The notes below the pieces were generated by a model. The model did not search any database, was not told where the DNA came from, and saw only the letters and a list, made by a program, of their open reading frames with translations. From assembly GCF_030165005.1 (NCBI RefSeq), contig NZ_JASNNW010000001.1:62001-126000 (forward strand): a DNA stretch of 64,000 bases. Direction: 5' to 3'. Positions 1 through 64,000 of the stretch are shown piece by piece; the first letter of the stretch is position 1, and each line of letters opens with the position of its first letter. The DNA comes from Blastococcus capsensis (GTDB lineage: Bacteria > Actinomycetota > Actinomycetes > Mycobacteriales > Geodermatophilaceae). The position numbers and the translations under genes are program-made.

Positions 1-136
1 AGAGGGCCCGCAACGCTGATCGTGGGTGACTGGATCACTCCGTGACAGCCGACCGGTATGTCGCCATCTCGGCGACTGCACTTCACCGGACGGGGTAGTG
101 CGCCACCATCCCCCTCGGACGAAATGGGAGAGGTTC

Positions 137-424
137 ATGGCAGAGCAGCCAGGCACAGCGAACGTTACTCAGCCGGTCACCGACGACAGCATCCGCGTTC
201 GGCAACTCAGTCACTACCAGTTCTCCTGGGTCGCCCAGGAACCGGGAGCACCGGGTGTGTTCACCCTCCAGCTCGTGCTCGACCAGGGCGCCTGGGAGGA
301 AGTCGTCACCGTCTCTGCGGAGGACGCGGATGTCCTCCAGGATCTCCTCCGGGACAGCAAGAACGCCCACTACGACGTTGGCCGTCGAACGCTCATGTTC
401 GGGACGACACCAATCGACGGATAG
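137..424 (+). CDS. Hypothetical protein, 95 aa
   Basis: Small acidic protein that I do not recognise. The ATG is preceded by GGGAGAGG three bases upstream, a good ribosome-binding site; open frame upstream of it lacks protein-like composition. There is no signal peptide or membrane segment. The middle alternates hydrophobic and polar residues (FSWVAQEPG, FTLQLVLDQGAWEEVVTVS), suggesting a small beta-rich fold, followed by a short helix (DADVLQDLLRDS). It stands alone, and a strong hairpin follows its stop, so it is probably monocistronic. No function is proposed. Confidence 0.7.
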   Translation: MAEQPGTANVTQPVTDDSIRVRQLSHYQFSWVAQEPGAPGVFTLQLVLDQGAWEEVVTVSAEDADVLQDLLRDSKNAHYDVGRRTLMFGTTPIDG

Positions 425-452
425 CCGACCGGACTCCTCGTCGATCTCGTCG

Positions 453-487
453 CTGAGCCCCGCTGTCTTCTCGACGGCGGGGCTCAG
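453..487 (+). terminator. Intrinsic-type hairpin after the 95-aa gene
   Basis: Perfect 11-bp stem (CTGAGCCCCGC pairing with GCGGGGCTCAG) with a 13-nt loop, starting 29 bases after the stop at 424. It is followed by TTCTTGG, a weak T-rich tail, as is usual in high-GC actinobacteria. Confidence 0.75.
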
Positions 488-870
488 TTCTTGGTGCCGC
501 CAGGTTCAGTCGGCATCACTGCGTCCGGCTCAACACGTGGGAACGCTGCTGTCCGTGGAGGAGCGCTGGATGACATCAGCGCCCCGGTGATCGGCGCCGG
601 CAGCCCCTGCCCGCGTCTGCTCACTGGCGGCGGCGGAGACCCGCGGGCCGGACAGAAGTGGCGACGACAACGCGGCGCGACGGCGAGCGGTCGTGGAGGA
701 CGGCGAAGTCCAGCGGCGCACCTGCCTGGTGTCGGCCGGCGGGCCCACGAGACCGGTACGGCGAGCGGTGCCAGGCCGAGCCGGGTGGCGGCGGACCCAC
801 TCACCACGACTCCCGGATGTCGTTCGGCACCTCCCCGCGGAGGACGGGTCGTCGGCGACGTCGGGAGGCT
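488..870. other. Non-coding stretch between convergent genes
   Basis: About 380 bases between the hairpin and the 3' end of the leftward glycosyltransferase. Open frames exist on both strands, but they are arginine/proline-rich and look like GC-driven shadows. I see no recognisable gene, RNA or clear terminator. Confidence 0.4.
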
Positions 871-1941
871 TCACGGTGGATCCCCGGATCCCGTGCGCTG
901 CGCGCGATCCAGGACGGCGAAGGTCCGCTCGGCCATCAGGCCGGCGTCCATCTCGCGGACCGCGCGCCGGCGGGCCCGGGTGCCCAGGACCGCGCGGCGG
1001 CCGGGATCGGACAACACGGCGGTGAGCGCCGCGGACAGCGCCGTCACGTCACCGGGCGGGACGACCAGGGCGTCCTCCCCCACGGCCACGGCCACGTCCC
1101 CCACGTCGGTCGCCACGCACGGCAGGCCCTCGGCCATCGCCTCGAGCAGTACCAGGGGCAGGGCTTCATGGCGTGAGGACAGGCAGAACACGTCGAGGCC
1201 GGCGAGAAACACGCGGACGTCGGTCACGAAGCCGCAGAAGGTCACCGGCAGCCCAGCCGCCGCGGCGCGCAGCGCGGCCTCGTCCCGACCGGCACCCCCG
1301 ATGACCGCCTCCACCGGCCTCCCGTCCGCGACCAACGACCGGACCGCCTGGATCAGGACGTCGAAGCCCTTCTGCCCGGTCAGCCGGCCGAGTGCCCCGA
1401 CCCGGGGCACCAAGCGGCCGGCCGGTCCGCTGGGGACGGCGGGGACGGCGACACCGTTGGGGACGACGTGCACCCGCTCGGCGGCCACGCCCAGCTCGGA
1501 CGTCACCTGCCGGCGGCCCTCCACCGAGGGGCTCACCACGGCCGCAAGGCGCCGGTACAGCGCCGCGAGCGCGCTCCGTCGCTCCCCGGACCCGGTGTCC
1601 CCGGCCAGGTGGAGGACCCCCACGGTCGGCGCGACCGCGAGCCCGGCGGCGAGGGCGGCTGCGTTGGAGGGCGGGTCCACGAGGTTGACCGCCACGACGT
1701 CCGGATGCCGCGCCGCGACGGCGGCGCGGATCGCCGGGGCCTCGGGCCGGTGCCGGGCCAGCGGCACGGCGGTGAGCCGGTCCGACGGGACCATCGCGGC
1801 GAAGCGTTCGGCCACGGGCTCGGCGCAGACCAGTGAGGCCGCCCACCCGTTGGCCTCCGCCCGCCCCATCAGGTGGGTCAGGTACACCTCGGCACCGCCC
1901 CAGGCGTCGCTGTCGGCGACGAAGCAGACGCGGGGACTCAC
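871..1941 (-). CDS. GT4-type glycosyltransferase
   Basis: Retaining GT-B glycosyltransferase of 356 aa, expected to transfer a sugar from a nucleotide-sugar donor during cell-surface glycan assembly in the cytoplasm. The N-terminal half begins VCFVADSDAWGGAEVYLTHL, the usual glycine-rich acceptor loop (GGAEVYL). The C-terminal donor domain has GALGRLTGQKGFDVLIQAV near residue 190 and the EX7E-like segment SSRHEALPLVLLEAMAEGLP near 275, followed by VATDVGDV. The GTG start overlaps the stop of the upstream GT9 gene by four bases (GTGA), so the pair is probably translationally coupled. Acceptor and sugar cannot be told from sequence. Confidence 0.85.
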   Translation of the reverse strand: MSPRVCFVADSDAWGGAEVYLTHLMGRAEANGWAASLVCAEPVAERFAAMVPSDRLTAVPLARHRPEAPAIRAAVAARHPDVVAVNLVDPPSNAAALAAGLAVAPTVGVLHLAGDTGSGERRSALAALYRRLAAVVSPSVEGRRQVTSELGVAAERVHVVPNGVAVPAVPSGPAGRLVPRVGALGRLTGQKGFDVLIQAVRSLVADGRPVEAVIGGAGRDEAALRAAAAGLPVTFCGFVTDVRVFLAGLDVFCLSSRHEALPLVLLEAMAEGLPCVATDVGDVAVAVGEDALVVPPGDVTALSAALTAVLSDPGRRAVLGTRARRRAVREMDAGLMAERTFAVLDRAQRTGSGDPP

Positions 1942-3008
1942 CCGACCCCCTCGTCGAGCAGGTCGCGGGCTGCCGCGAGCACGTCCGCGGGGCGGACCGA
2001 GGCCGCGCACCGGAAATCGATCGGGCAGACCAGATGGGGGCAGGGCGCGCATGCCACGTCGGCGATCACGGCCCGGTGCCGCGGGCCGGGATGCGCCCAG
2101 CGGACCGGATCGCCGGGCAGGAAGACCGTCACGGTGGGCGCCCCCACGGCCGCGGCCAGGTGGGCGGAGCCGGTGTCGTTGCCGACGAGCACCGCGCAGT
2201 CCCGCAGGAGCGCGGCCAGGCCGCCGAGGCTGGTCGCCCCCGTGAGGTCGGTGGCCGGCGCGCCCATCCGCGACTGCACCGCGGCGCTGATCGGCCGCTC
2301 CCCCGCCACCCCGGTCAGCACGACGTCCCACCCGTCGGCGGCCAGCGCGTCGCCGACCGCCGCATGGCACTCGGCCGGCCACCGCCGGGTCGGGGACGAG
2401 GCGCCCGGATGCAGCACCACGTACCGGCCGGGGACCAGACCGCTGTTCCCGAGCGTGGTGGCGTGCTCGGCATCGTCCGCCTCCGAGATGGGGAAGCTCA
2501 TCCGCGCCGGAGGCCCCGCCGGCACGCCGAGCTGTTCGAACAGCCGCAGGTGACGATCGGTCTCGTGCAGGTGCGCCGGGTAACGCAGGTGCAGCGGCGC
2601 GGTGCCGGCGGGAGGGTCCCATCCGGTGGGGGCGAAGCCGCCGGCCAGGCGCGCGCCGAGGGCCGCGGTGACGCGGTTGGCGGCCGGCCGGTCCCCGTAG
2701 ACCTGCAGGGCCAGGTCGAACCGCCGTTTCGCCGCGGCGGCCAGGAAGGATGCCCAGCCGTCGGGGTCCGGCGTCCGTTCCGGGATGCCCTCGGCGCCCG
2801 GGAAGGGCAGCAGCTCGTCGACCATGCGCCCCATCCGGTCGACGACCGGTGCCATCTCCGGCCAGGTGATGAGGCTGACGTGCAGGTCCGGTCGAGCCGC
2901 ACGCAGCCGACCGAGCGCCGGCATGGAACAGAGCAGATCACCCAGCCCCACCCGCAGGCGGACCAGCGCCACCCGTCGGACGGACCGGTCGGCGAGTGGG
3001 GCACGCAC
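1938..3008 (-). CDS. GT9 (heptosyltransferase-like) glycosyltransferase
   Basis: 356 aa protein of the ADP-heptose:LPS heptosyltransferase family (GT9), a GT-B fold acting at the cytoplasmic membrane. Visible features are the N-terminal VALVRLRVGLGDLLCSMPALG, the central VVLHPGASSPTRRWP and the donor-side VLVGNDTGSAHLAAAVGAPT, followed by a cysteine-rich end (CAPCPHLVCPIDFRC). Gram-positive bacteria lack LPS, so the real substrate is probably another glycan. I chose the GTG at 3008 because AGGAT lies at good spacing upstream; a TTG at 3041 would add 11 residues inside a GC palindrome. It is transcribed divergently from the next gene. Confidence 0.85.
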   Translation of the reverse strand: MRAPLADRSVRRVALVRLRVGLGDLLCSMPALGRLRAARPDLHVSLITWPEMAPVVDRMGRMVDELLPFPGAEGIPERTPDPDGWASFLAAAAKRRFDLALQVYGDRPAANRVTAALGARLAGGFAPTGWDPPAGTAPLHLRYPAHLHETDRHLRLFEQLGVPAGPPARMSFPISEADDAEHATTLGNSGLVPGRYVVLHPGASSPTRRWPAECHAAVGDALAADGWDVVLTGVAGERPISAAVQSRMGAPATDLTGATSLGGLAALLRDCAVLVGNDTGSAHLAAAVGAPTVTVFLPGDPVRWAHPGPRHRAVIADVACAPCPHLVCPIDFRCAASVRPADVLAAARDLLDEGVG

Positions 3009-3081
3009 GGCGGGATCCTGCCCGCCCGCCCGGGCGGGCAATCCCGTGCTTCACTCCAGGTCGCCGGACAGGGAGGTGCGG
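3009..3081. promoter_or_regulatory. Divergent promoter gap with a 16-bp GC palindrome
   Basis: The 73-base gap between divergent glycosyltransferase genes contains the perfect palindrome GCCCGCCCGGGCGGGC at 3024-3039 and the ribosome-binding site GGGAGG for the rightward gene. Whether the palindrome binds a regulator or forms a hairpin cannot be told. Confidence 0.35.
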
Positions 3082-4350
3082 ATGCCCGGTTCCATCGACA
3101 CCGTCGTCGATCGTCACGTACTCCGGCTGTGCAGCGTGTTCGAGCCGCCGCCGGGCACCGAACAAGAGGCGACCGGCCGGCCCGGTGAGCTTCGTCCCCG
3201 GGCCGCCCGGTTCGACCCGATCGGCGGCATGCAGAACCACACCGCCGCCCTCACCCGCGCCCTGGACGCGCAGGCCGTCCAGCAGACGGTCGTCACCTCC
3301 CGGCTCGCCGCCCCGCGGTCGGTCACCCGGCTCGGGCAGTCGGCGCAGGTCCACCGGACGGGCCTGCCCCTCACGGGCCTGCGTCAGCTGTGGGCCCTGA
3401 CCGCCCTGGCTCACGTGCTCCGCCGTCCGCCCGCCGGCTCCGTCCGGCCGGTCGATCTGGTGCACGCCCACCAGGGAGAGGACATCGCGACGCTGCTGCT
3501 CGCGCGGCTGGCCGCGCGCCGGCACCGCGCCGGGCTGGTCGTCACCGTGCACTGCAGCGTGGGACACACCCTGCGCGGCGGCACGCTCCGGATCCGGCTG
3601 CTGCGTTCCCTGGGCGGCGTCGTGGAGCGGACCACGCTGCGCCGGGCCGACGCGGTGATCGTGCTGACCCAGCGGACCGCGGCTGCGCTGCGGTCCGACG
3701 GCGTCGACGCCGACCGGATCCACACGATCCCGTCCGGCTTCGAGCCGTCCCTGTTCGCCGCGGCCGAGAACGACACGCGGCCGCCATCGGCGCGTCCCCG
3801 GATCGGCTACGTGGGACGCCTGGCTCCGCAGAAGCGGGCCGACCTCCTGGTCCGCGCGTTCGGCCGGATGCGCCGGCCGGCCGAACTCGTGGTCGTGGGC
3901 GACGGGCCCGACCGCCGGCGGGTCGCGCACCTGATCCGCGAGAGCCCGGCCGCCGACCGGATCACGATGACCGGGTTCGTCGAGCACTCCGCCGTCCCGG
4001 GGGTGCTGTCCTCCCTCGACGTCCTGGTGCTGCCTTCTGCCTACGAGGAGATGGGATCGGTCCTGGTGGAGGCCATGGCCGCCGGCCTGCCGGTGGTGGC
4101 CAGCGACGTCGGCGGCATCCCGGAGGTCGTTCGGCACGGGGAGACGGGCCTGCTCGTCCCGCCGGGCGACGTGGACTGCCTGGCGGAGACGCTGGACCGG
4201 CTGGTGGCCGACCCGTGGCTCCGGGCCCGCCTCTCGGCCGGGGCGCGGGCCCGGGCGCGGGCCTACGCCTGGCCGGCGCTGGCCGCCCGCGTCACCGGCG
4301 TGTACGCGGCGGTCATGGGACCCGATGCGTCGTCCGTTCCCCTTGCATGA
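3082..4350 (+). CDS. GT4-type glycosyltransferase
   Basis: 422 aa GT-B enzyme. The N-terminal part has LCSVFEPPPG and RFDPIGGMQNHTAALTRAL, a GGMQ glycine loop typical of GT4. The C-terminal Rossmann domain shows RIGYVGRLAPQKRADLLVRAF near residue 240, VVVGDGPDRRRV, and the donor-binding segment LPSAYEEMGSVLVEAMAAGLP near 315, followed by VASDVGGIPEVV. Start ATG has GGGAGG upstream; in-frame sequence before it lacks coding character. Its stop overlaps the next start as ATGA, so the two are probably coupled. Likely part of the same surface-polysaccharide pathway as the GT9/GT4 pair on the other strand. Confidence 0.88.
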   Translation: MPGSIDTVVDRHVLRLCSVFEPPPGTEQEATGRPGELRPRAARFDPIGGMQNHTAALTRALDAQAVQQTVVTSRLAAPRSVTRLGQSAQVHRTGLPLTGLRQLWALTALAHVLRRPPAGSVRPVDLVHAHQGEDIATLLLARLAARRHRAGLVVTVHCSVGHTLRGGTLRIRLLRSLGGVVERTTLRRADAVIVLTQRTAAALRSDGVDADRIHTIPSGFEPSLFAAAENDTRPPSARPRIGYVGRLAPQKRADLLVRAFGRMRRPAELVVVGDGPDRRRVAHLIRESPAADRITMTGFVEHSAVPGVLSSLDVLVLPSAYEEMGSVLVEAMAAGLPVVASDVGGIPEVVRHGETGLLVPPGDVDCLAETLDRLVADPWLRARLSAGARARARAYAWPALAARVTGVYAAVMGPDASSVPLA

Positions 4351-6155
4351 CCCCGCCCCGGGTCTCCGTGCTGGTCCCCGTCCACGACCAGTCCGCCTTC
4401 CTGCCCCGGGCCCTGGACAGCCTCCTCGGTCAGCAGGTGGCCGACTGGGAAGCACTCGTCCTGGACGACGGCTCCCCCGACCCGGAGGCCGTGGCCGCCG
4501 TGGTCGCCGCGCTCGCGGACCCCCGGATCCGGCTCATCGGCTGGCCGGACAACCGCGGGGTCGGTGCCACGCTCAACGCAGGACTGGACGGAACCGCCGC
4601 GCCGGTCGTCGCCCTGCTGCCCGCCGACGACGTCTGGCACTCCGACCACCTGTCCCGGGTCCTCGACCGCCTGGACGACCCCGAGGTCGTGCTCGTCCGT
4701 TCCGGCCTTTCCGAGCCGGCGGGCACGCCCTACGCCCAGCTGGTCCAGGTGGCGCACCGCCGCACCGGGGACCGGTGGACAGAGCGCACCGAGCTGGAGA
4801 CCGACGACCTGGAGCGGTTGTTCTGGGCGCGGTTGGCGGCCCGCGGACGCACCGCGGACACCGGCCGGGTCACCTGCTCCTGGACCCGCCACCCCGCGCA
4901 GCGGTCCCGCGCGATGCGGGAATCCTTCGACGGCGGCCTCAACGTCTTCCGCAGCCGGTACCGGGTCGCCGGGCCGCTGCGCTTCGCCTCCACCGACAGC
5001 GGAGAGGTCGACGAGGCCGCCCGATACGCCCGCTTCCGGGACACCCGGTACCCGGCGGCACCGCACGGCCTCAACGTGCTGATGGTCGGCGAGCTGGCGT
5101 TCAACCCGGAGCGGGTCCTCGCCCTGGCCGAACGCGGCCACCGGCTCAGCGGCCTGTGGACGACCGACGGGCTGGGCGACGCCACCGTCGGGCCGTTGCC
5201 CTTCGGGCACGTCCCCGATCTGGCACGCGAGCGCTGGCCGGAGGCGGTACGCCAGCTGCAGCCGGACGTCGTCTGGGCCCAGCTCAACTGGCGGGCCGTC
5301 CCGCTCGCGCACACGGTGCGGGCGGCCTTCCCCGAACTGCCCTTCGTCTGGCACTTCAAGGAGTCACCCCAGCGCAGCATCGTCCGCGGCGAGTGGCCGC
5401 TGCTCGCCGACCTGGTCACGCACGCCGACGCCTGCCTCCTGGCCACCGACGAGGAGCGGGACTGGTTCGCCGCGGCCCTGCGGGGACGGGTCGATCCCGC
5501 GCGGCTCGGCGTGCTCGACGGCGACCTACCGAAGCGGGAGTGGCTGGACGCGCCGCTCGCCGACAAGCTCTCCGAGGCCGACGGTGAGGCGCACACGGTC
5601 GTCGTGGGCCGGCCGGCCGGCCTCGACGGTCCCTGGGTCCTCGACCTGGCCCGGCGCGGCATCCACACCCACCTCTACGGCCAGGTCCGGGCACCCGGTC
5701 CGACGGGGTCGTGGAGCACCTGGCTCGACGAGGCGCTCACCGCCGCCCCCGACCACGTGCACCTGCACCCGCCAGTGGGCCCCGAGGACTGGGTCGGCGA
5801 GCTCTCCCGGTACGACGCCGGCTGGTTGCACCGCTTCGACAGCGACAACGGCGGAGAGCTGCACCGGGCCGGCTGGGACGACCTCAACTCCCCCGCCCGG
5901 CTGCCGGTGCTGCTGGCCGCCGGGCTGCCCCTCCTGCAGCAGGCCAACCCCGGATCTCTGGTCTCCGTCGAGCGGGTGCTGCGGACGGAGGGGACCGGGT
6001 TGTTCTACCGCTCGGCCGACGACGTCCGAGCCGCCCTGGCCGGGGAGCTGGCCGACCGCCGCGGCGGCACGGCGGCCCTCGCCGTCCGGGAGCGGCACAC
6101 CTTCGACGCCCACGCCGACCGGCTGGTCGAGCTCTTCCGGTCGGTGCTGCGCTGA
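4347..6155 (+). CDS. Two-domain glycosyltransferase (GT2 plus GT-B-like)
   Basis: 602 aa. Residues 1 to about 220 are a GT-A/GT2 domain: VSVLVPVHDQSAFLPRALDSL, LDDGSPDPEA, NRGVGATLNAGL and the DXD-like PADDVW, where the metal and nucleotide-sugar should bind. From about residue 245 (LNVLMVGELAFNPERVLAL) the sequence resembles the start of a GT-B enzyme, with PDVVWAQLNWRAVPLA, LPFVWHFKESPQ and a C-terminal part ending in LPVLLAAGLPLLQQANPGSL. The protein may therefore add two sugars in sequence. Start overlaps the previous stop by four bases. No membrane segments are visible. Confidence 0.8.
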   Translation: MTPPRVSVLVPVHDQSAFLPRALDSLLGQQVADWEALVLDDGSPDPEAVAAVVAALADPRIRLIGWPDNRGVGATLNAGLDGTAAPVVALLPADDVWHSDHLSRVLDRLDDPEVVLVRSGLSEPAGTPYAQLVQVAHRRTGDRWTERTELETDDLERLFWARLAARGRTADTGRVTCSWTRHPAQRSRAMRESFDGGLNVFRSRYRVAGPLRFASTDSGEVDEAARYARFRDTRYPAAPHGLNVLMVGELAFNPERVLALAERGHRLSGLWTTDGLGDATVGPLPFGHVPDLARERWPEAVRQLQPDVVWAQLNWRAVPLAHTVRAAFPELPFVWHFKESPQRSIVRGEWPLLADLVTHADACLLATDEERDWFAAALRGRVDPARLGVLDGDLPKREWLDAPLADKLSEADGEAHTVVVGRPAGLDGPWVLDLARRGIHTHLYGQVRAPGPTGSWSTWLDEALTAAPDHVHLHPPVGPEDWVGELSRYDAGWLHRFDSDNGGELHRAGWDDLNSPARLPVLLAAGLPLLQQANPGSLVSVERVLRTEGTGLFYRSADDVRAALAGELADRRGGTAALAVRERHTFDAHADRLVELFRSVLR

Positions 6156-6282
6156 GTCAGCGAGCACGCGCCTCTCGTCGGCCGCCTCTGGTCGCCCGCG
6201 GATGCCGGCCGTGGCCGGTCGCCCTCGAGCTGGAGGACGGGCTCGTGCCGACGGCTCTCGCCCGGGTCGCCGGCCCGGTTGA

Positions 6283-7515
<1,233 letters not shown>

Positions 7516-7519
7516 ATCG

Positions 7520-7697
7520 GGACGATCCTCCGGCGACCAGTCGCCGTCGAAGCGCAGCACCGCCTGGGAGCGTGGCCCGCCGGCGGGCGGCGAGGTCGGC
7601 CGGCAGCTGCGGGCCCTCGTCGAACGGCACGATGTCGGTCACGAGCCGGGTACGGACGTCCCGTCCCCGCTCGCGCAGCAGGTCGAGGGGGCCCGCT
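7520..7697 (-). pseudogene. Remnant of a zinc-type (MDR) alcohol dehydrogenase C-terminus
   Basis: On the minus strand one frame reads DLLRERGRDVRTRLVTDIVPFDEGP and ADLAARRRATL. It then continues in another frame as QAVLRFDGDWSPEDRPDL. Joined, this resembles the last ~60 residues of medium-chain zinc-dependent dehydrogenases, which commonly end in a similar QAV-hydrophobic-F-D segment. The 5' part of the gene is missing, there is at least one frameshift near 7568, and the 3' end runs into glf. It abuts the DHPS remnant on the other strand. Assignment rests on remembered family patterns. Confidence 0.5.
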
Positions 7698-8161
7698 GCT
7701 TGATCTCGACCCACGCCGCCCCGTCGGCGTCGTCCACGGTGCCCAGCCCCAGTGCCCCGGCGACGGCGCGGATCTCCACGCCGATCTCCTCGGTGAGGTC
7801 ACCGACCGGCTCACCGCGCTGGCGCAGGCGGCTCAGGACGCCGGTATCGACCACGAGCGGGTGATCGCCGACCCCGGCATCGACCTGGGCAAATCCTGGC
7901 GCCAGTCCCTGCAGCTGCTCGCCCGTACTAGACGACATCGTCTCGCTGGGCTGTCCCGTCCTGGTCGCCGTCTCCAACAAGGTCTTCCTGCGCCGCACCC
8001 TCGGACTCGACGGCGCGCCCCTGGACGTCGCGACGGCGGCGGCCTGCGCGCTCGGGGCTTCGATCGGAGGACACGTCATCCGCGTCCACGACGCCCGGAT
8101 CGGCCGCCAGGCCGCCGACCTGGGCTATGCACTCGCAGCGGCGCGGGTGCGGGGAATCTGA
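7690..8161 (+). pseudogene. Remnant of dihydropteroate synthase (folP-like)
   Basis: C-terminal part of a DHPS-like protein. One frame gives GARCLISTHAAP; a second gives VIADPGIDLGKSWRQSLQLLART (DPG-D-LGK pteroate-synthase motif). After an extra base near 7930 a third frame gives DDIVSLGCPVLVAVSNKVFL, GLDGAPLDVATAAACALGA and GGHVIRVHDARIGRQ before a TGA at 8161. The order SNK-F then VHD matches DHPS, whose C-terminal VRVHDV segment binds pteridine phosphate. The N-terminal half is absent and at least two frameshifts are present, so it is non-functional unless there are sequencing errors. Confidence 0.7.
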
Positions 8162-8245
8162 CGTCCGAGCGGTGGCGACTCGGACGGCAGGACGGCCGGA
8201 CGGCGAAGCGGAGAAGCCGGGGAGGCACCGGCGCTGCTCTCCGAC

Positions 8246-8871
8246 GTGCCGGCGAGTGCCCTCGTCGTGTGTGCGGACGCGACGCAGATGCTCCCGGCGC
8301 TGCCGAGCGACTGCGTCGACGCGGTCGTCACGGATCCGCCGTGGAATCTCGGCCGGCCGTACGGGCGGAACCGGGATCAGCTGCCCGAGGACGACTACGT
8401 GTCCTGGCTCAACGAGGCACTGGCGGAGTGCCGCCGGGTCAGCACGGGGCCTGTCGTGGCCTGCATCGGCGCCCACAACGCGCAACGGATCGACCGGCTC
8501 CTCCGGGAACGGGTCTGCAGGCCGCCCACTGGCTCTCCTGGCACCGCCAACCCGGGAGCCCGGAAACCGTGGTCGTCGCCGCGCCGCCCGGTTGGGCAGC
8601 TGCCCGGCCCCTGGCCGACGCGGCTGACCGTGTGCTGCACCGGACGCCGGAACTCCGCCGGCGATGGGGTCACCCGGTTCCCGAGCCGGTCGCCATGATG
8701 GCCGCGCTGGTGCGGCTGGCCTGCCCGCCGGGTGGCCTGCTCCTCGATCCCTTCGCCGGCACCGGCTCGACCCTGGTCGCCGCACACCGGGCCGGACGGC
8801 GATCGATCGGCCTGGAGCTGGAGGAGAACTATTGCCGGACGGCCGTCCGCCGGCTGCGACATGGGCCCTGA
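8246..8871 (+). pseudogene. Frameshifted DNA (adenine or cytosine-N4) methyltransferase
   Basis: The first frame encodes a protein starting MPASALVVCADATQML with motif IV as VVTDPPWNLGRPYG. Near 8511 the frame changes. The second frame continues GLQAAHWLSWHRQPG, then motif I as LLLDPFAGTGSTLVAAH and GRRSIGLELEENYCRTAVRRL, ending at 8871. DPPW before FAGTGS is the order of beta-class amino-methyltransferases. The break coincides with a run of three G; one extra G would restore a 208-aa protein, so it may be a real mutation or a homopolymer error. There is no restriction-enzyme gene beside it, so it would have been an orphan methylase. Confidence 0.75.
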
Positions 8872-8951
8872 ACCGGACGCCTCTCCAAGCACCGGCTTGC
8901 TCGAGCACCGTCTGGACCTGGACGTGCACCCGGCCCCGCTTCCAGAAAGCA

Positions 8952-8986
8952 ATGGCCCGGACCCACGAATCGTGGGTCCGGGCCAT
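8952..8986. terminator. Strong bidirectional hairpin before tRNA-Pro
   Basis: Perfect 17-bp inverted repeat (arm ATGGCCCGGACCCACGA) around a single unpaired base. It lies 81 bases after the methyltransferase stop and 26 bases past the 3' end of the leftward tRNA, so it can end transcription from both sides. Confidence 0.8.
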
Positions 8987-9011
8987 GCCGATGTCCTGGG
9001 ACATCACACTG

Positions 9012-9085
<74 letters not shown>

Positions 9086-9172
9086 CGTGCCGCCCGCCTG
9101 CCGGGAGTTCCCGGGCCGCGCGACGACCGCCCCGGAAGGTTACCGCACGGCTCCCGGTCGCCTCGACGGTGG

Positions 9173-10519
9173 TCAGCCGCGCTTGCCGTCCTTGTCCCGG
9201 CCCTCGCGCACCTTCACCGAGATCTCGATGGGCGTGCCGCCGAAGCCGAACTGCTCGCGCAGCTTCCGCTCCAGGAACCGGCGGTAGCCGGCCTCCAGGA
9301 AGCCGGTGGAGAAGACGACGAACCGTGGCGGGCGGATGTCCGCCTGGGTCACGTACTTGATCTTCGGCGCGCGACCGCCGCGGGCCGGCGGCGGCGTCTC
9401 CTGCACCAACGACCGCACGAAGGTGTTCAGCTCGGCGGTGGGCACGCGGGTCTCCCACGAGGCCAGCGCGGCCCGCAGGTGGTCGGCCAGCTTGCTGACG
9501 CCCCGGCCGGTGGCGGCGGAGATGTTCACCCGCGTGGCCCACTTCACCCGCGACAGCTCTCGCTCGATCTCCCGCTCCAGCTGGTAGTGGCGGTCCTCGT
9601 CGAGGGTGTCCCACTTGTTGATCGCGACGACCAGCGCCCGCCCGGCGTCCACGACCTGGCTGATCACCCGCTGGTCCTGCTCGCTGATGACCTCGTCGGC
9701 GGCGAGCAGGACGACCGCGACCTCCGCGGCCTGGATGGCGGCCTCGGTGCGCAGGCTGGCGTAGTACTCCATCCCGCTCGCGGTGTTCACCTTGCGCCGC
9801 AGCCCGGCGGTGTCGACGAACCGCCACTCCTCGCCACCGAGGTCCACGATCGAGTCGACCGGGTCGACGGTGGTGCCCGCGACGGAGTCGACGACGGAGC
9901 GCTCCTCCTTCGCCAGCCGGTTGATCAGGCTCGACTTGCCGACGTTCGGCCGGCCGACCAGGGCCACCCGGCGGGGCCCGCCTTCCTCGTCCTGCTCGCG
10001 CGGCGCCTCGGGCATCGCGTCGAGGACCAGGTCGAGCAGGTCACCGCTGGCCCGGCCGTGCAGGGCGCTGACCGCGTACGGCTCCCCCACCCCCAGCGAC
10101 CACAGCTCGGCCGCGTTGGCCTCGCTGCGCTCGTCGTCGACCTTGTTGGCCACCAGGATCACCGGGCGGTCGCTGCGCCGGAGCACCCGCGCGGCGGCCA
10201 GGTCGGTCTCGGTGGCGCCCACCTGGCTGTCGACGACGAACACGATGACGTCGGCGGTCTTCATGGCGTACTCGGCCTGGCGGGTGATCGACGCCCCCAG
10301 CCCCTCGGCCCGGGGGTCCCACCCCCCGGTGTCCACGACCGTGAACCGCTTGCCGTTCCACAGCGCCTCGTAGGCGATCCGGTCCCGGGTGACGCCCGGG
10401 GTGTCCTGGACGACGGCGGCCCGCCGGCCCAGGAAGCGGTTGACCAGCGTCGACTTGCCCACGTTCGGCCGCCCCACGATGGCGACGACGGGCAGCGGCC
10501 CGGTGTGCTCCTCGGTCAT
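9173..10519 (-). CDS. der: Ribosome-assembly GTPase Der (EngA)
   Basis: 448 aa tandem GTPase needed for 50S subunit maturation. The first G domain starts [20 protein letters not shown] (G1 at residues 16-24) with DTPGVTRDR and DTGGWDP. The second G1 is [19 protein letters not shown], near residue 185, with [13 protein letters not shown] and [13 protein letters not shown] and NKWD give the G4 motifs. The C-terminal KH-like domain ends [17 protein letters not shown], typical of Der. Start ATG overlaps the end of cmk by four bases, the conserved actinobacterial cmk-der arrangement. Confidence 0.97.
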
Positions 10520-11208
10520 GCCCGCGCTCCGCCGGCCGCCACCACGGAGCCGGCGAGGGCGACCACCCGGTCGACGACGCCCTGCTGGTCGAGTTCGGTG
10601 CTGTCCACGACGATCGCGTCCGCGGCCGGCCGCAGCGGGCTGTCGGCCCGGCTGCTGTCGAACTCGTCCCGCCGCCGCAGGTCCGTGGCGAGCTCGGCGA
10701 TGCCCGACTCGTCGCGGATGCCCAGCTGGGCGGCCCGGCGTCGGGCGCGGGCCTCCGGCGCGGCGGTCAGGTAGACCTTCAGCGCCGCGTCCGGCAGGAC
10801 GACGGTCCCGATGTCGCGGCCCTCGACCACCACGGCGCCGGCCTCGGCGACCAGGGTCCGCTGCTGGTCGACCAGCCGGCGGCGCACCGCGGGCACCGCG
10901 GAGACGGCGGAGACCGCACGGGTCACTTCGGCGCCCCGGATGCGGGCCGCGACGTCGACCCCGTCGACCCGCACCGTCTCGGTCGCCGCGTCGGTGCCCA
11001 CCTCGATGCGGGCCCCGGCGACCGTGCGGGCCACGCCCTCGGCGTCGGACGGGTCGACCCCGGCGTCGAGCACCGCGACGGTGGCCGCCCGGTACATGGC
11101 GCCGGTGTCGAGATAGGCGGCACCCAGCCGGGCGGCGACGCCGCGCGCCACGCTGGACTTGCCGGTCCCCGACGGTCCGTCGAGGGTCACCTGGCCGGGG
11201 AAGGTCAT
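10516..11208 (-). CDS. cmk: Cytidylate kinase
   Basis: Phosphorylates CMP and dCMP with ATP. The P-loop is [19 protein letters not shown] near the N-terminus, followed by [16 protein letters not shown] (CMP-binding region), a central [22 protein letters not shown] and the lid-like [13 protein letters not shown], ending with [14 protein letters not shown]. Length (about 230 aa) fits the bacterial family. I chose the ATG at 11208 just before FPGQVTLDG; an in-frame GTG at 11244 would extend it by 12 residues. Its stop overlaps the der start (ATGA). Confidence 0.95.
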
Positions 11209-11281
11209 CTGCTCACTCACTGCTCTCTGCGCCCGCTCGTCCACGGGGCACTGTCATCGTCCTGCTGCGCAGCCCGCTCGC

Positions 11282-11644
11282 TCACTGGGCGATGTCCCGC
11301 CGGAGCGCGACCGCGCCCCGCAGGTAGACGTGCTGGATGTCGCCACGCTCCTTCGGCGTCTCCGCGTGGGCCATGAGCCGCAGCACGCGCGGCAGCGCGT
11401 GCGGCACCGCGATCTCGGTGGCGCACATCAGGGGCACGTCGCCCAGACCCAGCTCGCGCGCGGCCAGGGCGGGGAACTCCGACACCAGGTCGGGCGTGGC
11501 CGTGAACAGGATGCTGATCAGATCCTCGGAGCGCAGGTCGTTGCGGTCCAGGACCGCGCTGACCAGCTCGCGGGTGGCCTCGAGCACCTGGTCCCGGTCG
11601 TCGGCCTCCACCTGTGTCGCGCCCCGGACGGCTCGGACGGCCAT
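11282..11644 (-). CDS. aroH: Chorismate mutase, AroH class
   Basis: 120 aa trimeric AroH-type chorismate mutase converting chorismate to prephenate for phenylalanine and tyrosine synthesis. The sequence starts VRAVRGATQVEADDRDQVLEA (conserved RGA). It continues with LISILFTATPDLVSEFPA and ELGLGDVPLMCATEIAVP, and ends with HVYLRGAVALRRD, where family active-site residues lie. The ATG has GAGGAGAG upstream. It sits 5' of cmk in the same direction, with a 73-base gap containing a degenerate junction-type repeat. Confidence 0.93.
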   Translation of the reverse strand: MAVRAVRGATQVEADDRDQVLEATRELVSAVLDRNDLRSEDLISILFTATPDLVSEFPALAARELGLGDVPLMCATEIAVPHALPRVLRLMAHAETPKERGDIQHVYLRGAVALRRDIAQ

Positions 11645-11742
11645 GCACTCTCCTCGATCGGTGTCGGCACACGGATCGCCGCGCGCCTGGGCCGAGTCTA
11701 GGGATCGGCCGCCACCCTCGGCCGCACCGCGTGGAGTGCCCG

Positions 11743-11772
11743 GTCCGGCGGCCCGCGTCCGGGCCGCCGGAC
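11743..11772 (-). terminator. Terminator of the leftward xylan operon
   Basis: Perfect 13-bp stem (GTCCGGCGGCCCG with CGGGCCGCCGGAC) and a 4-nt CGTC loop, six bases past the stop of the ABC ATPase gene. It probably ends the operon running from 19249 to 11778 and insulates it from aroH. Confidence 0.85.
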
Positions 11773-11777
11773 GGGTC

Positions 11778-12854
<1,077 letters not shown>

Positions 12855-12948
12855 GTCCTGCTCCTCTGCTCCCCCGGCGTCGTCGCCGGGTCCTGGGGCT
12901 GTGCGGTTGGTGGTGCGACTGCGCTGCGGCGGCGGGGTGGTCCCGCGG

Positions 12949-14451
12949 TCAGTGGAGGGAGACGGCCGTCCACGAGACCGGCGGCAGGGTCGCTCGAAGC
13001 GTGCCCTCGACCACTGCAGCCCGGGCGTTCGGCCGCAACCCGACCCGGTCCGGCCGGTCGGCCGTGTTCGCCGCATGCGGATCCGGGTCGGAGAGCGTCA
13101 GTGCCTCCTCGATGGTGGTCGCACCCAGCGCTGCGAGGTCGATGGAGACCTCCACCTCCTCCGTCTGCGAGCGGTTCACGAGGAACAGCGCAGCTCCGCC
13201 TGCGTCGGCGGTCGCAGCAGCGTCGATGACCGGCACCTCGCCGTACGCGGCCGTGTCGTAGCCGGGGCCGTCGATGCCGACCTGGAGGGCGACGCCGCGC
13301 GCCAGGCGGGAGGTGGTCGCGAACGGGAAGAACGTCGCCTTGCGCCACGCCGGTCCCTGCGGCTCGGCCGCGATCGGAGCGATCACGTTGACGAGCTGGG
13401 CGATCGAGGCGCTGGTCACCCGGTCCGCGTGCCTGATCAGCGACATGAGCAGGCTCCCCACGACGACGCCGTCCGCCACGGTGTAGGGCTCTTCGCTGAT
13501 GGCTGGCGCGAGGGGCCAGTCGTCGATGCGCCTCGCGAGGTCTGCCGGCACCTTGGACAGGTACCAGACGTTCCACTCGTCGACGGAGATGTTGATCGTC
13601 TTCGGGCTCTTGCGCACGGCCTTCACGTGGTCGGCGGTGGCGACGACCGTCTCGATGAAGTGATCCATGTCCGTCGCGGAGGCGAGGAAGGAGCCCAGGT
13701 CACCGTCCTTCTCCTCGTAGTAGGCGTGGCAGGAGATGAGGTCCACGTCCTCGTAGGCATGGGTGAGAACGGCGCGCTCCCACTCACCGAAGGTCGGCAT
13801 GGTCGCGCCCGAGGAGCCGCAGGCGACCAGCTCGAGGCCGGGATCGACCTGGCGCATGGCCTTCGCGGTCCGGGCGGCGAGCTTGCCGTAGTCCTCCGCG
13901 GACCGCTGGCCGAGCTGCCACGGTCCGTCCATCTCGTTCCCGAGGCACCACATCCGGACGTCGAACGGCTGCCGACGCCCGTTGCGGATCCGCTGCTCCG
14001 CGAGCGTCGTGCCGGAAGGCACGTTGGCGTACTCGAGCAGGTCCAGCGCTTCGAGCGTGCCGCGGGTGCCGAGGTTCAGGGCGAGCATGAGCTCGGCGCC
14101 GACCTTCTCCAGCCACGAGGCGAACTCGTGCAACCCGACCTCGTTGGTCTCCGTGCTGTGCCACGCCAGGTTGAGCCGGACGGGGCGGTGGTCGCGCGGC
14201 CCGACGCTGTCCTCCCAGCGGAACCCGGAGACGAAGTTCCCTCCGGGATACCGGACCGTCGTCACCCCCATCTCCTTGACGAGGTCGATCACGTCCCGGC
14301 GGAAACCGTCCTCGTCCGCCTCGGGGTGCCCCGGCTCGTAGATGCCGCCGTACACGCCGCGACCCATGTGCTCGACGAAGGCGCCGAAGAGCCGACGGGA
14401 CACCGGACCCACCGGTCGCGCCGGGTCGACGGTGAGGCGTGCGCGCAGCAT
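12949..14451 (-). CDS. Alpha-L-arabinofuranosidase, GH51
   Basis: 500 aa intracellular enzyme (no signal peptide) removing arabinofuranose side chains from arabinoxylo-oligosaccharides. GH51 marks: N-terminal SRRLFGAFVEHMGRGVYGGIY, VRYPGGNFVSGFRWEDSVGP, the acid/base glutamate in MWCLGNEMDGPWQLG and the nucleophile glutamate in NISVDEWNVWYLS. A C-terminal beta-sandwich follows. Start ATG overlaps the stop of the acetyl esterase gene as ATGA, implying coupled translation. It trims the side chains that block the GH3 and GH10 enzymes encoded upstream. Confidence 0.95.
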   Translation of the reverse strand: MLRARLTVDPARPVGPVSRRLFGAFVEHMGRGVYGGIYEPGHPEADEDGFRRDVIDLVKEMGVTTVRYPGGNFVSGFRWEDSVGPRDHRPVRLNLAWHSTETNEVGLHEFASWLEKVGAELMLALNLGTRGTLEALDLLEYANVPSGTTLAEQRIRNGRRQPFDVRMWCLGNEMDGPWQLGQRSAEDYGKLAARTAKAMRQVDPGLELVACGSSGATMPTFGEWERAVLTHAYEDVDLISCHAYYEEKDGDLGSFLASATDMDHFIETVVATADHVKAVRKSPKTINISVDEWNVWYLSKVPADLARRIDDWPLAPAISEEPYTVADGVVVGSLLMSLIRHADRVTSASIAQLVNVIAPIAAEPQGPAWRKATFFPFATTSRLARGVALQVGIDGPGYDTAAYGEVPVIDAAATADAGGAALFLVNRSQTEEVEVSIDLAALGATTIEEALTLSDPDPHAANTADRPDRVGLRPNARAAVVEGTLRATLPPVSWTAVSLH

Positions 14452-15485
14452 CAGGCGCCCTGCACTCGCGGTGCGGGATGCCCGGCGGGAGCGGACGATC
14501 GGGCGGTCGGCACCTCGAGCCGGCTCCGGAGCCAGGCGAGCTGCTCGCGCTGCTGGTGAGCCGCTCCGCCCTCGTGGTCGTTGAACGGGTAGACCGTGAT
14601 CTCCTTCGGCCCCCCGTATGCGTTGTACGCCGCGAAGACCGTCGACGGAGGACAGATCTCGTCCATGAGGGCGACGGAGAACAGTGCCGGAGCGGACGAC
14701 CTGCGGCCGAGGACCGCGGCGTCGAAGTAGCTCAGCGTCACGAAGACGCGGTCCACGCTGTCGCGGTGGGCCTTGAGGTACCGCACGATCTCGCCGTACG
14801 GGTCGCCGGGAGCGATCCGCGCGGCCCGTGGGAAGTCGCAGAGGAACGGCACGTCGGGCATGACCGCCCGCACCCCGCGGGCGAGTGCCGAGACGGCCAG
14901 CGCGATGCCGCCGCCCTGGCTGGCGCCGGTCACCGCGACCCGGTCGCCGTCGACCTCCGGGTGGCCGCGCAGCACCTCGAGAGCCCTCGTGGCGTCGGTG
15001 TAGACCCGCCGGTAGTAGTACTCCTGCGGGGACAGCACGCCCCGGGTCATGAACCCGGGCTGCGCGGCCGTGGAGCCCACCGGGTCCCCTGTGTTCCCCA
15101 CGGTCCACCCGCTCCCCTGACCGCGCGTGTCGACGACGAGGTGGGCGAACCCCGCCGACGCCCAGAAGACGTGCTCGTGAGGCAGGCCTCGTCCGCCGTT
15201 GTAGCCCTGGTACTGGACGACCCCGGGCAACGGGCCGTCCCCACGCAGTGCGCGGGCGGGCAGGTGCAGCCAGGCGCGGACCTGGGAGCCGCCGAAGCCG
15301 GCAAAGGACACGTCATGGGTCTCGACGGTCACCAGCCCGGAGTCCACCGGAGTCCAGGAGGCGTCGAGCGGCCGCTCCCCGGCCTCGTCGAGGGTGGCGT
15401 CCCAGAAGTCCTCGAGGTCCTCCGGGGCCGGGAGGTGCGGGGTGTAGCGCTGGAGCTCCTCCAGCGAGAGGTCGGTCTGCGGCAT
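14451..15485 (-). CDS. Acetyl xylan esterase, CE7 family
   Basis: 344 aa alpha/beta hydrolase of the CE7 (acetyl xylan esterase/cephalosporin C deacetylase) family, acting on acetylated xylo-oligosaccharides in the cytoplasm. Family marks are ELQRYTPHLPAPEDLEDFWD at the N-terminus, QYQGYNGGRG, DTRGQGSGW, the nucleophile serine in VTGASQGGGIAL, the acid in ALMDEICPPST and the histidine in FNDHEGG. Overlaps with both neighbours are four bases (ATGA), so GH3, CE7 and GH51 form a tightly coupled translation unit. Confidence 0.95.
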   Translation of the reverse strand: MPQTDLSLEELQRYTPHLPAPEDLEDFWDATLDEAGERPLDASWTPVDSGLVTVETHDVSFAGFGGSQVRAWLHLPARALRGDGPLPGVVQYQGYNGGRGLPHEHVFWASAGFAHLVVDTRGQGSGWTVGNTGDPVGSTAAQPGFMTRGVLSPQEYYYRRVYTDATRALEVLRGHPEVDGDRVAVTGASQGGGIALAVSALARGVRAVMPDVPFLCDFPRAARIAPGDPYGEIVRYLKAHRDSVDRVFVTLSYFDAAVLGRRSSAPALFSVALMDEICPPSTVFAAYNAYGGPKEITVYPFNDHEGGAAHQQREQLAWLRSRLEVPTARSSAPAGHPAPRVQGA

Positions 15486-17854
15486 CAGCCGGCACTCCCC
15501 CTGCCGCGAGCCGCGTCCGCCGTCAGGTGCTGGACGACGCTCTCCGGGTGCAGCCGGCGCTCGAACCCGACCGTGCGACGGCTGCCGGTGAGGGTGAACC
15601 GGAGCACCTCCCGCACATCGGCGCTGGAGGCACCCACCCGGAGCTCCACCTCACCCGGCTCGACGATCCGCGTGCCGTCCCGCCCGGTGAAGGACGTGAG
15701 GTCGGCGTGCAGGGTGAACCGGACGGTCGCAGCCGACCCTGCCGCGAGGTCGATCCGCCTGGCGGCCAGAAGCGCCTGGACCGGCCGGACCACCTCGGCT
15801 GCGGGATCGTGCAGGTAGACCTGGACGACCTCGGTGACCTCCCGGTCGGTGTCGTTGCAGAGCTCGACCTCCAGCTCGCCGGCCCCGTCGGTGTCCCACC
15901 GCGGCCCGGTGAGCGCCCGCACGCCCGCCCAGGTCGCGGAGCCGTATCCGAGTCCGTGCCCGAACGGGAACAGCGGGGTCGGGTCCACGCTGCTCACGTC
16001 GGTGCGCCGCCCCAGGGCCGACGCCAGGTAGGTCGACGGCTGGCTGCTGCCGGCGCGCGGGAAGCTCACCGGCAGCCGGCCCGACGGGCTCACCCGTCCG
16101 CTGAGGACGTCGGCGATCGCGGGCCCGCCTTCCTCGCCCGGGAAGAAACCGCACACCACGGCGGCCAGCCGGTCGACCTGGCGCGACAGCTCGTAGGGGC
16201 GGCCGACCAGGAGGACGAGCACCACGGGGGTCCCCGTCGCGAGCAGCGCCTCCAGCAGCTCCTCCTGACGGCCGGGGAGCCGGAGGTCCACGGCGTCACA
16301 GCCCTCCCCCGAGGTGCCGTTGCCGAACAGGCCCGCCTGGTCGCCCAGGACGGCGACGCACACGTCGGCGTCGGCCGCGGCACGCGCGGCGGCCTGGATC
16401 CCCTCGTCGTCGCCACCCAGCACCGGGCAACCCTCCGCGACCACGACGTCGTACGCCGCCGGGTCCGCCCTCAGCGCGTCGGCCAGCGTCGGGATGTCGA
16501 CACCCACGGGCACGTCCGGGTGGTGCACGCCGACGTGCATCGGGAAGGAGTAGCAGCCGAGCATCGCCTGGGCGGTGTCGGCGCGGGGACCCACCACAGC
16601 CAGGCGCAGCCCGGCCTGCAGCGGCAGCGTCCCGTCGTTGGCGAGCAGCACGACCGAGCGGCGGGCGAGTTCTCCGGACACGGCCCGGGACTCCTCGGAG
16701 TCGAGGGTGACCTCGCCCTCCACGACCGCCGGGGAGTCCGGCGACCAGTCGGGATCCAGCAGGCCCAGTTCGCACTTCTGGAGCAGCACCCGGCGCAGCG
16801 CCCGGTCCACCAGGCCCTCGTCCACGGCACCGCTGCGCACCGCCTCGACCAGCGGCTGGCCGTAGCAGCTCACGGTCGGCAGCTCCACGTCGATCCCCGC
16901 TTCGAGGGCGCGCGCGGCCGCCTCCGCGGCTGAGGCCGCCACTCCGTGCAGGCTCTGGAGGAAGGCGATCGAGAAGTAGTCGGCCACCACGGTGCCGGTG
17001 AACCCGTAGGTCTGACGCAGGAGGGAGGTCAGGAGCGCCGGGTCGCCCGCCGCGGGCACCCCGTCGATGTCGGTGTAGGAGTTCATCACCGACCGCGCCC
17101 CCGCCCGCAGGGCCATCTCGAACGGCGGGAGGAACACGTCGGCGATCTCCCGCGGGCCGGCGGAGACCGGGGCGAGATTGCGCCCCGCCCGTGAGGCGGA
17201 GTAGCCGACGAAGTGCTTGAGCGTCGACACGATGCCGCTGGACTCCAGGCCGCGCACGTACGCGCTGCCGGTCGTGCCCACCAGGTGCGGGTCCTCCCCC
17301 ATGGTCTCCTCGACCCGCCCCCAGCGCAGGTCCCGGGCGACGTCGAGGACCGGGGCGAGCCCCTGGTGGACGCCGAGCCGGCGCATGCTCTTCCCGATCA
17401 GCGCACCCATCCGCTCCACGAGGTCCGGATCGAAGCTGGCCGCCCAGCACAGCGGCGAGGGGAAGACGGTCGCCGTCCACGCCGCGAGCCCCGTGAGGCA
17501 CTCCTCGTGCACCAGCGCGGGGATCCCGAGGCGGCCGGCCGCCATGATCTGCCGCTGGCTCTCCGCCAGGCCCTTGGCGCCCAGCAGCGGGTCCACGGGT
17601 GCCGTCCCGAACGGCCGGGTCAGCTGCCCCAGCCCGCTGCGGATCAGCTCGTCCCACTCCACCGGCACCGCAGCCATCTCGTGCTGGTGCGGGGCCACGT
17701 CGCCCCCGGTCGCATCGATGCCCACCCACACGCCGTACAGCTGGGCGACCTTCTCCTCCAGCGTCATGCGCCCGATCAGGTCCGCCACCCTGTCCTCAGC
17801 AGGGACTCCCGGGTCGCGCCACAGCGCAGTGTCGATGTCGACGTTGATGACCAT
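15485..17854 (-). CDS. GH3 beta-xylosidase/beta-glucosidase
   Basis: 789 aa GH3 enzyme, probably releasing xylose from xylo-oligosaccharides; context favours xylosidase, but sequence alone cannot exclude glucosidase. The N-terminal barrel has RMTLEEKVAQLYGVW, HEECLTG, LDVARDLRWGRVEETMGEDP, TLKHFVGYSASRAGRN and the nucleophile aspartate in GTVVADYFSIAFLQSL. The second domain shows VVLLVGRPYELS, and a fibronectin-like domain ends the protein. No signal peptide. I chose the ATG at 17854 (MVINVDIDTALW), since the open frame upstream is arginine-rich. The 3' end overlaps the CE7 start. Confidence 0.93.
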   Translation of the reverse strand: MVINVDIDTALWRDPGVPAEDRVADLIGRMTLEEKVAQLYGVWVGIDATGGDVAPHQHEMAAVPVEWDELIRSGLGQLTRPFGTAPVDPLLGAKGLAESQRQIMAAGRLGIPALVHEECLTGLAAWTATVFPSPLCWAASFDPDLVERMGALIGKSMRRLGVHQGLAPVLDVARDLRWGRVEETMGEDPHLVGTTGSAYVRGLESSGIVSTLKHFVGYSASRAGRNLAPVSAGPREIADVFLPPFEMALRAGARSVMNSYTDIDGVPAAGDPALLTSLLRQTYGFTGTVVADYFSIAFLQSLHGVAASAAEAAARALEAGIDVELPTVSCYGQPLVEAVRSGAVDEGLVDRALRRVLLQKCELGLLDPDWSPDSPAVVEGEVTLDSEESRAVSGELARRSVVLLANDGTLPLQAGLRLAVVGPRADTAQAMLGCYSFPMHVGVHHPDVPVGVDIPTLADALRADPAAYDVVVAEGCPVLGGDDEGIQAAARAAADADVCVAVLGDQAGLFGNGTSGEGCDAVDLRLPGRQEELLEALLATGTPVVLVLLVGRPYELSRQVDRLAAVVCGFFPGEEGGPAIADVLSGRVSPSGRLPVSFPRAGSSQPSTYLASALGRRTDVSSVDPTPLFPFGHGLGYGSATWAGVRALTGPRWDTDGAGELEVELCNDTDREVTEVVQVYLHDPAAEVVRPVQALLAARRIDLAAGSAATVRFTLHADLTSFTGRDGTRIVEPGEVELRVGASSADVREVLRFTLTGSRRTVGFERRLHPESVVQHLTADAARGRGSAG

Positions 17855-17977
17855 GCCCTCGAAAGTCCGTCCTGTCTCGTGGTTGCTGGTGCGGCGGACC
17901 GGGGCCGCCTGTGAGGGGACGGCTGCGGCAGGGCGCCGCGTTCGCAGCATCCTGCCCCGCCCCGGGTGGTTCGCCGG

Positions 17978-19249
17978 TCAGGCCAGGGTGACCTCCGGCG
18001 TGGGCGCGTCCTGCCCCAGCGTCCAGGACGCGACGCTGTCCCCCACCGACAGCGAGTAGTCGCCGGCCCAGCCGCGCACGGGAACCCGGCCTTCGCCGTC
18101 GGTCCGGAGCCGCGTCGGAGCCAGCCACCACTCCCCCTTGACCAGGCCGCGCAGGGCGTCGTAGGCGGGCTTGGGGCTGCCGTCGGCGCGCACGAGTCCG
18201 GCCGGGGCGCCCAGCCAGGCGCCCCGGTCGGTGATCCCCCAGTACGTCACGGCCTGGACCGAGGGATGGGACAGCAGCGTCCGGTAGTGGCGGACGACGT
18301 CGTCGGCCTGTCGTTCCTCGCCGTCGGCCGTGGAGGGCCACTCGTCGGCCTGGTGGTCGTTCAGGTCCACGATCTCCGGTGGCATCAGGTCCCCGGACAC
18401 CAGGGTCGTCTCGGTCCAGTGGAGCGGAAGGCCGTAGCGGGCGAACCGCTCCAGGACCTCCAGCGTCCGCTCCTCGCCCCAGTACCCCTGGTGCATGTGG
18501 CTCTGCAGGCCGATGGCGTCCACCTGCACGCCGGCTTCGAGAACACCCTCGATGAGGCACTCGTACGCCGTCGACAGGTTGAAGTCGTTCAGGATCAGCG
18601 TCGTGGCGGGGTTCGCCCGGCGTGCCTCCTCGAAGGCGAGGCGGATGGTCGGGATCCGACCGATGCGGCGGCACAGCCGGGTGACGGCGTTCTGCCGGTC
18701 CTCGTTCGCGAAGACCGGCATGATGACGACCTCGTTGATCGCGTCCCAGGTGTCGACGAGCCCCGCGAACGACGTGACCTCCCGCCGGATCCGCGCTCGC
18801 ACGATCTCCTCGACCTCACGGTCGGGGTACTCCCTCAGCCAGTCGGGGGCGAGCGTGTGCCAGACCAGCGGGTGGCCCTTGACGGACACGCCCCGGTCGT
18901 GGAACCACGCGGCCGCCTTCTGCAGGCGCCGGGTGTCGGGCTGTCCGTCCACCGGCTCGAAGCCGGCCCAGTAGAACGGCAGCGTCGCGGTGTTGAACAC
19001 GTCGAGCCACAGCTGCTCGAGCCGCTCGGCCGCCTCCGGGTCCGCTCCGCCGAAGACGTTGCCCCGCGAGTCGCCACGCTCGTGGTTGGCCAGCCCCACG
19101 AAGTCGAAGCCGATGTTGCCGAAGGCGAAGTCGTGCCGGACCTGCTCGACCAGCACGTCCACGTCCGCGCACGGCGAGCCGTCGGCGGAGCGCACGGTCA
19201 GCATGGCCTCGGAGCGCCGGACGGCGTCGACAGCGGTGGCTGGGGTCAC
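17978..19249 (-). CDS. Cytoplasmic GH10 endo-1,4-beta-xylanase
   Basis: 423 aa GH10 xylanase without signal peptide, probably working on imported xylo-oligosaccharides. The barrel shows FAFGNIGFDFV, VKGHPLVWHTLAPDWL, the acid/base glutamate in DTWDAINEVVIMP, DAIGLQSHMHQGYWG and the nucleophile glutamate in LHWTETTLVSG. The SHMH and WG-TDRGAW elements are typical GH10 substrate-site variants. A small beta domain follows (residues ~355-423, WWLAPTRLRTDGEG). It is the first gene of the leftward operon, 8 bases from the palindromic operator, and diverges from the ABC binding-protein gene. Confidence 0.93.
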   Translation of the reverse strand: MTPATAVDAVRRSEAMLTVRSADGSPCADVDVLVEQVRHDFAFGNIGFDFVGLANHERGDSRGNVFGGADPEAAERLEQLWLDVFNTATLPFYWAGFEPVDGQPDTRRLQKAAAWFHDRGVSVKGHPLVWHTLAPDWLREYPDREVEEIVRARIRREVTSFAGLVDTWDAINEVVIMPVFANEDRQNAVTRLCRRIGRIPTIRLAFEEARRANPATTLILNDFNLSTAYECLIEGVLEAGVQVDAIGLQSHMHQGYWGEERTLEVLERFARYGLPLHWTETTLVSGDLMPPEIVDLNDHQADEWPSTADGEERQADDVVRHYRTLLSHPSVQAVTYWGITDRGAWLGAPAGLVRADGSPKPAYDALRGLVKGEWWLAPTRLRTDGEGRVPVRGWAGDYSLSVGDSVASWTLGQDAPTPEVTLA

Positions 19250-19356
19250 AGCGCGAAATCGTTATCGACAACGATTGACAGCGCAAGCCCCGGCTGCCAC
19301 CTTTTCGGCACGTGATCCACGCCACGACGGCGTGCGGAGTGACGAAGGGGTCAGAC
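19250..19356. promoter_or_regulatory. Divergent xylan promoter region
   Basis: Gap of 107 bases between the leftward GH10 gene and the rightward lipoprotein gene. It holds the 20-bp palindrome and the GAAGGGG ribosome-binding site of the lipoprotein gene. One operator placed here can control both operons at once. Confidence 0.75.
19257..19276. promoter_or_regulatory. LacI-family operator candidate
   Basis: AATCGTTATC followed by GACAACGATT: a 20-bp palindrome centred on CG with only one mismatched pair. This size, symmetry and central CG are typical of LacI-family operators in actinobacteria. It sits in the divergent promoter of both xylan operons; the regulator encoded at 22716 is the natural candidate to bind it. 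Confidence 0.8.
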
Positions 19357-20652
19357 ATGCGGCGTTCGGGGCGAGCAGCTCTCTCGGTGCTGTGCAGCAG
19401 TGCGGTACTGCTGACGGCCACTGCCTGTGGCGGTGGGAACGACAGCAGCGCCTCGGGAGGCGACGAGAACACCATCACCTGGTGGCACAACTCGAACAAC
19501 GAGCCCGGCAGGGGTTACTACGAGCAGGTGGCCGAGGACTTCGAGGCCGAGAACCCCGGCGTCGAGGTCGAGGTCGTCGCCATGGCGCACGAGGACATGG
19601 TCGACCGGCTCGAGGCCGCCTTCCAGAGCGGCGACCTGCCGGACGTCTACATGGAGCGTGGCGGCGGCGAGCTCGCCGACCACGTGGAGGCCGGCCTGGT
19701 CCGCGACCTCTCCCAGGAGGCGGACGAGACGATCGAGAAGCTCGGCGGCACCGTCTCCGGCTGGCAGGTCGACGGCCAGACCTACGCGCTGCCGTTCTCC
19801 CTCGGCGTCGTCGGCTTCTGGTACAATACCGAGCTCTTCGAGCAGGCGGGCATCACCGAGCCGCCGGCCACGATGGAGGAGCTCTACACCGTCATCGACA
19901 AGCTGAAGGCCGCCGGCATCACGCCCCTCTCGGTCGGCGCCGGCGACAAGTGGCCCGCCGCCCACTACTGGTACTACACGGCGCTGCGGTCCTGCGGGCA
20001 GGACGTCCTCGAGGACGCGGTCACCAGCCTCGACTTCACCGACGAGTGCTTCGTGCAGGCCGGCGAGGTGCTCGAGGAGCTGCTGGCGACCGAGCCCTTC
20101 AACCCGGGCTTCCTCACGACGCCGGCGCAGGGGGGGGCCACCTCCGCCTCCGGCCTGCTCGCGACGGAGCAGGTCGCGATGGAGCTGGCCGGCCACTGGG
20201 AGCCGGGCGTGATGCAGGGGCTCACCGAGAACGGCGAGGGTCTGGGCGAGAACACCGGCTGGTTCGCGTTTCCGGAGGTCGAGGGCGGCGAGGGTGACCC
20301 GGATGCCCAGCTCGGTGGTGGCGACGCCTGGGCCGTCTCGACGGAGGCTCCCGACGCGTCGGTCGACCTGGTCGAGTACCTCCTCTCCGACGAGGTCCAG
20401 CAGGGCTTCGCGGAGAACGACATGGGTCTGCCGACGAACCCTGCTGCCACCGACGCCGTCTCCGACCCGGCGCTCGCCCAGCTGCTCGAGGTCCGCGACG
20501 CGGCGCCGTACATCCAGCTGTACTTCGACACCGCCTTCGGCGCATCGATCGGTGGCGCGATGAACGACGCGATCGCCCTCGTGTTCGCCGGGCAGGCGAC
20601 GCCGGAGGACGTCGTGGACGCCACCATGCAGGCCGCCGAACTGGAGAAGTGA
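19357..20652 (+). CDS. Sugar ABC transporter substrate-binding lipoprotein
   Basis: 431 aa extracellular lipoprotein, probably binding xylo- or arabinoxylo-oligosaccharides. The signal peptide has a positive start (MRRSGRAAL), a hydrophobic core and the lipobox TATAC. The mature part begins GGGNDSSASGG, then TITWWHNSNNEPGRGYYEQV, the usual CUT1 start, with DVYMERGGGELADHV and NDMGLPTNPAAT later. I chose the ATG at 19357 because it begins the signal peptide and has GAAGGGG upstream. First gene of the rightward operon; the next gene starts seven bases after its stop. Confidence 0.93.
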   Translation: MRRSGRAALSVLCSSAVLLTATACGGGNDSSASGGDENTITWWHNSNNEPGRGYYEQVAEDFEAENPGVEVEVVAMAHEDMVDRLEAAFQSGDLPDVYMERGGGELADHVEAGLVRDLSQEADETIEKLGGTVSGWQVDGQTYALPFSLGVVGFWYNTELFEQAGITEPPATMEELYTVIDKLKAAGITPLSVGAGDKWPAAHYWYYTALRSCGQDVLEDAVTSLDFTDECFVQAGEVLEELLATEPFNPGFLTTPAQGGATSASGLLATEQVAMELAGHWEPGVMQGLTENGEGLGENTGWFAFPEVEGGEGDPDAQLGGGDAWAVSTEAPDASVDLVEYLLSDEVQQGFAENDMGLPTNPAATDAVSDPALAQLLEVRDAAPYIQLYFDTAFGASIGGAMNDAIALVFAGQATPEDVVDATMQAAELEK

Positions 20653-20659
20653 TCCACAG

Positions 20660-21640
20660 ATGACCAGAGTGACCGCTGCGCCGGCGGCGACGGACCCCGG
20701 CGCAGCGGTCACCCGGGGCGCAGACGCGCGCCGGGTGACCGGACGTCGCCGGGGCGGGAAGCGCCGGCAGCGCCTCGAGATCCTCCTGTTCGTGACGCCG
20801 GCCCTGGTCCTGATGGCGACCTTCGTCATCTACCCGGTCTTCTCCGCGGCCCGGATGTCGTTCTACCGCTGGAAGGGCTTCGGCCCGATGGTCGACTTCG
20901 TCGGCCTCGAGAACTACCTCCGCGTGCTGGCCGACGACGTCTTCACCGACGCGGTCATGCACAACTTCGTCATCGTCTTCGCCTCGATCCTCGTGCAGCT
21001 GCCGCTGGGGCTGGCGCTCGCGCTGCTGCTCAACCGCCGCATCCGCGGGCGGGGTCTGCTGCGGACGATCATCTTCGTCCCGTACGTGCTGGCCGAGGTG
21101 ATCGCCGGCGTCGTGTGGTTCCAGCTGCTGCAGCCGCGCACGGGTGTCCTCGAGAGGATGCTGTCGTCGGTGGGGATCCCGGTCCCCGAGCAGGGGTTCC
21201 TCGGCACACCCGACCTCGCGCTGGCCACCGTCTTCGTCGTGCTCACGTGGAAGTACCTGGGCCTGGCCGTGCTGCTCTTCCTCGCCGGGCTCCAGGGGGT
21301 TCCCGACGAGCTGCACGAGGCCGCTCAGCTCGACGGCGCCTCGTGGTGGCAGGTCCAGCGCCGCATCGCGATCCCGCTCATCGCGCCCACCATCCGCACC
21401 TGGATCTTCCTGTCGATGATCGGTTCGCTGCAGCTGTTCGACATGGTCTGGATCCTCACCGGCGGCGGGCCGGCCAACGCGACCACCACGATGGCCACGT
21501 ACCTGATCAGCATGGGCACCCAGCGCAGCAACTACGGGATCGCGGGTGCCGCGTCCGTCGTGCTGTTCCTCATCGGCTTCGCGATGGCGGTCGCCTACCA
21601 GTTCCTGGTGCTGCGCCGCGACACGAGGGCCGACGCATGA
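20660..21640 (+). CDS. Sugar ABC transporter permease (MalF/UgpA type)
   Basis: 326 aa inner-membrane permease of the CUT1 family. A 35-residue charged N-terminus (RRVTGRRRGGKRR) precedes six predicted transmembrane helices, the first being ILLFVTPALVLMATFVIYPVF. The cytoplasmic EAA loop that contacts the ATPase is ELHEAAQLDGASWWQVQRR. It follows the lipoprotein gene at seven bases and precedes the second permease at 37 bases. Confidence 0.94.
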   Translation: MTRVTAAPAATDPGAAVTRGADARRVTGRRRGGKRRQRLEILLFVTPALVLMATFVIYPVFSAARMSFYRWKGFGPMVDFVGLENYLRVLADDVFTDAVMHNFVIVFASILVQLPLGLALALLLNRRIRGRGLLRTIIFVPYVLAEVIAGVVWFQLLQPRTGVLERMLSSVGIPVPEQGFLGTPDLALATVFVVLTWKYLGLAVLLFLAGLQGVPDELHEAAQLDGASWWQVQRRIAIPLIAPTIRTWIFLSMIGSLQLFDMVWILTGGGPANATTTMATYLISMGTQRSNYGIAGAASVVLFLIGFAMAVAYQFLVLRRDTRADA

Positions 21641-21677
21641 ACCAGGCGGAGCACGCATCGAGAGGGGAACGGCGCTG

Positions 21678-22514
21678 ATGGCACGGCGAGCGACGGCGTA
21701 CGGACGGGGTGGCCCGTTCGTCTACCTGGTGGCACTGGCGGTCGTGGCGGTCACGCTCGGGCCGGTGCTGTACGGCGCGCTCGGCGGCTTCCGCACGAAC
21801 GCGCAGCTGGCGCGCGACCCCGCGGGGCTCCCCGACCCGTGGGTGCTGAGCAACTACGCGAACGTCCTCAGCAACGCCGCCTTCTGGAGGTACACGCTCA
21901 ACTCGACGGCGATCGCCGTCGTCACGACGGCGGTGGCGGTGCTCGCCGGCGTGATGGCCGCGTACCCGTTGGCGCGCTACCGGTTCAAGCTCCGGGAGCC
22001 GCTGTTCCTCGTGTTCGTGCTGGGGCTGCTCTTCCCGGCGGCCGTGGCCATCATCCCGCTGTTCATCCTGGTGACGCGGAACCTGGAGCTCGGCAACACC
22101 TGGTGGGGCGTGGCGCTGCCGCAGGCGGCGTTCGCGCTGCCGGTCACGGTGGTGATCCTGCGGCCGTTCCTCATGGCGCTGCCCAAGGAGCTGGAGGAGG
22201 CAGCCATGCTCGACGGCGCCACCCGGGTGGGCATCTTCTGGCGGATCGCGCTCCCCCTGTCGATGCCGGCCCTCGTCACGGTCGGCGTCCTCGCCTTCGT
22301 CACGTCCTGGAACGCCTACCTCCTGCCGCTGCTCCTGCTGCAGGGGGAGATGCGGACCCTCCCGCTCGGCGTGGCCGACTTCTCGACCCAGTACTCGGCC
22401 GACACCGCGGGGGTGCTGGCGTTCACCACCATCGCGATGATCCCGGCGCTCATCCTGTTCCTCGCGATGCAGCGGCGCATCGTCAGCGGCCTCCAGGGGG
22501 CGGTCAAGGGGTGA
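21678..22514 (+). CDS. Sugar ABC transporter permease (MalG/UgpE type)
   Basis: 278 aa second CUT1 permease with about six helices (first: FVYLVALAVVAVTLGPVLYGA). The EAA loop is ELEEAAMLDGATRVGIFWRI. GAGAGGGGA ahead of the ATG at 21678 decides the start; in-frame sequence further upstream overlaps the previous gene. Together with the lipoprotein and the distant ATPase at 11778-12854 it completes an importer. Confidence 0.94.
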   Translation: MARRATAYGRGGPFVYLVALAVVAVTLGPVLYGALGGFRTNAQLARDPAGLPDPWVLSNYANVLSNAAFWRYTLNSTAIAVVTTAVAVLAGVMAAYPLARYRFKLREPLFLVFVLGLLFPAAVAIIPLFILVTRNLELGNTWWGVALPQAAFALPVTVVILRPFLMALPKELEEAAMLDGATRVGIFWRIALPLSMPALVTVGVLAFVTSWNAYLLPLLLLQGEMRTLPLGVADFSTQYSADTAGVLAFTTIAMIPALILFLAMQRRIVSGLQGAVKG

Positions 22515-22715
22515 GCCCGGCGCACGCGGACGACCCCTGACCGGACCCGGTTCTCCGATCCGGTCCTGCGGCACCGACGCCTTCGAGGGAGGTGCAGTCG
22601 GCCGCGGATGTGGTTCAGTCCCGGCGCGGGCCCGCCGTCCACCGAGAGATACCGGGCCTTCGACGGCCAGGCTTCCGGCCTGACCCGCGATGGCCCGGAC
22701 GACGAGAGGTTGTGC

Positions 22716-23816
22716 ATGACGATCGACTCGACCCGCGACGCCGTCGTCGGCAGGGGCATCGGCGTGGGCCCGAGCTCCGGGACGCCGGTCCTCCCGGCGC
22801 CGTCCCTCCGCGGCCGCGTGACCATGCAGCAGGTGGCCGCAGAGGCCGGCGTCTCGATCTCCACCGTGTCCAAGGTGATCAACGGGCGGTACGGCGTCTC
22901 CGCCGGGACCGTCGACCACGTCACGCGGGTCATCGACCGCCTCGGCTACGAGGCGAGCCTCGTCGCGCGCAGCCTGCGCAACCGCCGCACCAACGTCATC
23001 GGCGTGCTCGTCATGGACTTCGAGCCCTTCAGCACCGAGGTCCTCAAGGGCGTCGCCGATGCCATCCACGGTTCCGGGTACGAGCTGATCGCCTACTCCG
23101 CCGGCGGGCACGTCGAGGCTCGTGTGGGGTGGGAGCGTCGATCGCTCACCCGGTTGATGGGGTCGCTCGTCGACGGTGCCGTGCTCGTCACCCCGACCGT
23201 GACCGACGTCCAGGCCGACGGGCCCGTCGTAGCGGTCGACCCGCACACCGGACCGTCGCGGTTGCCCTCGGTGGCCGCGGACAACCTGCAGGGCGCCCGG
23301 CTCGGCGTGACACACCTGCTGGAGCTCGGGCACACGCGGATCGGCATGATCACGGGCCGGTCGGACCTGCTGTCGGCGCAGCAGCGCGAGCAGGGCTACC
23401 GCGAGGCGCTGGTGGCCGCGGGGCTGCGCGTGGACGAGACGCTGATGCGGTCCGGCGGCTTCGAACCGGAGCCGGCGCGGGAGGCGGCTCGCGACCTGCT
23501 CTCGCGCCCCGAGCCGCCGACCGCGGTATTCGCGGCGAACGACCTCTCGGCGTTGATGACCCTGGAGGTAGCGACGGAGCTCGGCCTCGACGTGCCGCGT
23601 CAGCTCTCCGTGGTCGGTTTCGACAACATCCCGGAGTCTGCGCTCGCCGATCCCCCGCTGACCACGGTGCAGCAGCCGATCAGGCGCATGGGCCAAGAGG
23701 CCACGACCATGCTCCTTGCGCTCATCTCCGGCGAGGAGGTCGCCGATGTCCACGTCACCTTGGCCACCTCCCTCGTCCTACGGGCGTCCACCGCCTCCCC
23801 CAGAGCGACCTCCTGA
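22716..23816 (+). CDS. LacI-family regulator of the xylan operons
   Basis: 366 aa. After a disordered 32-residue lead the DNA-binding domain reads VTMQQVAAEAGVSISTVSKVINGRYGVS, a classic LacI helix-turn-helix plus hinge. The periplasmic-binding-protein-like core has VIGVLVMDFEPFSTEVLKG, LLELGHTRIGMITG and TAVFAANDLSALMTLEVA, ending with the usual LSVVGFDNIPES and LTTVQQPIRRMGQEA. It is last in the transporter operon, 200 bases after the permease. It probably represses both divergent operons through the palindrome at 19257 and responds to a xylan-derived sugar. Confidence 0.92.
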   Translation: MTIDSTRDAVVGRGIGVGPSSGTPVLPAPSLRGRVTMQQVAAEAGVSISTVSKVINGRYGVSAGTVDHVTRVIDRLGYEASLVARSLRNRRTNVIGVLVMDFEPFSTEVLKGVADAIHGSGYELIAYSAGGHVEARVGWERRSLTRLMGSLVDGAVLVTPTVTDVQADGPVVAVDPHTGPSRLPSVAADNLQGARLGVTHLLELGHTRIGMITGRSDLLSAQQREQGYREALVAAGLRVDETLMRSGGFEPEPAREAARDLLSRPEPPTAVFAANDLSALMTLEVATELGLDVPRQLSVVGFDNIPESALADPPLTTVQQPIRRMGQEATTMLLALISGEEVADVHVTLATSLVLRASTASPRATS

Positions 23817-23829
23817 GAGAGCTGTCCAT

Positions 23830-24113
23830 TGCTCGATGGAGTCGCCCCACAGGCAGAAGACCGCCTCGACGTGGGTCTCCTCCAGCACATCGAGCAGCCG
23901 CGGGGTGTCGTACTGGTTCGGGCCGTCGTGGAACGTGAGAGCGCGGTCGGCCCTCCCAGTTCCGTGGTCGTGACGATCTGGTCGTTCGCCGGGCCACCCC
24001 TGGCCGGGGCCAGGTCCGACGCCGCCCGCGTGGGCGGGTGCGGCCGGACTCACGGCGAGTGCCGCGAGAAGTGCCGGTGAGGCGAGACGGCGGAGACTGC
24101 GTGCGCGGGTCAT
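23830..24113 (-). pseudogene. Truncated CE4 polysaccharide deacetylase
   Basis: Only the N-terminus of a NodB-type deacetylase remains. A signal peptide (MTRARSLRRLASPALLAALAVS...AHA) leads into RALTFHDGPNQYDTPRLLDVL and VEAVFCLWGDSIEQW, then homology stops. Functional family members have F-D-DGP, where the first aspartate is the catalytic base; here it is histidine (FHDGP). The metal-binding HxxxH motif would lie in the missing part. The 3' end runs into the LacI gene. Secreted CE4 enzymes often deacetylate xylan, so this was probably an island member that decayed. Confidence 0.7.
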
Positions 24114-24251
24114 GGTGGATCCCCGGATCCGTGCTGCGCGCCGGCCGGCCCCCGTGGAACGGGCCTCTGCGGAGACCCGTGGGACGAGATCGGTGGAGGG
24201 CCGAGCCGGACGGCCCGTGACGCGACCGCCCGGCCCGGCTCGGTGCAGGAG

Positions 24252-25454
24252 TCAGTCCTGGGAGGCCTGGGCCAGCGTCTCGCGCAGGGCGTAGTACGCG
24301 GGCTTCCGCTCGTAGTCCTCGAACATCACGGTCGCGGCTCCTTGGCTCGGGAAGAACCCGGGCACCCAGGAGTACTTGTCGTTGAAGCCCCAGATGGTGA
24401 ACGAGTTGCAGTCCTCGACCGAGAGGCAGGCCTCGAGGACCCCCTGGTAGGTATCGGCCTGCTCGGCCAGTTGCTCCGCGGTGGGCACCCCGCTCTCGGG
24501 GAGCGTGAACCGGACGTCCAGCTCGGTGATCGCGGTCTCCAGGCCCAGTTCCTCGAAGCGCTTCATGTTGTCGTCGAGGGTGCTCGGGAAGGGGTACTGC
24601 AGGTCGAGGTGCGCCTGGAAGGCGAACCCGTGCAGCGGGACGCCGTCGGCGAGCAGCTGCTTCGCCAGCTCGTAGTAGTAGTCGCTCTTGCCGCCCATGT
24701 CCTCGACGGCGTAGTCGTTGAGGAAGAGCTTGGCCTCGGGGTCGGCCTCGTGCGCCCAGTGGAAGGCGTCGGCGATGATGCCGGGGCCGAGCCGCTGGAT
24801 GAAGGGGTTCTCCTGCCGTAGCGCGATCGGGCCGTTCCAGGGGTCACTGAAGATCTCGTTGGCGACGTCCCACTGCTGGATGCGGCCCTTGTAGTGGCCG
24901 ACCACCGTCTGGATGTGGTCCTTCAGGATCTGCCGGAGCTCCGCGTCGGTGTAGTCGCCCTGGGTGACCCAGGGAGCGAGCTGGCTGTGCCACAGGAGCG
25001 TGTGGCCGCGGACCGCCTGGCCGTTGGCCTCGGCGAAGTCGACGATCGCGTCGGCCGGACCGAAGTTGTAGACGCCGGGCTCGGGGTGGATGAAGTCCCA
25101 CTTCATCTGGTTCTCGGGCGAGACGGAGTTGAACTCGGCCGACAGGATCTTCCGGTAGGTCTTGTCGTAGGTGAACGGGTCGGGGTAGCCGGCGTTCAGG
25201 TGGTGGCCTCCGCCGGCCGCCGCCGTGCCGATGTAGAAGTCGTCGGGGACGACGGTCCGCAGACCGTTCTTCTTGGCCTGCCCGTAGGACTGGTCCTCCT
25301 GGGCCTGCACCGGGGGGTTCCCGGGGGACCGGGTGTCAGCCGCGGCGGCGGGGAGAACTGCGGCAGCGAAGACGACGGGCAGCACGCCCATCCCCACCGC
25401 GCAGTGGGCCACCGCCCTGGAAGGAGCTCTCGTACCGAACCACTGAGTGCGCAT
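24252..25454 (-). CDS. Secreted GH10 endo-1,4-beta-xylanase
   Basis: 400 aa extracellular xylanase that cuts the polymer into importable oligosaccharides. The signal peptide runs from MRTQWFGTR through a hydrophobic core VGMGVLPVVFAAAVLPAAAA. GH10 marks: FNSVSPENQMKWDFIHPEPG, VRGHTLLWHSQLAPWV, acid/base glutamate in QQWDVANEIFSD, FAFQAHLDLQYPFP, nucleophile glutamate in AITELDVRFTLP and FTIWGFNDKYSWVPG near the end. No carbohydrate-binding module is visible. The ATG at 25454 has GAGGAAGG upstream. Divergent from a second LacI gene. Confidence 0.95.
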   Translation of the reverse strand: MRTQWFGTRAPSRAVAHCAVGMGVLPVVFAAAVLPAAAADTRSPGNPPVQAQEDQSYGQAKKNGLRTVVPDDFYIGTAAAGGGHHLNAGYPDPFTYDKTYRKILSAEFNSVSPENQMKWDFIHPEPGVYNFGPADAIVDFAEANGQAVRGHTLLWHSQLAPWVTQGDYTDAELRQILKDHIQTVVGHYKGRIQQWDVANEIFSDPWNGPIALRQENPFIQRLGPGIIADAFHWAHEADPEAKLFLNDYAVEDMGGKSDYYYELAKQLLADGVPLHGFAFQAHLDLQYPFPSTLDDNMKRFEELGLETAITELDVRFTLPESGVPTAEQLAEQADTYQGVLEACLSVEDCNSFTIWGFNDKYSWVPGFFPSQGAATVMFEDYERKPAYYALRETLAQASQD

Positions 25455-25673
25455 GCTGTGCCTTCCTCGGCGCCGTCGCAAGGTTCCGGAAGTTTCCGGA
25501 AGCGCTTGGAAGTTACGTAGCTCACAGCGCGGGCGTCAAGGCCCCTGGCCCCTCGACATGGTGTCCGCCCGGCGTGTCCCGAGACGAGTCGTCGTGCGGG
25601 GCGACCCGCGCCGACCGCGCAACTCTCGACCGCCGTCGCCGTAGGCTGGCCGTCCGGACCAAGAGGAGCACCG
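25455..25673. promoter_or_regulatory. Divergent promoter region with repeated TTCCGGAA sites
   Basis: Gap between the secreted xylanase and the second LacI gene. It contains two copies of the palindrome TTCCGGAA at 25484-25491 and 25494-25501, ten bases apart (one helical turn), directly followed by AAGCGCTT at 25500-25507. Viewed together, CCGGAA-GTTTCCGG is an almost symmetric 14-mer. These are good operator candidates for the neighbouring LacI protein. AAGAGGAG at 25661-25668 is the ribosome-binding site of the rightward gene. Confidence 0.55.
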
Positions 25674-26699
25674 TTGACCGACGCCCAGCCCCGTGCCGTC
25701 ACCATCGCGGCCATCGCCGCGGAAGCCGGGGTGTCCCTCCCGACCGTCTCCCGAGTCCTCAACGGCCGTTCGGACGTCGCACCGCACACACGCGAGCGGA
25801 TCGAGGAGCTCCTGCGGGTGCACGGGTACCAGCGCCGCGGTGGACGGTCGGCCCCCCGTGCCCGCCTCGTCGACCTGGTCTTCAACGACCTGGACAGCCC
25901 CTGGGCGGTGGAGATCCTCCGGGGCGTCGCGAGCGTCGCGCACGCCGACGGCATCGGCACGGTGGTCTCCGCCATCCACCGCCGCCCGAGCGCCGCCCGG
26001 GAGTGGCTGGACAACCTGATCGCCCGCGCCAGCGACGGCGCCATCCTGGTCACCAGCGAGCTGGACCCGGAGCTGCACTCCGAGCTCCGTAGCCTGCGCG
26101 TGCCTGCAGTGGTCATCGACCCGGCAGGGGTGCCGACGCTGGACGTGCCGACGATCGGGGCCACGAACTGGGCCGGTGGTGTCAGCGCCACCGAGCACCT
26201 GACCGGTCTGGGGCATCGCCGGATCGGCTTCATCGCCGGCACGCCGACGCTGTGGAGCAGCCGGGCCCGCCTCGACGGCTACCGGGCCGGACTGCAGAAC
26301 GCCGGCCTGGCCTACGACCCGGTCCTCGTCGTGGAGGGCGACTTCGGCTACGAGGCGGGCTTCCGCGCCGGCGCCCGCCTGCTGGAGCTGCCCGCCCCGC
26401 CGACCGCGATCTTCGCGGCCAACGACCAGATGGCGTTGGGCGTGTACGAAGCCGTCCGCCGGCGCACCATGCGAGTGCCCGAGGACCTGAGCGTGGTCGG
26501 CTTCGACGACCTCCCCGAGTCCCGTTGGTCCTCACCGCCGCTCACCACGGTCCACCAGCCACTGGCCCAGATGGGTGCCCTGGCGGCGCGCACCGTGCTG
26601 CGCCTGGTCAACGGGGAATCCGTGGAGAGCCCACGCGTGGAACTCGCCACGGAGCTGGTGGTCCGCTACAGCACGGCGCCGCCGGCCTCGTCTGCCTAG
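25674..26699 (+). CDS. LacI-family transcriptional regulator
   Basis: 341 aa. N-terminal helix-turn-helix VTIAAIAAEAGVSLPTVSRVLNG, then a ligand-binding core with LVDLVFNDLDSPWAVEILRG, LTGLGHRRIGFIAGTP, TAIFAANDQMALGVYEA, LSVVGFDDLPES and LTTVHQPLAQMGALA. A TTG start is chosen because AAGAGGAG lies five bases ahead and no better start exists. Its promoter faces that of the secreted xylanase, so it probably controls that gene and itself. It may differ in ligand from the LacI at 22716. Confidence 0.92.
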   Translation: MTDAQPRAVTIAAIAAEAGVSLPTVSRVLNGRSDVAPHTRERIEELLRVHGYQRRGGRSAPRARLVDLVFNDLDSPWAVEILRGVASVAHADGIGTVVSAIHRRPSAAREWLDNLIARASDGAILVTSELDPELHSELRSLRVPAVVIDPAGVPTLDVPTIGATNWAGGVSATEHLTGLGHRRIGFIAGTPTLWSSRARLDGYRAGLQNAGLAYDPVLVVEGDFGYEAGFRAGARLLELPAPPTAIFAANDQMALGVYEAVRRRTMRVPEDLSVVGFDDLPESRWSSPPLTTVHQPLAQMGALAARTVLRLVNGESVESPRVELATELVVRYSTAPPASSA

Positions 26700-26769
26700 G
26701 GCCACCCTGGCCACGTCGGCCGTCGTGCGGGCGTCCATCGCTCCCCCGCGGCCGGCCTGATCGACCGGT

Positions 26770-26801
26770 AGCCGCCCGGCCTGCCGACGGGGTGGGCGGC
26801 T
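26770..26801. terminator. Hairpin between convergent lacI and rluB
   Basis: AGCCGCCC pairs with GGGCGGCT over a 16-nt loop in the 108-base gap between convergent genes; the right arm is followed by CCCTCTTC. It probably terminates both and marks the right edge of the xylan island. Confidence 0.6.
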
Positions 26802-26807
26802 CCCTCT

Positions 26808-27653
26808 TCAGAGCCCGACGAGCTCCTCCAGCGCGCCGACCTCCTGGCGGGACAGCTTCCGGATCGAGCCGCTTCGCATGCGCTGCAGCTGGACCGGGCC
26901 CACGGCGGTGCGGGTCAGCCGCGAGACCGGCAGCCCGACGTGGGCGAGCAGCCGGCGGACGATGTGCTTGCGCCCCTCGTGCAGCACCACCTCGACCACG
27001 GACTGGCCAGCATGGGTGTCGACCACCGTGAAGGAGTCGACCTCCACCGGGCCGTCCTCCAGCTCCACTCCGGCGCGCAGCCGGCGGTGCATGTCCCGCG
27101 GCACCGACCCCGAGACCTGCGCGAGGTAGGTCTTGCGCACGCCGTAGGAGGGGTGGGCGAGCCGGTGGGCCAGCTCGCCGTCGTTGGTGACGAGCAGCAG
27201 GCCCTCGGTGTCCTGGTCGAGGCGGCCGACGTGCACCAGGCCGGGGGCCAGGTCGCCCACCATGTCGCCGATGGTCGGGCGGTTGCGGTCGTCGCTCATC
27301 GCGGTGATGACCCCGGCGGGCTTGTTGATCGCGTAGGTCACCCGGTCGTCGCGGATCTCCAGGCGGGCGCCGTCCACCGCGATCCTGTCCGCGAGCGGGT
27401 CGACCCGCATGCCCTGCACGCGCACCTGCGCGCCGTTCACGCTGATCCGGCCGGCGTCGATCATCTCCTCGACGACCCGGCGCGACGCGACGCCGGCACG
27501 GGCCAGGACCTTCTGCAGCCGCTCGCCCTGCCGCTCGCCCGGCTCGTCCGGCGCGGGCCGGTCACCGGGGTGCGCCGGGGCCAGCTCCATGTCCTCCGAC
27601 CAGCCCTCGCCGGCCGCGGTGGTGCTCTCGTCGTTCGGGGTCGGCGCGTTCAT
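26808..27653 (-). CDS. rluB: 23S rRNA pseudouridine synthase (RluB/RsuA family)
   Basis: 281 aa. After an acidic 45-residue lead comes an S4 RNA-binding domain (ERLQKVLARAGVASRRVVEEMI) and then the RsuA-type catalytic domain with VTYAINKPAGVIT, the catalytic aspartate motif HVGRLDQDTEGLLLVTNDG, GVRKTYLAQV and VLHEGRKHIVRRLLAHVG. It modifies 23S rRNA in the peptidyl-transferase region, by family. Lies downstream of scpB, as in other actinobacteria, but here cmk and der are 15 kb away. Confidence 0.93.
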   Translation of the reverse strand: MNAPTPNDESTTAAGEGWSEDMELAPAHPGDRPAPDEPGERQGERLQKVLARAGVASRRVVEEMIDAGRISVNGAQVRVQGMRVDPLADRIAVDGARLEIRDDRVTYAINKPAGVITAMSDDRNRPTIGDMVGDLAPGLVHVGRLDQDTEGLLLVTNDGELAHRLAHPSYGVRKTYLAQVSGSVPRDMHRRLRAGVELEDGPVEVDSFTVVDTHAGQSVVEVVLHEGRKHIVRRLLAHVGLPVSRLTRTAVGPVQLQRMRSGSIRKLSRQEVGALEELVGL

Positions 27654-27674
27654 CGCCGACGAGTGTCCCACCTC

Positions 27675-28160
27675 GTGGACGCGAGCTCCGCCCCCGACCG
27701 GGAGACGGTCGGCCGGAGCGGTGGAGGAGAGCGCAGACTGCCTGCACGATCCGGGTATGGAGCGCAAGCGGAGCAGCGGCCCCGTCCCGCGGTCGCCGAC
27801 CGGATCCTCCTGTCTCGCCCGAAGGCGCCGGCGCCGCCGCGCACGCTGCGGGCCTGGCGACGGATCGGGCTGGCCCTGGGTGTCCCGGCCGCGGCGCTGG
27901 TGGTCGCAGCCGCCCTCGCCCGCTCGGTACTGCGCCTCGAGGGCGCCTGGTACGTCGGACTCGCCGTGCCCGGCGTGCTCGCCGGCCTACTGGCGGTGGT
28001 CTTCCTCCGGCGGATCTGGTCGGAGCCCGGGCACCCGGCCACCGCGGCGAGCCGCCGGGGGCAGTGGTTCGCCACCGCGTTCCTGAACCTCTGGGGGCTG
28101 GCGTGGTCCTCGACGTGGCCGAGCTCCGGGCCGCCGTCCCGGGCCTCCTGCAGCACGTGA
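27675..28160 (+). CDS. Putative small membrane protein
   Basis: Unrecognised protein of about 161 aa. Two hydrophobic helices are clear: RIGLALGVPAAALVVAAALA and WYVGLAVPGVLAGLLAVVF, preceded by a basic stretch. The start is uncertain: only GTG codons at 27663 and 27675 are in frame, and the first ~50 residues look non-coding. After GQWFATAFLNLWGLAW the frame loses protein character, while a GTG at 28103 opens a second frame reading VVLDVAELRAAVPGLLQHV and ending at 28240 with a hydrophobic helix. A frameshift or two overlapping small genes are possible. Confidence 0.4.
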   Translation: MDASSAPDRETVGRSGGGERRLPARSGYGAQAEQRPRPAVADRILLSRPKAPAPPRTLRAWRRIGLALGVPAAALVVAAALARSVLRLEGAWYVGLAVPGVLAGLLAVVFLRRIWSEPGHPATAASRRGQWFATAFLNLWGLAWSSTWPSSGPPSRASCST

Positions 28161-28250
28161 TCGCTGCCGCCGCGACCGCCTCGCTCACGGCCACGGTGGT
28201 GGCGGCTCTCCGCGAGCGGCCTGCCTACGCGCGGGGCTGACCGCCCTCAC

Positions 28251-29090
28251 TCAGGCGTCGGGGTGCTCGTCGAGCATCGTGGCCGTCTCCGGGAGCAACG
28301 GTGCCAGCTCCGGCAGCTCCTCCAGACCGTGGAGCCCGAGCCGTTCGAGGAACAGCGGCGTCGTCGCGTACAGCCCGCCCCCGCTGTCGGGGTCGCTACC
28401 TACCTCGTGCACCAGACCCCGGCCGAGCAGGGTGCGCATCACGCCGTCGACACCGACGCCACGGATCGCCGACACCCGGGCCCGGGTGACCGGTTGCCGG
28501 TAGGCGATGACCGCGAGGGTCTCCAGGGCGGCCTGCGTGAGGCGGCTGCGCTGCCCCTCGACCAGGTGGCGCTCGACCACGGTCGCGTACTCCTCGCGGG
28601 TGTAGAGGCGCCACCTCTCCCCCACCCGGCGCAGCGTGATGCCCGCCGACCGTTGGTCGTAGCCCGCGGCGAGGTCGGCCAGCCCCGCCCGCACCTCCTC
28701 CACCGGGCAGCGCAGCGCCGTCGCCAGCGTCCCCTCGTCCACGGGGTCGTCCATGACGAACAGCAGCGCCTCCAGCCCACCGCGCAGCTCCACGGAGTCC
28801 AGGAGCTCCAGCGGCTCGGGCTCCGGCCGGGGCTGCGGCTCGGGCTGCGGTCCCGGTTCGGGCGCCCGGGGCGCCAGTGGCAGCTCGTCCTCGTCCGGCA
28901 CCAGCGGGACCGGCCCGTCGGTGACCGGACGCTCACCGACGCGGGAGGCCAACGCGGAGGCGACCGCGTCCCAGGTCGCCGGATCGGCGTCGCCCCGCTG
29001 CTCGGCCTGTTCGCGGGTGGCGGCCAGCTCGGCGGCCAGCGCGTCCCAGGAGATGGGCGCGCGCTCCTCGTCGGGGCGCTCGTCGGTCAC
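28251..29090 (-). CDS. scpB: Segregation and condensation protein B
   Basis: 279 aa kleisin-associated protein of the SMC-ScpAB condensin, which organises the nucleoid. The first ~95 residues are acidic and proline-rich (PGPQPEPQPRPEPEP). Two winged-helix domains follow: LRGGLEALLFVMDDPVDEGTL, ITLRRVGERWRLYTREEY, then LTQAALETLAVIAYRQPVTR and IRGVGVDGVMRTLLGRGLV, the diagnostic ScpB segment. The ATG overlaps the scpA stop by four bases. Convergent with the small membrane gene. Confidence 0.95.
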   Translation of the reverse strand: MTDERPDEERAPISWDALAAELAATREQAEQRGDADPATWDAVASALASRVGERPVTDGPVPLVPDEDELPLAPRAPEPGPQPEPQPRPEPEPLELLDSVELRGGLEALLFVMDDPVDEGTLATALRCPVEEVRAGLADLAAGYDQRSAGITLRRVGERWRLYTREEYATVVERHLVEGQRSRLTQAALETLAVIAYRQPVTRARVSAIRGVGVDGVMRTLLGRGLVHEVGSDPDSGGGLYATTPLFLERLGLHGLEELPELAPLLPETATMLDEHPDA

Positions 29091-29929
29091 CGGTACTCCT
29101 CGTCGGGGTCGTCGGTCGCTGCGGCGGCCGGGTCGGGCACCGCCTCACCGGTCCAGCGGACGTGCAGCTCCCCCAGCGGGATCAGCTGCTCGAACACCAC
29201 CCGCTGCTGGCGGTACAGCTCCAGGAGCGCGAGGAACCGCGCGACCACCTCCCGGGTGTGCCCGCAGTCGGCGGTCAAGGCCCGGAAGCTGGTCGTGCCG
29301 GCGCGCACCAGCTGGTTGCGGACCAGCAACAGCTGCTCGGCGACGCTCACCACCGGCGCGTGCAGGTGGGCGACGCTGACCTGTTCGGGGACCTTCGGCG
29401 CCAGTGCCCGGGCAGCCAGCGCGGCGAACTGCGCGGGCGTGAGGTCCAGCGACACGTCGGGGGCGAGGTCGGCGAAGCGCGGTTCCAGCGCCGCCTGACG
29501 CGGGAACCGCCGGACCGCGTCCGCCTCGCGCTCGCGGAGGAACGCGGCGGCCTGCTTGTAGGCCTTGTACTGCAGCAACCGGGCGAACAGCAGGTCCCGG
29601 GCCTCCAGCAGCTCGAGGTCCTCCTCGTCGTCGACCTCCGCCGCGGGCAGCAGCCGCGCGGCCTTGAGGTCCAGCAACGTGGCGGCGACCACGAGGAACT
29701 CGCTGGCCTGGTCCAGGTCGAGCTCGTCGCCCAACGCCCGCAGGTGGGCGATGAACTCGTCGGTGACCGTCGACAGCGCGATCTCGGTGACGTCGAGCTT
29801 GTGCTTGCCGATCAGCTGCAGCAGCAGGTCGAACGGTCCCTCGAAGTTGGTCAGCTTGACCGTGAAACGCGCCGGAGCGGCCCCGTCGGCCGGTTCGGCC
29901 GCCGGAACCGCTCCGGTGCTCTCGCTCAC
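29087..29929 (-). CDS. scpA: Segregation and condensation protein A
   Basis: 280 aa kleisin subunit of the SMC complex. N-terminal FTVKLTNFEGPFDLLLQLIGKHKLDVTEI is the family signature (contacts the SMC neck), followed by ASEFLVVAATLLDLKAARLLP and a C-terminal winged helix (VVARFLALLELYRQQRVVF). I use the GTG at 29929; an in-frame start at 30031 would overlap the upstream gene by 41 bases. The stop overlaps the scpB start. Confidence 0.94.
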   Translation of the reverse strand: MSESTGAVPAAEPADGAAPARFTVKLTNFEGPFDLLLQLIGKHKLDVTEIALSTVTDEFIAHLRALGDELDLDQASEFLVVAATLLDLKAARLLPAAEVDDEEDLELLEARDLLFARLLQYKAYKQAAAFLREREADAVRRFPRQAALEPRFADLAPDVSLDLTPAQFAALAARALAPKVPEQVSVAHLHAPVVSVAEQLLLVRNQLVRAGTTSFRALTADCGHTREVVARFLALLELYRQQRVVFEQLIPLGELHVRWTGEAVPDPAAAATDDPDEEYR

Positions 29930-29990
29930 GGCAGTCGAGGGTAGGCGTGGAAACCCACCCCGACCGCTGGCCGTCCGGAGGACGGCGATG

Positions 29991-30509
29991 TCATCGCCCT
30001 CCGAGCCGGCGGACGAGGACGGCGTCCTCACCGCGCTCGGTCAGGTCGGCCAGCAGGACCGAGATGGCCTCGCGGACGATCCGACCACGGTCGGCGGCCA
30101 CCCCGTGCTGGGCACGGAGGGTCAGCCGTGCGGACTCCAGCGCCAGCAGTTCGTCGGCGGAGATGTAGACGGTGATCTTCTCGTCGTGCTTGGCCCGCTC
30201 CGTGCGGCGCACGGGGCGCCCGCGGGTGGCGACCTTCGGCTGGAGTACCGGCGCGGGAGCCGGCTCGCCGGGCGAGCCACGGAAGCCGGCGAGGTCGTCG
30301 CCGAGATCGGCGCCACCGGGCACGAGGGTCAGCGGGGCCGCCGCCTCGGCGAGCTCCCCGGACCGGCGGGCACCCGCGGCGCTGCGCAGCGCCGGCGAGC
30401 TCGCCGGCGTCGGCAGGCTCGGCAGCTCGGTGACCTCGGCGGCCGACGATGCGGTGTCGGTGCGACGGAACAGCTCCGAGGCACCGGGGAGAACCGGTCG
30501 ACGCGTCAT
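29991..30509 (-). CDS. Putative ribbon-helix-helix DNA-binding protein
   Basis: 172 aa. Residues 1 to ~105 are low-complexity and disordered. The C-terminal part reads HDEKITVYISADELLALES, then GRIVREAISVLLADL: a beta strand and two helices as in ribbon-helix-helix repressors or ParB-like partners. It lies directly downstream of the ParA-like ATPase, so a partition-partner role is a reasonable inference, but not shown. I chose the ATG at 30509; open frame upstream runs through the intergenic repeat. Confidence 0.65.
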   Translation of the reverse strand: MTRRPVLPGASELFRRTDTASSAAEVTELPSLPTPASSPALRSAAGARRSGELAEAAAPLTLVPGGADLGDDLAGFRGSPGEPAPAPVLQPKVATRGRPVRRTERAKHDEKITVYISADELLALESARLTLRAQHGVAADRGRIVREAISVLLADLTERGEDAVLVRRLGGR

Positions 30510-30586
30510 GCCGACACCCCCTCGCCGGCGCTCGGCGGCAGCATGAGCCGCGTCGCTCCGCCGTTGTGTGTTCTCGCCGGACCGAT

Positions 30587-30666
30587 CACGACTCTCTCCT
30601 CGCTTCGCTCGTCGTCGCCGTGATCGGCGATGCTGTGTCCTCTTGTGACCTCGCAAGCTCGGTCAC
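30587..30666 (-). repeat. Junction element, family A, copy 1
   Basis: About 80 bases from the parA-like stop codon leftward. On the minus strand it starts with the stem GTGACC and ends with AGCGAGGAGAGAGTC. The hairpin (6-bp stem, 10-nt loop) is at 30645-30666 and includes the parA-like TGA. Aligned by eye, it closely matches the element at 41935-42011. Confidence 0.75.
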
Positions 30667-31568
30667 AGGGCCAGCACCTCCTTGGCGAGGTCCCGGTACG
30701 CCGAGGCGCCCGAGGACGTGGGCGCCCACGTGGTGATCGGCTGACCGGCGACCGTGGTCTCCGGGAACCGCACGGTGCGCTGGATGACGGTCAGGAACAC
30801 GGTGTCGCCGAAGGCCTCGACCACCCGGCTGAAGACCTCCCGGCAGTGCACGGTCCGGGAGTCGTACATGGTGGCGAGGATGCCGTTGATCTCCAGCGAC
30901 GGGTTCAGCCGCTCCTTGACCTTGTCGATCGTGTCGACCAGAAGCGCGACACCACGCAGCGAGAAGAACTCGCACTCCAGCGGGATGACCACGCCCTGGG
31001 CGGCGGTGAGCGCATTGACCGTCAGCAGGCCGAGCGAGGGCTGGCAGTCGATGAGGATGTAGTCGTACTCGTCCCGGACGTCGGCCAGCACGCGCAGCAG
31101 GGTCTGCTCGCGCGCCACTTCGCTGACCAGCTGCACCTCGGCGGCGGACAGGTCGATGTTGCTCGGGACCAGATCCAGACCGGGGATGTCGGTGGGCACC
31201 CGCACGTCACGCAGGCTGGTCCGCCGCTCCATGAGGGCGTTGTAGATGGTCCGGTCCAGGTTCTGCGCCGGCACGCCCAGCCCCACCGACAGCGCGCCCT
31301 GCGGGTCGAGGTCGATGAGCAGCACCTTGCGGCCGAACTCCACCAGCGCGGCACCCAGGTTGATCGTCGACGTGGTCTTGCCGACGCCGCCCTTCTGGTT
31401 GCACATCGCGATGACGCGGGCGGGTCCGTGCTGGGTCAGGGGCTTGGGGTCCGGCAGGCGGCGCTGACGCGCCTTCGCCGGGTCCTGTCGCAGCGCGGCC
31501 GCCCCCATCTCGGGGTCGGTGTCGTGCGGGCGCGCGACGGCAGAGGCCGCGTCCGCTCGGATCGCCAT
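30663..31568 (-). CDS. ParA-family ATPase (Soj-like)
   Basis: 301 aa ParA/MinD-type ATPase. The deviant Walker A is IAMCNQKGGVGKTTSTINLG near residue 57, followed by VLLIDLDPQGALSVGLG (A' motif), YILIDCQPSLGLLTVNAL (Walker B) and LECEFFSLRGVALLVDTI. By position (upstream of scpA) it matches the second ParA of actinobacteria (Rv1708 type), not the oriC-linked copy; it probably acts with the ribbon-helix-helix protein or SMC-ScpAB. Its stop lies inside the family A hairpin. Confidence 0.9.
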   Translation of the reverse strand: MAIRADAASAVARPHDTDPEMGAAALRQDPAKARQRRLPDPKPLTQHGPARVIAMCNQKGGVGKTTSTINLGAALVEFGRKVLLIDLDPQGALSVGLGVPAQNLDRTIYNALMERRTSLRDVRVPTDIPGLDLVPSNIDLSAAEVQLVSEVAREQTLLRVLADVRDEYDYILIDCQPSLGLLTVNALTAAQGVVIPLECEFFSLRGVALLVDTIDKVKERLNPSLEINGILATMYDSRTVHCREVFSRVVEAFGDTVFLTVIQRTVRFPETTVAGQPITTWAPTSSGASAYRDLAKEVLAL

Positions 31569-31777
31569 GGGTAGTCGCCTCCAGCTCGTGCCCGGTCCGG
31601 ACGTTCCGGGTGCGGTCAGCCGTCCTGTCCGCTCGGGTGACGAGGACGCTAGGGAGCCGGGAAGATCTTCCCAAGGCGGCACGCCGTCGACGTGTCGACA
31701 TGGCGACGAATGCCAACCAGTGTGACCGCTCAAGCCGAGTGGTTCCCAACATGTGCCGAACTTCGAGCGACTGGCTG

Positions 31778-32731
31778 TCAGGTCAGGGCGCGGGGATGGC
31801 TGGTGGCGTAGACCTCGCGAAGCCGGTCGACGGTGACCAGGGTGTAGACCTGCGTGGTGGTCACCGACGCGTGGCCGAGCAGCTCCTGGACGACGCGCAC
31901 GTCGGCACCACCGTCGATCAGGTGGGTGGCGAAGCAGTGCCGAAGGGTGTGCGGCGAGATCTCGCCGCTGAGGCCGGCCCGCTCGGCCGCCGTCCGGAGG
32001 ATGGACCAGGCGCTCTGCCGGGACAGCGGGCCACCGCGCGCGTTCAGGAACAGCGCGCCGCCGCGGACGCCGCCCGTGCCCTTTGCCGCCAACGCCGGGC
32101 GGGCACGCACCAGGTAGCCCTCGATGGCCCGCAGGGCGTAGCTGCCCACCGGGACCACCCGCTCCTTGCCCCCCTTCCCGGCCAGCCGCACGGTGCTCTG
32201 CCCGCGGTCCAGGTCGTCGACGGCCAGCCCGACCGCCTCCGAGATGCGGGCGCCGGTGCCGTAGAGCAGCTCCAGCAACGCCCGGTCCCGCAGTCCCCGG
32301 GGGCCCTCGAGGGAGCCGGCCGCCTCGATCAGCGCCACCACCGATTCGACCGGGATCGCCTTGGGCAGCCGCCGGGCCGGCGTCGGGGGCCGCACCTCGT
32401 GCGCGACGTCGTTCCCCACCAGGCCGTCGAGGAGGGCGAACCGGTGCAGGCCCCGGACGGCGACGACCGCCCGCGCCGCCGAGGTCGCCGACAGCGGCGG
32501 ATGGCCGTCGTCCCCGCGGCGCAACGCGGCCAGGAAACCGGCGACGTCGGACTCGGCGACCTCCCGCAGCCCCCGCACTCCGGCCGCCGCCAGGTACTCG
32601 GTGTAGCGCCGGAGGTCTCGACGGTAGGAGGCGATGGTGTTGGCCGCCAGGCCCCGCTCGACGGTCAGATGGTCCAGGTAGCCGGTCACCACCCGCTCGA
32701 CGTCGGGACCGGCGGACAGCGCGCTGGTCAC
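31778..32731 (-). CDS. xerD: Tyrosine recombinase XerD
   Basis: 317 aa site-specific recombinase that with XerC resolves chromosome dimers at dif. The N-terminal SAM-like domain has [27 protein letters not shown]. The catalytic domain has the first arginine in [19 protein letters not shown], the HxxR motif in [20 protein letters not shown], and [16 protein letters not shown] with the nucleophile tyrosine. GGAGTGA ahead of the GTG at 32731 decides the start. Position between pyrG/Nudix and parA matches chromosomal xerD of other actinobacteria, not a phage integrase. Confidence 0.95.
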
Positions 32732-32751
32732 GCTGTCACTCCGGTCCTGAC

Positions 32752-32883
32752 TCCGCGCGCCGGTCCGCTCCTCACTCTCATGCCAAGGCCACCTCCGCGG
32801 TCGCTCCGCTCCTCGCTCGTTCCTCGCTGCGATGCTCGCTCCCTGTCGGCGGCCGCCTCGCTGCGATGCTCCCGTCGCTGTCG
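32752..32883 (-). repeat. Junction element, family B, copy 1
   Basis: Fills the gap between the ald stop and the xerD start. About 85 bases at 32788-32870 are nearly identical to 34948-35033, including GGTCGCTCCGCTCCTCGCTC and GCTGCGATGCTC. Rich in GAGCGAGGAG repeats on the coding strand. Confidence 0.8.
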
Positions 32884-33999
32884 TCAGGACAGCACCTCCT
32901 GGAGCGGTACGGCGTCCATCCCGTGCGCCTCGGCCACCTCCGGGAGCACCACGCTGCCGGCGACGACGTTCACGCCGTGGGCCAGCGCCGGGTTGCGCCG
33001 TACGGCCGCCGACGTGCCCTCGGCCGCCAGCGCCGTCACGTAGGGCAGCGTGACGTTGGTCAGCGCGTGCGTCGAGGTGTTGGGCACCGCGCCCGGCATG
33101 TTCGCCACGCAGTAGAAGACCGACTCGTGCACCCGGAACGTCGGGTCGTCGTGGGTGGTCGGCCGGGTGTCCTCGAAGCAGCCACCCTGGTCCACGGCGA
33201 TGTCCACGAGCACCGATCCGGGCTTCATCCGCGAGACCAGTTCGTTGCTCACCAGGGTCGGCGCCTTGGCGCCGGGCACGAGCACCGCCCCGATCACGAG
33301 GTCGGCGTCGAGCACGGCGCGCTCCACCTCGTAGGCGTTCGACGCCACGGTCTGCAGGTGCCCCCGGTAGATCCGGTCGGCGGCACGCAGCTTGTCGATG
33401 TCGCGGTCGAGGACGACCACCTCGGCCTGCATGCCGAGGGCGATGGCGGCGGCGTTCATCCCGGAGACGCCGGCCCCGATGACCACGACCTTCGCGGCGT
33501 AGACGCCGGAGACCCCGCCGAGCAGGACCCCGCGCCCGCCGTGGGCGCGCTCGAGGCAGTGCGCCCCCACCTGCGGCGCCATCCGCCCGGCGACCTCCGA
33601 CATCGGGGCCAGCAGCGGCAGCGCACCGTCGGCGCTCTGCACCGTCTCGTAGGCGATCGCGGTGGTTCCCGAGGCCACCAGGGCCTCGGTGCACTCCCGG
33701 GAGGCGGCCAGGTGCAGGTAGGTGAACAGCGTCTGGCCGGCCCGCAGCCGGCCGTACTCCTCGGCGACCGGCTCCTTGACCTTGAGCAGCAGGTCGGCGT
33801 CGGCCCACACGTCGTCGGCGGAGGCCACGATGCGGGCGCCGGCCGCGGTGAAGTCCGCATCCGGGATCGAGGAGCCCTCCCCCGCCCCCTGCTCTACCAG
33901 CACCGAGTGCCCGGCCCGGGTCAGCTCGGTCACCCCGGCCGGGGTGAGCGCCACCCGGTACTCGCGGTTCTTGACCTCTCGGGGAACCCCGACCTGCAT
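32884..33999 (-). CDS. ald: Alanine dehydrogenase
   Basis: 371 aa NAD-dependent enzyme interconverting L-alanine and pyruvate plus ammonia. Starts [21 protein letters not shown] (substrate-binding Arg/Lys region), with [18 protein letters not shown], the NAD-binding [33 protein letters not shown] and [20 protein letters not shown] near the end. Length is as expected. A 106-base stretch before the next conserved block has no gene; ald is flanked by repeats on both sides. Confidence 0.96.
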
Positions 34000-34312
34000 C
34001 GATGACTCTCCTGGTCCCGGCGGACAGCTCCCGAGGTGACGGAAGGCCCCACCGCGTCGTGGGCCGCCCGGTCGGGGCGGACCTCGGGCGGAGTGTAGGC
34101 ATGCACCCCGGCGGATCCGGGGTCCTGAGCCGATTCGTCACCGGCCCGTGGTGCCTGCGGTCGGCCGTCGGGCTGCCGCGGCGGGCGCGCTGACCGACCC
34201 TGACCGGGGCGAGGCTGTGCCGCCCGCTTGCGCGAGGATGCGGTTATCGGGGCAGGTGATACCGCCCGCGCGCGCAAGAACGCGGTTATCGGGCCGGACG
34301 ACGGCGGCCGGC
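34000..34312. other. Non-coding gap with two imperfect tandem repeats
   Basis: 313 bases between the ald start and the Nudix stop. It holds a 42-base-period direct repeat at 34220-34295; each copy contains CGCCCGC and CGGTTATCGGG. No coding potential is evident. The ald promoter must lie between 34000 and about 34150, but I cannot place it. Confidence 0.5.
34220..34295. repeat. Two-copy tandem repeat, 42-base period
   Basis: CCGCCCGCTTGCGCGAGGAT then GCGGTTATCGGG, and 42 bases later CCGCCCGCGCGCGCAAGAAC then GCGGTTATCGGG. It lies just past the Nudix stop. Confidence 0.7.
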
Positions 34313-34906
34313 TCAGGTGGCGTCGACCGGCCGCAGCCGGGGCCCGGCCGCGCGGGCCTGCGCGGCGGCCAGCACCCCGACCACCGCGGCGACGTTGCGG
34401 ATGCCGCCGTCGAAGACCCGCTGCACCGCGTCGGCGAGCGGCACCCGCTCGACGGTGAGATCGGCCTCCTCGTGCTCGGCGGTGAACCCCTCGGGGCGCG
34501 GCACGTCGCTGAGGTCCTCGGCGAGGTAGACCAGCACCATCTCGTCGCAGAAGCCCGGGCTGCTGTAGTGGGTCGTCAGCAGCGACCACCGCCCGGCGGC
34601 CAGCTGCACCTCCTCGGCCAGCTCCCGCTTCGCGGTCTCCAGCGGCGGCTCGCCGTCGGCATCGCGGAGACCTGCCGGCAGCTCCCACAGGTAGGCACCG
34701 ACCGGGTGGCGGTACTGCCGGAGCAGCACCACGTTCCCCTCGTCGTCGAGCGCGACGACGGCGACCGCACCCACGTGCCGGACGACGTCCCGGACGCTCT
34801 CGCCCCCGCCGGGCATCGCCACCGTGTCGCGGTGGAGGGAGATGATCGGGCCGTCGTAGACCGTCTCGCTGCCCAGCACCCGGTAGTCGTGCCCGTCGGT
34901 GCTCAT
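34313..34906 (-). CDS. Nudix hydrolase (ADP-ribose pyrophosphatase-like)
   Basis: 197 aa. VRHVGAVAVVALDDEGNVVLLRQYRHP is typical of ADP-ribose pyrophosphatases. The Nudix box spans GEPPLETAKRELAEEVQL (G, then E, RE-x-EE), the metal-binding helix. Downstream LLTTHYSSPGFCDEMVLVYLA fits the ADPRase subgroup, which cleaves ADP-ribose to AMP and ribose 5-phosphate. Lies between pyrG and ald/xerD, as does the homologue near Rv1700. Confidence 0.9.
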   Translation of the reverse strand: MSTDGHDYRVLGSETVYDGPIISLHRDTVAMPGGGESVRDVVRHVGAVAVVALDDEGNVVLLRQYRHPVGAYLWELPAGLRDADGEPPLETAKRELAEEVQLAAGRWSLLTTHYSSPGFCDEMVLVYLAEDLSDVPRPEGFTAEHEEADLTVERVPLADAVQRVFDGGIRNVAAVVGVLAAAQARAAGPRLRPVDAT

Positions 34907-34911
34907 TGCTC

Positions 34912-35060
34912 GACTCCGGACTCGTTCCGCTCCTCGCTCGGAGCCGTAGGCCGCCTCCGCGGTCGCTCCGCTCCTCGCTCGCTGGCGCTCGCTGCGATGC
35001 TCACTCCCTGTCGGCGGCCGCCTCTCTGCATGCTCGCTCGCCCGTCGTCTTCGACGGCCA
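34912..35060 (-). repeat. Junction element, family B, copy 2
   Basis: Fills the gap between the pyrG stop and the Nudix start. The block 34948-35033 matches 32788-32870 closely. The left end supplies the GGAGTCGAGC in front of the Nudix ATG. Confidence 0.8.
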
Positions 35061-39167
<4,107 letters not shown>

Positions 39168-39171
<4 letters not shown>

Positions 39172-40316
39172 GGGCCCGGTCGGGCCGCCGGTGGCCCCAG
39201 CAGCTCGCGGTAGATCCCGACCAGCTGGGCGGCCGTGGCCTCCTCGTCGGGCCAGGTGGCTGCCTGCCGCCGTCCGGCCTCGACCAGGTCGGCGGCGTGG
39301 GCGCTGTCGCGGAGCACCCGCACCACCGCCTCGGCCAGCGCACCGGCGTCGCCGACCGGAACCAGCTCGGCGGCCGCGCCCAGCAGGTCCGGCAGGCCGC
39401 CGGTGCGGGTGGCCACCAGCGGGACGCCGGCCCGGAGGGCCTCCTGGGCGGTGAGGGACCGGGCTTCCCAGCGGGACGGGAGCACGCAGAGGTCGGCGGC
39501 ACCCAGCAGGTCCGCGACGTCGTCGCGGCGGCCGAGCAGGGTCACCGGGAGGGCGTCGGCGCGGATGCGGTCGGCCAGCTCGTCGTGCAGCGGGCCGTCG
39601 CCCGCGACGACCACCGACGGCGCCGGGTGCAGCCGCTGGTCGGCCGACCAGCGGGCGACCGCGTCCAGGAGCACGTCGTAGCCCTTCTGCGGGTGCAGCC
39701 GCCCGACCGCGACCACCAGGGCCCGGTCGTCGACGATGCCCAGCTCCTCGCGCACCTCGACACGGGTCCGCGTCGCCCCCGGCAGCGGCGGCGCCGAGAC
39801 CGGCGCCGGCCGTACGTCGCGGGCACCCTGCCGGCGGGCGTTCTCGGCCAGGTCCTCCGATGCGGCGAGGACCACGTCGGCGGCTCGCACGGTCGCGCGC
39901 TCGGCCTGCGCGAGCAGCCGCCGGCGCAGCCCGCCGCCCTCGGGCAGGGCGTTGTGCAAGGTGAGGACCAGCCGGGTGGAGCGGCTCCCGAGGCGGCGCG
40001 CGGCGGCGGCGACCAGACCGGCCCGCAGCCCGTGGGCGTGCACGAGCTCGCTGCCGGCGACCGCACGCCGCAGCGCCCGCACGGCCCGGATGTCGGCGGC
40101 GGGCGCGAGACCGGCGGATATCTCCACCGCCGTGAAGGACGCGCCCCGACCGGAGAAGCCGAACAGCTCGTCGGTGGCTCGTGGCCCGCACACCCGCACG
40201 GCGGCCCCGGATGCCGCCAGCGACGGCAGCAGCGACCGCACATGGGTGCCGACCCCGCCGGTGCTGGTGGCGAGCACCTCGCTGATCCGGCGGTCGCGCA
40301 GGGGCGGCTCAGCCAC
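39168..40316 (-). CDS. GT4-type glycosyltransferase
   Basis: 382 aa GT-B enzyme. The N-terminal domain has VLATSTGGVGTHVRSLLPSL and LVHAHGLRAGLVAAAA. The C-terminal domain has VVAVGRLHPQKGYDVLLDAV, VVVAGDGPLHDEL and the EX7E segment LPSRWEARSLTAQEALRAGVP. It sits in a coupled operon between a MurJ-like flippase (8-base overlap) and the AlkP-like membrane protein (4-base overlap). It probably glycosylates a lipid-linked intermediate or surface polymer. Confidence 0.9.
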
Positions 40317-41934
40317 CGCGCACCTCCTGCCCGCCCGTCGACCGCAACTCCCGGAACGCGCCCACGAGCTGCGCGCGGGCCGTGCCCATCATGACGGCCG
40401 CGGCGACGAGGAGCACAGCGCCCCCGGCCAGGAACCCGGTGGCCACCGTGGCCAGGACGCTGCCCTCCGGCACCGGGTCGGCACCCAGCTCCCGCGCCAG
40501 CCAGGTACCGGCGCCACCGGCGAGGACGGCGGCCAGCAGCGCGACCGGGCCGCTGCGCCCCAGCCCGCGCAGCGACGCCGGGCCGGCGACCCGCGCCACC
40601 ACGCCGAGCAGGCCGACCCCGGCGACGGTGACCCCCAGCGTGTGCCCTGCCGCCAGCGCCAGCGCGCGGTCGGCCGCGGGCAGGATCCGGGCGAGGACGA
40701 CGTCGGCGGCGACGGCGAGCAGCCAGCCGCCCAGCACGCACACGGTCGGAGACCGCCACAGGCCGCGGGCGTACAGCGCCCGGGTCAGCACGGCCACGAG
40801 GCCGTAGCCGAGCAGTCCCGGGGCGAAGGCGACGACGGTGTCCCGCAGCGCCACGACCTCCTCGGCCGGCTCCGCGGCGAGGAATATTCGGGCGATCGGG
40901 CCGGCCGCGGCGACGAGGGCGGCCGCCGCGACGGCGGAGGCCGCCACCGTGAGCACCACGACCGGCGCGAGGACGCGGCGGTATCCGGCCTCGTCCCGGT
41001 CGTCCGCGCGCTCGGCGAGCGCCGGGTAGACCGACGTCGCAAGCGGCACCGCCAGCGCTGCCCACGGCAGCAGGAAGACCGTGAGCCCGGCGGCGTACAC
41101 CACCTGCGTGCCGTCGGGTGCGCCGTCGTTGGCCAGCCGGATGGCGACCGCCGCGAGCAGCTGCTGCCCGGCGAGGGTCAGGACTCCGGCCAGGGCCAGC
41201 CGCCGGACGCGGGGTGCCGCACCCACCGGGAAGCGCAGCGCCGGCCGCAGCCCCAGCCGGAGCCCGCGCATCGGCACCAGCAGGCTGAGGCTGAGGACGA
41301 CGACGCCGAGCGTCGTCCCGACGCCGAGCACCAGCTCGGCCGGCGTCGACAGGTCGGCGACGTCCCGTGCCCCGCCCATGGCCGCGAAGACCAGGTACGC
41401 CGCCGCGACGACGAGGCTGGACAGCAGCGGCGCCACCGCCGGACCGGCGAACCGCCGGTGGGCCTGCAGCACTCCGGTGAGAACGATGCCGATCCCGTAC
41501 AGGACGACCTGCGGCGCGAAGACCACCAGGAAGCGGGCCGCCAGCTCGACCTCGGCCTCCTCGCCGCCGCCGAGCAGCAGCCGCGCGATCGGCTCGGCGA
41601 ACAGCGCGAGCAGGGCCGCGAGCGGGACGAGCAGCAGCAGGGTCCAGCCCAGCAGCGCGGACGCGGTGCGCCGGACCTGTTCCCGGTCGCCGGCGGCGAT
41701 ACCGCCGGCCAGCATGGGGACGACGAGACTGGCCAGTGCGCCGCCGGCGACGACCTCGAACACGATGTTCGGGACGTTGTTCGCCGCGAGGTAGACGTCG
41801 CCGGTGCTGTCCGCGCCAACGGTGTTGGTGAAGACCAGCGTGCGGCCGAACCCCGCCGTGCGGGCCAGCACGGTGAGCCCCGCGATCAGCGCGGCGGCCC
41901 CGGCCACGCCGCCTGCGACCCGCCGCGCGTTCAC
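40309..41934 (-). CDS. MurJ/MviN-like lipid II flippase family protein
   Basis: 541 aa polytopic protein with about 14 helices, starting AALIAGLTVLARTAGFGRTLVF, a MurJ/MOP-superfamily beginning, then YLAANNVPNIVFEVVAGGALASL and VLTGVLQAHRRFAGPAVAPLL. Such proteins flip lipid-linked sugar intermediates. This is probably not the main MurJ, since it sits with a MraY-like enzyme and a glycosyltransferase in the steAB region and lacks an obvious cytoplasmic kinase-like domain. The GTG start is preceded by GAGGAG, which belongs to the junction element. Confidence 0.88.
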   Translation of the reverse strand: MNARRVAGGVAGAAALIAGLTVLARTAGFGRTLVFTNTVGADSTGDVYLAANNVPNIVFEVVAGGALASLVVPMLAGGIAAGDREQVRRTASALLGWTLLLLVPLAALLALFAEPIARLLLGGGEEAEVELAARFLVVFAPQVVLYGIGIVLTGVLQAHRRFAGPAVAPLLSSLVVAAAYLVFAAMGGARDVADLSTPAELVLGVGTTLGVVVLSLSLLVPMRGLRLGLRPALRFPVGAAPRVRRLALAGVLTLAGQQLLAAVAIRLANDGAPDGTQVVYAAGLTVFLLPWAALAVPLATSVYPALAERADDRDEAGYRRVLAPVVVLTVAASAVAAAALVAAAGPIARIFLAAEPAEEVVALRDTVVAFAPGLLGYGLVAVLTRALYARGLWRSPTVCVLGGWLLAVAADVVLARILPAADRALALAAGHTLGVTVAGVGLLGVVARVAGPASLRGLGRSGPVALLAAVLAGGAGTWLARELGADPVPEGSVLATVATGFLAGGAVLLVAAAVMMGTARAQLVGAFRELRSTGGQEVRGG

Positions 41935-42011
41935 GGACTCTCCTCGCTGGCGCTCGTCGGCCGTGTCCGCGGCATTGCTGTGCCCCTTGGTGAGCTCGCG
42001 AGCTCGCTCAC
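41935..42011 (-). repeat. Junction element, family A, copy 2
   Basis: Covers the whole gap between the MraY-like stop and the MurJ-like start. Hairpin at 41990-42011: stem GTGAGC/GCTCAC with a 10-nt loop. The corresponding pair in copy 1 is GTGACC/GGTCAC, a compensatory change. The left end (minus-strand GCGAGGAGAGTCC) provides the ribosome-binding site for the flippase gene. Confidence 0.8.
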
Positions 42012-42847
42012 GAGGACAGGCGACCGAGGCGGTCCAGCTCCCTCAGGCCCGGCGTGGCCTCGATGACGCGGGTGAAGCTCACCCGTTCGCTGGCCAGCGT
42101 CAGCCCGGTGACCACGGCCAGTGCGGCGGCCCGCGCCGGGCGGGAGGGCAGCTCGGTGAGCCGGAGACCGAGCAGCGCGCCGAGGGCGTTGGCGCCGCAG
42201 TCCCCCAGCATGATCCGCTCCCTCAGGTCGTGGGGCAGCACCGCGAGCGTGGCGCCCAGCGGCCCCGCGACCAGCCCGCCGGCGGGTCCGGGCAGCCCTG
42301 CGAGGGCGGCGAGGGCCCCGACCTTGGCCGCGCGGCCCGGGCGCAGGTCCAGGAGGTTGAGCAGGTTGGCGCAGCCGGCCACCAGCCCGGTGGTGAGCAC
42401 GCCGTCGACCAGCGCACCGGCGCCGCGGTCGCGGCTCCGGGTCAGGAGGGCGGCGACGGCGGCGGCGGTGCCGATGCCGGCGACCTTGACGGCGCCGGCG
42501 GAGACCCGGCCCTCCCGCAGCGCACGCAGGTGGCCGGCCAGCCCCTTGTCGCGCGCCTGCTCCGGACGGGCACCGGCGAGGTCGTCGTAGCCACCCACCA
42601 GACCGGAGACGGTACCGACGACCGCCGCCGCGGCACGGGCTCCGGGCGGCGCACCCAGCACCGCGGTCGCGGTGGCCGACAGCGCCAGCACCGGGCCACC
42701 GAGCAGGCTCACCGGCCGGCCGGCGTAATTGGTGCGTCGCCACGGCCGGCCCGCCGGCCGCGCGATCAGCGCGGCGCCCGCGGTCAGGGCGGCCCGGCCC
42801 AGGACGGCCCCGGCCAGTGCGGTCCGAGCGAGGTGCCGGGCGCTCAC
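42008..42847 (-). CDS. MraY/WecA-type glycosyl-phosphate transferase homologue
   Basis: 279 aa membrane protein resembling polyprenyl-phosphate sugar-phosphate transferases. Visible marks: RTNYAGRPVSLLGGPVLAL, VGGYDDLAG (catalytic Asp pair region), CANLLNLLDLRPGRAAK (nucleotide/Mg site) and IMLGDCGANALGALLGLRL. It is shorter than MraY (~350 aa), so it may be a divergent or specialised member. GTG start overlaps the steB stop (GTGA). Together with the flippase and GT4 it could make and export a lipid-linked glycan. Confidence 0.8.
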   Translation of the reverse strand: MSARHLARTALAGAVLGRAALTAGAALIARPAGRPWRRTNYAGRPVSLLGGPVLALSATATAVLGAPPGARAAAAVVGTVSGLVGGYDDLAGARPEQARDKGLAGHLRALREGRVSAGAVKVAGIGTAAAVAALLTRSRDRGAGALVDGVLTTGLVAGCANLLNLLDLRPGRAAKVGALAALAGLPGPAGGLVAGPLGATLAVLPHDLRERIMLGDCGANALGALLGLRLTELPSRPARAAALAVVTGLTLASERVSFTRVIEATPGLRELDRLGRLSS

Positions 42848-43791
42848 TGCGCGGCGGCGGGCAGCGGCGGCACCGGCTGGGTGTCCTCGCCGGTCCCGTA
42901 CATCCCGGACGTGCCGAGCGACTCCTGGCCCAGCGCCAGCACGGTGCTGATGCGCCCGAGGACGGTCCCGACGTTGTCGACGGTGGAGATGGCCGCGGCC
43001 AGGGCCGGGTCGGCCCGCAGCACGCCGATCAGCCCGTTCTCCCGAGCCGACGGAGCGTCCCCGGCAACGACCGCGCCGGCACCGCGCGAGTCCAGGGCCG
43101 TCACCAGCTCGACGAGCGCGGCGTTGCGCTGGTCGGCGTCGTCCCCGTTGAACCCGCTGCCGGTGAGCACGATCGCGTGGTCGGCCGGCGCCACCGAGGC
43201 ACCCTCGGGGACCAGCACGTCGAGGGAGGTCAGCCCGGCGAGCACCGAGGAAAGGGCGGCGGTGTCGGGAACCGGACCACCCGGCGGGATCACGAGCACC
43301 TGGGAGAGCAGCGAGGCCACGAGGGTCTCGGCGTCGCCGGTCTCGGGCAGCTGGATGCCCGCGGGCAGCCCGGAGCCGGTCACGTAGCTCTGCAGCGCCG
43401 CCGTGGTGGCCGGGTCGCTGTACTCGGGCTGGAGGCGGACCACGCCGCTGACCGATCCGCCGGCCTGGTCGACCAGCGCCGTGACCTGCTCCACCGTCTC
43501 GGCGGTGACGCTCTCGTTCGTGGGGACCAGCACCACGCTGCGGTCGGCGAGGGTGCCCTCGACCAGCACGGGGCCCACGGCCTCCTCGAACGCCTGGCCG
43601 GACTCCAGCTGCGCCTCGAGCTCCTGGGTGCGGTCCTCCAGCGCCCGCTTGTCCTGCTCGAGGTCGGCCACCTGTCCCTCGATGCCGGCCTCGATGGGCT
43701 CGTTGAGGGCGGTGGTCCCGATGACGATGCCCAGCGCGACGGCCAGGAAGACGGCGATCAGGGACACCAGGTGGTAGCGGAAGTCGATCAC
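42844..43791 (-). CDS. steB: SteB/MctB-family membrane-anchored protein
   Basis: 315 aa homologue of Rv1698 (MctB, earlier called a copper transporter or outer-membrane channel) and of corynebacterial SteB, which works with SteA in cell separation. An N-terminal helix (FRYHLVSLIAVFLAVALGIVIG) anchors it, then a coiled coil (EGQVADLEQDKRALEDRTQELEAQ) and an extracytoplasmic domain. GTG start overlaps the steA stop as GTGA. Gene order steA-steB supports the assignment. The copper role is debated; septal function is more consistent with this context. Confidence 0.85.
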   Translation of the reverse strand: MIDFRYHLVSLIAVFLAVALGIVIGTTALNEPIEAGIEGQVADLEQDKRALEDRTQELEAQLESGQAFEEAVGPVLVEGTLADRSVVLVPTNESVTAETVEQVTALVDQAGGSVSGVVRLQPEYSDPATTAALQSYVTGSGLPAGIQLPETGDAETLVASLLSQVLVIPPGGPVPDTAALSSVLAGLTSLDVLVPEGASVAPADHAIVLTGSGFNGDDADQRNAALVELVTALDSRGAGAVVAGDAPSARENGLIGVLRADPALAAAISTVDNVGTVLGRISTVLALGQESLGTSGMYGTGEDTQPVPPLPAAAQ

Positions 43792-44975
43792 GAGAAGAGG
43801 TTCTCCAGCCAGAAGACGAAGCTGTTCCATTGGTCGAGCAGCAGGTCGACGTACACCCGGCCGACTGCGGAAACGGCGAGAGCGGCACCGATCGCCGCCA
43901 GGGCGGCCAGCACCATGATCACCAGGACGGTGGTGGAGATGCGGCTGCGGTAGAGGCGGCTGACGCCCTTGGCGTCGACGAGCTTGCCGCCCAGGCGCAG
44001 GCGGGTGAGGAAGGTCGAGGCCATGCCTCCGCGGCCCTTGTCGAGGAACTCGACGAGCGTGGCGTGGGTGCCGACGGCGACGATCAGCGTGGCGCCCTTC
44101 TCGTCGGCCAGGAGCATGGCGATGTCCTCGCTGGTGGCGGCCGCGGGGAACGTGATGGCCTCCACGCCGAGGTCCTGCACCCGCGCCAGGCCGGGGGCGC
44201 GACCGTCGGCGTAGGCGTGGACGACCACCTCGGCGCCGGACCGGAGGACGTCGTCGCTCACCGAGTCCATGTCGCCGATGATCATGTCGGGCGAGTAGCC
44301 GGCGTCGACCAGCGCGTCGGCGCCGCCGTCGACGCCGATGAGCACCGGGCGGTAGTCGCGGATGTAGGAACGGAGGGCGTGCAGGTCCTCCTTGTAGTCG
44401 TAGCCGCGGACGACCACGAGCACGTGCCGGCCCTCGATCGACGTGGTGACGTCGGGGACGCCGACACCGTCGAGCAGGAGTGCGCGCTCGCGCTTCATGT
44501 ACTCCATGGTGTTGGCGGCGAACGCCTCCAACTGCACGGAGAGACCGGCCTTGGCCTCGGCCATGGCGGCGGCCACCGTCCCGGCGTCCTGGGCGGTGCC
44601 CTCGGCGACGACGGTGCCGTTCTCGTCGAGGAGCCGGCTGCCGTCCAGCCGGACCCCGTCGCCTTCCTTGAGCTTGGCGAAGACGTCCCGGCCGACGTCG
44701 TCGAGCAGCGGGACGCCTGCGTTGATCAGGATCTCCGGGCCGAGGTTGGGGTACCGACCCGAGGTGCTGGGTGCGGCGTTGACCACCCCCGCCACCCGAC
44801 AGCCGACGAGTGCGTCGGCGCTGACCCGGTCGATGTCGACGTGGTCGATGACGGCGATGTCGCCGGGGCGCAACCGCTTCGTCAGGTTCTTGGTGCGGCG
44901 GTCCAGACGGACGGTGCCGGCGACGCCGGGCCCGCTGTCCTGTGCCCGGCCGCGGCGAACGGTGCCGATGCGCAT
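43788..44975 (-). CDS. steA: SteA-like cytokinetic ring protein
   Basis: 395 aa, homologous to Rv1697/SteA with a thiamin-pyrophosphokinase-like central fold. It starts VRLDRRTKNLTKRLRPGDIAVIDH, has NAAPSTSGRYPNLGPEILINAGVP, then the TPK-like VLIGVDGGADALVDAGYSPDM and IIGDMDSVSDDVL. A C-terminal helix (ISTTVLVIMVLAALAAIGAALAV) anchors it in the membrane. By homology SteA interacts with SteB and the divisome to promote daughter-cell separation. It is the first gene of the steA-steB-MraY-like run and diverges from a TetR gene. Confidence 0.88.
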   Translation of the reverse strand: MRIGTVRRGRAQDSGPGVAGTVRLDRRTKNLTKRLRPGDIAVIDHVDIDRVSADALVGCRVAGVVNAAPSTSGRYPNLGPEILINAGVPLLDDVGRDVFAKLKEGDGVRLDGSRLLDENGTVVAEGTAQDAGTVAAAMAEAKAGLSVQLEAFAANTMEYMKRERALLLDGVGVPDVTTSIEGRHVLVVVRGYDYKEDLHALRSYIRDYRPVLIGVDGGADALVDAGYSPDMIIGDMDSVSDDVLRSGAEVVVHAYADGRAPGLARVQDLGVEAITFPAAATSEDIAMLLADEKGATLIVAVGTHATLVEFLDKGRGGMASTFLTRLRLGGKLVDAKGVSRLYRSRISTTVLVIMVLAALAAIGAALAVSAVGRVYVDLLLDQWNSFVFWLENLFS

Positions 44976-45127
44976 GACACCGCATGCTGCCACGCGCGCC
45001 GAGCCGCCCGGCCTTCCGACGCGCCTCGGCGACGCTCCGATCACGCACCGTGTGCGACACCACCTTCGGGCGACACGCCCGTGCCGCTTCGGCCACCGTG
45101 TCGGCCGGACCGTTACCGAGTTGTGAC

Positions 45128-45133
45128 TAACGT
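45128..45133 (+). promoter_or_regulatory. -10 element of a probable leaderless tetR promoter
   Basis: TAACGT ends seven bases before a GTG, so the first transcribed base would be the start codon. The same spacing is seen before the DUF1015 gene (53235). Confidence 0.5.
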
Positions 45134-45140
45134 TGCGCAT

Positions 45141-46142
45141 GTGACTGGAGTGGCCGGGGCCCTGACGACCGCAGCATCCCTCCCGGCGCCGGAGGCGGAC
45201 GCCCCGGCGGCCGTCGGCGGTGCCGTGATCCGCGCTGTACCCCACCCTGAGCTGGGCCGATCCGCGCCTCCCGGGGAGACGGAACCCGTCGCGCCGGCCG
45301 TGACTCCTCCCGTCACCCGGGCCGCGCCCCGGCCGCCGGTCCCGCTACCGGTGCGCGGTGAACCCGGCCACGACCATGGGACGGGGGCCGCAGGCTCCCC
45401 CACCCTTGGCGCCCGGCCCACCGGCCGCGCCGAGGCGCCGGTCGCCGACGACGTCACCGACGGTGACGCGGCCGGACCGGGCCGGGAACGGCGGACGCGG
45501 CGCGGCTCCGGCATCCGCGAGCGCCGCCGCCAGCAGACCCGCGACCGGATCGTCGATGCCGCAAGCGCTCTGTTCACCGAGCGGGGCTTCGAGGCGGTGA
45601 GCGTCGTGGAGATCGCCCAGCGGGCCGGCGTGGTCGAGAAGACGGTCTTCAACCACTTCCCGGTCAAGGAAGGGCTGGTGTTCGAGGCCGACCCGCCCAT
45701 GCGGGCGGCGCTGCTGGACGCGGTGCGCCGGCGCCCGGCCGGGGAGTCGGTCTCCGCGGCGGCCGGCAGCTTCGTCGTCGGCGCGGTGAGCCTGCTGGGT
45801 TCGCCGGAAGCGGCCGACGGTGTGGCGGCCATGGCCCGGGTGATCCGGGACAGCCGCACGCTGCAGATCCGCGAGCGGGAGATCCTCGGTGAGCTGACCG
45901 GCTCGCTGGCCGAGCTCATCGCCGAGGAGACCGGCGCGCAGTCCGGGCAGATCGAACCGTGGCTGGCCGCGCACGCGGTGCTCGGCCTGTACGCCTCGCT
46001 CCTCGAACTGGCGCGGGACCGCGTGCTCGCGGGGGTCAACGGACCGGAGCTGTCGGCTGAACTCCGCCGTCAGGGCCGCCGTGGCCTGGCGCTGCTGCAG
46101 TTCGGCCTCGCCGGCTATGCCAAAAAGTCAGCCTCCGGCTGA
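45141..46142 (+). CDS. TetR-family transcriptional regulator
   Basis: 333 aa. The DNA-binding helix-turn-helix is at residues ~135-180: RRQQTRDRIVDAASALFTERG then VVEIAQRAGVVEKTVFNHF. An unusually long, proline/alanine-rich disordered lead of ~130 residues precedes it. The rest is a helical ligand-binding domain (AAMARVIRDSRTLQIREREI). GTG at 45141 is favoured because of a -10 element seven bases before; GTG at 45123 is an alternative. It may control the divergent steA operon or itself; no operator is obvious. Confidence 0.82.
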   Translation: MTGVAGALTTAASLPAPEADAPAAVGGAVIRAVPHPELGRSAPPGETEPVAPAVTPPVTRAAPRPPVPLPVRGEPGHDHGTGAAGSPTLGARPTGRAEAPVADDVTDGDAAGPGRERRTRRGSGIRERRRQQTRDRIVDAASALFTERGFEAVSVVEIAQRAGVVEKTVFNHFPVKEGLVFEADPPMRAALLDAVRRRPAGESVSAAAGSFVVGAVSLLGSPEAADGVAAMARVIRDSRTLQIREREILGELTGSLAELIAEETGAQSGQIEPWLAAHAVLGLYASLLELARDRVLAGVNGPELSAELRRQGRRGLALLQFGLAGYAKKSASG

Positions 46143-46343
46143 CACCGCAACCAGGAGCCGTCCCCCTGCTGCGTGGAGCCCTTCCCACCCCTCCTCGCGG
46201 ACCCTCCGGGCCCCCTCGTCGCGGCGCCTCGCAGGGCGGCTCTCGTCTTGCTCCGCCGGTCCCGGCCCGGATCGGTCGGTGCCGCGGCCTTCTTGTCCTT
46301 CCTCGGGGACCCTCCGGGCCCCGCTCGTCAGGACACCCGCTCG
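46143..46343. repeat. Direct repeats between tetR and the methyltransferase gene
   Basis: GGACCCTCCGGGCCCC occurs at about 46198 and again at about 46309, each followed by a CTCGTC-containing stretch. CCCGCTCGTCAGGACA is then repeated in near-tandem at about 46320-46352, the second copy including the methyltransferase stop codon. No gene or clear hairpin terminator is seen. Confidence 0.6.
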
Positions 46344-47057
46344 TCAGGACAGCTGCAGCGACCTCAACAGCTGGTCCGCGCGGTCACCGGGGAGGTCCGG
46401 GTTCCGGGTGAAGAGCGTGATGGCCACCATGTAGTCGTCCTCCCCGGCCCAGCCGCGCCCCTCGCGGCAGAGGTGGCGGATGTGCTCGCGCACCTTCGGC
46501 TCGGAGCTGTAGGGCCCGAAGTCCAGCCCCATGGCGAGGAAGTTGACCACCCGGTACCCGAGGTCCTGGGCCGTGCGCACGGTCGCCTCCGGGTCGGAGT
46601 AGCTGGCCAGGGCGCAGACGACGTTGGTGTAGCCGGCCTTGAGCAACTGCACCACCAGGTCGTTGCCCCGCACGCCGCCCCACAGCTCGGGCATGAGGAT
46701 GCCCCGGTCCGGCGCGGGGATGTAGGGCGGGTTGGAGATGACCGTCGACGTCTGCGGGCCACCGGCGGAGTCCGCCTGGTCGAAGAAGTCACCGACCTCG
46801 ACCGTGTAACGGTCGGCCACGCCCCGGTCGGCGATGTTCGCGCGCGCAACGTCCACCGACGCGGCGCTGACGTCGAAACTGCGCACCCGCAGACCGGGCA
46901 GTGCCCGCACGACGTCGGCGATCGCGGTCGCGTCACCGGTGCCCAGCTCCTCGACGCCGTCGGCCGCCCATCCCAGCTGGTCGCGGTACTGGCTGAGCAG
47001 CATGCACACCGACAGGCCGTAGTGCGCCGACTCGTCGGTGGAGGAGAAGCAGGTCAC
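46344..47057 (-). CDS. SAM-dependent methyltransferase with NPPY motif
   Basis: 237 aa class-I methyltransferase. SAM-binding region VEELGTGDATAIADVVRALPG and VRSFDVSAASVDVARANI; catalytic-type motif TVISNPPYIPAPDRG, as in enzymes that methylate the amide or amino nitrogen of Gln, Ade or Gua (PrmC/RsmC-like). The target cannot be told. GTG start has GTAGGAGC upstream. It lies 63 bases downstream of recN but is not a usual neighbour of it. Confidence 0.82.
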   Translation of the reverse strand: MTCFSSTDESAHYGLSVCMLLSQYRDQLGWAADGVEELGTGDATAIADVVRALPGLRVRSFDVSAASVDVARANIADRGVADRYTVEVGDFFDQADSAGGPQTSTVISNPPYIPAPDRGILMPELWGGVRGNDLVVQLLKAGYTNVVCALASYSDPEATVRTAQDLGYRVVNFLAMGLDFGPYSSEPKVREHIRHLCREGRGWAGEDDYMVAITLFTRNPDLPGDRADQLLRSLQLS

Positions 47058-47120
47058 CGGCAGCTCCTACCCCGGCACCGACCGCGGCACTCCCCCGTCA
47101 CCCGACCTGGGAGGCCGCGG

Positions 47121-48950
47121 TCAGCGACCGGCTGCGGCGACCGCCAGCAGCTCGCGGGCGTGCGCCTGACCGGTGTCGCTGTCGGCCAGTCCCGAGAGCA
47201 TCCGGGCCAGCTCCCGGACCCGGTCCTCGCCCTCGACCGACCGGATGTCGGTGGCGGTGACGCCCGCACCGGTGTCCGGGGACTTGTCGACGACCAGGTG
47301 GGTGTCGGCGAACGCCGCCACCTGCGCCAGGTGGGTGACGACGACGACCTGGTGATCCCGGGCCAGCCGGGCCAACCGCCGGCCGATCTCCCCTGCGGCC
47401 TGCCCACCGACACCCGCGTCGACCTCGTCGAACACCATCACCGGCACCGGGTCGGCGCCGGCGAAGACGACCTCGATCGCCAGCATCACCCGGGACAGCT
47501 CGCCCCCTGAAGCCCCCTTGTGGACGGGTCGCGGCGGGGCACCGGGATGCGCTGCCAGCAGCAACGCCACCTCGTCGACGCCCTCGGGGCCGGGCTCGTC
47601 CGGATGGCTGTCGATGCTGAACGAGACCCGGGCGCTCTTCATCGCCAACCCGGCCAGCTCGCGGCCGACCTCGGCGGCGAACCCCTCGGCGGCGGCCCTG
47701 CGTCCGGCGGAGACCTCGGCGCCCAGCCGGTCCACCTCGGCCCGGACGGCGTCCCGCTCGGCGGCGAGGGCCTCGAGCGCCTCGTCGGACACGTCGAGCT
47801 CCGCGAGCCGGCGCTGGGCGTCCTCCGCCCACGCCAGCACCCCGGCCACCCCCGCCCCGGGGTCGGCGTACTTCCGGACCACCGCGGTGATCGCGGCCCG
47901 GCGGTCGAGGACCTCGGCGAGCCGGCCGGGGTCGGCGTCGAGGTCGGCGACGTAGCCGGCCAGCTGCCCGGCGACGTCGGAGACGACGGCCACGGCGTCG
48001 GCGAGGTCCTGCGCCAGCAGGATCAGCGTGGGGTCGTCGGAGGCGGCCAGCGCCCGTTCGGCGATGGCCAGCGCCGCGGTGGCGTCCTGCGGGAGCTCAC
48101 CGCCGCCGAGGTCGCCGGTGACATCGCCGATCAGCGCCGTGCGGGCCTCGTCGGCGGAGGCGCGCAGGGCGTCGGCGTCGCTGAGCCGCTTCGCCTGGGT
48201 GTCGAGCGCCTCGTCCTCCCCTGGTTCCGGCGCGACGGCGGCTATCTCCTCGAGCCCGTGCCGGAGCACGTCGGCGGCCTGGGCCAGCTCCCGCGCCTGA
48301 CCGTGACGGCGCTCCAGGTCGGCGGCCAGTGCCCGCCAGCGCTGGTACGCCGCCCGGTAGCCCTCCAGGAGGGCGAGGTGCGCCGGCCCGGCGTAGCGGT
48401 CCAGCGCGCGGCGCTGCTCGGCCGGGCGCGACAGCCGCAACTGGTCGGTCTGCCCGTGCACGGCCAGTAGGCCCTCGGCCAGCTCGGCGACGACGCCGAC
48501 CGGGACGCTGCGCCCACCGAGGAAGGCCCGGGACCGGCCTTCGGCGCTCACCGTGCGGGCCAGGATGAGGCTGCCGTCGTCGTCCGGGTCGGCTCCGGCA
48601 TCGGTCGCCCGCGCCCAGGCCGGGGAGTCCGGCGGCAGCTCGAGGCGACCCTCCACCCCCGCGCGCCCGCTGGCTCGCACCCGCCCGGGGTCGGCCCGGC
48701 CACCGAAGAGCAGCGTCAGCCCGGTGACGACCATGGTCTTGCCTGCGCCGGTCTCCCCGGTGACCACCGTCAGGCCGCGGCCGAGCTCCAGGGTGACGTC
48801 GTCGATGGCCCCGAGGCCGCGGATGCGCAGTTCCGACAGCCGCCCAGGTGACGTGCTGGAACGGCCCTCCTGCAGGGACCCGCCCCGAGCGTCAGCGAGG
48901 GGTGGGGGGCAGGAGGGTCCTCTTTCAAACGTCCTCGTGCGTGCCGCCAC
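47121..48950 (-). CDS. recN: DNA repair ATPase RecN
   Basis: SMC-like protein for double-strand-break repair. Starts with SELRIRGLGAIDDVTLELGRGL; Walker A VTGETGAGKTMVVTGL; central alanine-rich coiled coil; C-terminal signature VHKGASGGELSRVMLAIEV, Walker B VMVFDEVDAGVGGQAA and VVVVTHLAQVAAFAD. The annotated GTG at 48950 adds about 37 non-conserved residues that read through the intergenic repeat and overlaps nadK. No ATG, GTG or TTG occurs closer to the conserved start, so a CTG near 48843 cannot be excluded. 609 aa as given. Confidence 0.93.
   Translation of the reverse strand: MAARTRTFERGPSCPPPLADARGGSLQEGRSSTSPGRLSELRIRGLGAIDDVTLELGRGLTVVTGETGAGKTMVVTGLTLLFGGRADPGRVRASGRAGVEGRLELPPDSPAWARATDAGADPDDDGSLILARTVSAEGRSRAFLGGRSVPVGVVAELAEGLLAVHGQTDQLRLSRPAEQRRALDRYAGPAHLALLEGYRAAYQRWRALAADLERRHGQARELAQAADVLRHGLEEIAAVAPEPGEDEALDTQAKRLSDADALRASADEARTALIGDVTGDLGGGELPQDATAALAIAERALAASDDPTLILLAQDLADAVAVVSDVAGQLAGYVADLDADPGRLAEVLDRRAAITAVVRKYADPGAGVAGVLAWAEDAQRRLAELDVSDEALEALAAERDAVRAEVDRLGAEVSAGRRAAAEGFAAEVGRELAGLAMKSARVSFSIDSHPDEPGPEGVDEVALLLAAHPGAPPRPVHKGASGGELSRVMLAIEVVFAGADPVPVMVFDEVDAGVGGQAAGEIGRRLARLARDHQVVVVTHLAQVAAFADTHLVVDKSPDTGAGVTATDIRSVEGEDRVRELARMLSGLADSDTGQAHARELLAVAAAGR
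48863..48920. repeat. Inverted-repeat element at the nadK-recN junction
   Basis: Arms GGCCCTCCTGC (48863-48873) and GCAGGAGGGTCC (48909-48920) bracket a GC-rich core ACCCGCCCCGAGCGTCAGCG. It lies inside the in-frame extension of recN and immediately beside the nadK stop. I recall similar units between genes of related organisms but have not searched. Confidence 0.7.
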
Positions 48951-49977
48951 CGCTCACCTCCCGGGTGGTACCGCCGGCGTCCTTACCATCGACGTCCACG
49001 ACGTCCCGGTCGAGGACGTTGCGGCTGGTGAACAGCTCGTGCCCCGGTCCGGCGCGCCGGGCGTCGCGGAAACCGCGCACCGGGAGCCCGAACTTGGCCA
49101 CCAGCCGGTCGCCGAAGGTGGCGGAGTGCACGCGCGCGATGCGTACCGGCCGGTTGGCGCGGCGCACGTCGACCCGTCCGCCGTCGGGCACCTCCACCGT
49201 CCGCCGCCCGTCCGCCGAGACCCGGGCGCGGTTGCCGTCGGCCGGGACCGCGACCGTGAGGACGGAGTTCGGCGAGGTCACCAACGGGCGGGCGAACAGC
49301 GCGTGGGCGTTGGTCGGCACCAGCAGCAGCGCCGCGACGTCGGGCCACACGACCGGCCCCCCCGCGGAGAAGGCGTAGGCCGTCGACCCGGTGGGCGTCG
49401 CGCAGAGCACGCCGTCGCATCCGAAACTGGTCAGCGGCCGGCCGTCGATCGCGATGACGACGTCGAGCACGCGGGACCGCTCGGCCTTCTCCACCGAGAC
49501 CTCGTTGAGCGCCCAGGTGCCGCCCACCACCGTGCCGGCGCCGTCGAGGACGTCGACCTGGATGGCCAGCCGCTCCTCGACCGAGTACTCGCAGTCCTCG
49601 ATGGCGGTGAGCGTCTCCTCCACCGCCTCGGGCTCGGTCTCGGCGAGGAAGCCGACCCGCCCGAGATTCACGCCCATGAGCGCCGCGTCGGTGTAGCGGG
49701 CCAGCTCGGCGGCGCGCAGGAAGGTCCCGTCTCCGCCGAAGACCATGACGATCTCGGCGTCCTTGGCCGCGAACTCGTCGCAGGGCACCACCTCGGCGTC
49801 GGGGATGTCGAGGTCCGGCGCCTCGTCCTCGAGGATCTTCACGCTGATACCGCCACGCATGAGGCGTGCGGCCGAGGTCCGGGCGAGTTCCACGATGTCC
49901 CGCCGTCCGGTGTGCACGGTCAGCAGGACCCGCCGGCGCCGCTGCTCCTCCGGTGTACCGGTGCTCGGCTTGCTCAC
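48925..49977 (-). CDS. nadK: NAD kinase
   Basis: 350 aa enzyme phosphorylating NAD to NADP. RVLLTVHTGRRDIVELARTSAA begins the fold; the GGDG motif is IVMVFGGDGTFLRAAELAR; then VNLGRVGFLAE, LNEVSVEKAER and GVLCATPTGSTAYAFSAGGPV. GTG start overlaps the tlyA stop as GTGA. It has an extra ~40-residue C-terminal tail (DVVDVDGKDAGGTTREV) beyond the usual family end. The tlyA-nadK-recN order is conserved in actinobacteria. Confidence 0.96.
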   Translation of the reverse strand: MSKPSTGTPEEQRRRRVLLTVHTGRRDIVELARTSAARLMRGGISVKILEDEAPDLDIPDAEVVPCDEFAAKDAEIVMVFGGDGTFLRAAELARYTDAALMGVNLGRVGFLAETEPEAVEETLTAIEDCEYSVEERLAIQVDVLDGAGTVVGGTWALNEVSVEKAERSRVLDVVIAIDGRPLTSFGCDGVLCATPTGSTAYAFSAGGPVVWPDVAALLLVPTNAHALFARPLVTSPNSVLTVAVPADGNRARVSADGRRTVEVPDGGRVDVRRANRPVRIARVHSATFGDRLVAKFGLPVRGFRDARRAGPGHELFTSRNVLDRDVVDVDGKDAGGTTREVSGGGTHEDV

Positions 49978-50771
49978 TGCGGTCCCTCCTGAACTGCTCG
50001 ACGAACGGTGTCCTCCTCGATCGGCCCGGCGTCGGACCTCAACCAGAGGAAGAACTCGACGTTCCCGGCGGGTCCCGGCAGGGGGCTGGCCACCACCCCG
50101 GCGGCCCCCCAGCCCAGGGCCTCCGCGGCACGTCCGACCTCCAGCACCGCCTGCACCCGGTGCTCCGGGTCGCGCACCACTCCCCCGGCGCCCAATCGCT
50201 CGCGGCCCACCTCGAACTGCGGTTTCACCATGGGCAGCAGGTCGGCATCCGGCCGGGCGCAGGCGGCCAGCGCGGGCAGCACCAGGCGCAGCGAGATGAA
50301 GGACAGGTCGGCGACGACGAGGTCCACCGGCCCGTCGATCGCCCCAGGGGTGAGCGTCCGGACGTTGGTGCGCTCGTGCACCCGCACCCGGTCGTCGGTA
50401 CGCAGTGACCAGGCGAGCTCCCCGTAACCGACGTCGACGGCGACGACCTCGGCGGCGCCGCGACGCAGCAGCACCTCGGTGAAACCGCCCGTGGAGGCCC
50501 CGGCGTCCAGCGCGCGCCGGCCCTCGACGGCGACGGGAAGGGCCTCCAGCGCGCCGAGGAGCTTGTGGGCCCCCCGGGAGACCCACGACGGCTGGTCGGG
50601 GTCGGTGCGCACGACCACGGGCGTCCCCGCCTCGACCCCCGTGGCCGGCTTGGTCGCCGCCTGCCCGGCGACCGCGACGCGCCCTTCGGCGATCAGGGAC
50701 ACCGCGTGCTCACGGGACCGGGCCAGGCCACGCCGGACGAGCTCGGCGTCGAGTCGGCTTCGACGGGCCAT
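49974..50771 (-). CDS. tlyA: rRNA 2'-O-methyltransferase TlyA
   Basis: 265 aa. N-terminal S4 RNA-binding domain (RLDAELVRRGLARSREHAVSLI) plus an RrmJ-like methyltransferase domain with DAGASTGGFTEVLLRRGAAEVV, VDLVVADLSFISLRLVLPAL and VKPQFEVGRERLG. In mycobacteria TlyA methylates 16S and 23S rRNA riboses and affects capreomycin sensitivity. Both ends overlap neighbours by four bases (ATGA, GTGA). Confidence 0.95.
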   Translation of the reverse strand: MARRSRLDAELVRRGLARSREHAVSLIAEGRVAVAGQAATKPATGVEAGTPVVVRTDPDQPSWVSRGAHKLLGALEALPVAVEGRRALDAGASTGGFTEVLLRRGAAEVVAVDVGYGELAWSLRTDDRVRVHERTNVRTLTPGAIDGPVDLVVADLSFISLRLVLPALAACARPDADLLPMVKPQFEVGRERLGAGGVVRDPEHRVQAVLEVGRAAEALGWGAAGVVASPLPGPAGNVEFFLWLRSDAGPIEEDTVRRAVQEGPQ

Positions 50772-51058
50772 CAGAGTCGGTCGATCGTGCCGAGCTCGCG
50801 CTGCAGGCGCGCGTGCTCGGACTCGAAGACGGCGACGTGATCGGCCACCGGAAGCTCCGCCAGGTCGGCCAGCGGGGTGTCACCGCCCGTATCCGGCGCG
50901 GGGTCACCGGTCTCGCCCGGCGCCGGGTCGGCCGCGCGGGTGGACGGGTGCACGTGGGGCGTGGGATCGGCCGCCGCGTCGCGAGCCGGGACCGGCGGCG
51001 GCACGGGTGCCGGCCGATAGGGCCCCGGCACCGGTCGCGACGCGGTGGGCTCGGTCAT
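50771..51058 (-). CDS. Small proline-rich protein upstream of tlyA
   Basis: 95 aa. The N-terminal ~60 residues are proline/alanine-rich and disordered (PVPGPYRPAPVPPPVPARD). The C-terminal end LADLAELPVADHVAVFESEHARLQRELGTIDRL forms a short helix. That tail recalls a small conserved protein found beside tlyA in other actinobacteria. Function unknown. Its stop overlaps the tlyA start (ATGA), supporting it as a real gene. Confidence 0.72.
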   Translation of the reverse strand: MTEPTASRPVPGPYRPAPVPPPVPARDAAADPTPHVHPSTRAADPAPGETGDPAPDTGGDTPLADLAELPVADHVAVFESEHARLQRELGTIDRL

Positions 51059-51246
51059 GTGCGCCTCTCGTGGTCGGCGGGACATCGGGCGGCCGGGACG
51101 GGCGGCCCGGCACGGGCAGGGCTGTTGCCCGTGGCGGCGTCTACTGCGAAGGCTACCGGCCGGAGCGGACGCGGACGGTCCGGACGGATCGGCGCGATAG
51201 CGTCGGGACGCCCGGACCGCTGCCGATCCCAGGGGAGACCGCCCTC

Positions 51247-51585
51247 GTGGCCACGATGGATGAGTGCATGACCGCCCTGAAGGGGATCCTCGGCGATCTC
51301 GCCGCAAACCCCGCGGCGGCGGGGTTGGACCGCAGCCTGTCGTGCCGGCTCACCGACCTCGCCCAGGTGGTGCTCGGCCGGCTGAGTTCGGGCTCGGTGC
51401 GGGATCTGCACGCCGTCGACGACAGCCCGGGTGTCCCGAAGGCCGACATCCGGCTGACGATGACCAGCGACGACCTGGTCGCGCTCACCGATGGCCGGCT
51501 GGCGTTCGGATCGGCGTGGGCCGCCGGCCGGGTGAAGCTGGAGGCCGGGCTGCGGGACCTGCTGCGCCTGCGCAAGCTCCTGTGA
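51247..51585 (+). CDS. SCP2-like sterol/lipid-binding fold protein
   Basis: 112 aa. LSCRLTDLAQVVLGRLSSG, ADIRLTMTSDDLVALTDGRL, then AFGSAWAAGRVKLEAGLRDLLRLRKLL match the C-terminal pattern of SCP2 domains (a strand, then DL--L--G-L, then G-V---G-----L). Such domains bind lipids or act as co-domains. GTG start has AGGGGAGA upstream. Rightward, convergent with the HAD phosphatase gene. Confidence 0.75.
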   Translation: MATMDECMTALKGILGDLAANPAAAGLDRSLSCRLTDLAQVVLGRLSSGSVRDLHAVDDSPGVPKADIRLTMTSDDLVALTDGRLAFGSAWAAGRVKLEAGLRDLLRLRKLL

Positions 51586-51597
51586 CTTCGCGGCCGT

Positions 51598-52719
51598 TCA
51601 GCAGGGCGTGGACCGGTCCAGCCCCCAGCGCCTGAGCGCCTCGGCCCCCGCCGCCCCCGTGGCGACAACCCGGGCCGGGGCGCCGTCGTCGGCGTGCACC
51701 GCCCAGTGGGCGACGCAGAGCGCGCGCAGACCGTCGAGCCCGTCCGTCGCGGGGTCACCGGCTCTCGTCCGGTCCTTCCCGTCCGGGCCGATGAGCTCGA
51801 GCGCGCCGGCGCCCTCGGCGAGGCGGGCCGACCACCGCCCGCACCGCCACGTCTGGTCGTCCGCCGTCACGGGCGGATGGGGCAGCAGCACCCCCGACGC
51901 ATCCGGGGCGAGCAGATCGGGCCGACGCCCCGGACCTGCGGCCAGCAGGGTGGCCCCGTCGGTGATCCCGGAGAGGACCAGCAGGCTGGCCGCACCCGCG
52001 CGTCGGGCGCCCTCGATGTCCGTGTCGAGCCGGTCCCCCACCACGAGCGGGCGCCGGGCGCCGGTGCGGTGGACGCACTCGGCGTGCATGGCCGGGTCCG
52101 GTTTTCCGGTGATCAGCGGTTCGATCCCGGTGACACCACGGACGACGCCCACCATGGCTCCGTTCCCCGGCAGCGGGCCGCGGGGCGACGGGATGGTCGC
52201 ATCGGCGTTGGTGGCCACGTGCCGGGCGCCGGCGCGGACGGCGACGACCGCCTCGGCCAGCTGGGCCCAGCCGACCTCGCGCCCATACCCCTGGACGACC
52301 GCCTCCGGCGCGTCCCCGGCGCCGGCCACGACGGTGAGACCCGCCGCTGCCAGGGCGGCGGCCACGCCGGGACCCCCGACCGGGAGCACCCTCGCGCCGG
52401 GGCCGAGCAACCCGGCCACCACGGCGGCGGCCGCCTGGGAACTGGTGATGACGTCCACCGGATCGGCCGGAACGCCCAGGTCGGTCAGGTGAGCCGCGAC
52501 CTCCTCGGGCGTGCGCGCCGCGTTGTTGGTCACGAACCCCAGGCGCATCCCGGCCGACCGGGCGGAGGCCAACGCTGCGGGCACTCCTGGCACCGCCGCA
52601 GAGCCGACGTAGACGACACCGTCGAGGTCGAGCAGCGCCACGTCGTACCGCGCGCTGGGCGGCTCGGGGGAACCGGCCGCCAGGCCCTGGTCCGCCGCGG
52701 TGGGGGCGTACCCGCTCAC
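51598..52719 (-). CDS. HAD-superfamily sugar phosphatase (NagD/Rv1692 type)
   Basis: 373 aa class-IIA HAD hydrolase. Motif I is YDVALLDLDGVVYVGSAAVPG (nucleophile DLDG), motif II LGFVTNNAARTPEEV, then TNADATIPSPRGPLPGNGAMV, and LITGKPDPAMHAEC with GDRLDTDIEGARRAGA. The Rv1692 homologue is a glycerol-3-phosphate phosphatase that recycles lipid-derived products; the same role is likely here. A C-terminal ~85-residue extension (TWRCGRWSARLAEG) is also typical of the actinobacterial type. GTG start overlaps the TPR stop. Confidence 0.9.
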   Translation of the reverse strand: MSGYAPTAADQGLAAGSPEPPSARYDVALLDLDGVVYVGSAAVPGVPAALASARSAGMRLGFVTNNAARTPEEVAAHLTDLGVPADPVDVITSSQAAAAVVAGLLGPGARVLPVGGPGVAAALAAAGLTVVAGAGDAPEAVVQGYGREVGWAQLAEAVVAVRAGARHVATNADATIPSPRGPLPGNGAMVGVVRGVTGIEPLITGKPDPAMHAECVHRTGARRPLVVGDRLDTDIEGARRAGAASLLVLSGITDGATLLAAGPGRRPDLLAPDASGVLLPHPPVTADDQTWRCGRWSARLAEGAGALELIGPDGKDRTRAGDPATDGLDGLRALCVAHWAVHADDGAPARVVATGAAGAEALRRWGLDRSTPC

Positions 52720-53141
52720 GCTGATCTCCTGTTCTGGCGGGCGCGCACCTCGCGCAGCGCCCGGCCGTAGTGGGCCAGCTCGGGGCGCATCGCGGCCGCG
52801 AGCGCCAGATGCTCTGCGGCGACCGGGAGGTCTCCGGCCCGGCCCGCGGCCAGTCCGAGGCCGTACCGGGCGTAGTCGTCGGTCGGATTCGCGGCGATGA
52901 GGGCGGCGAAGCTGGCCATCGCCTCGCCGTACCGGCCCGCGTCGTACTGCGCGCGCGCCAGCGCCTCCCGGATGCTGCGCGACGCCGGCTCGGCCTCCGC
53001 CGCGCGGGCGAGCAGGGTGGCCGCAGCGTCGGGGTGCCGCTTCTCCAGCAAGGCAAGGCCGCGTTGGTACCACTCGTAGACATCGCCGTCGGGAGCGCCG
53101 GAACCGCCAGCGCCGCCCTCCTGACGTCCGGCCTCGGACAC
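52716..53141 (-). CDS. TPR-like protein upstream of the HAD phosphatase
   Basis: 141 aa helical-repeat protein with two to three tetratricopeptide-like units: WYQRGLALLEKRHPDAAATLLARAA, REALARAQYDAGRYGEAMASFAALIA and ARYGLGLAAGRAGDLPVAAEHLALAA. Likely a scaffold; the equivalent of Rv1691 by order. GTG start has GGGGGGAG upstream. It diverges from the DUF1015 gene. Confidence 0.85.
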   Translation of the reverse strand: MSEAGRQEGGAGGSGAPDGDVYEWYQRGLALLEKRHPDAAATLLARAAEAEPASRSIREALARAQYDAGRYGEAMASFAALIAANPTDDYARYGLGLAAGRAGDLPVAAEHLALAAAMRPELAHYGRALREVRARQNRRSA

Positions 53142-53234
53142 CGCTCCCCCCTTCTCCGCCGCTCGGCCGCGGCCTGGGGTGCCAGGTCGGCGGTAATTCC
53201 CGGCCGCGGCCGGAAACGACGCCGGGGCCCCTCC

Positions 53235-53240
53235 TACGAT
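53235..53240 (+). promoter_or_regulatory. -10 element of a probable leaderless promoter
   Basis: TACGAT ends seven bases before the GTG at 53248, with no ribosome-binding site, implying a leaderless transcript for the DUF1015 gene. Confidence 0.55.
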
Positions 53241-53247
53241 TCTCGTC

Positions 53248-54558
53248 GTGCTCCCGTCGTCGGCAGGTCCTCGAGCTCCTCGGTCCGGCCCAGGGCTGGA
53301 GATGCGGCCGTTCCGGGCGCTGACCTACCGAGAGCACGATCACGACCACCTGGCGCGGGTCAGCTCGCCAGCCTACGACCTGGTAACGCCTGCCGGTCGC
53401 GACCAGTTGGCCGAGGCCCACCCGCACAACATCGTGCGCCTGATCCTGCCCCGGGTAGACGCACCGGAGGGCGCAGCGGGCACCACGGCCGGGCTGGCTG
53501 CGGAGACCCTGCGAGTCTGGCAGCGCGAGGGCGTCCTCGAGCGCGACGACCGTGCGGCGCTGTGGCTGTACGAGCTGCAGCCACCGCACGGGGTCCCGGC
53601 CACCGTTGGCTGGCTGGGCGCGGTGACGCTGCCGTCGGAGGACTCCACGGCGGTGCTTCCGCACGAAGACACCTACCCCCGGGCGGTGGAGGAACGGCGC
53701 GCGCTGCTCGCGGCCACCCGGACCGACCTCGAGCCGATCGTGCTGGCGCACGATCCCGAACCCGCCGTCGTCGAGGTGGCGGAGACCCTCCGGCAGACGC
53801 CGGCGACGATGGAGGTGCGAGACGCCGACGGGGTCGCGCACCGGCTGTGGCGGGTCACCTCGCCCGTCGTCATCGATGCCGTGGTCCAGGCGCTCAGCCG
53901 GACCGGCGCAGTGATAGCCGACGGGCATCACCGGTTCGCAGCGGCACGGGCCAATGCCGGCGCACAGTGCAGCGCGTCGGGCAATGGCGCGGTTCTGGCG
54001 CTGGTCACGCCGATGGGACCTGGCGGACTCCGAGTGCAGCCGATTCACCGGGTGGTTCCCACACTGCCCTTCGCCGCAGCCGTCGAAGCCGCCCGCCGAG
54101 GTTTCGTCACAGCCGAGATACCCGTCGACGGAACCGGACCGGCAGCGGTCGTCGCGGCCGCGAGGTCGTGGCTCGACGACCCGGCCGAGCGCGGGCTGCT
54201 CCTGACCGACGGCCGACGACTGGTGCGGCTGACCGGAGCATCCGCCGACGTCCGGGCCGCGGTCCCGGCCGAGGCCCCGGCGGCCTGGCAGGACCTCGAC
54301 GTCGTGCTCGCCCACCACGGGCTGGTCGAGCATCTGTGGGGGCGCCCCGACACCGTCGATTCCGTGCTCATCGCGCACGGCCTGCAGGAAGCGGTGGATA
54401 CGGCGGTGGAGCAGGCGGGAGTGGCGGTCCTGCTGCGCGCGCCCTCCCCCACCGACGTCGCCACCGTCGCCCGTGCGGGTGCGCGGATGCCACGGAAGTC
54501 GACGCTGTTCGTCCCGAAGCCCCGCACCGGGTTGGTGCTCCGCCCGCTGGACGGGTGA
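53248..54558 (+). CDS. DUF1015 family protein
   Basis: 436 aa. Conserved blocks: MRPFRALTYREHDHDHLARV, SSPAYDLVTPAGRDQLAEAHP, DGHHRFAAARANAG, and the ending MPRKSTLFVPKPRTGLVLRPLD. Function of the family is unknown; members are sometimes found near serine-metabolism genes, but not here. The GTG at 53248 is preceded by a -10 element seven bases away; an ATG at 53302 matches the usual family start and is an alternative. The stop lies in a hairpin shared with the convergent ssb gene. Confidence 0.85.
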   Translation: MLPSSAGPRAPRSGPGLEMRPFRALTYREHDHDHLARVSSPAYDLVTPAGRDQLAEAHPHNIVRLILPRVDAPEGAAGTTAGLAAETLRVWQREGVLERDDRAALWLYELQPPHGVPATVGWLGAVTLPSEDSTAVLPHEDTYPRAVEERRALLAATRTDLEPIVLAHDPEPAVVEVAETLRQTPATMEVRDADGVAHRLWRVTSPVVIDAVVQALSRTGAVIADGHHRFAAARANAGAQCSASGNGAVLALVTPMGPGGLRVQPIHRVVPTLPFAAAVEAARRGFVTAEIPVDGTGPAAVVAAARSWLDDPAERGLLLTDGRRLVRLTGASADVRAAVPAEAPAAWQDLDVVLAHHGLVEHLWGRPDTVDSVLIAHGLQEAVDTAVEQAGVAVLLRAPSPTDVATVARAGARMPRKSTLFVPKPRTGLVLRPLDG

Positions 54559-54580
54559 GCGGCGTACCGGACGCCGCTCA
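54556..54580. terminator. Shared hairpin containing both stop codons
   Basis: Perfect 10-bp stem (TGAGCGGCGT with ACGCCGCTCA) around the loop ACCGG. The left arm begins with the TGA of the DUF1015 gene and the right arm ends with the TCA (reverse TGA) of the ssb gene. It acts for both directions. Confidence 0.8.
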
Positions 54581-54937
54581 CGCCGTCTCCTCCGCCGTCC
54601 GGGCGGCGGACCGAGGGACCTTCCGGCCACGCCGGCAGTTGACCTCGCAGACCGAGGCCGTGCCGGAGGCTGTTCGCCAGAAGCGCCGCTGGAGGGCTCC
54701 TTCGACTTCCACGACATCGCCGGGCTGCCACACCGCGATCCGCCGTTGCAGCCCACGGTCGTAGGTGATGCAGGTGAGCACGTCGACCGACTGGCCGCGG
54801 GCCCGCGGGACGGGCCTGCGGACCACCAGCCGGAAGGTCAGGAGCAGGTCACCACTCGGGAGCGTCCGGAGCTCCGCCGGCGCGGACATCCGCCCCCGCA
54901 GCACCACGTCGTTGCGATCGATCACAGCCACGGTCAT
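54578..54937 (-). CDS. ssb: Short single-stranded DNA-binding protein
   Basis: 119 aa OB-fold protein. VVLRGRMSAPAELRTLPSGDLLLTFRLVVRRPV and WQPGDVVEVEGALQRRFWR are the typical SSB strands; VDVLTCITYDRGLQRRI is a variant of the central region. It lacks the acidic tail (ending in D-D-I-P-F) that recruits repair partners in the main SSB, so it is probably an accessory SSB-like protein (SsbB type, for example in DNA uptake or sporulation in other actinobacteria). Confidence 0.85.
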   Translation of the reverse strand: MTVAVIDRNDVVLRGRMSAPAELRTLPSGDLLLTFRLVVRRPVPRARGQSVDVLTCITYDRGLQRRIAVWQPGDVVEVEGALQRRFWRTASGTASVCEVNCRRGRKVPRSAARTAEETA

Positions 54938-55036
54938 GACCGCAGCCTTGCTCGTCCGGGGAGCACCGGGGACACCCAGAACCCATCTGTGGACGCCGCG
55001 CCCGCATGTGGATGGACGCGGCGACCCTGTCAGAGG

Positions 55037-57211
55037 TCAGTTGCCGGGATCTCCGGCAGGGGTGTCCGAAGGCTCGGTCTCGCCCAGCAACTCGGCGACC
55101 TCTGCCTCGACCTCCTCGTCGAAGCTGGCGTAGGACTTTCGAACCACCTCGTTGCCGGGTGCGGCGTCGTCCGGCTCGTCGACGTCCGGGGCCTCGGCGA
55201 CCGCCGCTTCGTCATCCGCGCCTTCGTCGTCCGTGCCTTCGTCGTCCGGCTCCGCGCCGAACGACTGCTCCGGCCCACGGCCGCTTGGGTCGTCCAGCGC
55301 CTCTTCCAACAGCTCGCTGAACTCGACGCCGAGCTCCTCGCCGGCCAGCTCGGGGTCGATCGCCGCCACGGCGGCCAGCCACTCGTCAGCGCGCTCGCCG
55401 TCGCCCTGGGCGCGGAGCAGTTCGGCGTAGGCAGCCGCCAGCCGCAGCTGACCGGCGTCATCCGCGTCCAACCCGGCCGGGTCCGGCCGCCCGCCGAGAG
55501 CCGACTCGAGGACGAGCCGCGCAGCCGCGTGCTCCCCGAGGTCACCGCGCACACCGGCCTCCACCAGGCGGAGCTCGACGGCTTCCTCGGCGTCCACGCC
55601 CTCGGTGAGCGCCTCGGCCACGAGCCGAAGCGCCACCTCGGGTCGGTCCAGTGCCCGTTCGCAGTCGGCGAGAACCGCGCGGTAACCGTCGTCGCCGCTC
55701 ATGCGGCGGTACGCACGGATTTCACGGGCTGCTTCGGCGAAGTCACCGGCGTGGTAGGCGGCCACTCCGACGGCTTCCCGCACTACGGCGAGCCTCGATG
55801 CGCGGTCCCGAGCCGCACGAGCGTGCGCGAGGGCCGTCTCAGGATCCTCATCGACCAAGCTGCCGGCGACCACGAGATGCCCCGCGACCTGCGCGGAGTT
55901 GCGCGGGTCCAGACCGCGCAGGGCCGCTCGTATCGAAGCGTCGAGCTGTCGCGGATCGGCCCACTCGGGGATCTCCGGCCCGCGCGGCACCGGCGGACGG
56001 CGGTCCGACTGCCCACCGGGGCGGCCGGAGCCGGAGCGTCGGTCGTCCGACAGTCGGCGGTCCTGCCAGTCCCCACGCGGACGGTCGGTCTGCGGCCGAT
56101 CCGAACGCTGCGGGCGATCACCAGACGGTTGGCGGTCCCGCCACTCGGCGCGGTCGCCCCGCGGCCGGTCGGACTGCTGGGGCCGGTCGCCTTGCGGCCG
56201 GCGATCCTGCCAGCTCCCCTGCGGACGGTCCGAGCGCTGCGGGCGGTCGCCCTGCGGCCGACGGTCCTGCCAATCCCGACGCGGGCGGTCGCTCTGCGGA
56301 CGGTCACCGGACGGCCGACGGTCCTGCCAGTCGCCACGCGGACGGTCCCCCTGCGGCCGATCGGAGCGCTGCGGGCGGTCACCAGACGGCCGGCGGTCCT
56401 GCCAGGTGGGGCGGTCCCCCTGCGGCCGATCGGAGCGCTGCGGGCGGTCACCAGACGGCCGGCGGTCCTGCCAGGTGGGGCGGTCCCCCTGCGGCCGATC
56501 CGAACGCTGCGGGCGATCACCGGACGGACGGTCCGACCGCTGGGGGCGATCACCAGACGGCCGACGGTCCTGCCAACTGCCCTGAGAGCGGTCACCAGAC
56601 GGCCGGCGGTCCTGCCAGTCGCCACGCGGACGGTCGGTCTGCGGCCGATCGGAGCGCTGCGGGCGGTCACCAGACGGCCGGCGGTCCTGCCAGGTGGGGC
56701 GGTCCCCCTGCGGCCGATCGGAGCGCTGCGGGCGGTCACCAGACGGCCTGCGGTCCTGCCAGGTGGGGCGGTCCCCCTGCGGACGATCGGAGCGCTGCGG
56801 GCGATCACCAGACGGACGGTCCGACCGCTGGCGGCGATCACCAGACGGCCGACGGTCCTGCCAACTGCCCTGAGAGCGGTCACCGGACGGACGACGATCC
56901 TGCCAGTCGCCACGCGGACGGTCGGTCTGCGGCCGATCGGAGCGCTGCGGGCGATCACCAGACGGACGGCGGTCCTGCCAGGTGGGGCGGTCCCCCTGCG
57001 GACGGCGGTCCTGCCAGGTGGGGCGGTCGCCCTGCGGACGACGACTCTGCCACTCACCGCCAGGACGGTCGGTACTCGACCCGCCGCGGCGGCCCCCGGC
57101 CGGCGTGGAGCCACGGTTGCCCTGTGGATGCGCCCCTCGGGATGCCCGGCCTCCATCGCCCGAACCCCGGCTCGAACCGGCGTCGCCGGAACCGCGTCGC
57201 GGACCTGTCAT
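55037..57211 (-). CDS. Arg/Asp/Pro/Gln-rich tandem-repeat protein with TPR-like domain
   Basis: 724 aa. Residues 1 to ~405 consist of low-complexity repeats; the core WQDRR occurs 14 times, embedded in units such as TWQDRRPSGDRPQRSDRPQGDRP, so the region is disordered with alternating basic and acidic residues. From PEIPEWADPRQLDASIRAAL (about residue 412) a helical TPR-like domain follows: VAGHLVVAGSLVDEDPETALAHA, GVAAYHAGDFAEAAREIRAYRRM and RLAAAYAELLRAQGDGERADEWL. An acidic tail ends the protein. The repeat style recalls RNA-binding or condensate-forming proteins. I chose ATG 57211; GTG 57244 is possible. Confidence 0.85.
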   Translation of the reverse strand: MTGPRRGSGDAGSSRGSGDGGRASRGAHPQGNRGSTPAGGRRGGSSTDRPGGEWQSRRPQGDRPTWQDRRPQGDRPTWQDRRPSGDRPQRSDRPQTDRPRGDWQDRRPSGDRSQGSWQDRRPSGDRRQRSDRPSGDRPQRSDRPQGDRPTWQDRRPSGDRPQRSDRPQGDRPTWQDRRPSGDRPQRSDRPQTDRPRGDWQDRRPSGDRSQGSWQDRRPSGDRPQRSDRPSGDRPQRSDRPQGDRPTWQDRRPSGDRPQRSDRPQGDRPTWQDRRPSGDRPQRSDRPQGDRPRGDWQDRRPSGDRPQSDRPRRDWQDRRPQGDRPQRSDRPQGSWQDRRPQGDRPQQSDRPRGDRAEWRDRQPSGDRPQRSDRPQTDRPRGDWQDRRLSDDRRSGSGRPGGQSDRRPPVPRGPEIPEWADPRQLDASIRAALRGLDPRNSAQVAGHLVVAGSLVDEDPETALAHARAARDRASRLAVVREAVGVAAYHAGDFAEAAREIRAYRRMSGDDGYRAVLADCERALDRPEVALRLVAEALTEGVDAEEAVELRLVEAGVRGDLGEHAAARLVLESALGGRPDPAGLDADDAGQLRLAAAYAELLRAQGDGERADEWLAAVAAIDPELAGEELGVEFSELLEEALDDPSGRGPEQSFGAEPDDEGTDDEGADDEAAVAEAPDVDEPDDAAPGNEVVRKSYASFDEEVEAEVAELLGETEPSDTPAGDPGN
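56040..57075. repeat. Coding tandem repeats in the DRP-rich protein
   Basis: Imperfect DNA repeats of about 72 bases (AGACGGCCGGCGGTCCTGCC and close variants), with a longer block of several units present twice. They encode the WQDRR repeats. Length is likely to vary between strains. Confidence 0.85.
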
Positions 57212-57280
57212 GAGTGCTCGGTACCTCTTCGCTCGACGCCGCACGCAGCCCCACAGGCCGGCGGCAAAATGGGAAAACGA

Positions 57281-57312
57281 ACGGGGGTCAGAGCGTGTGC
57301 TCTGACCCCCGT
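57281..57312 (-). terminator. Terminator of the rRNA operon
   Basis: Perfect 14-bp stem (arm ACGGGGGTCAGAGC) with a 4-nt loop, 13 bases past the 5S 3' end. On the minus strand it is followed by TCGTTTTCCCATTTT, a U-rich tail that is strong for this GC content. Confidence 0.92.
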
Positions 57313-57325
57313 CCGGTGAAGTATG

Positions 57326-57443
57326 TCCGGCGGCGTCCTACTCTCCCACCCCGTCTCCAGGGCAGTACCATCGGCGCTGAGAGGCTTAGCTTCCGGGTTC
57401 GGAATGTTGCCGGGCGTTTCCCTCTCGCCATGGCCGCCGTAAC
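57326..57443 (-). rRNA. 5S ribosomal RNA
   Basis: On the minus strand starts GTTACGGCGGCCATGGCG and ends near GGACGCCGCCGGAC, pairing as helix I. About 118 nt, as expected for actinobacteria. Ends are approximate by a few bases. Confidence 0.93.
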
Positions 57444-57617
57444 TCTGTGAACATGTACTCGCACCTCCGGTGGGGAACCGGAACCACGAGCCAACTCGCA
57501 CCTCCGGTCGGCACCGGGGATGTGAGCTCGAACCGGCTGGTTCGTGCGTTCAGAACCGCACAGTGGACGCGTGACATCTTGTTTTCTGACTTGTTTTCAC
57601 AGGCACCGTGGAAGGTG
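57444..57617 (-). other. 23S-5S spacer
   Basis: 174 bases. ACTCGCACCTCCGGT occurs twice (about 57457 and 57497). The segment 57538-57579 is an inverted copy of 60832-60872 ahead of the 23S and so forms the 23S processing stalk. Confidence 0.7.
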
Positions 57618-62750
<5,133 letters not shown>

Positions 62751-63158
62751 TGATTTGATCACAGCTGAGAACCGCGAGCTGACACTCGCGATATCAATCA
62801 ACCAAAGGAATCCCTGCCACAACCACAAGAGCCATGACACGGGGTATTACTTGGCACTGACTTTCGGCACGCTGTTGAGTTCTCAAGGAGCGGACGCGCA
62901 CGAAACCCGGCCAATTTCTTGGCCATCGCTCGAGGCGGAATGTCGACTTTACACCGTGCTCCGCAGCGGGTGAACCTCAGGGCTCCCCCGGCGGTTTCCC
63001 TGGCCTCGCGGCCCGGTCCGTTCTCGCTCGGTGCAGAAGGAACCATACACGTCCTCGAGGAGGTCGTGCAGGGGGGTCCCAGCGGAGACCCGCAGCCTGC
63101 CGGGAGCAGGCCGGCCGTAGCGGGCAGAGGGGACCTGCTCGCCGCCTCGTCCGACCGG
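62751..63158 (-). promoter_or_regulatory. rRNA operon leader and promoter region
   Basis: About 400 bases between the 16S 5' end and the AlkB-like stop. On the minus strand TTGAGAACTCAACAGCGTG (62868-62886) is the conserved actinobacterial leader element linked to antitermination and processing. CGCGAGTGTCAGCTCGCG near 62780 forms a hairpin. Promoters must lie upstream, roughly 62900-63060, but I cannot place their -10 and -35 elements securely. Confidence 0.65.
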
Positions 63159-63785
63159 TCAGGCGACGCCCTGCGGGCGGAACTGGACGCTCACGCGCGG
63201 CCCCACGGGCTTGGTCGTCTTGAGGATGCAGTGCTCCCAGGTGCGCTGGCAGGAACCGCCCATGACGACGAGGTCACCGTGGCCGAGGGGGAAGCGCAGC
63301 GACTCCCCGCCGCCTACGGGGCGCAGCACGAGCGGCCGCGGTGAACCGAACGAGACGATGGCGACCATCGTGTCGGCGGAGCGGCCGCGGCCGATGCGGT
63401 CACCGTGCCAGGCGACGCTGTCCCGGCCGTCGCGGTAGAGGCACATGCCGGCGGTGACGAACGGCTCGCCGAGCTCGGGGCCGTAGTGGCGGTTCAGCTC
63501 GGTGCGCGCGTCGGTGAGCAGGGGGTGCGGCAGCTCCTCCCGGCCGGAGTACCAGCGCAGCAGTCGGGGCACGGCGACCTCGCGCTCGTACATCTGCCGG
63601 CGGTCCTCGCGCCAGCCGATGTCGCCGAGCAGGACATCGAGGACCTCGTCGGAGCCGGCCACCCACCCGGGGAGGAGGTCGACCCAGGCGCCGCGGCCCA
63701 GGTGGTGGCGGACCAGCCCGGTCAGCGGTTCGAGCGTCGCCTGGTCCGCGAGGTCCCACATCGAGGGCTGGTGCGCCAGTGTCAT
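63159..63785 (-). CDS. AlkB-like Fe(II)/2-oxoglutarate dioxygenase
   Basis: 208 aa DNA/RNA demethylase-type enzyme. The iron ligands are in SVAWHGDRIG (HxD) and RTWEHCI (second His); the 2-oxoglutarate arginine is in GPRVSVQFRPQ (R-x5-R). PHPLLTDARTELNRHYG, FVTAGMCLYRDGRDS and GDLVVMGGSCQRTWEH are typical of AlkB homologues, which oxidatively remove alkyl groups from damaged bases. ATG lies six bases after a TAGCGT -10 element, so the message is probably leaderless. A perfect palindrome covers its -35 region. Confidence 0.92.
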   Translation of the reverse strand: MTLAHQPSMWDLADQATLEPLTGLVRHHLGRGAWVDLLPGWVAGSDEVLDVLLGDIGWREDRRQMYEREVAVPRLLRWYSGREELPHPLLTDARTELNRHYGPELGEPFVTAGMCLYRDGRDSVAWHGDRIGRGRSADTMVAIVSFGSPRPLVLRPVGGGESLRFPLGHGDLVVMGGSCQRTWEHCILKTTKPVGPRVSVQFRPQGVA

Positions 63786-63803
63786 GCCGGCACGCTACCT
63801 TCC

Positions 63804-63827
63804 CTTTTCGCACAGTTGTGCGAAAAG
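63804..63827. promoter_or_regulatory. 24-nt perfect palindrome upstream of the AlkB-like gene
   Basis: Arms CTTTTCGCACA and TGTGCGAAAAG separated by GT. It sits 7 bases upstream of the -10 TAGCGT (63797-63792, minus strand), covering the -10/-35 interval, as expected for a repressor site. It is AT-rich against a very GC-rich background. Confidence 0.8.
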
Positions 63828-63918
63828 CTGTGGACGACGGAGCTCGTCCCGGGCGCGGCCCTCCGCATGGACCCGCGCCGGGGTGTGGGAGTCGTAGCCG
63901 CCGGAGGTCTTCTCCTAG

Positions 63919-64000
63919 CTAGGCCGTGAGGGCGAGAGCGAAGGGCAGCACGCCGGCGGCGCCGGCCCGCCGCAGCTCGCGGCCGGCGACGGTCACGGTC
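63919..64000 (-). CDS. 3' end of an unidentified gene
   Basis: Partial, running off the window. The last 26 residues read TVTVAGRELRRAGAAGVLPF then ALALTA before TAG at 63921. I do not recognise the family. The upstream part lies outside the window. Confidence 0.4.
   Translation of the reverse strand, partial: TVTVAGRELRRAGAAGVLPFALALTA

Follow-up and report, generated by a model that had tools for sequence, protein, structure and literature searches.

Two elements at gene junctions of the window

The window (the whole stretch of DNA analysed, 64,000 nucleotides of Blastococcus capsensis) had been predicted to contain two elements sharing about 80 bases, each starting at the stop codon of the upstream gene. 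These elements are real; they lie on the minus strand and are slightly longer than claimed, at 81 nt each. The genes and features at the two loci are as follows.

29991..30509, minus: frame after copy 1b, starting at ATG 30509, 172 aa; no Pfam match at E<=0.001
30506..30589, minus: copy 1b, a degenerate second copy of 84 nt (GTGATC...ATGA), head-to-tail after copy 1; covariance-model match C14:92509-92589, E=1.1e-5
30586..30666, minus: copy 1, 81 nt (GTGACC...GTGA, both ends GTGA), small ORF VTELARSQEDTASPITATTSEARRES followed by its stop; covariance-model match C14:92586-92666, E=2.8e-14
30596..30601, minus: Shine-Dalgarno-like GAGGAG of copy 1, 5' of the 3' GTGA
30620..30630, minus: positions 37-47 of copy 1, TCGCCGATCAC
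30645..30650, minus: 3' arm GGTCAC of the copy 1 left stem (element positions 17-22)
30661..30666, minus: 5' arm GTGACC of the copy 1 left stem, including the upstream stop TGA (30665-30663) and the small-ORF start GTG
30663..31733, minus: gene upstream of copy 1, ParA/MinD-type ATPase (AAA_31; Pfam E=1.6e-61)
40309..41934, minus: gene downstream of copy 2, MurJ-type lipid II flippase (Pfam MurJ, E=3.8e-48)
41931..42011, minus: copy 2, 81 nt (GTGAGC...GTGA, both ends GTGA), small ORF VSELASSPRGTAMPRTRPTSASEESP followed by its stop; covariance-model match C14:103931-104011, E=1.6e-17
41940..41945, minus: Shine-Dalgarno-like GAGGAG of copy 2, ahead of GTG 41934 of the MurJ-type gene
41965..41975, minus: positions 37-47 of copy 2, ATGCCGCGGAC, the candidate target-matching segment
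41990..41995, minus: 3' arm GCTCAC of the copy 2 left stem
42006..42011, minus: 5' arm GTGAGC of the copy 2 left stem
42008..43888, minus: ORF upstream of copy 2, 626 aa from the first GTG (putative start); no Pfam match at E<=0.001

The stems read GTGACC-GAGCTTGCGA-GGTCAC in copy 1 and GTGAGC-GAGCTCGCGA-GCTCAC in copy 2, each with the 6 bp and the 10-nt loop that had been proposed, and the upstream stops are found as expected at TGA 30665-30663 and 42010-42008. Each of the two copies forms one uninterrupted small ORF, with a TGA that overlaps the next GTG. Copy 2 does supply the ribosome-binding site of the next gene, as had been suggested, and its last GTG is the start of the MurJ-type gene. 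Copy 1b shares a GTGA with copy 1 and follows it, so that the start of the next gene is probably ATG 30509; elements also occur 5' of a gene similar to this one at two further loci (L201 and L225). The GAGGAG of copy 1, the presence of copy 1b and the one-ORF nature of both elements had escaped the original prediction. The fold energy of the whole element is unremarkable for the two window copies (z = -0.86 and -0.20), and no element is matched by Rfam covariance models at the gathering score, the four matches in the window (three rRNA, one tRNA) being located elsewhere.

A dispersed family of small bridging ORFs

The genome-wide covariance-model search that had been proposed as a check, carried out with a model trained on 18 copies from the same genome, yielded 58 copies in that genome at E<=2.4e-5 and 63 at E<=1; with other Blastococcus genomes included, there are 3 to 60 matches per genome at E<=0.1. 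Further copies are present, among the matches listed, in Geodermatophilaceae and Pseudonocardiaceae (a pattern scan gave at least 113 stretches, and the taxa, taken from 80 of them, are a lower bound). Our literature search, in which subscription papers were thinly covered, found no paper on such elements in either family.

In a first extraction, with a pattern that required a 3' TGA and left start and frame unconstrained, all 22 copies begin with [AG]TGA and consist of one open frame, 81 nt long in 20 cases and 84 nt in 2. In the wider set, length is divisible by three in 192 of 217 copies and the end is GTGA in 205, counts that are favoured by a script that shifted 3' ends by up to 4 nt to reach a TGA where possible; length is not divisible by three in the other 25, and of the 54 copies with a length other than 81 nt, 29 are divisible. 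The typical copy is a small ORF that bridges two genes: its start overlaps the upstream stop, its terminal GTGA is the start of the downstream gene, and it includes a Shine-Dalgarno-like block. Tandem copies are arranged head-to-tail and repeat every 77 nt. The encoded peptide looks unconstrained (non-consensus fractions by codon position of 0.175, 0.166 and 0.150), and frame 2, with internal stops in 12 of 173 copies, is nearly as open as frame 0 (4 of 173). The genes behind the elements, named by eye from their protein sequences, include yebC-, icd-, cysD-, folA- and murJ-like ones, MurJ alone having a Pfam check. An insert of the GGGGGCACCTCCC type is shared by 105-nt variants and some mycobacterial-type loci; we have set it aside as proof of a tie to these loci, because the module may be an independent repeat.

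Placement at start codons

The original prediction had raised the question of whether copies always start at stop codons, and this is not the case: an upstream frame ends at the TGA of the element in 35 of 57 copies of the same genome. In 47 of the 57, the strongest downstream coding signal lies in the frame set by the last GTG of the element, and in 9 of the remaining 10 another copy comes next. It is the downstream gene's start codon that is the more constant anchor, an upstream stop being found at the element because start and stop often overlap.

We compared 34 loci of this genome with other genomes of the genus, for a total of 108 comparisons. An element-free RTGA stands exactly at the projected start in 86 of these, it is shifted yet in frame in 13, and none is near in 2; in the other 7 there is an element-like match at the site (relatives with a copy or a remnant, one recognized only at E=7.9). 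At least one relative has the exact element-free RTGA at 33 of the 34 loci, and hence the copies resemble insertions placed precisely at start codons; random placement, the alternative named with the original prediction, is not what is found. A net sequence of 77 nt stands precisely at RTGA start codons, mostly at stop/start overlaps, and is absent there in relatives.

Pairing in the left hairpin

The left stem was analysed in 107 distinct stems from 206 of the 217 copies (8 were excluded by name and 3 for a diverged loop). Watson-Crick and GU pairing amounts to 90%, where shuffles average 77% and reach at most 80%, and 81 cells are changed on both sides, where shuffles average 26 (maximum 39); both values exceed those of all 1000 shuffles. 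Fourteen different arm pairs are fully Watson-Crick, and pair 5/18, Watson-Crick in 97 of 100 copies, is the most strongly covarying of all column pairs. Standard pairs changed on both sides occur at 5 of the 6 stem pairs, which does not go beyond chance (shuffled mean 3.5, maximum 6). Compensated differences are also found among copies at orthologous sites (GTGACC/GGTCAC versus GTGACG/CGTCAC in one case, and GAGACC/GGTCTC versus GCGACC/GGTCGC versus CTGACC/GGTCAG in another).

The covariation is genuine, pairing being kept by compensatory change; the C/G difference between copies 1 and 2 is mostly the split between two inherited lineages and is not itself a compensation. Among the 88 copies that could be assigned to a lineage and have G or C in the flank, the flank follows the lineage marker 37/43 in 87 (the full set being 100 copies, of which 11 could not be assigned and 1 had another flank base). 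Lineage, column-pair, codon-position and close-to-consensus counts were based on one copy per downstream-gene cluster (116 clusters from 148 terminal intact copies, 100 of them 81 nt long). The same dependence on the lineage marker led us to drop a reading of positions 17-22 as a guide, and also a left-end target-site duplication of 5 nt: left base 5 tends to be the same as flank base 5, and among close-to-consensus copies the match holds in 31 of 36, whereas pair 5/18 holds in 36 of 36, so that base 5 is only indirectly linked to the flank.

The stop codon had been placed inside the hairpin, and in both window copies it is; as a pairing partner it is not essential, since the left-end [AGT]TGA is missing in 21 of 206 copies. 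Pairing in other copies, on which the original prediction also depended, is general only in part, as 45 of the 107 distinct stems have one to three unpaired positions.

Interior bases that match the flank

Bases 37-39 of the element repeat, and bases 41-43 complement, the three chromosomal bases 3' of the insertion (positions 82-84). The pattern was spotted in a first set of 100 copies and tested afterwards on a hold-out of 47 new copies, with these counts:

37/82 identical: first set 93, hold-out 41, hold-out shuffled mean 19.2
43/82 complementary: first set 93, hold-out 43, hold-out shuffled mean 19.7
42/83 Watson-Crick: first set 89, hold-out 39, hold-out shuffled mean 31.4
41/84 Watson-Crick: first set 73, hold-out 29, hold-out shuffled mean 21.3

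Seventeen matches were excluded from the hold-out (7 in the first set, 7 before another copy, 2 without a TGA end, 1 of other length); it is not fully independent, because some of its copies occupy sites orthologous to those of the first set (for example L457, whose site is orthologous to that of C6:5089 in the Blastococcus capsensis genome). Match counts at the best offset are inflated, and we rely on the fixed columns. The interior was also compared with the element-free bases of relatives, at the 24 of 34 loci with an 81-nt element and an RTGA exactly at the projected start. Here base 43 complements base 5 of the site in 20 of 24 (reached in 12 of 5000 shuffles), base 41 complements base 7 in 16 (0 of 5000), and base 37 equals base 5 in 17 (23 of 5000); 38/base 6 (15 of 24), 42/base 6 (15 of 24) and 39/base 7 (9 of 24) are at chance level.

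In copy 1 of the window the TCG at 37-39 is the same as the bases 3' of the last GTGA, and CCGATCAC, within 37-47, is complementary to the right junction GTGATCGG. In copy 2 segment 37-47 fits the flank poorly (the junction reads GTGAACG); two relatives without the element have GTGAGC and GTGAGT at this locus.

Interpretation

These results make it quite probable, as far as sequence comparison can tell, that the elements represent a mobile, MIRU-like cassette that inserts at start codons and brings with it a mini-ORF, a hairpin and a target-matching interior. The differences between genomes would then represent insertion and not loss. In most copies the mini-ORF overlaps the upstream stop and the downstream start, and the 4-nt overlap is thereby rebuilt on both sides: ribosomes leaving the upstream gene would restart at the GTG of the cassette, translate the mini-ORF, and restart a second time at the downstream GTG with the aid of the cassette's own Shine-Dalgarno block, so that insertion would hardly harm the coupled genes. 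The left hairpin may be maintained through selection on the mRNA near the restart codon, or because a DNA hairpin corrects itself. Insertion would fix the target-matching bases, either because the target is copied or because an internal guide pairs with it.

A bolder idea for the interior, short of an even chance, is that of a protein-less 77-nt element with a target-recognition segment at 37-47 (NNN followed by the reverse complement of RTGANNN), pairing with, or rewritten from, the start region that is entered. If this is true, the element would be a minimal insertion system that is guide-matched or retargets itself, with start codons as its aim.

A rival that also falls below even odds is ordinary transposition with a short target-site duplication, in which the 5' hairpin module separates the left RTGA from the duplicated bases. 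Such a duplication seems to exist in mycobacterial-type elements (left base 5 equals flank base 5 in 31 of 38, and base 6 equals flank base 6 in 24 of 38). Identity of 37-39 with 82-84, which at times extends to 5-6 bases (8 of 147 copies), agrees with this explanation, as do closely related bodies that bear different triplets fitting their own sites. The copied bases, however, are 32 nt inside the element and not terminal, and we know of no standard transposition that places them there; the reverse complement at 41-43 is also left unexplained.

Selection on the mRNA alone is rather unlikely to account for the pattern. On this hypothesis the two starts are shielded by the left hairpin together with a long right stem (41-53 with 72-84), and 37-43 drift in place to fit each downstream gene, with no recognition of the target. 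Single folds of both window copies do contain the left hairpin, with a right stem as well in copy 2, the differences among copies at orthologous sites are compensated, and in many copies the right-hand arm 41-47 reads N'N'N'TCAC, the complement of GTGANNN, and could therefore cover the downstream start codon. Pairing of 41-43 does not imply, however, the identity of the 37-39 region with the flank (runs of at least 3 in 75 of 147 copies, versus about 17 from shuffled flanks). At C24:12965 and at C1:56749 the interior is complementary to the bases of relatives rather than to its own, differing flank, and where bodies are nearly identical, 37-39 vary with each copy's own flank (4.87 versus 3.26 matches per 6, in 434 non-independent pairs).

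Equally doubtful is quasipalindrome correction, in which template switching during replication makes the arms of a DNA hairpin perfect, which would make the covariation mutational and selection unneeded. In its favour, pairing is complete at all six positions, GU included, in 12 of the 21 copies without the left [AGT]TGA, and some arm pairs depart from the common one in two or more positions (for example CCGAGC/GCTCGG). Against it, the GCGAAC arm, with two unpaired positions, persists uncorrected in about one stem in ten (G-A at 3/20 in 10 of 100 and 10 of 107), and correction alone cannot tie the interior to the chromosomal flank. Finally, a non-autonomous IS200/IS605- or REP/RAYT-type element moved by a Y1 (HUH) transposase, present or since lost, agrees with the end hairpin, the fixed tetranucleotide at the site and the internal sequence complementary to it, but is very improbable given that PF01797 is missing from all 22 Blastococcus genomes searched, including this one with its approximately 60 copies, in a search that was positive in 6 of 14 control genomes.

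To our knowledge, how MIRU-like repeats move is unsolved. In the genomes studied here well-paired copies are numerous, sister species offer element-free sites and an internal signature reports the site, and this combination makes the mechanism of movement testable. The cassette shows that insertion ahead of conserved genes can leave gene overlap intact, and the bases matching its own site are hinting at a choice or a marking of the target.

Comparison with known systems

IS200/IS605 and REP/RAYT elements have hairpin ends, a fixed short target motif and element sequence that pairs with the site. The present elements are similar in all three respects and differ in their small ORF, their start-codon specificity and the lack of a Y1 transposase in the 22 genomes. 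The bridge RNA or seekRNA of IS110/IS1111 is a non-coding part of the element with segments matching both target strands. The likeness to it is one of idea, with non-coding segments matching both strands; the 77-nt element has no recombinase, and both of its internal triplets refer to the same three bases. The enterobacterial repeat units RU-1/2/3 are described, in the part of the source available, as MITE-like sequences of 103-168 bp that occur in many intergenic places and can carry ORFs, with no mention there of an overlap with start codons (PMC2759123); on that description they too are small mobile repeats able to carry ORFs. Short coupled leader ORFs pass ribosomes to the next start, according to the available portion of another study (PMC12548453); such leaders resemble our elements in being short ORFs before a gene, but here the leader is a dispersed repeat.

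The closest parallel is with the mycobacterial interspersed repetitive units (MIRU), reportedly described by Supply et al. in 1997, whose site is labelled DTGA. A putative MIRU motif, which 19 of 397 genomes contain, all belonging to one genus, served as the mycobacterial comparison set. Homology through shared blocks is attractive by eye, but failed both tests: nhmmer gave 11 matches at E<=10 (best 0.7) on 70 loci and 2 on 90 cores, and the score of the consensus alignment was reached by 143 of 2000 shuffles. In the passages available, MIRUs are short, mobile-looking start-codon repeats with a -4 overlap and an internal ORF coupled to the gene (PMC12548453, PMC4213456), have a tandem unit of 77 bp and are confined to M. 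leprae and the M. tuberculosis complex (PMC4213456). Our elements share with them the insertion at a start codon or overlapping stop-start with a 4-nt overlap, a small ORF that overlaps the neighbouring genes at both ends (in most copies, not all), and head-to-tail tandem copies with a 77-bp unit. They differ in occurring outside mycobacteria, in having an extra 5' hairpin module, and in carrying the target-like bases at 37-43 and not directly after the left RTGA. Judged by sequence, the anatomy of the start-codon cassette is that of MIRUs, and the internal match of 37-43 to the flank is the new feature.

Two copies in the window

The stem of the original prediction (GTGACC/GGTCAC or GTGAGC/GCTCAC, with a 10-nt loop) is confirmed in both window copies, and the repeats of the region are the following:

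30666 to 30586, minus strand: copy 1, 81 nt, GTGA to GTGA
30506-30589, minus strand: worn second copy, head-to-tail after copy 1
42011 to 41931, minus strand: copy 2, 81 nt, GTGA to GTGA
32761-32864 and 34923-35029: second repeat pair (families D12, D15), roughly 100 nt, pieces 85% and 95% identical

A ParA/MinD-type gene lies directly upstream of copy 1 and a MurJ-type gene directly downstream of copy 2; after the worn copy a reading frame begins at ATG 30509. Copies 1 and 2 are each a single open frame, whose own GTG overlaps the upstream TGA and whose own TGA overlaps the next GTG. Where the window has copy 2, with its 77 extra nucleotides, two relatives pass straight from ...TCGTGA into the murJ-type gene. 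No Rfam family reaches its gathering score on the elements. The second repeat pair is of another type, rich in CGCTCCGCTCCTCGCTCG and, as far as seen, unrelated to the cassettes.

Family size and anatomy

The genome-wide covariance-model search that had been proposed, with a model built from 18 distinct copies, recovers 58 copies from the window's 4.4-Mb genome at E<=2.4e-5. Matches at E<=0.1 occur in all 22 other Blastococcus genomes searched and in 12 of 13 genomes from other genera of the family, one of the 12 reaching just 0.02. In the order sample 42 of 200 genomes match at E<=1e-4, the window's own included: 25 belong to the window's family, from which at least 28 were sampled, and 17 lie outside it; in the class sample the figure is 8 of 197 at E<=1e-6, again with the own genome. 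The other families with elements should include Pseudonocardiaceae, since the coordinates of one hit are identical to those of a hit in Amycolatopsis arida.

Copies at E<=1e-4 in individual genomes
Amycolatopsis arida: 52
Modestobacter lapidis: 44
Modestobacter sp. DSM 44400: 37
Pseudonocardia nigra: 33
Sciscionella sediminilitoris: 23
Pseudonocardia endophytica: 15
Geodermatophilus aquaeductus: 5
Gandjariella thermophila: 1

Anatomy was described on 217 distinct copies, taken from the window's genome and from fetched loci. Length is 81 nt in 163 and divisible by three in 192; the left end is GTGA in 173 and ATGA in 18, and the right end is GTGA in 205, 3' ends having been shifted by script by up to 4 nt onto TGA where possible. 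Tandem copies have a 77-nt period, since neighbours share one GTGA of their 81 nt. The last GTG is preceded by a block like GACGAGCGCCAGCGAGGAG, whose core resembles a Shine-Dalgarno sequence. By coding-frame statistics, the downstream gene is in the frame of that GTG in 47 of 57 own copies, and in 9 of the remaining 10 a further copy comes next. As to whether copies always start at stop codons, the upstream frame ends at the element's TGA in 35 of these 57. The mini-ORF peptide has no excess of change at third codon positions, which suggests that it is the frame and not the peptide that matters.

Four longer variants in the same genome (G000, contig positions C27:376911, C8:42188, C11:44003 and C27:338206; three are 105 nt long and one 103 nt) have an additional insert, CTGGGGGCACCTCCCGCTTGCGGGGGACAG, within the Shine-Dalgarno block, hairpin-like and with small changes in some; a similar module is seen in two mycobacterial-type loci (L365, L367). 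Near the copy at 3158 (minus) of locus L207, a short internal stretch, GCGAGGACACAGCACC, is tandemly repeated upstream of a partial copy.

Probable insertion at start codons

Orthologous genes in same-genus genomes were found through pieces of the downstream proteins, giving 108 comparisons at 34 own loci. In 86 the relative is without the element and has RTGA (ATGA or GTGA) exactly at the projected start; RTGA is displaced but in frame in 13 and absent nearby in 2. The other 7 have an element-like match with its end at the site (one at E=7.9 only), and these relatives seem also to carry a copy or remnant. At least one cleanly element-free relative exists for 33/34 loci. By this comparison of sequences, the copies thus have the appearance of exact insertions into start codons, in most cases codons overlapping a stop.

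The left hairpin

The covariation of the stem is genuine and reaches further than the two window copies could reveal. Among 107 distinct left ends, the number of paired positions, GU included, is six in 62, five in 29, four in 13 and three in 3, with 14 distinct arm pairs that are Watson-Crick throughout. All 1000 shuffles fall below the observed pairing and the observed count of doubly changed cells, while the number of stem pairs with a double change (5) is not beyond all of them; when every column pair is scanned without regard to structure, columns 5/18 rank first. Compensated differences between copies at orthologous sites are seen in groups 3, 7, 10 and 15, some of which could reflect a second insertion at one site instead of compensation. 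The stem does not depend on the stop codon, because 12 of the 21 copies that lack a left [AGT]TGA still pair completely.

Many stems have a recurrent arm GCGAAC in place of GCTCAC (for example locus L144 and own C45:127623), which opposite GTGAGC would give tandem G-A mismatches; GCGAAC is also common at positions 42-47 in the G lineage.

An interior match to the target

The part of these results that a specialist would not expect is a link between the interior and the target. In a flank-extended column scan of 100 copies, one per downstream-gene cluster (positions 1-81, flank from 82), flank base 82 is identical to base 37 in 93 and complementary to base 43 in 93; complementarity also links 42 with 83 (89 copies) and 41 with 84 (73 copies), and nothing comparable was seen in any left-flank column. 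Base 82 is predicted by the lineage marker 37/43 in 87 of 88 scorable copies, better than by base 5. In 47 further copies, fetched as a hold-out, identity was found in 41 (37/82), 38 (38/83) and 34 (39/84), with shuffled means of 19.2, 31.4 and 19.1, and complementarity in 43 (43/82), 39 (42/83) and 29 (41/84), with shuffled means of 19.7, 31.4 and 21.3. Identity is clear over three bases and weak over four or five.

When relatives' element-free sites (24 loci) are substituted for the own flank, complementarity persists between 43 and base 5 at 20 loci and between 41 and base 7 at 16, and 37 is identical to base 5 at 17; columns 38, 39 and 42 are at chance level, perhaps, for 38 and 42, because base 6 is mostly C. 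In near-identical bodies with differing flanks, 37-39 follow their own flank (4.87 versus 3.26 matches per 6, in 434 pairs that are not independent). Copy 1 has a segment, CCGATCAC, that complements its right junction GTGATCGG exactly; in copy 2 the match is poor (ATGCCGC, flank ACG). A shortened copy (L468, G000 C48:122200-122650) keeps the left hairpin and right GTGA and has lost the Shine-Dalgarno block; its TC after ACAGCA still equals the flank TC.

Proposed working

The observation that started this work was right, and its cause is a mobile-looking start-codon cassette. By comparison with element-free relatives, the elements are placed precisely at start codons; they also have a frame that bridges the neighbouring genes, a Shine-Dalgarno-like block and a conserved hairpin, and their interior matches the target. 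Translational coupling through the mini-ORF would make insertion almost harmless, and the target match would be set as the element inserts. The target may be chosen by an internal guide, or target bases may be copied, which would amount to a displaced target duplication; the fast replacement of 37-39 among bodies that are otherwise alike points somewhat to copying. A Y1 transposase was found in none of the 22 Blastococcus genomes searched.

Comparison with MIRU

Mycobacterial interspersed repetitive units (MIRU) are described as start-codon insertions with -4 spacing and an ORF within the repeat (PMC12548453), and as tandem units of 77 bp (PMC4213456). A MIRU-like motif occurs in 19 of 397 order genomes, in one genus only, and its reversed pattern in none of the same 397. 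Among 38 terminal copies at these loci, base 5, behind the left RTGA, is the same as its counterpart behind the right RTGA in 31, and base 6 in 24. Sequence homology between the elements and the MIRU-motif set is unsupported. Start-codon insertion, an internal ORF and a 77-bp tandem unit are common to both; the anatomy is thus of MIRU type without supported homology, and therefore we liken the elements to MIRU, as which they appear to work, rather than class them as MIRU.
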